Source of the DNA: an uncultured Pelagibacteraceae bacterium
Lineage (GTDB): Bacteria > Pseudomonadota > Alphaproteobacteria > Pelagibacterales > Pelagibacteraceae
Reading direction: 5' to 3'
DNA length: 36,261 bases
NCBI GenBank assembly: GCA_902611465.1
Contig: CACLZS010000012.1
Span: forward strand, 1 to 36,261
Shown here in pieces: positions 1 through 36,261 of the stretch. The notes below the pieces were generated by a model that was not told the origin of the DNA, did no database searches, and worked only from the letters and a program-made list of their open reading frames with translations. Made by a program: the position numbers and the translations under genes. The first letter of the stretch is position 1. The number at the start of each line of letters is the position of its first letter.

Positions 1-1062
1 ATCTAATTTTCTAAAAAGAAACTCAATATTTTCTAGCGAGTTTTGATTTATGTAATCTAAATTTTCTCCAACAGTTGGATAAAGGCAGTAACAACCTTCC
101 AAGTTTTTAATTTCGTTTATATCAATAATCTCACAATTAATTGATTTTTCCTCTAATCTTTGTTTCTGGTTCTCAATTAAACTAGCCTTAAAATTAAATA
201 CATTTTCACTAAGTTTAATATTTCTATTTTCATTTTTATTAACAATAAGTAGAATTTTTTTAAATTTTTGATCTGCAAAATCAGTCATTTCAAAAGATAA
301 ATTATTTTCAAAAATTAATAAATTTTTCTCCTCAATATTTATCGGATTTTCAAAAGTTTTATGAAGAATAGTATAATTTTTATCATTTATTATTGGAGGT
401 GCATTTTCGTTAAGTTTAATATTTTCAAATCTATTATTTGTAAATTTTTTAATATTCCATTCACTTGCAAGATAATGTTTCCCTTGAGTTTGAATACCTG
501 CAACCCAACGCCAGCCCAAGGTATTAGATGCAGTATCACCATCATACAAGTTTTGCATAAAAAATTCTGCACCAAGTTGCCAAGGCAAGTCTAGTGTAAA
601 TATCCAAATGCTCGCAAACCACATTCTGGTATGATTATGCAAATAATTATAAGTCTTAAGTTCATTTACCCATTCATTGAAGCATTCAATTTCGGTGTTA
701 CCCTCAATGGCATTTAAGTAACTTTTATTATCCTTAAACTCTTCTTTTATTCTTTTTAAATCTAATAAATAATCATCCCAAACTCCTGATCTTAGTTCCA
801 ACCAACCTTTCCAGTATGTTCGCCATAAAACTTCTTGAATAAATTTTTCATTTTTTGAAAAGGAAAATCTTTCTAGTGACTTACTAATTACTTCTTTTTC
901 ATTAATCACTCCATGTGTTATATATGGTGATAAGCAAGATGTATTAGATCGTTTATCGGGACCAAAATCAAAATTTCTTAGCCTTGAATATTCCTCTAAA
1001 TTCTCTTCAATAAAGGTATTGAGATTTTCAATAGCTGTTTGTCTTGCTGGTTTTAAATTCAT
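1..1062 (-). CDS. Photolyase/cryptochrome-like FAD-binding protein (partial, C-terminus off left edge)
   Basis: An open frame of 354 codons runs from an ATG at 1062 to the left edge without a stop. The N-terminal ~240 residues match the helical FAD-binding domain of DNA photolyases and cryptochromes: a SCLSPYITHG segment (~42-51), VLWRTYWKGW (~78-87), HNHTRMWFASIW (~143) and DGDTASNTLGWRWVAG (~174-189), the last being the region that binds flavin and contacts the DNA lesion. The usual N-terminal alpha/beta antenna domain is missing. Instead, a segment after residue ~255 looks alpha/beta (strand KKILLIV, a helix, strand CEIID), so the domain order may be permuted. Expected role is light-driven repair of UV damage or light sensing; substrate unknown. 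It lies 100 bp downstream of argG on the same strand. Confidence 0.8.
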   Translation of the reverse strand, partial: MNLKPARQTAIENLNTFIEENLEEYSRLRNFDFGPDKRSNTSCLSPYITHGVINEKEVISKSLERFSFSKNEKFIQEVLWRTYWKGWLELRSGVWDDYLLDLKRIKEEFKDNKSYLNAIEGNTEIECFNEWVNELKTYNYLHNHTRMWFASIWIFTLDLPWQLGAEFFMQNLYDGDTASNTLGWRWVAGIQTQGKHYLASEWNIKKFTNNRFENIKLNENAPPIINDKNYTILHKTFENPINIEEKNLLIFENNLSFEMTDFADQKFKKILLIVNKNENRNIKLSENVFNFKASLIENQKQRLEEKSINCEIIDINEIKNLEGCYCLYPTVGENLDYINQNSLENIEFLFRKLD

Positions 1063-1162
1063 AATTTTAAATTTTATTTTTAATAATTTAAATTTAAAAA
1101 ATGTAAATAGCTCAAAAAAACCTAACTGGAGTCCTTTATTATTGGAGAATAATTTCTTTATT

Positions 1163-2347
1163 TTATCTTAATTTTTTCTTATGGAAGTTGATAAATCTTT
1201 CAACGTTTGATTTATTAAAAGTTTTATTTTCCTCGAAAGAGACTTTTTTCATTGAGTAAGCATTACTGGAAGTTTGTCTTGATTGAATTGTAATATTACC
1301 TTTATAAAGTTTTAGTTTTACTGATCCATTTACTTTATTTCTATTTAAATCGACTATTTTTTGCAGTTTAAATCTTTCCTTTGAATACCAATAGCCATTA
1401 TAAATAAGCTCTGCATATCTTGGCATAACCTCATCTTTTTTATGCATTGTGTCTTTATCTAGAGTTACAGACTCAATTGCTCTGTGTGCCACAAGCAATA
1501 ATGTTCCTCCTGGAGTTTCATAAACTCCTCTAGACTTTATTCCAATGAATCTATTTTCAACTAAATCTACTCTTCCAATTCCATTTTTGCCGGCTAATTG
1601 ATTAAGTTTATTCAAAACTTTCGCTGGAGATAATTTTTTTCCATTCAGACCAACTGGATCGCCGTTCTTATAATTAATTGTTATAAAACATGCTTTATTT
1701 GGTGCTTTTTCAGGGGAAGTTGTTCTTTGAAATATAAATTCAGGTGCAGAATTTTTTGGATTTTCTAAAACTTTACCCTCTGTTGAGGTATGAAATAAAT
1801 TATCATCTACTGAAAAAGGAGGTGCCCCTTTTTTATCCTTAGGGATCGGTATTCCATGTTTATTTGCATAATTAATGAGATCTGTTCTTGATTTTAATTT
1901 CCATATTCTCCATGGAGCAATTATTTTAATTTTAGGACCAAAGTAATGATATCCAAGTTCAAATCTTACTTGATCATTTCCTTTTCCAGTTGAACCATGT
2001 GAGACGGCATAAGCATTAAATTTCTTTGCAACTCTAATTTGATCTTTTGCAATAAGTGGTCTTGCAATCGATGTACCTAACAAATAAACACCTTCATAAA
2101 GAGCATGACCCCTTATCATTGGGTAGACATAATCTTTAACAAAAATATTTTTCAGATCTTGGATGATAATTTTTTTTACACCTAATTTTTTTGCATTCTT
2201 AATGATTTTTTTTTTATCCATCTCCTGCCCAACATCAGCTGTGTAGGCTATTACTTCAGCATCATAATTTTCTTGAAGCCATTTAAGAATGATAGACGTA
2301 TCTAAACCACCTGAATAGGCGAGCACAATCTTCTTTTGTTTTTTCAT
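1163..2347 (-). CDS. argG: Argininosuccinate synthase
   Basis: Cytoplasmic enzyme of arginine synthesis that joins citrulline and aspartate, using ATP, to give argininosuccinate. The protein is 394 residues, close to the usual ~400. The N-terminal PP-loop AYSGGLDTS (residues ~10-18) binds ATP. Further family segments are GHALYEGVYLLGTSIARPLIA, SHGSTGKGNDQVRFE and the middle DDNLFHTSTEG. The ATG at 2347 directly abuts the stop codon of the upstream IalB-family gene (no gap), so the two are probably co-transcribed, although no functional link is evident. No argH is visible in the window. Identification is firm. Confidence 0.97.
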   Translation of the reverse strand: MKKQKKIVLAYSGGLDTSIILKWLQENYDAEVIAYTADVGQEMDKKKIIKNAKKLGVKKIIIQDLKNIFVKDYVYPMIRGHALYEGVYLLGTSIARPLIAKDQIRVAKKFNAYAVSHGSTGKGNDQVRFELGYHYFGPKIKIIAPWRIWKLKSRTDLINYANKHGIPIPKDKKGAPPFSVDDNLFHTSTEGKVLENPKNSAPEFIFQRTTSPEKAPNKACFITINYKNGDPVGLNGKKLSPAKVLNKLNQLAGKNGIGRVDLVENRFIGIKSRGVYETPGGTLLLVAHRAIESVTLDKDTMHKKDEVMPRYAELIYNGYWYSKERFKLQKIVDLNRNKVNGSVKLKLYKGNITIQSRQTSSNAYSMKKVSFEENKTFNKSNVERFINFHKKKLR

Positions 2348-2860
2348 TTAAGTGCAGCTTTTTTTTGCAGCGTTATAAGCTTTTGTAAATCCCATTAAAG
2401 AATAGTCATCAGTAGTTTGAGTGCCACTTTGTTTATAAGCTGTTATCATCAGCCTAGATGCCTTTTTCATTCTTTTAATTATTTTTTGTTCTGTTTTTCC
2501 ACTTGAAATCCAAGCAAATTTATTTTGAGGTAAATCAAATTCAAATTTAGATTTACCTGATGTGGCTAAAATTGCGTTTTGTGGATTAAAATCGTAACCA
2601 GATGTTATGCTTACTTCATCTGAAATTTTATCTTCAGGTCTAAATGATACAAACAATCTAGCTTTTCTATTGCTTGCTTTAGGAGATTGTCTAACTGGAA
2701 CCGAATAAGCAAAACAGATTTTTCCAGTTTCATTAAAAACTGCAACAGCATTCCAATCTTTAAATGTGCCTAATTTTGTTAAATCCTCAGACTGAGCCAA
2801 GGTTATTGAAAATACTGATAATATTAGTGTTTTTAAAATTATTTTTTTAATTATGGACAT
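2348..2860 (-). CDS. Invasion-associated locus B (IalB) family exported protein
   Basis: 170 residues with an N-terminal signal peptide (basic start, hydrophobic core to about residue 21, cleavage near AQS-ED). The mature part carries the IalB pattern: GTFKDWNAVAV, a Cys in GKICFAYSVP, a Val/Ser-rich RLFVSFRPED, a GYDFNP turn, FAWISSG, and near the end TQTTDDYSLMGFTKAYNAAKKSC. The two conserved cysteines probably form a disulfide. Family members are periplasmic or surface proteins of alphaproteobacteria with poorly known function; 'invasion' comes from Bartonella and need not apply to a free-living cell. The start overlaps the end of the upstream aldo/keto reductase gene by 10 bp. Confidence 0.85.
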   Translation of the reverse strand: MSIIKKIILKTLILSVFSITLAQSEDLTKLGTFKDWNAVAVFNETGKICFAYSVPVRQSPKASNRKARLFVSFRPEDKISDEVSITSGYDFNPQNAILATSGKSKFEFDLPQNKFAWISSGKTEQKIIKRMKKASRLMITAYKQSGTQTTDDYSLMGFTKAYNAAKKSCT

Positions 2861-3885
2861 GGATTAGGATATTTTTTTTGTACATTATTTATTTCTTTTA
2901 TTACTTCACTATCAAGATTCACTTTTACACTTTCTACGTTAGTTTTCAACTGCTCCATAGTTGTTGCTCCAATAATTACACTAGTCATAAAGTCTTGTAC
3001 TTCACAGAATTTAATAGACATCTGACTCATATCTAAATCAAATTTTTGACTAATTTTGTAGTATTCCTCTACTGCTTCAGATGTATTTGGTTTTCTATAC
3101 CTTGTCCAAAAATCAAAATCCCTTTCCATCCTTGATCCTTTGGGAAATTGTTTATTTCTATATTTTCCTGTTAAATAACCACTGGCCAAAGGTGAATATG
3201 ACAAACATCCTATATTTTCTCTTATAGATACTTCAGCTAAACCAACTTCATAAGACCGATTTAATAAACTGTATGGATTTTGAATTGACATCATTCTTGG
3301 TAGATCCTTATCTTTAGAAAGTTGAAGATAATTCATAACTCCCCATGGGGTTTCATTTGATAAACCGACATACCTAATTTTTCCTTCCTCAATAAATTTT
3401 TTTAAATTTTCCAAAACATCTTCAAATTTATTCCAGTCATTTTCTTTGTGTTCATAACCCAATCTTCCAAAGTTATTTACGTTTCTTTCAGGCCAATGCA
3501 ATTGATAAAGATCAATATAATCTGTTTTTAATCTATTTAGACTTCCATGCAGTGCATCCTCTAAATTCTTTCCAGTGAAGCTGTTCTCTCCATTTCTCAT
3601 ATATTTTCTGCTAGGACCACCCACTTTGGACGCCAGTATTACGTCTTTTCTTTTTTTTGTTTTTTCAAACCAATTCCCAATAATAGTTTCAGTATAACCA
3701 TATGTTTCTGCTTTTGGGGGAACGGCATATAACTCAGCTGTATCCCAAAAATTTACTCCGTTATCTAAAGAGTAATCCATTTGCTCAAATGCCTCATTTT
3801 GGGTATTTTGTTCACCCCAAGTCATTGTCCCAAGACAAATTGTACTAACATTTAGGTCTGTATTTCCTAGTTTTTTATAATTCAT
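2851..3885 (-). CDS. tas: Tas-type NADP(H)-dependent aldo/keto reductase
   Basis: 344 residues, nearly the same length as E. coli Tas, and similar along its whole length: LGTMTWGEQN near the start, DTAELYAVPP (catalytic Asp and Tyr region), LASKVGGPSR (catalytic Lys), DLYQLHWPERNVN (catalytic His), VGLSNETPWGVMNY, SIQNPYSLLNRSYEVGLAEV and GATTMEQLKTN (NADPH-binding end). It should fold as an (alpha/beta)8 barrel that reduces carbonyls with NADPH; the natural substrate of Tas is unknown. It is the first gene of a probable operon with the IalB gene (10-bp overlap) and argG. The 71-bp region upstream is shared with the divergent Bax-inhibitor gene. Confidence 0.93.
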   Translation of the reverse strand: MNYKKLGNTDLNVSTICLGTMTWGEQNTQNEAFEQMDYSLDNGVNFWDTAELYAVPPKAETYGYTETIIGNWFEKTKKRKDVILASKVGGPSRKYMRNGENSFTGKNLEDALHGSLNRLKTDYIDLYQLHWPERNVNNFGRLGYEHKENDWNKFEDVLENLKKFIEEGKIRYVGLSNETPWGVMNYLQLSKDKDLPRMMSIQNPYSLLNRSYEVGLAEVSIRENIGCLSYSPLASGYLTGKYRNKQFPKGSRMERDFDFWTRYRKPNTSEAVEEYYKISQKFDLDMSQMSIKFCEVQDFMTSVIIGATTMEQLKTNVESVKVNLDSEVIKEINNVQKKYPNPCP

Positions 3886-3956
3886 AATTTATGTAGTATT
3901 TGTTACATTTATTTTGACGACTTGAAAATCTTAAAAAAAAATCTTATATAAATAAT

Positions 3957-4715
3957 ATGGAATTCAATAAAGATAATATTTTAAATAAAGCAACAACAGC
4001 TAAGCAAACTGTTGTCATGGATGAAGGCTTGAGAGCCTACATGCTTAAAGTTTATAACTATATGGCTACTGGAGTTTTGCTTACTGGAATAATCGCACTT
4101 TTATCATTTAAAATGTCTGTTGTAACAGATCCAAATGGAGCAATTGTTGGATTAACCGAATTTGGCAATGCAATTTATTTATCAGGATTAAAATGGATTG
4201 TAATGTTAGCCCCATTAGGAATTGTGTTTTACATGAGTTTTGGAATTAATAAAATGAGTGCTTCAAGAGCTCAGACAACTTTCTGGGTATTTGCTGCATT
4301 AATGGGATTATCTCTTTCTTCAATATTATTAGTTTACACAGGTTTAAGTGTAACAAGAGTATTTTTTATTTCTTCAGCAACATTTGGAGCAATGAGTATC
4401 TATGGTTACACAACAAAAAGAGATTTAACTAAGATGGGATCTTTTTTAATGATGGGATTAATAGGAATTATAATTGCATCAGTTGTAAATATATTCCTAA
4501 AATCATCAATGATGTATTTTGCAATATCAATTATTGGTGTTTTAGTATTTGTGGGTTTGACTGCATACGATACACAAAAAATTAAAAATATGTATGCTGC
4601 ATCTGACAGTGGTGAGTTAATGGGTAAAAAAGCTGTTATGGGTGCCTTGACGTTATATTTAGACTTTATAAATTTATTTATAATGCTTCTAAGATTGTTT
4701 GGCCAAAGAAGATAA
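3957..4715 (+). CDS. Bax inhibitor-1 / YbhL-YccA family membrane protein
   Basis: 252 residues with about seven hydrophobic segments after a hydrophilic ~25-residue N-terminus. The pattern fits the BI-1 (TMBIM/UPF0005) family: the first segment in YNYMATGVLLTGIIALL, then GLKWIVMLAPLGIVFYMSF, FWVFAALMGLSLSSIL, the TKRDLTKMGSF loop, and the conserved VGLTAYDTQKIKNMY motif near residue 205, ending in a basic tail. Eukaryotic and Bacillus relatives act as pH-dependent calcium leak channels; the role in proteobacteria is not settled. The start ATG lacks a visible Shine-Dalgarno sequence. It ends directly against the stop of the convergent downstream gene. Confidence 0.92.
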   Translation: MEFNKDNILNKATTAKQTVVMDEGLRAYMLKVYNYMATGVLLTGIIALLSFKMSVVTDPNGAIVGLTEFGNAIYLSGLKWIVMLAPLGIVFYMSFGINKMSASRAQTTFWVFAALMGLSLSSILLVYTGLSVTRVFFISSATFGAMSIYGYTTKRDLTKMGSFLMMGLIGIIIASVVNIFLKSSMMYFAISIIGVLVFVGLTAYDTQKIKNMYAASDSGELMGKKAVMGALTLYLDFINLFIMLLRLFGQRR

Positions 4716-5297
4716 TTAAAACTTAATAGATCTAACTAAATTAAACAAATCCTGTCTTGTATCACTACATTTTTCCCAACAAGTTGATGTAAGCACATAC
4801 TCTTTTTTTTTATACAAAAAAATTATTTGTTGAGTTGTAGCTCCTTCAACAAAAGAACTTTCATTTTCTCTGTACATTGACCAATCTGCAAAAGTTGGTT
4901 TATTATGCATCCTGCATTCATTTAATTGCACATTCCTTTTACCTACTTTTTTTTCAATTTTTAAAATTTTTTTACATTGTTTTTTAACTGTCTTGGAATT
5001 AACTTTATAATTTGATTTAAAAACCAAAATATTAATATTATTTAATGGATGACTAGAGAAATTATAAAGAAGTTCTACTTTTTGCTTTTTTAAATATTCC
5101 TCAGCCAACTTAATTTGTCTTTTTATTAAAGGGTCTTTATAAGTATGATCATATATCTCAAAAAGGTTATTTTTATTAAATAATTCATATCCATCTGGTA
5201 GCTCGAAACTAAAGTCTTCTATACTAGTAAAATTCTCGGCTTTTAGTATGTTCAGATATGAAAAGGAAATAAGGACAATAATTAATAATTTATGCAT
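4716..5297 (-). CDS. Exported protein of unknown function
   Basis: 193 residues with a clear signal peptide (residues 1-20, ending near LKA-EN). I do not recognise the family. The mature part is a mix of predicted strands and helices with many lysines and four cysteines (QCKK and NECR, then CWEKC near the C-terminus), which could form disulfides in the periplasm. The start FSFELPDGYELF and end EYVLTSTCWEKCSDTRQDLF-NLVRSIKF recall PsbP-like or DUF1795-type folds in layout only. It is convergent with the Bax-inhibitor gene with zero gap, and divergent from the outer-membrane protein gene across a 182-bp region. Confidence 0.7.
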   Translation of the reverse strand: MHKLLIIVLISFSYLNILKAENFTSIEDFSFELPDGYELFNKNNLFEIYDHTYKDPLIKRQIKLAEEYLKKQKVELLYNFSSHPLNNINILVFKSNYKVNSKTVKKQCKKILKIEKKVGKRNVQLNECRMHNKPTFADWSMYRENESSFVEGATTQQIIFLYKKKEYVLTSTCWEKCSDTRQDLFNLVRSIKF

Positions 5298-5479
5298 TAA
5301 AATCTAATTTCATATTTTTTAAAATTATAAAATATTTTGTATGCTTTACACTCATAGCTGATATTATTTTATTGAGAAAGTCATATATATCTAGAAAAAA
5401 ACACCATAAAAATTGCTATCTATTTTTATTTGGAACTAATAGATTAAATAATACATAATTTATAATATTGGGGGTAATT
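5298..5479. other. 182-bp divergent intergenic region
   Basis: This AT-rich stretch separates the minus-strand exported-protein gene from the plus-strand outer-membrane protein gene and must hold promoters for both. No good hairpin, repeat or hidden reading frame stands out. The only clear site is the G-run just before the plus-strand start. Confidence 0.5.
5470..5474 (+). promoter_or_regulatory. Ribosome-binding G-run that fixes the OMP start
   Basis: GGGGG lies 5 bp before the ATG at 5480. It supports the ATG as the start rather than the in-frame TTG at 5468, which overlaps the G-run itself. Confidence 0.55.
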
Positions 5480-6064
5480 ATGAAAAAAATATTAATAACT
5501 ATATTAATTTTGTTTGGTTTCTCAGGAACATTAAGTGCTGCTGATCAGGGTCAAATGAGGTTTGGTGTTGAACTTGGGTTTAGTCCAGTAGATCTTGAAG
5601 CAGAAAAAACAGCTCAAGAATTAGCTAACTTATCTGGTTCAACAGTAACAGTTGAATATGATACTGGATCTTTTGTTGGAAGAATATTTGGTGAGTATGG
5701 ATTGTCATCTAATTTGGATTTGGAAATTGGATATTTTACAACTTCAGACGCAGAAGCAAAATATACAATATCTGGAGCATCAGCAACTGAGTCATATTAT
5801 GCAGATGGATTTGATTTTTCTTTAAATATAAAAGGAGATGATGGTTTCTATGGAAAAGTTGGAATGCACTCTTCAACAGTTAATGGTAACGCAAGTATTA
5901 CAATTGGTGGAACAACTTATGCCGTGTCTGCTAGCAGAGATGGATCTGGGCCTTTACTTGGATTAGGTTATGAAAGTGATGGAGTAAGATACTCCGCAAC
6001 TCATTATATTGATGTGGGTGATACAACTGACTACACACTGTTCTCTGTAGGATGGCTGTTCTAA
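5480..6064 (+). CDS. Small outer-membrane beta-barrel-like protein
   Basis: 194 residues from the ATG at 5480. Signal peptide MKKILITILILFGFSGTLSA ends at residue 20. The mature ~170 residues alternate Gly/aromatic/polar residues in short strands (GVELGFSP, VGRIFGEYG, LEIGYFTT, GFDFSLNIKG, GFYGKVGMHS, LLGLGYES, VRYSATHYIDV) and end in a terminal Phe (SVGWLF), the usual C-terminal signal for outer-membrane insertion. This fits an 8-strand OmpA/OmpW-like barrel. Function unknown. Its stop is 10 bp before the subtilase start, so the two are likely co-expressed. It could help surface assembly of the protease or simply be an unrelated porin-like protein. Confidence 0.75.
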   Translation: MKKILITILILFGFSGTLSAADQGQMRFGVELGFSPVDLEAEKTAQELANLSGSTVTVEYDTGSFVGRIFGEYGLSSNLDLEIGYFTTSDAEAKYTISGASATESYYADGFDFSLNIKGDDGFYGKVGMHSSTVNGNASITIGGTTYAVSASRDGSGPLLGLGYESDGVRYSATHYIDVGDTTDYTLFSVGWLF

Positions 6065-6074
6065 TTAAACGATT

Positions 6075-8453
6075 TTGCAAAAGATTTTAAAAAATAAATT
6101 TAAATTACTAATACTTTTAGTTTCATTTCTATCTCTAACCGCCTGCGGAGGTGGAGGTGGAGGTGGAGGCGGAGCTGCTGGTGGAGCTTCTAGCTATACA
6201 GTTTCAAATTGTTCAGATACTGGTACAGATTACCAAACTACAGAATACAAATACATGGGTTATGGAGTCTCTGGAAATTATAATCCCTTAAAGTTTGTGT
6301 GTGCAAGCGCTGCATATGCAAGGGGTGCAACAGGAGATGGTATTAAAGTTGCGGTATTAGATACAGGTGTATTAGCTGCAAATGCCGATGGAGCAACAAA
6401 TACAAGTCATGCTGAGTTGGGTAACGTTGTAAATTTTACCTCAGGTAGTGACGCAGTTAATGATGATGATACTCCCCATGATGATAATGGTCACGGTACT
6501 CACGTTGCTGGAATAATTGCTGCAGATAAAGGCGATGGAGGTATGCATGGAGTTGCTTATGACGCTTCGCTTTATATTTTTAAAAATATTAATGCCGCAG
6601 GCAGTTCTACTACAACTATATTGAAAACAGCAATGCAAAAAGCAATTGCTGCCGAAGTAGATATAATAAACAATAGTTATGGTTGGTCAGATGCTGGAGA
6701 TGGATCATACGACGGAGATAAATTTCTTGGTAGTGGTGATTGTAATAGTGCTGCATCTTGTGAATCTACAATTGGTTCTGCTTTTTATACTCAAATTGAA
6801 GCAGCAGGCACTGCAGGAATTATAAATGTTTGGGCGGCTGGAAATGAAAGTAACGCTGAACCATCTGCAGTTTCAGGATCAGCAATCTATGATGATGATT
6901 TTAAAGAAACAACAGTTATCGTAGTTGCTACAGATACATATACAGATTTTGGTGGAGGAAATAAGATTGCTAGTTATTCCAATAGATGTGGATCAGCAGC
7001 AGCAATTTGTATAGCTGCACCAGGCTCTACTGTTTGGTCGAGTGATTATGCTGGCACTACAAGCCATAGTTACAAAAGTGGAACTTCTATGGCCGCACCT
7101 TTGGTTGCCGGAGGTTTGGCAATTATTAAACAAGAGTTTTCTAGTCTTACAAATGCACAAGTTGTCGATAGGCTTTTTGCCACCGCAACAGATAGTAGTG
7201 AATTTTCTCGAACATCTATTTATGGTCATGGAATGATGAATTTAAACGCAGCAACTACTGCGGTTGCACAACTTCAAACAATTAATGGAAATAATTTACT
7301 AGATGACCCTAATACAAGTTATAAAGATCTTGTTGATAATAGTTTTGTTAGCAGTGCCTCATTTTCAAATGCTTTAAATTCAGCATTGAATGGGCAAGTG
7401 ATGGAAGTTTATGATAGTTTTGATAGAGCAAATTTTAAGGTCGCTGTTGATAGTTTTTTCACTTCTGGAAGTTATACTTCTCAAAACAATATTGAAAATC
7501 ACATGGCAAGACTTCAGCCGAAATCTAAACAAACAACAAAGCAAAAAAATTTATATGGAAGTTTTTCATTAGAAACAGATGGTAACTATATTGAGAGTTC
7601 GATGCTTCAATCCCCTGGAAACTTTTTAGCCCTTGGCTATAATCAGTCTACTAATAGCTTTGAGAATGCTGTGGATCCATTATCTAATTTCTTTAACGAT
7701 AGTAATTTTGGGAATAATTACTTTGTAAATCCCTATTTTAGTACTGGTTCAGGACAAGATTATTTCATGTCTTTTAACAATAATGGAAGTTTCGGCTTCG
7801 ATAGTTTTACTACAGCAAATGGAAATGATTTAGGATTAGCATTCAACCTAAATCCTTTATCAAGCTCAGATGAAGGTATGAAAAATGCTGGTGATCTTCA
7901 ATTAGTATTTGGAGTTAACTATGAGCAAAATAAATTTTTAAATTCGACTTCCTCCGGAGTTTTTGCAACTGGGGATTTATCTAATACAAACTTTACTGGG
8001 GTTAAATATAAAACGAATTTTGGTGACGATTTTACTTTTGTTGGATCTGGTTTTGCTGGTTATACTTACTTAGACAAAGCTACAAATTCTTATATTGAAA
8101 GCTCGACACCATTATTAACTAGCTCATTTAGTTTAGGTTTAGCGAAAGCTCGTTTTATTAAAAAAAATCAAACCATAGGATTTTTTATTAATCAACCCCA
8201 AAGAGTTGAGGAGGGTAGTTTAAATTTAAGACTCCCAACTTCATCGGACAGAGATAGAACTGTTACTTATAGTAACTTAAATGTTGATTTAGAACCAGAA
8301 GCTAGGCAAATCAATTATGATATTGTCTTTAACAAAACTATCACAGAATCGTCTAATTTGAGTGTAAACTTAACCCATGTTAAAAATGGTGATCACTCAA
8401 ATGGTACAAATGATCAAAACTTTATTTCACTGTACTATAAAAAAACTTTCTAG
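6075..8453 (+). CDS. Subtilisin-like (S8) surface lipoprotein protease
   Basis: 792 residues. A lipoprotein signal ends in the lipobox LTAC (Cys24), followed by a run of nine glycines. The S8 protease domain spans ~85-400, with catalytic Asp96 (AVLDTGV), His140 (GHGTHVAGI), oxyanion Asn257 (AAGNES) and Ser338 (GTSMAAPLVAG). Residues ~400-792 are Asn/Ser/Phe-rich with beta-like alternation and end in KKTF, suggesting a C-terminal barrel-like or surface-anchoring region as in autotransporter subtilases. The start is TTG at 6075: an in-frame TAA at 6066 rules out a longer frame except through ATT at 6072, and the next Met (~61) would lose the signal peptide. A small lipoprotein gene follows at once. 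It is likely a secreted or cell-surface endopeptidase for protein uptake or processing. Confidence 0.9.
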   Translation: MQKILKNKFKLLILLVSFLSLTACGGGGGGGGGAAGGASSYTVSNCSDTGTDYQTTEYKYMGYGVSGNYNPLKFVCASAAYARGATGDGIKVAVLDTGVLAANADGATNTSHAELGNVVNFTSGSDAVNDDDTPHDDNGHGTHVAGIIAADKGDGGMHGVAYDASLYIFKNINAAGSSTTTILKTAMQKAIAAEVDIINNSYGWSDAGDGSYDGDKFLGSGDCNSAASCESTIGSAFYTQIEAAGTAGIINVWAAGNESNAEPSAVSGSAIYDDDFKETTVIVVATDTYTDFGGGNKIASYSNRCGSAAAICIAAPGSTVWSSDYAGTTSHSYKSGTSMAAPLVAGGLAIIKQEFSSLTNAQVVDRLFATATDSSEFSRTSIYGHGMMNLNAATTAVAQLQTINGNNLLDDPNTSYKDLVDNSFVSSASFSNALNSALNGQVMEVYDSFDRANFKVAVDSFFTSGSYTSQNNIENHMARLQPKSKQTTKQKNLYGSFSLETDGNYIESSMLQSPGNFLALGYNQSTNSFENAVDPLSNFFNDSNFGNNYFVNPYFSTGSGQDYFMSFNNNGSFGFDSFTTANGNDLGLAFNLNPLSSSDEGMKNAGDLQLVFGVNYEQNKFLNSTSSGVFATGDLSNTNFTGVKYKTNFGDDFTFVGSGFAGYTYLDKATNSYIESSTPLLTSSFSLGLAKARFIKKNQTIGFFINQPQRVEEGSLNLRLPTSSDRDRTVTYSNLNVDLEPEARQINYDIVFNKTITESSNLSVNLTHVKNGDHSNGTNDQNFISLYYKKTF
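6147..6176 (+). repeat. GGAGGT-type hexanucleotide repeat in the lipoprotein linker
   Basis: Three to four in-frame copies of GGAGGT/GGAGGC encode part of the poly-glycine stretch after the lipid-carrying Cys24. Copy-number change would add or remove pairs of glycines without shifting the frame, so it would alter linker length rather than switch the gene off. Confidence 0.7.
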
Positions 8454-8454
8454 T

Positions 8455-8874
8455 TTGAGTTTTAATAAATTTAGTATTTTCATAAGTTTATTTTTATTTT
8501 CTTGTACCTCCCATTTAATAAAAGCAGAAGAAGTAAAACCTAAAAATGTACTATGTGGTATTAATTATGAGAAAATTTCAATAGATCAGGACTTTATAAC
8601 ATCAAAGAACAAAAATTTTGAGGAAGTATTTTTTTCACTTAATATAAAAGATAACACGAATATTGAAGACTTTAATTTACTAATTATTTCTAAATATAAG
8701 CCTACTCCTGGTTACGATTTGAAAATCAACAAAATTATTAAAAAAGATTCTAATTTAGAAATATTTAAAGAAGAAAACTTAAGAAAAGAAGCTGCAGCCT
8801 TACAAGTAATTACATATCCATTTTGTTTAATAAACATTGAAAAATTAGATAAATTTAAAATTTCTATTAAATAA
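8455..8874 (+). CDS. Small lipoprotein with PrcB-like C-terminal domain
   Basis: 139 residues if started at TTG 8455, one base after the stop of the subtilase gene. This start gives a proper signal sequence (SFNKFSIFISLFLFSCTSH) with a lipobox-like LFSC. The earlier in-frame ATG at 8377 would overlap the protease gene by 77 bp and place an implausible hydrophilic stretch first. The C-terminal part (LLIISKYKPTPGYDLKINKI, then LQVITYPFCLINIEKL) resembles the PrcB C-terminal domain pattern (a G/P-rich turn followed by 'tyP..iv.i'). In Treponema denticola, PrcB is a lipoprotein needed for the subtilisin-family protease dentilisin (PrtP). The position next to a subtilase supports this, but the assignment is by eye. 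Confidence 0.6.
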   Translation: MSFNKFSIFISLFLFSCTSHLIKAEEVKPKNVLCGINYEKISIDQDFITSKNKNFEEVFFSLNIKDNTNIEDFNLLIISKYKPTPGYDLKINKIIKKDSNLEIFKEENLRKEAAALQVITYPFCLINIEKLDKFKISIK

Positions 8875-8877
8875 TTT

Positions 8878-9216
8878 TTAAAGTTTTTTCCAATTTGTAT
8901 CTTTTAGTAAGATTTTAAGTTCAAAAGAATTTTTTAAAATTTTACCGTTAGTATCCGTGATCAGATATTTAAGGTTTTTGTTTGACGGTTTAAAATTTTT
9001 ACATATTTTATATATTGCATTTTCAGCTGCATTTTTAAAAACACTAAAACTTACTTGTTTTGATGAAATTGAAAGGCCATAATCTTTCCAAGAGCCATCA
9101 GATACCATTTTAGCATATAAGTTTAATATAATTTTGAGTTCTTCTTTTTTAAAAAAATATCTTTGGTTTTCTTCTTTAAGATCATTGTTTATGACAAGTT
9201 TTAAGTTTTTACTCAT
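8878..9216 (-). CDS. DUF2794 family protein
   Basis: 112 residues. It matches the small alphaproteobacterial DUF2794 family: FFKKEELKIILNLYAKMVSDGSWKDYGLSI, then VSFSVFKNAAENAIYKICK and the end TDTNGKILKNSFELKILLKD. There is no signal peptide or membrane segment, so it should be cytoplasmic. Function is unknown in the family. The start overlaps the end of the yciB gene by 8 bp, suggesting translational coupling. It is convergent with the PrcB-like gene, 3 bp away. Confidence 0.85.
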   Translation of the reverse strand: MSKNLKLVINNDLKEENQRYFFKKEELKIILNLYAKMVSDGSWKDYGLSISSKQVSFSVFKNAAENAIYKICKNFKPSNKNLKYLITDTNGKILKNSFELKILLKDTNWKKL

Positions 9217-9760
9217 TCAATTTATATTTATTTATTAAACCAATCTGAAAAGCTGTAAATATAAAGGTTATTGGCAACATTCCCCAAACTTTAAAGTTTA
9301 CCCAAAATTCCTCTGTCTGAGTTCTCCAAATTATTTCATTTAAAATGGCTAGAGCAAAAAAGAAATACATCCATCTCTTATTCAAAATCTCCCACCCCTC
9401 ATCGCTCAAAGGCATAGATTTTCCAAGTAATTTTTTTAAAACTGGTTCATTTGTAAAGTATTTGCCAAACATTAATGCAAGACCGAACAATATATTTATA
9501 ATTGTTGGCTTCATGTAAATAAATATAGGATCATCAAAATAAATTGTTAAACCACCAAATAATGTAATTAATATTCCGCTTATTAAAGGTACTTTTGGAA
9601 TTGTCTTTTCAACAATCCACATTATTAAAACTGCTATAATAGTTGCAACTATAAGTGGAGGTATTGCAATAATTAAGTTTTTATCATTATTATAATAAAA
9701 ATAAAAAAATATTACTAAAGGACCTAAATCAGTAACAAATTTTAAAACAGATTTATTCAC
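9209..9760 (-). CDS. yciB: Septation protein A / YciB (IspZ) inner-membrane protein
   Basis: About 183 residues from GTG at 9760, near the ~180 of E. coli YciB. Five or six membrane segments. Family motifs are VTDLGPLVIFFYFYY at the N-terminus, LFGGLTIYFDDPIFIYMKPTIIN, KKLLGKSMPLSDEGWEILNKRWMYFFFALAILNEIIW and WVNFKVWGMLPITFIFT. The family acts in cell-envelope and division-related processes; exact function is unclear. The frame is open up to 9865, but a start there would overlap the divergent hspQ gene. An ATG at 9793 is a second option. GTG 9760 places VNKSVLKFVTDLGP at the N-terminus, as in homologues. Overlaps DUF2794 by 8 bp. Confidence 0.92.
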   Translation of the reverse strand: MNKSVLKFVTDLGPLVIFFYFYYNNDKNLIIAIPPLIVATIIAVLIMWIVEKTIPKVPLISGILITLFGGLTIYFDDPIFIYMKPTIINILFGLALMFGKYFTNEPVLKKLLGKSMPLSDEGWEILNKRWMYFFFALAILNEIIWRTQTEEFWVNFKVWGMLPITFIFTAFQIGLINKYKLNE

Positions 9761-9837
9761 TGCTACATAATAGCAGAATAATAAAACATTCATATTTTTT
9801 TTATTGATTTTTATTTTTAAATATCCATATTTATTGA

Positions 9838-10158
9838 GTGACCATTCAAAAAGGAAAATTTTCAATAGGAGATGTTGTAAAACATAAGCACTTCGATTTC
9901 AGAGGTGTAATTTATGATGTTGATTTTGAATTTAATAATTCAGAGGAGTGGTATCAATCAATTCCAAAAAATGTAAGACCAAGAAAAGATCAACCGTTTT
10001 ATCATTTATTAGCTGAAAATGATGAAATCACATATGAAGCATATGTTTCTGAACAAAATTTATTGGTGGATGACTCTGATGAGCCAATTAAGCACCCTCT
10101 AATCAACGAGATATTCTCAGGAAAAAAAGGCTCTGGTTACTTTAAACCTTCAAACTAA
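9838..10158 (+). CDS. hspQ: Heat shock protein HspQ
   Basis: 106 residues starting at GTG 9838 (preceded by TGA in frame). It carries the YccV/HspQ pattern: FSIGDVVKHKHFDFRGVIYDVDFEF at the start, then RPRKDQPFYHLLAEND, YEAYVSEQNLL and HPLINEIFSG. HspQ is a small cytoplasmic protein that binds hemimethylated DNA and, in enterobacteria, acts as specificity-enhancing factor and substrate of Lon. No typical heat-shock promoter can be identified by eye. It is divergent from yciB. Confidence 0.95.
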   Translation: MTIQKGKFSIGDVVKHKHFDFRGVIYDVDFEFNNSEEWYQSIPKNVRPRKDQPFYHLLAENDEITYEAYVSEQNLLVDDSDEPIKHPLINEIFSGKKGSGYFKPSN

Positions 10159-10230
10159 GATAATTTACATTATTTAAACACATTTCGTGCAAATCTTCGT
10201 CACAGATTATGACTAGAATAAATAATATTT

Positions 10231-10284
10231 TGACCAAGGATGCTTTAATCCCATTTATTTTATCTCCCTCAGCGCTCTTGGTCA
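10231..10284 (+). other. Inverted repeat in the ccm operon leader
   Basis: The 182-bp gap between hspQ and ccmC holds a perfect 8-bp inverted repeat, TGACCAAG (10231-10238) and CTTGGTCA (10277-10284), enclosing a 38-base loop with a smaller GGAT/ATCC pairing option. It could be a leader RNA hairpin or an operator. No T-run follows, so it is not an intrinsic terminator. The rest of the gap shows nothing clear. Confidence 0.45.
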
Positions 10285-10340
10285 GAATAACCCACCAGAA
10301 AAATTTTCATAATTTAAATTTATGTTATAGATAATAGAAA

Positions 10341-11048
10341 ATGCTCAACTATTTAAAACCAAACAATTTATTAAAAATTATAAATAAAACACAAAAATAT
10401 GTATTTATTATTTTTTTAGTAATTATAAGCATTGGTCTTGTTGAGGCACTAATTCTCTCTCCTGAGGACTATAAACAAAGTGACTCTGTTAGAATTATGT
10501 ATGTGCATGTTCCAGCCGCTTGGATATCACTTGGAATTTTTTCATTAATTGCTGTTTTGTCATTTGGTATTTTAGTTTTTAAAAATAAAAATCTTTCTTT
10601 AATAACAAAAAGCCTAGCACCATCTGGTTTTGTCTTTAATATCATTGCTTTGGTAACGGGATCCATCTGGGGTAAACCTACTTGGGGAACCTGGTGGGCA
10701 TGGGATGCAAGAATAACATCAATGTTATTACTTGCTTTTTTCTATTTGATGTTCCTTCTAAGTTGGAGGGTAACTGACAATGAGGAAAAAGCTGTAAAGA
10801 TTAGTTCGTACATAGCAATAATAGGTTTAATAAATGTCCCAATAATCAAATTTTCTGTTGAATGGTGGTCAACATTGCACCAACCCTCTTCGGTAAATAT
10901 TTTTACAGAAACTTCTATTCATACATCCATGTTGTTACCTTTAGGTATAATGACTGCGGCATTTGCACTTTTTTCGCTTTTGATATTTTTGATGAAATAT
11001 AATACAGAACTGATAAAAATAAAAAACAAAGGATTAGATAGATTATGA
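10341..11048 (+). CDS. ccmC: Heme exporter protein CcmC
   Basis: 235 residues, about six membrane segments. It hands heme to CcmE in the periplasm during cytochrome c maturation (system I). The tryptophan-rich WWD signature, GSIWGKPTWGTWWAWDARIT, lies near residues 107-126 between membrane segments, and flanking conserved histidines are present (YVHVPAAW near residue 55; STLHQPSS near 180). This is the first gene of the ccm operon here. ccmA and ccmB, which normally precede ccmC, are absent, so the operon is split. The stop overlaps the ccmD start by 4 bp (ATGA). Confidence 0.97.
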   Translation: MLNYLKPNNLLKIINKTQKYVFIIFLVIISIGLVEALILSPEDYKQSDSVRIMYVHVPAAWISLGIFSLIAVLSFGILVFKNKNLSLITKSLAPSGFVFNIIALVTGSIWGKPTWGTWWAWDARITSMLLLAFFYLMFLLSWRVTDNEEKAVKISSYIAIIGLINVPIIKFSVEWWSTLHQPSSVNIFTETSIHTSMLLPLGIMTAAFALFSLLIFLMKYNTELIKIKNKGLDRL

Positions 11049-11278
11049 TTAATGAAGTTTTATACATGAATGGATATGGTCTCTATGTATGGTCTTCTTT
11101 TGCATTTACTCTTTCTTGTTTTTGTATTTTATATTCAGTAATCAAACTTCAATTAGTTAAAGAGCAAAAGAAATTTAGGGCTCGTTTTGAAAGTTTAGAT
11201 ACTGATAAAATTGAAATAGCAAAAAAACAAGAAACATACAAAGAAATACTAGCTACTTCATCTGCATCTAAAATTTAA
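11045..11278 (+). CDS. ccmD: Heme exporter protein CcmD
   Basis: 77 residues with one N-terminal membrane segment ([23 protein letters not shown]) followed by a charged cytoplasmic tail, as expected for CcmD, which stabilises the CcmC-CcmE heme transfer complex. The start at 11045 overlaps ccmC by 4 bp; an ATG at 11066 giving MNGYGLYVW is another possible start and would be closer to short homologues. Position between ccmC and ccmE supports the call, since CcmD sequence is poorly conserved. Confidence 0.87.
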
Positions 11279-11289
11279 TTTTTATATTC

Positions 11290-11712
11290 ATGTATGGTAA
11301 AAAAGTTAAACTAAGAGCCATCTTTATATTATCTATATTCTTTTCATCAATCTTAATTGTGTTTTTAGTTTTTAAATCACTTAAGGAAAACGTTGTTTAT
11401 TTTAAATCACCTACAGAAATAAAAAATTTAACAGAGCTGACACCAAAAAAAATAAGAGTTGGAGGAATGGTTAAAGAAAAATCAATTAATGTAAATCAGT
11501 CAGAAGTTAACTTTGTGATCACTGACTTTAAAAATGAATTAATCGTTAATTATAGCGGCTCCGTTCCAAATTTATTTGAAGAAGGAAAAGGAGTTGTGGC
11601 TGAAGGTTTCTTAAAAGATCGTAATTTTTTAACAGCGGTTAAAATATTAGCAAAACATGATGAAAATTATATGCCACCTGAGGTGGAAGAGGCATTAAAA
11701 GAGAGTAATTAA
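11290..11712 (+). CDS. ccmE: Cytochrome c maturation heme chaperone CcmE
   Basis: 140 residues. One N-terminal membrane anchor ([20 protein letters not shown]) and a periplasmic OB-fold domain ([44 protein letters not shown]). The heme-binding histidine is His123 in [12 protein letters not shown], which binds heme covalently and passes it to CcmF. The stop codon shares a base with the ccmF start (TAATG), indicating translational coupling. Confidence 0.97.
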
Positions 11713-13583
11713 TGCTAAACCAAATTGGAAATTATTCACTTTATATTGCTTTACTGTCGTCTATTTTAATAATCATTCAATCTCCAATATTATTAAATAG
11801 GAATAATATAAATGTTAGTGGAAGAATTTTTTCACTAATTTCTATTCAATCATTAATGATTATAATAAGTTTCATTGCTCTTATAATAGCTTTTATAATC
11901 TCAGATTTTAGTAATGAGACAGTCTATAATAATTCTCACACCTCTAAACCTTTGTTCTATAAAATTTCAGGAACATGGGGAAACCATGAGGGAAGTTTAC
12001 TCCTTTGGTTATTAGTATTATCAATTTTTTTATTAATTTTTACAATTACTTCAAAAAGTCTTTCAAACAAATATAGAATTCTAACTTTATTTTTTCAGCA
12101 AATAATAATTTTGGGATTTTTGTTATTTATTCTTTTTACCTCAAATCCTTTTATGAGTTTATTTCCAATTCCAAACGAAGGAACTGGTTTAAATCCATTA
12201 CTTCAAGACCCCGCATTAGCAATTCATCCACCAATATTATATTTAGGATATGTTGGAACATCTATAATTTTTTCTTCTTCACTCGCTGCCTTAATATCAG
12301 GTTCAGTAAATAAAACTTGGGCTAAGCATATAAAGAATTGGGTACTAGTTTCATGGATTTTTTTATCAATTGGAATTTTATTAGGATCTATATGGGCTTA
12401 TTATGAACTAGGATGGGGAGGTTTTTGGTTTTGGGATCCAGTTGAAAATGTATCCCTTATGCCATGGTTTTGTTTAACAGCTTTATTTCACACTATTTTA
12501 ATTTTAGAAAAAAGAGAAATGTTTCATTCTTGGGCAGTAATTTTATCAATTACAACTTTTTCATTAAGTATGAGTGGAACATTTCTTGTTAGATCTGGTA
12601 TTTTAAACTCAATCCATACTTTTGCAAATGATCCATCAAGAGGAGTTTTTATTCTTTGTTTTTTATTTATATTAATTACGTTGTCCATATTTATTTATTT
12701 TTTTCATCAAAACAAAATCAAAAACAATTTCATAAAAACTTATATTGTTAGTAAAGAAACAGCTATTCTAGTCAATAACTTGTTCATGATGTTTTTTTTA
12801 TCAGTTGTCTTAATTGGTACAGTTTATCCAATATTTCTAGAGGTTATAAATAATGATAAAATTTCAGTTGGTCCTCCCTTTTATCATAAATTAATTGTAC
12901 CTTTTATGATTCCTTTTCTAATTTTTATGGCAATCGGACCAAATTTTAATTGGATAAAAGATAAAATAGATAAAATTAATCTGCAGCAACTTTTATTTTT
13001 TATTTTATCAATAATTGTTTCTTTTATTTTTTTAAAAAGAGTTGGAATTTCCTATTTATTTTCACTCCCACTTTTTATAGCAAGCCTTTTTCTTTTTTTT
13101 ATTACAATTAAGGATTTTTCAGTAAAAAAAACAAATTTATCTCAAAAAATATCTCATTTTGGTTTTAGTTTGTTTATTTTAAGTGTTTTAGTTAATGGTG
13201 TTCTTGCTAAAGAATATTCATCTAATATGAAAGTTGGTGATGAAAGAAAATTTTTAAATAAAACAATCAAGTTTGAAAGTCTTAAAATCAATGAAAATAA
13301 AAATTATCAATCTTTAGAGGCAAATTTTAAAATTTCAGATAAGAATAATTCTATTAATTTAAAACCAGAAATTAGAGTTTATGATCAGCCACAGACTATA
13401 ACCAGTGAAGCTGATATTGAATCAACATTATATTCAGATAATTTTTTAGTGTTAAATATATTAAAAAATGATGGATTTTATAATGTTAGGTATCAAATAA
13501 AACCGTTTATGATATGGATTTGGATATCAATAATATTAATTTCCTTTGGGGGCATATTAAGCATTGTAAAAAGAAATGGTTAA
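11712..13583 (+). CDS. ccmF: Cytochrome c heme lyase subunit CcmF
   Basis: 623 residues with about 13-15 membrane segments. The WWD-type heme-binding signature is seen at ~235-250 (GWGGFWFWDPVENVSLMPW). Other family segments are GTWGNHEGSLLLW near residue 88, LNPLLQDPALAIHPPILYLGYVG near 160 and SGTFLVRSGILNSIHTFA near 287. It attaches heme to apocytochrome c with CcmG and CcmH. Length is slightly under the ~650 typical of the family. The end overlaps ccmG by 8 bp. Confidence 0.97.
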   Translation: MLNQIGNYSLYIALLSSILIIIQSPILLNRNNINVSGRIFSLISIQSLMIIISFIALIIAFIISDFSNETVYNNSHTSKPLFYKISGTWGNHEGSLLLWLLVLSIFLLIFTITSKSLSNKYRILTLFFQQIIILGFLLFILFTSNPFMSLFPIPNEGTGLNPLLQDPALAIHPPILYLGYVGTSIIFSSSLAALISGSVNKTWAKHIKNWVLVSWIFLSIGILLGSIWAYYELGWGGFWFWDPVENVSLMPWFCLTALFHTILILEKREMFHSWAVILSITTFSLSMSGTFLVRSGILNSIHTFANDPSRGVFILCFLFILITLSIFIYFFHQNKIKNNFIKTYIVSKETAILVNNLFMMFFLSVVLIGTVYPIFLEVINNDKISVGPPFYHKLIVPFMIPFLIFMAIGPNFNWIKDKIDKINLQQLLFFILSIIVSFIFLKRVGISYLFSLPLFIASLFLFFITIKDFSVKKTNLSQKISHFGFSLFILSVLVNGVLAKEYSSNMKVGDERKFLNKTIKFESLKINENKNYQSLEANFKISDKNNSINLKPEIRVYDQPQTITSEADIESTLYSDNFLVLNILKNDGFYNVRYQIKPFMIWIWISIILISFGGILSIVKRNG

Positions 13584-14109
13584 AAACATTAAGCTAATTG
13601 CAGTAGTTTCATTAGTTATTATAAGTTTTTTTATTCTTCTTAAAGGCCTGAATAAAACAAATAATTATTCCCCTGATTTAAACTCAAGTAAAATTGATTT
13701 TAACTTTAAAGCAAAGTTTCTTTACTCTAATGAAGAGACCACGTTATATGAATTGATAAATGATAAAGATTTTTCAATAATTAATATTTGGGCCTCGTGG
13801 TGTCTACCCTGCAGAGATGAGCATTCTTTCCTACTTAACCTCAAATCATTGGATAAATTAAATATAATTGGAATTAATTATAAAGATAATGAGATTAATG
13901 CAAAAAAATTTATTAAAGAATTAGGCAATCCTTATTCTAAAATTGTAGTTGATCCTTCTGGAGTGAATTCTATTGAGTTAGGTGCATATGGTGTACCTGA
14001 AACACTTCTTGTTCATAACAAGACTAAAACTATTTTAAAAAAATATATAGGTCCATTAGATGATGAAAAACTTGCTGAACTTAAAATGATAATAAAAAAT
14101 GAAAATTAA
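13576..14109 (+). CDS. ccmG: Thiol:disulfide interchange protein CcmG (DsbE)
   Basis: 177 residues: an N-terminal membrane anchor (residues ~5-24) and a periplasmic thioredoxin-like domain with active-site WCLPC (Cys76 and Cys79) and the cis-proline loop GVPETLLV. It keeps the CXXCH cysteines of apocytochrome c reduced for heme attachment. It overlaps ccmF by 8 bp and ccmH by 11 bp. Confidence 0.96.
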   Translation: MVKNIKLIAVVSLVIISFFILLKGLNKTNNYSPDLNSSKIDFNFKAKFLYSNEETTLYELINDKDFSIINIWASWCLPCRDEHSFLLNLKSLDKLNIIGINYKDNEINAKKFIKELGNPYSKIVVDPSGVNSIELGAYGVPETLLVHNKTKTILKKYIGPLDDEKLAELKMIIKNEN

Positions 14110-14461
14110 AATTTTAGTCCTTATAATATTTTACTTAATAGGTTCTCTTAATTTATCATATGCAGCTAATTCTGAAAAAGTTGATCAAATTTCAAAAAAT
14201 TTGAGATGTTTGATCTGTCAGGGCCAATCAGTTTATGATTCTCAATCTGATTTTGCCCTAAGTATGAAAATTTTAATACAAAATAAAATCGACGAAGGTA
14301 AAAATAATGAACAAATTTACAAATTTCTAAAAAGAAAATATGGTGAGTGGATTGTTTATGATCCAGAAATTAATAAAAATACTTTTTTACTATGGTTATT
14401 ACCTTTGATTTTGTTTGTTTTTGGAGCTATTTTAATTATTAGAAAACTATCTATAAAGTAA
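14099..14461 (+). CDS. ccmH: Cytochrome c maturation protein CcmH
   Basis: 120 residues: signal peptide (to ~YAA), a short periplasmic domain with the redox motif LRCLICQGQS (Cys37, Cys40), the family segment KRKYGEWIVYDP, and a C-terminal membrane helix. It works with CcmG in handling the apocytochrome thiols. The CcmI domain, fused to CcmH in enterobacteria, is not present here or in a following gene. Confidence 0.96.
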   Translation: MKIKILVLIIFYLIGSLNLSYAANSEKVDQISKNLRCLICQGQSVYDSQSDFALSMKILIQNKIDEGKNNEQIYKFLKRKYGEWIVYDPEINKNTFLLWLLPLILFVFGAILIIRKLSIK

Positions 14462-14475
14462 TCAACAAATTAATT

Positions 14476-14976
14476 ATGCAATTATATTTAAAAATTATAA
14501 TTATTTTTACTCTTTTGTTTGGTTCTGTAAATGCGGATGACAAAAACTCTGGTAACAAATGGAGCTTATATACTGGTACTTTTGATTTTAGTGATGAAGG
14601 TGCTAAATCCACTTTGTATGGAGTACAATATATAAATTTAAATTCTCAGTATGATAGCTTTTTAGGCAATCTTTACCCAGTTACTGGTTTTTTTATTACA
14701 GTAGATAATTCCAAATATATTTATACAGGTTTTCAAACCACTTATCATAAGGGTTCCTTTAATGTAACACCAAGTTTTACTCCTGGCTTATATGATAAAG
14801 GAAATGGAAAAGATCTTCGACATGTGCTCGAGTTCAAAACTGAAATTCAAATTTCCTACAATATTAGTAAAAAAAGTGAAATAGCATTCTCTTATAATCA
14901 TATTTCTAATGCTGATCTAGGAGAGAATAATCCTGGGGCAAATAGTTATATGTTTAATTATATAAAAAAATTTTAA
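14476..14976 (+). CDS. PagL-like lipid A 3-O-deacylase family protein
   Basis: 166 residues with a signal peptide (to NADD, ~20) and a small beta-barrel pattern ending in a terminal Phe. The C-terminal motif NHISNADLGENNPG matches the acyloxyacyl hydrolase (PagL) family, with His142 and Ser144 at the catalytic His and Ser positions of Pseudomonas PagL. The position of the third catalytic residue (Glu, 14 residues after the His) is Asn156 here. It may trim the 3-O acyl chain of lipid A in the outer membrane, or may be inactive. It follows ccmH by 14 bp and may be read with the ccm operon. Confidence 0.75.
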   Translation: MQLYLKIIIIFTLLFGSVNADDKNSGNKWSLYTGTFDFSDEGAKSTLYGVQYINLNSQYDSFLGNLYPVTGFFITVDNSKYIYTGFQTTYHKGSFNVTPSFTPGLYDKGNGKDLRHVLEFKTEIQISYNISKKSEIAFSYNHISNADLGENNPGANSYMFNYIKKF

Positions 14977-14985
14977 TTTAAATAC

Positions 14986-16137
14986 ATGAATTTAAAAAAT
15001 TGTCACAATTTTAGTGATTTTAGAAAATTGGCTAAACAAAAATTACCCTCTCCAATTTTTCATTACATTGATGGTGCAGCAGATGATGAGATAACATATG
15101 CTAGAAACACAAGTGCTTTTGATGATGTCGATTTAGTTCCAAATGTTTTAAGGGGTGTTGAAAATATTGACCTTTCAACAACAATATTTGGAAAAAAATT
15201 AGACTTACCATTTTATTTAGCACCTACAGCATTACAAAGACTTTTTCATTATGATGGAGAAAGAGCTGTAGGAAAGGCAGCCAAAAAATTTAACACGATG
15301 TTTGGTGTTTCAGCTTTAGCCACTGTAAGTGTAGAAGAAATTTCTTCTATGATTGATACTCCCAAGATGTTTCAATTTTATTTCCACAAAGACAGAGGGT
15401 TAAACGACTCTTGTTTAGAGAGAGCTAAAGCAGCAAAATTTGACGTAATGGCTTTAACAGTAGATACTATTACTGGTGGAAATCGGGAGAGAGATTTGAG
15501 AACTGGTTTCACATCTCCACCTAAGCTAACTTTATCAAGTTTGTTTAGTTTTGCTACTAAGCCAATGTGGGGAATAAATTATCTAACAAAAGGTAAATTT
15601 GAATTACCTCACCTTCAAGATTTTGTGAAAGAAGGTACCAGTACTAACTCCTCAATTGGAAGTTATTTTTCTACTATGCTAGACCAATCTATGAATTGGA
15701 AAGATGCTGAAAATCTTTGTTCTAAATGGGGAGGTCATTTTGCTCTTAAAGGCATTATGAGTGTTGAAGATGCAAAAAGAGCCGTAGATATTGGATGTAC
15801 GGGCATAATGGTTTCTAATCATGGAGGAAGACAACTCGATGGATCTAGATCTCCATTTGATCAATTGGCAGAAATAGTTGATGCTGTCGGAGATAAACTT
15901 GATGTTATATGCGAGGGAGGAATTCATAGAGGAACTCATATGCTAAAAGCATTATCCTTAGGAGCTAAAGCGTGTTCTGGAGGAAGACTTTATCTTTATG
16001 CTTTAGCTGCAGCAGGTCAAGCAGGAGTAGAAAGAGCACTAAATCAATACAGAACTGAACTGCAACGAGATATGAAACTAATGGGTTGCACAAAAATCAG
16101 TGACCTAAACAGAAGTAATTTAAGATACAGACGATAA
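14986..16137 (+). CDS. FMN-dependent 2-hydroxyacid oxidase/dehydrogenase (copy 1)
   Basis: 383 residues of the glycolate oxidase / L-lactate dehydrogenase (LldD) family, which oxidises L-2-hydroxyacids to 2-oxoacids. FMN and substrate motifs in order: HYIDGAADDE (~26-35), APTALQ, FQFYFHKD (~130), LTVDTITGGNRERDLRTGF, and SNHGGRQLDGSRSPFDQ with the catalytic base His279. The phosphate-binding loop is unusual: CEGGIHRGTH instead of the common DGGIRRGTD, followed by GGRLYLYALA. The stop overlaps the start of a second copy (TAATGA). The substrate may be glycolate, lactate or another hydroxyacid; the sequence alone does not decide. Confidence 0.9.
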   Translation: MNLKNCHNFSDFRKLAKQKLPSPIFHYIDGAADDEITYARNTSAFDDVDLVPNVLRGVENIDLSTTIFGKKLDLPFYLAPTALQRLFHYDGERAVGKAAKKFNTMFGVSALATVSVEEISSMIDTPKMFQFYFHKDRGLNDSCLERAKAAKFDVMALTVDTITGGNRERDLRTGFTSPPKLTLSSLFSFATKPMWGINYLTKGKFELPHLQDFVKEGTSTNSSIGSYFSTMLDQSMNWKDAENLCSKWGGHFALKGIMSVEDAKRAVDIGCTGIMVSNHGGRQLDGSRSPFDQLAEIVDAVGDKLDVICEGGIHRGTHMLKALSLGAKACSGGRLYLYALAAAGQAGVERALNQYRTELQRDMKLMGCTKISDLNRSNLRYRR

Positions 16138-17288
16138 TGAGCTTAAGCAATTGCTATAACTTTGATGACTTTAGAAAGTTAGCAAAAAAAAAACTCCCTG
16201 CACCTATTTTTCATTATATAGACGGAGGAGCAGACGACGAAGTTACAATGAATAGGAACACAGATTCATTTAATGAATGTGATCTAATTCCAAATATTTT
16301 AAATAGTGTTGGTGAACCTGATTTAAAGACAGAGGTTTTTGGAACAAAGATGGATATGCCAATTTTTTTATCACCTACCGCCATGCAAAGCTTGTACCAC
16401 CCAGATGGAGATAAAGCTTCTGCACGTGCTGCTGAAAAATTTGGTACGATATACAGCATGTCTACTATGGCTTCATTTTCGATTGAAGAAATTGCAAATC
16501 TTTCAAGTGGGCCAAAAATTTTCCAATTATATATTCACAAGGACCAATCTATAACTAATGACTTAATTGATAGATGTAAAAGAGCAAACTTTAATGGAAT
16601 GTGTATTACAGTTGATACTATTGTTGCTGGAAATAGAGAAAGAGATCATAGGACAGGTTTTACAACACCACCAAAATTTACTTTAGATAGTTTAATGAGT
16701 TTTGCTATGAGACCTCAGTGGGTCTTTAACTATTTTACACATAAGAAATTTGAATTAGCAAATCTTAAAGATAAAGTTGATAAAGGTACAAATATTGCCC
16801 AATCAGTTATGGGATATATAAATGAGCAATATGATCCTGCAATGAATTGGAAAGATGCAGAGTATTGTATAAAAAAATGGGACGGCCCAATTGCACTTAA
16901 AGGAGTTATGTCAGTTGATGACGCTAAAAGAGCTATAGATATTGGATGTACAGCCGTAATGATATCAAACCATGGTGGAAGACAACTCGATGGATCTAGG
17001 TCTCCATTTGACCAAGTAAAAGCTATAAGGGATGCTGTTGGAGATAAATTAGAGGTAATTTTAGATGGTGGAGTTAGAAGAGGGACACATGTTCTTAAAG
17101 CATTAGCAGCGGGTGCGACAGCTTGTAGTTTTGGTAAAGCATTTTTGTTTAGTTTAGGGGCTGGTGGCCAACAAGGAGTAGAGAGATTACTTCAAAATAT
17201 GCATGATGAAATAAGACGTAACATGATATTGATGGGATGCAAAAGTATAAGAGACTTAGATGAGTCCAAAATCATTTATAGAAGATAA
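16137..17288 (+). CDS. FMN-dependent 2-hydroxyacid oxidase/dehydrogenase (copy 2)
   Basis: 383 residues, the same length as its upstream neighbour and clearly a tandem paralogue. Motifs are HYIDGGADDE, SPTAMQSLYH, FQLYIHKD, ITVDTIVAGNRERDHRTGF and SNHGGRQLDGSRSPFDQ with catalytic His279. The FMN phosphate loop is standard (LDGGVRRGTH), but the next glycine-arginine pair is FGKAFLF, with Lys where the family usually has Arg. The start shares a base with the stop of copy 1, so the pair is translationally coupled. The two copies may form a mixed complex or act on different hydroxyacids. Confidence 0.92.
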   Translation: MSLSNCYNFDDFRKLAKKKLPAPIFHYIDGGADDEVTMNRNTDSFNECDLIPNILNSVGEPDLKTEVFGTKMDMPIFLSPTAMQSLYHPDGDKASARAAEKFGTIYSMSTMASFSIEEIANLSSGPKIFQLYIHKDQSITNDLIDRCKRANFNGMCITVDTIVAGNRERDHRTGFTTPPKFTLDSLMSFAMRPQWVFNYFTHKKFELANLKDKVDKGTNIAQSVMGYINEQYDPAMNWKDAEYCIKKWDGPIALKGVMSVDDAKRAIDIGCTAVMISNHGGRQLDGSRSPFDQVKAIRDAVGDKLEVILDGGVRRGTHVLKALAAGATACSFGKAFLFSLGAGGQQGVERLLQNMHDEIRRNMILMGCKSIRDLDESKIIYRR

Positions 17289-17353
17289 AAAATTTTAATT
17301 AATAGACATATTAAATCTTTTCAGTTAGTTTTTCTTTTTTTAAAAATAAAATT

Positions 17354-18520
17354 ATGAAACTTGCAAAAAATTTAGAAAATTTAGGAACAGAGTCTGCATT
17401 CAGTGTACTAGCAGAAGCTAAAGCATTAGAAGCAAAAGGAAACCCAATGATTCATTTGGGATTAGGTCAACCAGATTTTAAAACACCAAAACATGTAGTT
17501 GAAGCAGCTAAAAAAGCTTTAGACGATGGTCATCACGGATATGTCATGTCAAACGGAATTCCAGAGTGTAGAGAAGCCGTAACAAGATGGATAAAAAAAC
17601 GATATGGCGCAACTATAGATGCTGAAAGAATTTTAATTATGCCAGGTGGAAAGCCGACAATGAGTTATGCAATTCAATGTTTTGGCGAACCAGGAGCAGA
17701 AATAATTCATCCTACACCTGCTTTCCCAATTTATGAATCGATGATAAATTATACTGGTTCTACTCCAGTCCCCTATGATCTTACTGAAGATAAAGATCTT
17801 AAATTTGATCCAGATAAAATATTATCTTTAATTACTGACAAAACTAGATTGTTAATTTTAATTAATCCAAATAATCCTACGGGTAGTTTTGTCGAAAAAT
17901 CAGTAATAGATTACTTTGCAAAAGAATTAGAAAAATATCCGCATGTCACTATTTTAAGTGATGAAATTTATAGTAGACAAATTTTTGACTATAAAGAAAT
18001 GCCATCATTTTTTCATTACGAAGCATTAAAGGATAGATTAATTGTTTTAGAGGGTTGGAGTAAAGCTTATTCGATGACAGGTTGGAGATTAGGGTGGAGT
18101 TATTGGCCCAAAGAAATGGTTGCCCATGTAAATAAATTACTCATCAATAGTGTATCTTGTGTGAACGCAGCAGCACAATTTGCAGGGATTGCAGCTTTAG
18201 ATGGTCCAGATGATTCAATTAATGATATGTTAGATAAATTCACTTTAAGAAGAAATTTAATTCATAAAGGTTTGAATGATTTACCTGGAATAGAATGTAG
18301 TCTTCCTGGTGGAGCTTTTTACGCTTTTCCAAACGTCAAAGGCACTGGCATGACAGGTGCAGAATTTTGCAAAAAAGCAATGCATGAAGCTGGTGTTGCA
18401 ATAGTACCTGGAACAGCATTTGGACAAACATGCCAAGACTACGTAAGATTTAGTTTTGCCGCATCTAGAGATAACATACAGCAGGCCTTAGAAAATATAG
18501 GTAAGATGCTTTCTAAATAG
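17354..18520 (+). CDS. Class I/II PLP-dependent aminotransferase
   Basis: 388 residues of the aspartate aminotransferase fold family. Visible motifs: LGLGQPDFKTP (~36), LINPNNPTGSFV (substrate/PLP Asn), LSDEIYSRQIF (PLP-binding Asp and Tyr), EGWSKAYSMTGWRLGW with the Schiff-base Lys237, and VRFSFAASRDNI (carboxylate-binding Arg). Its place between hydroxyacid oxidases and a hydroxyacid dehydrogenase suggests that it transaminates the 2-oxoacid product (glyoxylate to glycine, or pyruvate to alanine), but this is inference. It starts 65 bp after the oxidase pair. Confidence 0.9.
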   Translation: MKLAKNLENLGTESAFSVLAEAKALEAKGNPMIHLGLGQPDFKTPKHVVEAAKKALDDGHHGYVMSNGIPECREAVTRWIKKRYGATIDAERILIMPGGKPTMSYAIQCFGEPGAEIIHPTPAFPIYESMINYTGSTPVPYDLTEDKDLKFDPDKILSLITDKTRLLILINPNNPTGSFVEKSVIDYFAKELEKYPHVTILSDEIYSRQIFDYKEMPSFFHYEALKDRLIVLEGWSKAYSMTGWRLGWSYWPKEMVAHVNKLLINSVSCVNAAAQFAGIAALDGPDDSINDMLDKFTLRRNLIHKGLNDLPGIECSLPGGAFYAFPNVKGTGMTGAEFCKKAMHEAGVAIVPGTAFGQTCQDYVRFSFAASRDNIQQALENIGKMLSK

Positions 18521-18557
18521 GCTGTATTTTTAAAAGATTTTTCTGTAATATTTACTT

Positions 18558-19931
18558 ATGAATGAGATTGTACAAACAGAATTGAAAAAAATCTTTAACG
18601 GAAGATTTTCAACCTCTGAGTCCACTCGAGCAAATTATGCAAGGGGTGAAGATACGTATGATCCAATTCTTTCAAAAGCTGTAGTATTTCCAGAAACAAA
18701 TGAGGAAGTTTCTCAACTATTAAAATTATGTAACGAACACAAAATACCAGTCGTTCCATTTGGTACAGGCACTTCTTTAGAAGGTCACGTCGTGGGAAAT
18801 CAAAACGGTATTACTATTTCTCTTGAAAAAATGAATAAAGTTTTAAGTGTCAATGCTGAGGACTTTGATTGCAGAGTTCAAGCAAATGTCACAAGAAAAC
18901 AATTAAACGAATATTTGAGAGAAGATGGAGTATTTTTTCCAATAGATCCCGGTGCAGATGCCGCTCTTGGTGGAATGGCAGCAACGTCAGCTTCAGGAAC
19001 AATGGCTGTTAAATATGGAACTATGAGAACTGTAATTTCAGGTCTGACAGTTGTTCTTCCAAATGGAGATATAATTAAAACAGGTGCTAGAACAAAAAAA
19101 ACTTCTGCAGGATATAATCTAACAAATTTATTTATAGGTTCAGAGGGAACACTTGGAATTATTACTGAAGTACAATTAAGATTATCACCCATACCTGAAA
19201 GTATAATGAGTGCAGTATGCTATTTTCCTGATTTAGACTCTGCAGTTAAAGCATCGCAAGAAGTTATTCAGTATGGTGTTCCAATTGCGAGAATTGAAAT
19301 GCTAAATAAAGATCAAATGGAAATTAGTATTAAATATTCTAAATTAGAAAATATAAAAGCATCACCTACTCTATTTTTTGAATTTCATGGTAGTGAAGCA
19401 TCAAATAATGAAAATATTGGAATTGTAGAAGAAGTTTCAAAAAGTAATGGTGGAAGTGATTTCCAATGGGCGTCTTCTCCTGAAGAGCAAAAAAAATTAT
19501 GGAAAGCAAGACACGATGTTTACTATTCCGTTAAAGCTTTGGGAAATGATATGAAAGTTTATTCTACAGATGTTTGTGTACCAATTTCAAGATTAGTTGA
19601 GTGCATTTCTTGGGCAGAAAAAGAAGTTCAAAAGTTGGGCCTAACTGCTCCAATGGTAGGTCATGTTGGTGATGGAAATTTTCATTCTATAGTTCTTTAT
19701 GATCCAGATGATGAAGATAAACAAAAAAGAATAAGACAGTATAGTGATGATTTAATCAATAAAGCACTTGAACTTGAAGGAACTATCACTGGAGAACATG
19801 GTATAGGACTTCAAAAAAAACATTACTTACTTAGAGAACATCCGGATAATGTGCCAGTTATGAAATCTATTAAACGATCAATAGATGTAAATAATATAAT
19901 GAATCCTGGTAAAATTTTCGATTTAAATTAA
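18558..19931 (+). CDS. FAD-linked D-2-hydroxyacid oxidase (GlcD / D-lactate dehydrogenase type)
   Basis: 457 residues. N-terminal PCMH-type FAD domain with VVPFGTGTSLEGHVVG (~74-89), DPGADAALGGMAATSASGTMAVKYGTMR (~135-160) and TSAGYNLTNLFIGSEGTLGIITE. C-terminal FAD-oxidase domain with MVGHVGDGNFHS (metal/substrate histidines) and GTITGEHGIGLQKKHYL. The length and single-gene layout resemble mitochondrial D-lactate dehydrogenase (LDHD) more than three-subunit GlcDEF; no glcE or glcF lies nearby. It would oxidise D-lactate, glycolate or similar acids, passing electrons to an unknown acceptor. Same strand and close spacing with its neighbours. Confidence 0.92.
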   Translation: MNEIVQTELKKIFNGRFSTSESTRANYARGEDTYDPILSKAVVFPETNEEVSQLLKLCNEHKIPVVPFGTGTSLEGHVVGNQNGITISLEKMNKVLSVNAEDFDCRVQANVTRKQLNEYLREDGVFFPIDPGADAALGGMAATSASGTMAVKYGTMRTVISGLTVVLPNGDIIKTGARTKKTSAGYNLTNLFIGSEGTLGIITEVQLRLSPIPESIMSAVCYFPDLDSAVKASQEVIQYGVPIARIEMLNKDQMEISIKYSKLENIKASPTLFFEFHGSEASNNENIGIVEEVSKSNGGSDFQWASSPEEQKKLWKARHDVYYSVKALGNDMKVYSTDVCVPISRLVECISWAEKEVQKLGLTAPMVGHVGDGNFHSIVLYDPDDEDKQKRIRQYSDDLINKALELEGTITGEHGIGLQKKHYLLREHPDNVPVMKSIKRSIDVNNIMNPGKIFDLN

Positions 19932-19940
19932 TTTATCTTA

Positions 19941-20894
19941 ATGAAAAAAATATTGGTCACTAGAAGATTGTTAAGATCTTGTGAGGATAAAGCAAAAGAA
20001 ATCTTTGAAGCAAATTTAAATCTTAATGATGAACTATATTCACAAAAAAAATTAATTGAAATGAGTGAAGGATGTGATGGAATACTATCAGCTTTAACAG
20101 ATAAGTTAGATGCTGAAACAATTAATCAATTACCAGACTCAGTTAAAATACTTTCTAATTTTGCAGTTGGATTTGGAAATATTGATTTAGAGGCTGCAAA
20201 AAAAAAGGGAATAACTGTAACTAATACTCCAGATGTTTTAACTGATGCAACAGCAGAAATAGGAGTTCTGTTAATTCTTGGTGCTTGCAGAAGGGCTTCT
20301 GAGGGAATTGAAAGAGCTAGAGAAGGTGGATGGGTTTGGTCAGCAGATTTATTAATTGGAAAACAACTAACAGGCACAAGATTAGGAATTTTAGGAATGG
20401 GAAGAATTGGGCAAAAAATTGCAAAAGTTGCTAAATCTCTTGGAATGATAATTCATTATCATAACAGATCAAAATTAAGTGAAGATAAAGAGCAAGGTGC
20501 AATTTACCATGATAATTTAAAAGATCTTTTATCTGTATCAGATGTCTTATCTGTTTGTTGTCCAGCATCAAAAGAGACAATTGATATGATTAATAAAGAT
20601 ACAATCGAATACTTACCTAAGGGCGCAGTAGTTACGAATGTAGCAAGAGGAGATATAATTGAAGATGAGGCGATGGTTGATGCACTAGATAGAAGAAAAG
20701 TTTATGCAGTTGGGTTAGATGTTTATAAAAATGAGCCAAATTTAAATAAAGGCTACTACAAACATAAAAGTGCATTTATACTTCCTCATTTAGGCAGTGC
20801 TACAAAGGAAACTAGAACAGCCATGGCAAATTTGGCCATAGATAACTTAGATGAGTACTTTAAAACAGGAAACTGTAAAAACAAAGTCAATTAA
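19941..20894 (+). CDS. D-2-hydroxyacid dehydrogenase (glyoxylate/hydroxypyruvate reductase type)
   Basis: 317 residues. The NAD(P)-binding Rossmann motif is LGMGRIGQKIAKVAKSLG (~150). Catalytic residues appear in order: Arg in NVARGDIIEDEAMVDAL, Glu in GLDVYKNEPNLN, His in LPHLGSATKETR. This is the pattern of glycerate dehydrogenase/glyoxylate reductase (GRHPR-like). It would reduce glyoxylate or hydroxypyruvate, the opposite direction to the oxidases upstream. It starts 9 bp after the FAD oxidase gene, so is likely in the same operon. Confidence 0.9.
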   Translation: MKKILVTRRLLRSCEDKAKEIFEANLNLNDELYSQKKLIEMSEGCDGILSALTDKLDAETINQLPDSVKILSNFAVGFGNIDLEAAKKKGITVTNTPDVLTDATAEIGVLLILGACRRASEGIERAREGGWVWSADLLIGKQLTGTRLGILGMGRIGQKIAKVAKSLGMIIHYHNRSKLSEDKEQGAIYHDNLKDLLSVSDVLSVCCPASKETIDMINKDTIEYLPKGAVVTNVARGDIIEDEAMVDALDRRKVYAVGLDVYKNEPNLNKGYYKHKSAFILPHLGSATKETRTAMANLAIDNLDEYFKTGNCKNKVN

Positions 20895-20970
20895 CAATCT
20901 CAAGTTGCATTAAGTCTTTTTGTCATCATTTTTAAAATGACTCTAAGTTACATTTATGTTTAATTGTCAT

Positions 20971-20984
20971 TAGTTAATTAACTA
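20971..20984. promoter_or_regulatory. 14-bp palindrome upstream of the TRAP binding-protein gene
   Basis: TAGTTAATTAACTA is a perfect palindrome that ends 2 bp before the ribosome-binding site of the next gene. Further up are an inverted GTCAT/ATGAC pair (20922-20926, 20937-20941) and another GTCAT (20966-20970). These could be operator sites, but AT-rich DNA makes such palindromes easily by chance. Confidence 0.35.
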
Positions 20985-20986
20985 TA

Positions 20987-20992
20987 GAGGAG
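20987..20992 (+). promoter_or_regulatory. Strong ribosome-binding site for dctP
   Basis: GAGGAG lies 6 bp before the ATG at 20999. It is one of the best Shine-Dalgarno matches in a window where most genes have none, fitting high expression of a periplasmic binding protein. Confidence 0.7.
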
Positions 20993-20998
20993 AAATAA

Positions 20999-22132
20999 AT
21001 GATTAAAGACAAAAAATCTTTGAAGGTAAAAAAATCACCTTCAAGACGTAAGTTCTTTAAAGCTGCTGCTGCAACTGGTGTTGCTGCTGTTGCTGCATCA
21101 TCTTTGGCTGCTCCAGCTGTTGCTGCTGAAAGAATAGAAGCATCAATGGTTGCTACTTGGGGAAGAGATTTTCCAGGTCTAGGAACAGGAGCTCAAAGAT
21201 TTGCACAAAGAATAACAGACATGAGTGACGGTAGAATACAAGTTACTTACTATGCTGCTAACGAAAGAGTTAAAGCATTTGACTCATTTGATGAAGTAGC
21301 ATCTGGTAACTCACAAATGTATCATGCCGCTGACTATTACTGGGTAAAGAAAAATCCTGCATGGGGTTACTTTACAGCAGTACCTTTTGGTTTCACTTAC
21401 ACTGAAATGAATGCTTGGATCAGATTTGCTGGTGGTCAGGAGTTATGGGACGAACTAGCAGATGGTTTTGGTCTTAAAAACTTCATGTGTGGTGATACAG
21501 GAGTTCAAATGGGTGGATGGTTTAACAAAAAAATCAGAAGTCCAAATGACTTTAAAGGTTTAAAAATGCGTATGCCTGGTTTAGGTGGGCAAGTAATTGG
21601 TAAACTTGGAGGATCTCCAGTTTCACTTCCTGGTGGACAGATTTACGAAAACTTAGTTTCTGGTGCAATTGATGCAACAGAGTGGGTTGGTCCGTGGAAT
21701 GATGAAGCTATGAAATTCCAAGAAGCTGCTAAATACTACTACTATCCTGGTATGCACGAGCCTGGATCAATGTTAGCATGCGGAACTAATAAGTCTTGGT
21801 TCACAAGCTTATCTAAATCTGACCAATTATTAATCGAAGCTGCTGCAGCAATGGAAAATGACGTTATGATGTCTGAGTACAATGCTAAAAATGGTGCAGC
21901 ACTTGCAAGATTGATTAATGATCATGGTGTTAAACTAGAGAAGTTTAGCGACAAGGTTTATGATGGTTTTGGAAAAGCAGCAGAGGAAGTCTTTGAAGAG
22001 ACAAGAGCGAGTAGTGGTCTTGCAGAAAGAATCCATACTAGTTTCTTAAAAGCTAGAAAAGAAATTGGTGCTTGGACAAACCTTTCAGACTCACCTTACA
22101 TTCAGCAAAGAAATAGAGTGCTAGGAATGTAA
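20999..22132 (+). CDS. dctP: TRAP transporter periplasmic binding protein (TakP/lactate-type DctP)
   Basis: 377 residues. A twin-arginine signal (PSRRKFFKAAAATG, ~14-27, then an Ala-rich core ending AVAA) shows Tat export in folded form. The mature protein follows the DctP family: a conserved carboxylate-binding Arg191 in GLKMRMPGLGG, then GQIYENLVSGAIDATEWVGPWND with Glu228-Trp229, and YYYYPGMHEPGS. These segments resemble TakP of Rhodobacter sphaeroides (2-oxoacids) and the Thermus calcium-lactate binding protein, so a 2-oxoacid or hydroxyacid is the likely ligand. This agrees with the catabolic genes upstream. It is followed by a terminator and the two permease genes. Confidence 0.93.
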   Translation: MIKDKKSLKVKKSPSRRKFFKAAAATGVAAVAASSLAAPAVAAERIEASMVATWGRDFPGLGTGAQRFAQRITDMSDGRIQVTYYAANERVKAFDSFDEVASGNSQMYHAADYYWVKKNPAWGYFTAVPFGFTYTEMNAWIRFAGGQELWDELADGFGLKNFMCGDTGVQMGGWFNKKIRSPNDFKGLKMRMPGLGGQVIGKLGGSPVSLPGGQIYENLVSGAIDATEWVGPWNDEAMKFQEAAKYYYYPGMHEPGSMLACGTNKSWFTSLSKSDQLLIEAAAAMENDVMMSEYNAKNGAALARLINDHGVKLEKFSDKVYDGFGKAAEEVFEETRASSGLAERIHTSFLKARKEIGAWTNLSDSPYIQQRNRVLGM

Positions 22133-22151
22133 TTACGTCTTTTATGTAATT

Positions 22152-22182
22152 AAAAAGGGCCCTTGATTGGGCCCTTTTTTTT
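22152..22182 (+). terminator. Intrinsic terminator between dctP and dctQ
   Basis: AAAAAGGGCCC (22152-22162), loop TTGATT, GGGCCCTTTTT and further Ts to 22182. The stem is perfect, with a GC core and an 8-T tail. It should end most dctP transcripts and let a fraction read into dctQ-dctM, giving more binding protein than permease. Confidence 0.93.
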
Positions 22183-22221
22183 AGTTTTATAAAAGTAAAA
22201 ATCTAGTATTTAAAAAGGTCA

Positions 22222-23271
22222 ATGGACGAAAAAAACAAAAGTATTCATCTTTACTTAAGAATTTTAAGTTATTCAGTAATAGCTTTTACTTTAGCTTTTT
22301 TATTAAACAACCTTCTTACTGTTTGGGCTGAATGGCCTGGTGTAAAAAAAATTTTCTCTCACTACGAATTGTTTGGTTATAAGCAAAAAATATTGGAGGG
22401 CTCAGACCTAAATCTTGGCTATGTGCAAGTTGGATTATATCTGATTTGTATAGGACTTCTGATTTTTTATGTATTTAAAACATATTCCCAAACTTTAGAA
22501 ACAGATTCAGCAATATTATCAAAATTTTCAGCTTACATAGTGAGATCATCTTTTTGGGCAGTATTCTTAGTTGGTTTGGCTGATTTTATTATATCTTTTA
22601 TGGTTGTTGAAAGATTATGGGAAACAATATTTAGTCCGGAAGTTAAAGCCTTTATGGTGAAAGCTCCAGAAAGAATAACATTTATACATTTTCCAATTAT
22701 TGCTGTTTCATTTATTATTGGTTATTTTACAAAATCTGTTGGTTTTATTTGGTTGGCGGTTTTAGTAGTCTTAAGTGAATTTTTTATAGTTTTATCTAGA
22801 TTTATATTTTCTTACGAACAAGCTTTTCAAGGTGATCTTGTAAGGTTTTGGTACGCAGCATTATATTTATTTGCAAGTGCTTATGCATTAATTCATGAGG
22901 GTCATGTTAGAGTTGACGTTCTTTATTCCACTTTTAGTGAAAGAAAAAAAGCATGGACTAATGCAATTGGTTCTGCAGTACTTGGAGTACCACTTTGTTT
23001 AATTGTTATATTTTTAGGTTTAAATGGTAAAGCAAGTATTATTAATGGACCGGTAGTTGCTTTTGAGGTCACTCAGCAAGGTTCTAATGGATTATATTTA
23101 CTTTATTTAATGGCAGTGTATCTAGCAGTATTCGCTATTACGATGTTGTTACAGTTCACAAGCTTTTTTATGGGTAGCAGTTACAAACTTCTGTTGAATG
23201 AGAATGAAACGAAAGTTTCAGATGTGAATAATACAAACGAGGTAAATGTAGAAAATATGGAAAGCCAATAG
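22222..23271 (+). CDS. dctQ: TRAP transporter small permease subunit (DctQ family, enlarged)
   Basis: 349 residues, about twice the usual 160-200 of DctQ. The first ~200 residues contain extra hydrophobic segments (LRILSYSVIAFTLAFLLN, VGLYLICIGLLIFYVF, FWAVFLVGLADFIISFMV, IIAVSFIIGYF, FIWLAVLVVLSEFFIVL). The C-terminal half (~205-325) holds the DctQ core with FWYAALYLFASAYALIHEGHVRVDVLY, a conserved 'GHVRVD' motif. The ~20-residue tail is Asn/Glu-rich. The stop shares a base with the dctM start (TAGTG). Confidence 0.85.
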   Translation: MDEKNKSIHLYLRILSYSVIAFTLAFLLNNLLTVWAEWPGVKKIFSHYELFGYKQKILEGSDLNLGYVQVGLYLICIGLLIFYVFKTYSQTLETDSAILSKFSAYIVRSSFWAVFLVGLADFIISFMVVERLWETIFSPEVKAFMVKAPERITFIHFPIIAVSFIIGYFTKSVGFIWLAVLVVLSEFFIVLSRFIFSYEQAFQGDLVRFWYAALYLFASAYALIHEGHVRVDVLYSTFSERKKAWTNAIGSAVLGVPLCLIVIFLGLNGKASIINGPVVAFEVTQQGSNGLYLLYLMAVYLAVFAITMLLQFTSFFMGSSYKLLLNENETKVSDVNNTNEVNVENMESQ

Positions 23272-25922
23272 TGGAATTATTTTTTTTAGCAGTTTTAGTT
23301 TTAATTATGATTGTTGCTCTTGCATCTGGTTACCCAGTTGCATTTGCTCTACCAGGTTCAGCTATAATATCTATAGGTTTAGCGGCCTTTTTTGGCTATT
23401 TATTTGAAGGAGATGCTGATGCATTCTTCGCAGTAGATGGACCAATTGAATGGCTTGTTGCTGGAATAACTAATTTTAGAAGTAACTATTGGGATGTAGA
23501 AACAGACACTTTAATTGCAATTCCTTTGTTTATTTTTATGGGGATTATGCTTCAAAAATCTAAAATTGCTGAAGATTTATTAATTACAATGGGTCAGTTA
23601 TTTGGTCCAATTCCAGGAGGATTAGGTATCTCAGTTATATTCGTTGGTGCTTTATTAGCTGCAACGACAGGTATTGTAGGAGCAACTGTAATTGCAATGG
23701 GATTAATCTCATTGCCAACAATGTTGAATAACAATTATGACAGAAAACTTGCAAGTGGAATTGTATGTTCCTCAGGAACACTTGGACAAATTATTCCTCC
23801 ATCCATCGTATTGATTATTATTGCAGACCAATTAGCGAGTGCGTCTGATGTTGCAAATAATATGAGACAGAATGATTACAAAGCTTTGACTGGAGAATTT
23901 AACATGCCAGGTGAATTTAGAGTTGGATCATCAAGTGCTGGAGACATGTTCCTTGGTGCACTTTTGCCGGGATTAGTATTGGTAGCTCTTTATATGATTT
24001 ATGTTTTCTTCTATGCAAGAATCAAAAAAGGAGTTGCACCACCAGTTCCATTTAAGGGTGAATTTAATTTTAGATTTTGGATGAGAGTAATTGTTATTAT
24101 TATTCCTCCTCTTGCATTAATATTTGCAGTTTTAGGTTCTATATTAATGGGTATTGCAACTGTTAACCAAGCTGGTTCTATTGGAGCTATAGGTGCAACA
24201 TTAATGGCAGGTTATAGATTATTTGAAGGAAAGAAAAGTGCCTTTTATCCTCTTTTACTTATTATAGGTTCGTTGATACCAATCACTTTTTTTGCTTCAA
24301 ATTATGAACTTAACATAAAAAATTTAGAAGAAAGAGATATTGGAGCAATATACACAACTGCTTTCTTTGTTGTCCTTCTTGTAATTGGAATATCATGGAG
24401 CTTTTGGAGAACTTATAAAACCGAGAATGTTTTAAAAGAGGTTGTTACTGAAACTTGTATAACTACTTCAATGGTATTTATTATTCTTTTAGGAGCTGCG
24501 ATGCTTACTTCTGGATTTAGAGCGTTTGGTGGTGAAGAATTAGTTAGAGATTTCTTACAGGATTTACCTGGTGGATTTTGGACTCAGTTTGTAGTTGTTA
24601 TGATTGTAATATTTTTACTGGGTTTCTTTTTAGATTTTATTGAAATTGCTGTTGTTGTTGTTCCAATAATTGCACCAATATTGTTGGCTGAAACAGGAGC
24701 TAATGTAACGGCAGTTTGGTTAGGAGTTATGATTGGAGTGAACTTACAAACTTCTTTTCTAACCCCACCATTTGGATTTGCATTATTTTATTTAAAAGGT
24801 GTGGCTCCAAAAGTAGTGCAAACACTAGATATTTGGAAAGGCGTTGTACCATTCATAGTTCTTCAGCTTATTGGTTTAGCTATTGTTGGTTCTTATCCAT
24901 CACTTGTGAATTATCTTCCTAACAGAGTTTATTTAACTTCAAATGTAGCACCACCACCAATGAATCCTAAGCTACAGTATTGTCTACAAGAATATAAATT
25001 TGAAAATTATGCAAATAATGCGGATGTAATAAAGAATAGTATTGACGATTTTGACTCAATTATACTTGCAAATTTACCAGCTGATAAACTAAGTTATTTC
25101 CAACGACATGTAGATAATTCAAATTACACTTTCGAATTAGTTGATGAAGTCAAAAGTGCAGAAGCTATTTATAATGACTATGCCGTCGATTATAGAGACT
25201 TGCATTTTAAGACTAGAAAAAAACAGAAGAAAATTTCTAAACTCAATAAAAAAATTGATAAATATAAAGCCGAAATTAGAAATTTAGATGATGATGAGGT
25301 TTCAGAAAAAAATAAAATTGAACAAAGAATTGAAAATGTAAAACTTGAAATTGAAGAAATCACTAATTCAATTTCAAAAGACTGGAAACCAAAGAATGAT
25401 GAATTTAATAAAATTAATAAATCTAAAAATTTAGCTGTTAAAAAATATCGTAAAACAGCAGATAATGCATATGATGATTTAATGCTTATTAAATTATTTA
25501 TTCTAGATGGAGAAAAATTTGAAGAATTGAGTAATGATATTAAAATTCTTAAATCTAAAATTGATAATCGAGGTTATCTAGATGCTATAGATCATATTGA
25601 TAATATGTTTGACAAAGTTGGAGAAATATCAGGTTCAGATGAATTTGCAGATAAATTAGATTACTTGATAACTATTATGGATGAAGATGAAAAAGATCCT
25701 GAACAAATAGCAAAAATAGCTGATGAGACTTATACACATTTTGATAAAGAGGTAAGTTGGAGAAATGAATTTCAGAAAAAATATATGGATAGAATAAATA
25801 ATCACTTACAGGTACTAAGCGATAATATTGGCTTAAGGTTACAGCAAAAACTAACTAAAGAACAAGCAATTTATGTTTCGAGATGTAATTCAGTGCACAG
25901 AGATATTTCTTTAAACTTTTAG
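23271..25922 (+). CDS. dctM: TRAP transporter large permease subunit (DctM family) with long C-terminal coiled-coil extension
   Basis: 883 residues, about twice the usual ~430; starts at GTG 23271. The DctM core spans ~1-545 with GGLGISVIFVGALLAATTGIVGATVIAMGL, SSGTLGQIIPPSIVLII, FFLDFIEIAVVVVPIIAPIL and LQTSFLTPPFGFALFYLKGVAP. It also contains extra segments (~305-380) seen in the chloroaromatic/2-oxoacid-type TRAP class. Residues ~550-883 form a hydrophilic extension with Lys/Glu heptad-like sequence (KKQKKISKLNKKIDKYKAEI and onward, ~645-710) that predicts coiled coils. No domain in this extension is recognised. It forms the Na+-driven permease with DctQ. Confidence 0.9.
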   Translation: MELFFLAVLVLIMIVALASGYPVAFALPGSAIISIGLAAFFGYLFEGDADAFFAVDGPIEWLVAGITNFRSNYWDVETDTLIAIPLFIFMGIMLQKSKIAEDLLITMGQLFGPIPGGLGISVIFVGALLAATTGIVGATVIAMGLISLPTMLNNNYDRKLASGIVCSSGTLGQIIPPSIVLIIIADQLASASDVANNMRQNDYKALTGEFNMPGEFRVGSSSAGDMFLGALLPGLVLVALYMIYVFFYARIKKGVAPPVPFKGEFNFRFWMRVIVIIIPPLALIFAVLGSILMGIATVNQAGSIGAIGATLMAGYRLFEGKKSAFYPLLLIIGSLIPITFFASNYELNIKNLEERDIGAIYTTAFFVVLLVIGISWSFWRTYKTENVLKEVVTETCITTSMVFIILLGAAMLTSGFRAFGGEELVRDFLQDLPGGFWTQFVVVMIVIFLLGFFLDFIEIAVVVVPIIAPILLAETGANVTAVWLGVMIGVNLQTSFLTPPFGFALFYLKGVAPKVVQTLDIWKGVVPFIVLQLIGLAIVGSYPSLVNYLPNRVYLTSNVAPPPMNPKLQYCLQEYKFENYANNADVIKNSIDDFDSIILANLPADKLSYFQRHVDNSNYTFELVDEVKSAEAIYNDYAVDYRDLHFKTRKKQKKISKLNKKIDKYKAEIRNLDDDEVSEKNKIEQRIENVKLEIEEITNSISKDWKPKNDEFNKINKSKNLAVKKYRKTADNAYDDLMLIKLFILDGEKFEELSNDIKILKSKIDNRGYLDAIDHIDNMFDKVGEISGSDEFADKLDYLITIMDEDEKDPEQIAKIADETYTHFDKEVSWRNEFQKKYMDRINNHLQVLSDNIGLRLQQKLTKEQAIYVSRCNSVHRDISLNF

Positions 25923-26939
25923 TTAATTTGTAATTTGATCAATTATTTTTGATCTTTTATATAATCCGAGGGCCTCAGCTTTATTTTTTAACTTGTTATA
26001 TTCAGACTTTAAGTTTTCAGTGTTTACATTAATTTTATTTCCAATTTCAATTATTGATCCAATGATTGGATCAATTTCTAGAGGACGTTTTGCATGTAAA
26101 TCTTGAGTAGTAGATGGTTTATGGCCCTTTATTGAAATTGCTGCCTTAATTCTATGATCTATCGAAACATTAAATTTAACTCCAATTTTTTCTCCCACTG
26201 ACTGACACTCCTCCATCAATTTTCTCACTGTTTTCAATAGTTCTGGGTCATCACCAATCTCATCTAAAGACTTATCGTATAGTGCGCTCACAATATTAAA
26301 TGAACAATTACCCCATAGCTTTATCCATATTTCATCTCTTAGGTTACTTTTTTGTGGTGCTTTTAAACCTCCTGCAATTAATAAGTCTGCAATAATTTTA
26401 AGTCTTTCTGATTTTGATCCATCGGGTTCGCCTAATGTAAATCTTTCACCACCATTATGTTTTACAACACCAGGTTCAATAATTTCAGCTGCTGGATAAA
26501 CCACACATCCAAGAGCTCTTGAAGGTTTTAAAGAATTCCAAATTTTACCATCAGGATCAACACTATCTATATGTTTCTCATCTAAGTTTGTCCCTGTGTC
26601 AGCTTTATGAAAATACCACCACGGTAAGCCATTTACAGCAGATATTATAGTTGTATTTTCTCCAATTAAGCTTTGAAGAGATTCTACTATATTAGTAATC
26701 GCGTGAGCTTTCACTGAAATAAAAATATAATCTTGAATCCCAAGTTCTTTAGGATCATCTGTTACTTTTAATTTAAAGTTTTCTGATTTATCATTTTTAA
26801 TTAATGTTAAGCCGTTTTCTTCTATAGCTTTTTTGTGTGGACCTCTGGCTATAAGTGATAAATCAATATTATTTTTACTCAGACATGCAGCTAAATATCC
26901 ACCAATTGATCCTGCACCAAATATACAAACTTTTTTCAT
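25923..26939 (-). CDS. Ketopantoate reductase (PanE/ApbA) family protein
   Basis: 338 residues. N-terminal NADPH-binding motif IFGAGSIGGYLAACL (~6-20) and the family's SVKAHAITNIVESL, SAVNGLPWWYFHK and LRDEIWIKLWGNCSFNIVSAL (with the conserved Lys/Asn active-site region), then a C-terminal helical domain. True PanE reduces 2-dehydropantoate in pantothenate synthesis, but many paralogues act on other 2-oxoacids. Its translational coupling to the CoA-ligase gene (TAATG) suggests a catabolic paralogue rather than PanE itself. Convergent with dctM, no gap. Confidence 0.85.
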   Translation of the reverse strand: MKKVCIFGAGSIGGYLAACLSKNNIDLSLIARGPHKKAIEENGLTLIKNDKSENFKLKVTDDPKELGIQDYIFISVKAHAITNIVESLQSLIGENTTIISAVNGLPWWYFHKADTGTNLDEKHIDSVDPDGKIWNSLKPSRALGCVVYPAAEIIEPGVVKHNGGERFTLGEPDGSKSERLKIIADLLIAGGLKAPQKSNLRDEIWIKLWGNCSFNIVSALYDKSLDEIGDDPELLKTVRKLMEECQSVGEKIGVKFNVSIDHRIKAAISIKGHKPSTTQDLHAKRPLEIDPIIGSIIEIGNKINVNTENLKSEYNKLKNKAEALGLYKRSKIIDQITN

Positions 26940-28450
26940 TAATTATTTAAACCAAATTTTTTTGCTAAAACATTTCTTTGTAATTTTCCTGTTGCTCCTT
27001 TTGGAATTTCTTCAACAAAAAATATTTTTTTTGGTATTTTAAACTTAGCAAGTTTTTCTTTAGCATATTGTAAAACGTCATTTTCTGAACATGTCTCACC
27101 ACTTTTTATTATAATTGCGCTAGCAATATTTTCTCCAAGCATTTTATCATCATAACCAAAACAAACTGCTTGATCTATAAATGGATGGTCCATTAATACG
27201 TTATCAACTTCTAATGGAGATATTTTTTCTCCACCTTTATTAATTATTTCTTTCAATCTTCCTGAAATCTTTAAGTAACCCTCTTTATCAAAATAACCTT
27301 GATCGCCTGTTCTAAACCAACCATTGGTAAAACTTGTTTTATTTGCTTCTTCATTATTATCGTAACCAACAGTTACATTTTCACCTTTTATACACACTTC
27401 ACCTTCATCACCTTGTTTTAATACTTCCCCATTTTCATTCATAATACATACTTCTGGGCCTGCTGGAAGGCCTACAAATCCTGCTTTTTGTTGCTTAGGT
27501 GGCAATGGATTAGATGTCATTTGGTGAGTAGCTTCAGTCATACCGTATGCTTCAATTACTGGACAACTGAAAACATCATTTAAATCATTAAATACTGCTG
27601 GTGGTAAAGATGCAGATGATGATCTAATTAACCTTAGTTTTAGTCCCTTAGCAATTTCTAATTTTCTATGTGCTCTTAATAAAATAGTTTGATGCATTGT
27701 AGGCACTCCAGAGTACCAAGTTATTTTTTCTGACTTAGCTAAATCTAAAAATTTGATAGCATTAAAACCATTTGATGCACATACAGATGCCCCAGCTTTC
27801 ATTGATGAAGCTAAAATAGCTATGAGGCCATGTATATGAAAAAGTGGCATAATATTTAGACAATGATCATTATTAGAAAGATTTAAACTTTTAGAAATAT
27901 TTTCAGCAGAAGAAAAAATATTTTTATTTGTTAAAGGAACAATCTTTGGTCTTGATGTAGTACCAGAGGTGTGTAGCACTAATGCCTCATCATTTTCATC
28001 AGGTAACGAATATTCACTTTCTTTTTCATAAATATTAAATATTCCTGAAGGTTCATCCTTTTCTGGATTAATCTCACATAATTCTATTTTTAATTTTTTT
28101 GCTACATCGACAACTGGATTTTTAGAATTTTTCTCAACTAAAACAATTTTTGGATTTAAATCTTTTAAATAGAATTCATACTCCTCAGATTTATATGATG
28201 GATTTAAAGGTGCGGCAGACATATAGCTTGAAATAGCCAAAAAACTTGAAGCCATGTATGGACCATTTGGTAAAACTATTGCTGCCCTATCTTTATTTAA
28301 TAATCCATTTCCAGCCAACTGTTTAGAAATTTTATCTATAAATAATTTTAAATCTTTGTAACTTAGTTCGGTACTGATTTCAGAGGTTAGAGCAATATTT
28401 TCATCATTCACATTTTCAAAAATGTTTCTAACAATTCTTTTTGACATCAT
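26939..28450 (-). CDS. AMP-dependent acyl-CoA synthetase, oxalate-CoA ligase-like
   Basis: 503 residues of the ANL superfamily. ATP motif LHTSGTTSRPKIVPLTNKN (~160), then IMPLFHIHGLIA, WYSGVPTMHQTILLRAHRK, EAYGMTEATHQMTSNPLPP, GWFRTGDQGYFDKEGYLKISGRLKEIINKGGEKISPLEVD and a C-terminal PKGATGKLQR with the catalytic Lys. The block around MTEATHQMTSNPLP and the VPTMHQ segment closely recall plant and yeast oxalyl-CoA synthetase (AAE3/Pcs60), so a short dicarboxylate such as oxalate is a reasonable substrate, but other acids are possible. It begins with two ATG codons directly after the stop of the upstream gene. Confidence 0.85.
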   Translation of the reverse strand: MMSKRIVRNIFENVNDENIALTSEISTELSYKDLKLFIDKISKQLAGNGLLNKDRAAIVLPNGPYMASSFLAISSYMSAAPLNPSYKSEEYEFYLKDLNPKIVLVEKNSKNPVVDVAKKLKIELCEINPEKDEPSGIFNIYEKESEYSLPDENDEALVLHTSGTTSRPKIVPLTNKNIFSSAENISKSLNLSNNDHCLNIMPLFHIHGLIAILASSMKAGASVCASNGFNAIKFLDLAKSEKITWYSGVPTMHQTILLRAHRKLEIAKGLKLRLIRSSSASLPPAVFNDLNDVFSCPVIEAYGMTEATHQMTSNPLPPKQQKAGFVGLPAGPEVCIMNENGEVLKQGDEGEVCIKGENVTVGYDNNEEANKTSFTNGWFRTGDQGYFDKEGYLKISGRLKEIINKGGEKISPLEVDNVLMDHPFIDQAVCFGYDDKMLGENIASAIIIKSGETCSENDVLQYAKEKLAKFKIPKKIFFVEEIPKGATGKLQRNVLAKKFGLNN

Positions 28451-30034
28451 TTAGTACCCTTTTGCGTAACCATCTTTTCTAGGATCGGATCCTCCCAAAA
28501 GGTCCCCTTCTGTACGATTTATCTTAATAGCTTGACCTCCACCATGAGTGCCATCAATATACTCAACATTATGGCCGATTTCTTTCAATTCGTTAAAAAT
28601 TTGATTACCAACTGATTTTTCAAGCTTATAAATATTGTTAAAATGAAAGGCTCTTGGAAAACTTAAAGCCTCTTGAGGACCCATGCCGTAATCAATCATA
28701 TTATTTAAAACATGCACCTGTCCTACTGGCTGATATTGCCCTCCCATAACCCCATAGCTCAAAGTTGTGTTGTTATCTTTGTTAATGACCATACCTGGAA
28801 TAATAGTATGTAATGGTCTTTTTAAGCCCTCAATACAGTTTGGATGTCCATGCTCTACTCTGAAATTTGTACCCCTGTTATGTAAAAGTATTCCACTTTT
28901 GTTTGTAGTGATACCTGATCCAAATACATAACAAACTGAATTAATGATGGAAACACTATTTAAGTCTTTATCTACAACTGTTAGATAAATAGTTTCTGGG
29001 TGAGCTGGAATATTTAAGTCACCAACATCACTGCAAGAATTGAGGTTAATTTTATTAAAAATATCATCAATATTTTTATCACTTAAAATTTCATCTAAAT
29101 CAAAATTTACAAAATTTGGATCGCCTAAACTTGTTTCTTTAACTTTATAAGCTTGTTTTGTAACTTCAGCTTCAAGGTGAAATCTTTCTGTACTGTTGAA
29201 TTTATAGTTTTGAATATTTAGTTTTTCTAACAATTTCATCATAATCAAAACAGTTACACCAGGTCCATTTGGAGGACATTGATGAATAAAATCACCTTTA
29301 TAACTAGATTTTATTGTTTCTGATCTTATTGTGATTTGTTTAGAAAAATCCTCAAAAGTATGTACACCCCCTAATTCGTTTAAACTTTCAATTATGTCTT
29401 TTGCAGTTTCACCCTCATAAAATTCTTTGCTTCCTTTTTTACTAATTGCCTCTAATGTTTTTCCTAAAGGAATATTTTTCATTAATTCATTTTCTTGATA
29501 AGTACGACCTTCTTTCAAAAAAATTTTTTTAGAATTTTCATTTCCATTAATTTTATTTAAACTATTATGCCAAGCATTTGATACTACTTTAGAAATCTTG
29601 TGACCATTTTTTGCAATCTCAATTGCACCTGTAAACAATTGTTCAAAATCTAATTTTCCAAATTCTTTATGAATAGTTTCCCAAGCATGAACTGCACCAG
29701 GAATCGTTACTGAATGAGGACTTGTTAATCCGATTTTATCTATATTTTTTTCCTTGAAGAAATCATAACTTAATTTCTCTGGTGCTAACCCAGATCCATT
29801 AAAAGATACTGCATCCTTATTATTCATTTTAACTATAGCAAAGCAGTCTCCACCAATACTTGTTGCATTAGGCTCAACCACAGATAAAACAATTGAAGCT
29901 GCTATAGAAGCATCTACTGCATTTCCACCCATTTTTAGTATTTTTAAGGCCTCTTCTGTCGCTAATGGATGAGAAGTTGCAGCCATAGCATTTGCTGACC
30001 GAGCATCTTTATCTTTAGTTGATTGATTATTCAT
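28451..30034 (-). CDS. Gamma-glutamyltransferase-family Ntn hydrolase
   Basis: 527 residues. N-terminal AMAATSHPLATEEALKILKMGGNAVDASIAA matches the family, as do the TNKSGILLHNRGTNF and GMVINKD segments. The self-cleavage and nucleophile site is predicted at Thr348 (HPETIYLTVVDKDLNSVS). The QCPPNGPGV motif and IINSVCYVFGSG block resemble the YwrD/HpxW branch (HpxW is an oxamate amidohydrolase) more than classical glutathione-cleaving Ggt. There is no signal peptide, whereas classical Ggt is periplasmic, so this is likely cytoplasmic. First gene of a three-gene minus-strand operon; 26 bp from the divergent MFS gene. Confidence 0.88.
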   Translation of the reverse strand: MNNQSTKDKDARSANAMAATSHPLATEEALKILKMGGNAVDASIAASIVLSVVEPNATSIGGDCFAIVKMNNKDAVSFNGSGLAPEKLSYDFFKEKNIDKIGLTSPHSVTIPGAVHAWETIHKEFGKLDFEQLFTGAIEIAKNGHKISKVVSNAWHNSLNKINGNENSKKIFLKEGRTYQENELMKNIPLGKTLEAISKKGSKEFYEGETAKDIIESLNELGGVHTFEDFSKQITIRSETIKSSYKGDFIHQCPPNGPGVTVLIMMKLLEKLNIQNYKFNSTERFHLEAEVTKQAYKVKETSLGDPNFVNFDLDEILSDKNIDDIFNKINLNSCSDVGDLNIPAHPETIYLTVVDKDLNSVSIINSVCYVFGSGITTNKSGILLHNRGTNFRVEHGHPNCIEGLKRPLHTIIPGMVINKDNNTTLSYGVMGGQYQPVGQVHVLNNMIDYGMGPQEALSFPRAFHFNNIYKLEKSVGNQIFNELKEIGHNVEYIDGTHGGGQAIKINRTEGDLLGGSDPRKDGYAKGY

Positions 30035-30060
30035 AGTAATGATTAATTAGAGAGATATAA

Positions 30061-31272
30061 ATGATAAACAAAGCAAATAAAAGTATTATAATTTTTTGTG
30101 TATTTGCGTTTGGCTTTTTTATTTCTAATTTATTAAGATCAATTACTGCAACTCTTACTCCAGTACTTACAAATGAATTCGATTTAACAGCAGGTAACCT
30201 TGGACTGCTAGCAGGTGGATATTTTTTAGGTTTTTCTTTGATGCAAATACCAGCTGGCTTACTTCTTGATAAGCATGGGCCCAAAAAAGTAGTAGCATAT
30301 CTCTTGTTAATAGCACTAGTTAGTACAATTTCTTTCGCATTTGCAAAAAGTTTTACTGGTTTATTAATTTCTAGATTTTTTATAGGTGTTGGTGTTGCAG
30401 CATGCTTAATGGGGCCTTTGACGGGGTACCGTGTTTGGTTTGAGGATAAATATCAACAAAGAGCTAATTCATGGATGCTAATGGTTGCAAGTTTTGGCTT
30501 TGTTATTTCAACACTACCAGTACAAATTTTACTTCCAGTAATTGGGTGGCGATTTATTTTTTTATTAATTTCTATTCTAATTTTATTAAGTATAATTTTA
30601 ATATTAGTTTTTGCTCCCTCATGGAATACTAATATTCAAAATCCAAGCATAAAAAAAAAAGGTAATCTTTCGGATGTTTGGAAAAATAAATTTTTTATAA
30701 GTTTAGTCCCTTTAGCTTTTTTAAATTATGGTGGTGTTCAAGCAATACAGACTTTATGGGCTGGCCCATGGATGTTAAATGTTGCAGGATACACCCCACT
30801 AGAAAGTGCAACAGGTTTATTTTGGATAAACATTACCATGTTATTTGCGTTTATGTTTTGGGGATATATTTTACCAAAATTATCGTCTTCAGGTATTGAT
30901 AGTATAAAAATAGTAAAGATCGGTCTTCCTATAAGTTACATAATTTTATTTTGTATAATAATTATGGGACAAAAAGCCGGAGCTACAATGTTTACATTTT
31001 ATATTTTATCGTCGATAGTTCTATCTTTGACCCAACCTGCCCTAGCTTTGAGTTTTCCACAGAATCTTGCTGGAAAATCATTAACCTCTTTGAACGTATT
31101 TATACATTCAGGTACATTTTTTGTTCAATGGAGTATAGGTTTATTAATCGACCTTTCTAGAAAAATGGGCGCTGACACTATTACAAGCTATAAAATTTCT
31201 TTCTCAATATTTTTATTTTTGTGTATTTTAAGTTATCTTTTTTTTATTTATTTTAATAAAAATGAGAATTAA
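30061..31272 (+). CDS. Major facilitator superfamily transporter
   Basis: 403 residues with about 12 hydrophobic segments. The loop 2-3 MFS signature is visible (GLLLDKHGPKKVVAY, ~67-81), preceded by LAGGYFLGFSLMQIPAG. The set resembles anion:cation or nitrate/cyanate-type MFS proteins only in general. Its start has an AGAGAG ribosome-binding site (30049-30054). It is divergent from the GGT-family operon with just 26 bp between starts, so it may bring in the substrate of that pathway. The end overlaps the next gene by 11 bp. Confidence 0.88.
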   Translation: MINKANKSIIIFCVFAFGFFISNLLRSITATLTPVLTNEFDLTAGNLGLLAGGYFLGFSLMQIPAGLLLDKHGPKKVVAYLLLIALVSTISFAFAKSFTGLLISRFFIGVGVAACLMGPLTGYRVWFEDKYQQRANSWMLMVASFGFVISTLPVQILLPVIGWRFIFLLISILILLSIILILVFAPSWNTNIQNPSIKKKGNLSDVWKNKFFISLVPLAFLNYGGVQAIQTLWAGPWMLNVAGYTPLESATGLFWINITMLFAFMFWGYILPKLSSSGIDSIKIVKIGLPISYIILFCIIIMGQKAGATMFTFYILSSIVLSLTQPALALSFPQNLAGKSLTSLNVFIHSGTFFVQWSIGLLIDLSRKMGADTITSYKISFSIFLFLCILSYLFFIYFNKNEN

Positions 31273-32074
31273 ATTTAAAATGACATTATCAAAGTTACTT
31301 TTTTTTATACCTTTAATTTATATTATTATTTGCTTATTTATTTATTTTTACCAAAGGAACCTTCTTTACCACCCGGGTGAAAATAATTATTTAGACGAAG
31401 GTCCATTAACACATAAAATTCAGAAAATATCAGTTAATTCAAAAAATGATCTAGTTGGATGGTATTTTTTTAAAAATAAAAACTTTAAAACAATCTTATT
31501 TTTTCATGGGAATGCGGGCAAACTTGATAATAGAATTTATAAACTAAATGAATTTGAAAAAATGGATGTAAACTATCTAATTTTTGCTTATAGGGGTTTT
31601 AGTGGAAACAAAGGAAAACCATCAGAGTCTGGTTTATATGAGGATGCTCTTGCTGCTAAAAAATGGCTTAATTCAAAAGAAATAGAAGATAAAAATATTA
31701 TTTTATACGGTGAGTCTCTTGGAACTGCTATAGCCATTAATCTTGCAAAAGATAATTCATTTTCTGGAGTTATCCTCGAGTCTCCCTTTACCTCAATGGA
31801 AACCTTAGCTAAAAAATATTATCCATATCTTCCTGTTAGTATTTTATTAAAAGACAAATTCAACTCGATTGATAAATTAAATATGAATAATTCACCGTTA
31901 TTAGTCATGCATGGTGGAAAAGATAGGATTGTACCTTTCTCTATGGGAAAGGAAATATATTCACAATACAAAAGTCAAAAATATAGTTATTTTATAGAGA
32001 ATGATGATCACATGATGGATTTTAATGAAAATTTACTAAGATCACTTAAAGTGTTTATAAGTAATTTAAATTAA
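31262..32074 (+). CDS. Alpha/beta hydrolase (BEM46/ABHD13-like), membrane-anchored
   Basis: 270 residues. One N-terminal membrane segment (LLFFIPLIYIIICLFIYFY), then an alpha/beta hydrolase domain: FFHGNAGKLDNR (oxyanion HGN), nucleophile Ser in YGESLGTAIAI (~153), Asp in MHGGKDRIVPF, and His in ENDDHMMDF. All three catalytic residues are present. The family acts on esters or lipids; the exact substrate is unknown. The start overlaps the MFS gene by 11 bp, though a later ATG at 31280 is possible. Confidence 0.87.
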   Translation: MRIKFKMTLSKLLFFIPLIYIIICLFIYFYQRNLLYHPGENNYLDEGPLTHKIQKISVNSKNDLVGWYFFKNKNFKTILFFHGNAGKLDNRIYKLNEFEKMDVNYLIFAYRGFSGNKGKPSESGLYEDALAAKKWLNSKEIEDKNIILYGESLGTAIAINLAKDNSFSGVILESPFTSMETLAKKYYPYLPVSILLKDKFNSIDKLNMNNSPLLVMHGGKDRIVPFSMGKEIYSQYKSQKYSYFIENDDHMMDFNENLLRSLKVFISNLN

Positions 32075-32123
32075 GACACAATTTAAACAAACTATAATCA
32101 ATTTTTTATTCAAAGTTCAATAT

Positions 32124-32684
32124 GTGACGAAAAAAATTGTTTTATTTTTGCTTATAATTTATCCACAACTTGCCGTTGGTGACATTGATCATACAAATAA
32201 TAATAAATATTTTCATATAGGTAAAATGAAATCTTATGATAATGAATTTACTTTATATTTTAAGACAAGAAGTAAAGCGATTATTGCAAGGGGAGAAAAT
32301 TCAAATTATTTGAATGATTACCCCCAAGATTTATATTTATTCGATCATTTATCTAATACAGATTATCCTTTAATAACATATGAATGGTTTCCAAAAAAAA
32401 TAAAAAAATTATTTAAAAATTATTCTTATCCATTATTTCCAGAAGATTTTGCATATTATCTTTTAAATGATAACAATACCCTAATTTTAGTAAGCGGTAA
32501 AAAAAGTTTCAATCAAAATTTACAGTATAATATAAAAAAAAATGAATTAAATAATTTTGAAAATTCAGGGAAATTGAATTTTATAATTTCATCTTATGCA
32601 AAAATATGTGGCTATAAATCTCATGATAATAAATTTGAATGTAAACTTCAAAAACCTTTGGTTTCTAAAAATTTAATCAATTAA
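32124..32684 (+). CDS. Exported protein of unknown function
   Basis: 186 residues from GTG 32124 (the overlapping ATG at 32122 reads straight into TGA). Signal peptide-like start (KKIVLFLLIIYPQLAVG, cleavage near residue 19). The mature part is Asn/Lys/Tyr-rich with no motif I recognise; one possible disulfide pair lies near the C-terminus (ICGY, ECKL). The 3' end overlaps the convergent ftsY gene by 8 bp. Confidence 0.65.
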   Translation: MTKKIVLFLLIIYPQLAVGDIDHTNNNKYFHIGKMKSYDNEFTLYFKTRSKAIIARGENSNYLNDYPQDLYLFDHLSNTDYPLITYEWFPKKIKKLFKNYSYPLFPEDFAYYLLNDNNTLILVSGKKSFNQNLQYNIKKNELNNFENSGKLNFIISSYAKICGYKSHDNKFECKLQKPLVSKNLIN

Positions 32685-33594
32685 ATTGAGTAAAAGCATC
32701 TGCAAATTGCTCTGCATTAAATATTTGTAAATCATCTATTTTTTCACCAAGACCTAATCCAATAATTGGTACTTTATATTTTTTTGAGATAGCAATTAAT
32801 ACTCCACCTTTAGCTGTTCCATCTAGTTTGGTCATAATTAGACCTGTGATTTTAATAATTTTATCAAATTCTTCTAATTGATTTATTATATTCTGCCCTG
32901 ATGTTGCATCTAAGACTAAGATTACATCCTGTGGCGCATTTTCATCTGTCTTTTTGATGACATTTGCAATTTTTTTAAATTCATCCATCAAATTTTTTTT
33001 ATTTTGTAATCTGCCAGCTGTATCAATAAGTACCTGACTAATATTGTTGTTTTTTGCGTGTTCTATCGCCTTATACGCAACTGAAGCTGGGTCAGATCCT
33101 GGATTTGACTTAATAATTGTTGCGCCAACTTTATCAGACCAAGACTCTAGCTGATCAATAGCTGCTGCCCTAAAGGTATCGCAAGCAGAAAATATTACTT
33201 CTGAGCCGTTATCTTTAAATATTTTACCAATTTTTCCTATAGTAGTAGTTTTACCTACTCCGTTTACACCAGATACTAATGTTACATTTAAATTTTCTTT
33301 TTTTTCAAAAAAATCTTTTCTTTCCAAAGGTATCATCAATTCCAGGATATACTCCTTTAGAATTAAATTTATTTCCTCAACTACATTTTTTTTTGGATCT
33401 ATTTTTTTTTGAGAGATAATACTTTTTATTTCAGATGAGGCATCAATACCAACATCAGAACTAATCAAAAATTCTTCAATTTTATTTAATGTTTCATCAT
33501 CAATTTCTTTTTTTACAATTATTTCTCTAAGCCCTGAAGAAATACTATCAGCACTTTTTTTAAAACCTAATTTGAACTTTTCAAAAATACCCAT
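32677..33594 (-). CDS. ftsY: Signal recognition particle receptor FtsY
   Basis: 305 residues: the NG GTPase domains without the acidic N-terminal A domain found in E. coli, as usual in alphaproteobacteria. P-loop GVNGVGKTTTIGK (~109-121), SACDTFRAAAIDQLESW, DTAGRLQNKKNLM, TKLDGTAKGG and the C-terminal GLGEKIDDLQIF. It docks ribosome-bound SRP (Ffh) at the membrane. The start shares a base with the dapF stop. Its partner gene ffh lies about 1 kb away on the other strand. Confidence 0.97.
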   Translation of the reverse strand: MGIFEKFKLGFKKSADSISSGLREIIVKKEIDDETLNKIEEFLISSDVGIDASSEIKSIISQKKIDPKKNVVEEINLILKEYILELMIPLERKDFFEKKENLNVTLVSGVNGVGKTTTIGKIGKIFKDNGSEVIFSACDTFRAAAIDQLESWSDKVGATIIKSNPGSDPASVAYKAIEHAKNNNISQVLIDTAGRLQNKKNLMDEFKKIANVIKKTDENAPQDVILVLDATSGQNIINQLEEFDKIIKITGLIMTKLDGTAKGGVLIAISKKYKVPIIGLGLGEKIDDLQIFNAEQFADAFTQFN

Positions 33595-34418
33595 TAGATA
33601 TTTATGTCTATTTCTTTGATACTAGACACTGGACCTTTCATATGAATTTGTTGATTTTCGTCAATAGAAATTACTAATTTGCCTAAACTAAATTCAATTT
33701 CAGTTCTTGAATTTTCTAAACTTTCTAAATTTGCTGCTACTGCTGTTGCACAAGCGGCTGTTCCACATGCTTTTGTTAAGCCTGCACCTCTTTCCCAAAC
33801 TTTAACTTTATAATAATTTTTATTTATTTTTTGTGCGATTGTTAAATTGCATTTTTCTGGAAATAATTCATTATTTTCAATCTCAGGTCCAATTTTCTCT
33901 ATATTAAAATTTTCTATTTCATTAACAAAGAAAATAGTATGAGGATTGCCTACATTTACAGCAATACCACCAGATATTTCATGGTTGTTATTATCTCTTA
34001 TACTTATACCTAAATTTTTAGTATCTAGATTTTCAGATAAAGGAATTTCTTTCCAATTAGTTTTTGGTACACCAATTATTGTTTCAACTTGACCATCATC
34101 AAGTAGATTTGAATTTAATTGTTTTGATGCTACTCGAAGGTTTATACTTTTTTTGTTTTTTTCTTTTGATAGTAAGTACGCAACACATCTTGTGCCATTT
34201 CCACATGCATCTGACCCAGAGCCATCAGAATTATAAAATACTAGTTCAGCATCAGCATCATTACTTTTGTTAATATAGATTAGTTGGTCACAGCCAACAA
34301 AATCTCTATCACAAATCTTAACAATTTGGTCTTCGCTTAATTCTATAATTTTTTGTCTTTGGTCAATAATTACAAAATCATTGCCAAGACCATCCATTTT
34401 AAATGCTTTAAATTCCAT
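33594..34418 (-). CDS. dapF: Diaminopimelate epimerase
   Basis: 274 residues. Converts LL- to meso-diaminopimelate for lysine and peptidoglycan synthesis. The two catalytic cysteines are Cys72 (SDACGNGTRC) and Cys218 (TKACGTAACATAVAA). Also FKMDGLGNDFVIID at the N-terminus and VNVGNPHTIFFV. Translationally coupled to ftsY. In many alphaproteobacteria an mtaB-type gene lies between dapF and ftsY; it is absent here. Confidence 0.97.
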   Translation of the reverse strand: MEFKAFKMDGLGNDFVIIDQRQKIIELSEDQIVKICDRDFVGCDQLIYINKSNDADAELVFYNSDGSGSDACGNGTRCVAYLLSKEKNKKSINLRVASKQLNSNLLDDGQVETIIGVPKTNWKEIPLSENLDTKNLGISIRDNNNHEISGGIAVNVGNPHTIFFVNEIENFNIEKIGPEIENNELFPEKCNLTIAQKINKNYYKVKVWERGAGLTKACGTAACATAVAANLESLENSRTEIEFSLGKLVISIDENQQIHMKGPVSSIKEIDINI

Positions 34419-34442
34419 ATACTTCAGTATTTAACTTATTTA

Positions 34443-34468
34443 TTGACATTTTGAACCTCTATTATAGT
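34443..34468 (+). promoter_or_regulatory. Candidate promoter of ffh
   Basis: A perfect TTGACA (34443-34448) is followed by TATAGT (34463-34468). The spacer is 14 bp, shorter than the ideal 17, so one box may be misassigned. A start about 7 bases on (near 34475) would place the transcript start at the edge of the structured leader. Confidence 0.45.
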
Positions 34469-34470
34469 TT

Positions 34471-34578
34471 ATCGCCGTTTCCGCAAAATACAGCAATTTG
34501 CGGTGTCTTTGGTAACAAAGAGATCGACACCAGTCAGCGAGAGTTCGCCCACTGGTGCGATACTTGCTGGATGTGATT
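34471..34578 (+). ncRNA. Structured 5' leader RNA of ffh (three hairpins and a pseudoknot)
   Basis: Three non-overlapping hairpins can form in a row. HP1: 34481-34487 with 34497-34503 (7 bp, 9-base loop). HP2: 34506-34511 with 34516-34521 (6 bp, GTAA tetraloop). HP3: 34523-34561 (4 bp, one bulged A, 7 bp, a 2x2 internal loop, 4 bp, loop GAGT). The HP1 loop CAGCAA (34491-34496) is exactly complementary to TTGCTG (34564-34569), which covers part of the weak ribosome-binding site GGA before the ATG at 34579. All 34 pairs are Watson-Crick. The segment is visibly more GC-rich than its surroundings. I cannot match it to SRP RNA, tRNA or a riboswitch I know. Confidence 0.75.
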
Positions 34579-35937
34579 ATGTTTGAAAATTTAACAAATA
34601 AATTTGAAGAAATATTTTCTTCTTTAAAAAAGGCACCTTCGCTTGATGAAAAGCAAGTAGATGAGGGTTTGAGAGAGATTAGGCTTGCTTTATTAGAGGC
34701 TGATGTATCTTTAGAAGTTGTAAAAGAATTTATTAATAGAGTGAAACCTAAAGCTCTTGGCCAAGGGATCGTCAGATCTACTACACCTGGACAGATGGTG
34801 GTTAAAGTTGTTAACGATGAGTTAGTTTCTTTTTTAGGCGATAAAAATTCTGAAATAGAATTAAATGCAGTACCTCCAGTCCCTATGATGCTTGTGGGGC
34901 TTCAAGGTTCGGGAAAAACAACTACGACTGCGAAACTTGCTAGATTTTTAGAGATTAATAAAAAGAAAAAAGTAATGATGGCTAGTCTTGATGTCTATAG
35001 ACCAGCTGCACAAGAGCAACTAAGACTTTTGGGTGAGCAAAATAATATAATAACGCTTCCAGTCATCAAAGATCAACTTCCTGCAGATATTTGTAGAAGA
35101 GCGATTAGTGCTGCTAATCTTAATGGAGCAGATGTAATTCTCTTTGATACAGCCGGAAGAACACAGATTGATTTACAAATGATGAGTGAGATTAAACAAA
35201 TTGAAAGTATTATAAATCCGTCAGAAACAATTCTTGTCGCAGATTCTTTGACTGGCCAAGTAGCAGCTAATGTAGCTAAAGAATTTAAAAGTACTGTTAA
35301 TCTGACAGGTATTATTCTTACAAGATCAGATGGTGATGGAAGAGGTGGAGCAGCATTAAGTATGAAATATGTTGCAGATGTTCCAATTAAATTTTTAGGA
35401 GTTGGTGAAAAGATAGAAAATTTTGAAGTTTTTCACCCAGACAGAATTGCCAATAGAATTTTAGGTATGGGAGATATTGTTTCCCTTGTTGAAAAGGCTG
35501 CAGAAGATCTAGATGAAGAAAAATTAAAAAAAACAGAGGAAAAATTAAAAAAAGGTCAGTTCTCATTAGAGGATTATCTTACTCAGCTAAGACAAATGAA
35601 AAAAATGGGTGGTATTGAAGGTATAATGTCTTTTTTGCCTGGTGTTTCAAAAGTTAAATCTCAAATGGATCAAGCTGGAGTGGATGAAAAAATAATTACT
35701 CAAAACGAGGCGGTAATATTATCTATGACTAAAAAAGAGCGTGAAAACCCTAAGATTATAGATGGTTCTAGAAAAAAAAGAATTGCTAATGGCTCAGGAA
35801 CAGACGTAGCCACTATCAATAAATTGCTTAAGCAATTTAAGATGATGTCAGAAATGATGAAAAAAATGTCAAAAGGAAATACAAAAGGAATGATGGATAA
35901 AGGCATACCACCAGAACTTTTTAATCAATTAAAATAA
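34579..35937 (+). CDS. ffh: Signal recognition particle protein Ffh
   Basis: 452 residues from ATG 34579 (FENLTNKFEEIFSSLKK, the normal Ffh start). The frame extends upstream to GTG 34555, but that start would put 8 residues encoded by the structured leader in front. Domains: N (~1-90), GTPase G (~95-295) with P-loop GLQGSGKTTTTAK (~107), DTAGRTQID and the TRSDGDGRGGAAL motif, then the M domain (~325-452) with Met-rich helices (MMSEMMKKMSKGNTKGMMDKG) that bind SRP RNA and signal peptides. It delivers nascent membrane proteins to FtsY. Followed 12 bp later by rpsP. Confidence 0.97.
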   Translation: MFENLTNKFEEIFSSLKKAPSLDEKQVDEGLREIRLALLEADVSLEVVKEFINRVKPKALGQGIVRSTTPGQMVVKVVNDELVSFLGDKNSEIELNAVPPVPMMLVGLQGSGKTTTTAKLARFLEINKKKKVMMASLDVYRPAAQEQLRLLGEQNNIITLPVIKDQLPADICRRAISAANLNGADVILFDTAGRTQIDLQMMSEIKQIESIINPSETILVADSLTGQVAANVAKEFKSTVNLTGIILTRSDGDGRGGAALSMKYVADVPIKFLGVGEKIENFEVFHPDRIANRILGMGDIVSLVEKAAEDLDEEKLKKTEEKLKKGQFSLEDYLTQLRQMKKMGGIEGIMSFLPGVSKVKSQMDQAGVDEKIITQNEAVILSMTKKERENPKIIDGSRKKRIANGSGTDVATINKLLKQFKMMSEMMKKMSKGNTKGMMDKGIPPELFNQLK

Positions 35938-35939
35938 AT

Positions 35940-35944
35940 AGGAG
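35940..35944 (+). promoter_or_regulatory. Ribosome-binding site of rpsP
   Basis: AGGAG sits 5 bp before the ATG at 35950, a strong match that fits a highly expressed ribosomal protein. Confidence 0.7.
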
Positions 35945-35949
35945 AACAA

Positions 35950-36261
35950 ATGTTAAAGATGCGTTTATCAATGGGAGGAACTAAGAAGAGACCAGTATAT
36001 AAGATAGTGGTTGCTGATAGTAGGTTCCCAAGAGATGGAAGATTTATAGAAAAATTAGGTTTTTTTAATCCTCTAATTCCGAGAGAAAAAAAAGAAAGAA
36101 TGGGATTAGATGTTGAGAGAGTTAAGTATTGGCTGGGTCAAGGGGCACAACCAACAACTAGAGTTGCAAGATTATTAGGAGAAAATGAGATTATGCCTAT
36201 GCCAGCAAAAGGTAATAATCCTCAAAAAGCAATTCCAAAAAAAGATAGAAAGAAAAATGAA
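35950..36261 (+). CDS. rpsP: 30S ribosomal protein S16 (partial, cut by right edge)
   Basis: The frame is open for 104 codons to the window end. The sequence [24 protein letters not shown], then [17 protein letters not shown] and [21 protein letters not shown], is typical of S16, which binds and stabilises 16S rRNA in the small-subunit body. Usual S16 is ~80-90 residues, so a basic C-terminal tail ([10 protein letters not shown]) is present as in many alphaproteobacteria. The ffh-rpsP order is conserved, normally followed by rimM, trmD and rplS. Confidence 0.96.

Follow-up and report, generated by a model that had tools for sequence, protein, structure and literature searches.

What does the structured RNA leader ahead of ffh in SAR11 bacteria respond to, and which of the genes behind it does it serve? 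The locus was examined in a single stretch of DNA (hereafter the window), comprising the 36,261 nt of contig CACLZS010000012.1 (assembly GCA_902611465.1) from an uncultured Pelagibacteraceae bacterium, whose genome spans 1.18 Mb in 38 contigs and is estimated to be 80% complete. The leader is the gap between the divergent genes dapF (33594-34418, minus strand) and ffh (34579-35937, plus strand), with rpsP next at 35950. In 'Cand. Pelagibacter ubique', too, ffh and dapF flank the element (PMC2704228). On the minus-strand side, positions 32677-34418 encode dapF and a protein resembling FtsY, with the SRP54 GTPase and N domains. Both are divergent from ffh, which in this SAR11 source genome thus has the likely gene for the SRP receptor close by. 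A first-pass annotation, made from the letters of the window, had described the leader as three hairpins (7, 6 and 15 bp) joined by a pseudoknot, and had proposed that it sets the level of Ffh through sensing of a ligand, of Ffh itself or of a component of the SRP or ribosome. The features considered here are as follows.

34443..34470, plus strand: candidate promoter (-35 TTGACA at 34443-34448, spacer of 16 nt, -10-like TAGTTT at 34465-34470)
34481..34503, plus strand: hairpin HP1, 7 bp (34481-34487 with 34497-34503), loop 34488-34496
34491..34496 with 34564-34569, plus strand: claimed pseudoknot (HP1-loop CAGCAA against TTGCTG), rejected as a conserved feature
34506..34521, plus strand: hairpin HP2, 6 bp (34506-34511 with 34516-34521), GNRA loop GUAA
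34513..34565, plus strand: match to RF01793 (ffh motif), 58.7 bits, gathering score 35
34523-34526 with 34558-34561, plus strand: extra base of HP3, 4 bp, without covariation support
34528..34557, plus strand: core of hairpin HP3, 11 bp (34528-34534 with 34551-34557, 34537-34540 with 34545-34548)
34565..34570, plus strand: conserved UGCUGG element, apparently unpaired, with a GYUUGG-like form elsewhere in the Alphaproteobacteria
34579..35937, plus strand: ffh (Ffh, 452 aa; Pfam SRP54_N, SRP54, SRP_SPB), first gene past the leader
35950..36261, plus strand: rpsP (ribosomal protein S16; Pfam Ribosomal_S16), continuing beyond the end of the window

At gathering scores (Infernal, Rfam 15) the window yielded RF01793 alone, with positions 1-52 of the model covered in full. 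HP3 of the leader is this known family; the 52-position model takes in HP3, the letters flanking it and the 3' strand of the HP2 stem, while HP1 and the pseudoknot lie outside it. The suspicion in the first-pass annotation that the element might be found in Rfam was therefore correct (58.7 against 35 bits), and, with so strong an Infernal hit, novelty of the RNA has to be given up. In 2009 Meyer et al. defined the ffh motif, one bulged hairpin preceding ffh whose bulge carries two conserved cytosines; it occurred in SAR11 and in every member of the Rhodobacterales, Sphingomonadales and Rhizobiales fully sequenced by then (PMC2704228). The same authors detected it in small-RNA metatranscriptomes, found no likeness to the part of 4.5S RNA that Ffh binds, and proposed regulation of Ffh as possible (PMC2704228). 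Two further reports touch on it: an 'ffH leader RNA' belongs to the sRNAs that Bartonella bacilliformis expresses (PMC7717549), and a Mesorhizobium huakuii plasmid has an RF01793 transcript on record (PMC5596092). The window has the score, the bulged hairpin with two conserved cytosines and the downstream ffh that mark the family. Across overlapping genome samples RF01793 was present in 50/61 relatives; in the family the count was 128/147, in the order 268/297 and in the class 106/385. These counts are lower bounds owing to Infernal's stricter filters; control genomes gave 0/14 in each of the relative, family, order and class searches.

The leader begins just past the candidate promoter, as had been noted from the window, and this arrangement is general. 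A TTGAC box lay upstream in all 86 SAR11 leaders, all 61 from elsewhere in the class and all 13 from the PS1 clade (160/160; shuffles expect 6-8%), the PS1 leader L242 falling outside the test with its contig end too near. In 81 of the 86 SAR11 leaders the box sits 69-74 nt ahead of the RF01793 start. The -10 box was assigned by eye from the window sequence and its relatives, and transcription would start near 34476-34478. A generic promoter scan of the window did not list the candidate promoter before the ffh leader among its reports.

All pairs of HP1, HP2 and HP3 in the window, and the 6-bp complementarity, are Watson-Crick; HP3 reaches 15 bp if its 4-bp base is counted, and its breaks are a bulged A and a CA/CC internal loop. 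Treated as a single RNA, positions 34471-34590 had a folding energy of -37.6 kcal/mol (z -3.08), with 1 of 200 shuffles equally good. This predicted fold contains HP2 and HP3 and replaces HP1, so support for HP1 comes from comparison and not from energy. The comparison used 108 SAR11 loci (families f1 and f2) that reduced to 86 distinct leaders. Among these, 585 of 601 HP1 cells were paired, with changes on both sides in 3 of 7 pairs, and 496 of 502 HP2 cells, with such changes in all 6 pairs; the HP2 loop was GNRA in 60 of 86. The middle stem of HP3 was paired in 601/601 cells and its top stem in 344/344, with both-side changes in 2/7 and 1/4 pairs, respectively. The 4-bp base of HP3 was rejected, its 293/340 paired cells (0.862) matching the shuffled mean of 0.863 with zero compensatory change.

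A subset of 24 SAR11 representatives (<90% identity, with the N-holding rows L083 and L162 left out) gave the same picture. RNAalifold, unguided and by design unable to draw pseudoknots, returned HP1 and the HP3 core complete; of the six HP2 pairs it recovered five, along with an additional pair beneath them, and 10 of the 24 pairs in its structure showed both-side changes. Paired cells amounted to 97.0% for HP1, 99.3% for HP2 and 100% for HP3; the shuffle and slide controls on this subset took the whole structure, pseudoknot included. Judged by this comparison the leader hairpins are real: HP1 and HP2 covary in SAR11, and what had been read from one sequence as three hairpins stands for HP1, HP2 and the 11-bp core of HP3, while the 4-bp base of HP3 drops out.

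A covariance model built from the 24 representatives matched all 72 sources drawn from the rest of the class and from PS1 (E up to 0.1). These represent 71 genomes (L109 and L247 share one), and since all had been pre-chosen as RF01793 matches, a match to the model proves by itself HP3 alone; L039, L237, L238, L240, L244 and L248 were fetched and stood outside this search. In the resulting class-wide alignment, which leans towards the SAR11 model, 84.1% of HP1, 88.9% of HP2 and 99.9% of HP3 cells were paired. Both-side changes occurred in 22 of 24 pairs, compared to a shuffled mean of 19.1 (1 of 500 shuffles as high); like those of the SAR11 comparisons, these controls make no correction for relatedness. 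On this alignment the SAR11-trained three-hairpin model fits leaders across Alphaproteobacteria, with a clear HP1 or HP2 absent in some class members. One partial antisense match (L092) is also present in the alignment.

In the window the mismatches in the bulge of HP3 are C.C at 34535/34550 and A.C at 34536/34549. Among the distinct HP3s that could be parsed (61 SAR11, 57 class and 10 PS1; 2 of 59 class hairpins were unparsed), the C.C mismatch recurred in 127 of 128, and the position beside it was A.C in 97, A.A in 12, C-G in 9, G.U in 6, G-C in 2 and other in 2. By its sequence variation the bulge looks like a fixed C.C mismatch next to a position that tolerates A.C, C-G and G.U. Past HP3, a loose UGCUGG/GYUUGG-like pattern, counted without a chance control, was found in 79/86 SAR11, 48/64 class (3 of the 64 being PS1) and 9/9 PS1 leaders.

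Other pairings were weighed and are not part of the model we propose. An extended HP2 (GGU at 34502-34504 with AUC at 34523-34525) has standard pairs in all rows and no both-side change within SAR11, and it overlaps HP1 and the base of HP3. Complementarity between the 5' tip of the leader (34467-34479), which may precede the transcript start, and the stretch before the start codon (34562-34578) gave z 2.3 in SAR11 against controls of -0.2 to 1.0, reaching 10 bp with G.U in L073 in inconsistent registers. With wider segments, which took in HP1 letters and the first letters past HP3, the score was 14.32 versus 13.12 permuted in SAR11 (sd 0.24, maximum 13.81) and 13.14 versus 12.59 (sd 0.33) in the class. 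Given the weak signal and the inconstant registers, a helix closing the leader is not claimed.

The pseudoknot was the centre of the first-pass annotation, in which the HP1 loop pairs with the region of the ribosome-binding site and works as a switch. Its 6-bp complementarity (CAGCAA/TTGCTG) is exact in the window, a length of match that arose in 3.8% of trials when shuffled loops were set against shuffled 3' segments. Across the 86 SAR11 leaders, at least 6 Watson-Crick pairs were possible at this site in 16 and at least 5 in 29; 62.4% of cells were paired, just more than in the best-scoring of 500 shuffles (62.2%), and both-side change was seen at 3 of the 6 pairs. Against this, the HP1 loop drifts freely (46 forms in 86 leaders, one holding N) and its 3' partner is nearly constant, mostly UGYUGG. 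In the 24 representatives only 48.9% of pseudoknot cells were paired, versus 97-100% for the hairpins. Over all 69 distinct combinations of loop and 3' segment the mean score was 10.10 against 9.90 permuted (sd 0.22), and the Watson-Crick length averaged 3.88 where permutation gave 3.63 (sd 0.10; highest of 300, 3.87); without CAGCA loops the slight excess was gone (54 combinations, 8.91 versus 8.97 permuted). Tested in three ways, the pseudoknot is rejected as a conserved, covarying feature, complementarity outside CAGCA loops being that of permuted controls. Perfect in the window and not kept in most relatives, the pairing is best seen as a coincidence within the window's clade, or at most as an extra peculiar to it, since its 3' partner appears to be conserved for another reason. 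A pseudoknotted switch is accordingly very improbable, and the hiding of the ribosome-binding site, which was to follow from it, falls with it, being unsupported among the SAR11 leaders.

Gene context was compared across the class. Of 106 class matches, 97 fell outside both SAR11 and PS1. From these 97, the leader comparison took 61 and the context comparison 56, with 34 unfetched. The context set held 60 class loci, in 57 of which the motif was located by exact string, 3 of them PS1 (it was unlocated in L178, L216 and L234, the genome of L178 being represented by L246 in the PS1 rpsP comparison described below). The order motif, ffh, rpsP on one strand was found in 52 of the 54 non-PS1 loci with a located motif, with rimM, trmD and rplS next in most class loci where the stretch was long enough. 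Ribosomal-protein genes (rpsP, and rplS in most long stretches) thus lie downstream of the leader on its own strand. The two exceptions were L217, whose contig stops 98 nt past the motif, and L210, where Ffh is represented by only ∼137 residues and 7.5 kb of sequence contain no rpsP. The whole block motif-ffh-rpsP-rimM-trmD-rplS was also present on two Paracoccus plasmids of ∼1.7 Mb (L331 and L332), the 2 examined of 6 plasmid matches; a second plasmid search with another leader gave no match.

The Ffh M domain (PF02978) was matched in 346 of the 385 class genomes. It was unmatched in the other 39, including the high-completeness genomes G170 (100%), G143, G190, G135 and G114. Motif-bearing class genomes without a listed Ffh match, picked out by eye, were four of family f51 plus G081, G159, G336 and G290. 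In G081, G159 and G336 the contig ends within ∼1 kb past the motif, and G290 is the L210 case.

In family f51 of the class sample, two genomes of which (G783 and G793) are PS1-clade records, the motif stands directly ahead of rpsP-rimM-trmD-rplS. The PS1 clade, placed by NCBI in Alphaproteobacteria incertae sedis, was represented by 18 genomes (G109, G234, G330, G407 and G780-G793), 6 of them at least 90% complete. RF01793 was detected in 14 of the 18 (for example at 107-159 in CACBCD010000007.1 and at 28468 in CACANC010000003.1) and was unmatched in 4, including the 96%-complete G780. In all 14 it lay directly before rpsP, whose match starts 79-86 nt past the start of the RF01793 match on the same strand, and the position upstream of ffh that otherwise marks the family is lacking in this order. 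PF02978 was found in 0/18 PS1 genomes and in 14/14 controls, and the SRP GTPase domain common to Ffh and FtsY exceeded the cut-off in none of the 18; the one partial match, in G782, covered 41 positions below the cut-off (20.5 bits, E 2.2e-4). The small bacterial SRP RNA (RF00169), the only SRP RNA family searched, was found in 0/18 at E up to 1 and in 13/14 controls. YidC was found in 15 of the 18, and in 6/6 of the best genomes, so such genes are detectable here. From the sequence searches, the PS1 order is apparently without the whole signal recognition particle pathway; among the open-licence PMC matches listed, nothing was on point for a loss of SRP in PS1. At the loci of genus g219 (L236, L237 and L251) rimM was unmatched in the short rpsP-trmD gap and hence is not a constant member of the gene run. 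The element is most simply taken as the leader of a run in which rpsP, trmD and rplS are the constant members.

We read the RNA as the leader of a (ffh-)rpsP-(rimM)-trmD-rplS operon that mediates feedback by an operon product, S16 or L19 being the first candidates, and give this reading a probability of roughly 0.5. Ribosomal-protein operons are usually controlled in this way, with a ribosomal protein exerting the feedback. A stronger version is offered more tentatively, namely that the name 'ffh motif' is a misnomer for a class-wide three-hairpin leader of rpsP-(rimM)-trmD-rplS in which ffh is a passenger, a leader read by an operon product and surviving in the apparently SRP-less PS1. Among the open-licence PMC matches listed, none reassigned the motif to rpsP. 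Under the operon reading, the 5' leader would be transcribed from the promoter just upstream and represent the SAR11 form of RF01793, with three consecutive hairpins and the UGYUGG/GYUUGG element preceding the first gene of the ffh-rpsP-rimM-trmD-rplS run. S16, L19 or another operon product would bind HP3 with its near-invariant C.C mismatch and lower the translation or transcription of the operon. A protein on HP3 could hinder the 30S subunit at the start region, given the short distance from the end of HP3 to the start codon (21 nt in the window and ∼36 nt in the PS1 leader L236). In some Alphaproteobacteria (L191 and L181) the first matched part of Ffh lies ∼180-285 nt beyond HP3, so simple blocking of the ribosome site cannot be a general mode of action.

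Autoregulation of Ffh, in which free Ffh (or a shortage of 4.5S RNA) would act through binding of Ffh to the leader and repress ffh, was raised as a possibility by Meyer et al. (PMC2704228), and ffh is the first matched gene past the motif both in the window and in 52/54 non-PS1 class loci. Exclusive occurrence with Ffh and SRP RNA nevertheless fails in PS1 (motif 14/18, PF02978 0/18, RF00169 0/18), where the element is retained before rpsP and neither Ffh, an SRP-type GTPase nor SRP RNA was found. The leader is also unlike the Ffh site (PMC2704228), and RF00169 matches elsewhere in the source genome. Because PS1 keeps the RNA before rpsP without detectable ffh, ftsY or SRP RNA, a role as sensor of Ffh or SRP is unlikely, and the proposal that the leader controls Ffh level in this way is weakened accordingly. 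The leader would instead act on the ribosomal-protein operon. That the leader is SRP RNA itself is excluded: RF00169 was absent from the 8 Rfam matches obtained for 34300-34700 at E up to 10, and the SRP RNA has its own genomic locus.

The main rival to operon feedback, although we consider it only about half as probable, is a leader that senses nothing, whose hairpins shield the operon transcript against decay from its 5' end or set a constant level of initiation; the small RNA that has been seen would then be the decay-resistant leader. Retention in PS1 could also reflect such a role in RNA stability or general expression, the hairpins come directly behind the promoter box, and the RNA appears in small-RNA metatranscriptomes (PMC2704228) and among the expressed sRNAs of B. 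bacilliformis (PMC7717549). A near-invariant C.C mismatch and a conserved GYUUGG-like element are more than a plain stabilising hairpin needs. Detection as a small RNA (PMC2704228) would also fit a transcription attenuator, with HP3 and a U-rich tail as a conditional terminator releasing the RNA, and in some class members HP3 is followed by 5-6 U. This is improbable, marginally more so than autoregulation by Ffh: a terminator was searched for in the window leader and none was found, and the mean U fraction over the 12 nt past HP3 is just 0.39-0.43.

RF01793 has been viewed as a possible regulator of Ffh since 2009. In lineages that apparently lost ffh yet keep the RNA, nature has done the experiment of parting the two, and the outcome points towards the adjacent ribosomal-protein genes. 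The question of the ligand thereby becomes testable with few candidate proteins, and the three-hairpin description supplies the construct to test.

In comparison with known systems, the leader shares with the SRP RNA (RF00169, 4.5S RNA) the Ffh theme alone, the two differing in locus and in model match. Closer parallels are the leaders of ribosomal-protein genes, among which we take the L19 leader to be a comparable case. Like the rpsB and rpsL motifs (PMC2704228), the RNA is a structured 5' leader, here of a run with rpsP and rplS; unlike them, its first gene is usually ffh. A look-alike of the HP3 core with its C.C mismatch was not seen in E. coli 16S or 23S rRNA (shuffled mean ∼0.6; one species, one pattern). 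RF01793 as described and the leader reported here have in common HP3 and the pair of conserved cytosines in its bulge, the place before ffh in SAR11 and, among the genomes searched, restriction to Alphaproteobacteria (0/14 controls). Where the family was described with ffh, the present comparison adds an rpsP-only context without ffh, and the bulge now resolves into a C.C mismatch and an inner position that is A.C, C-G, G.U, G-C or A.A. The single bulged hairpin of the original description is joined here by HP1, HP2, a promoter box and a GYUUGG-like element.
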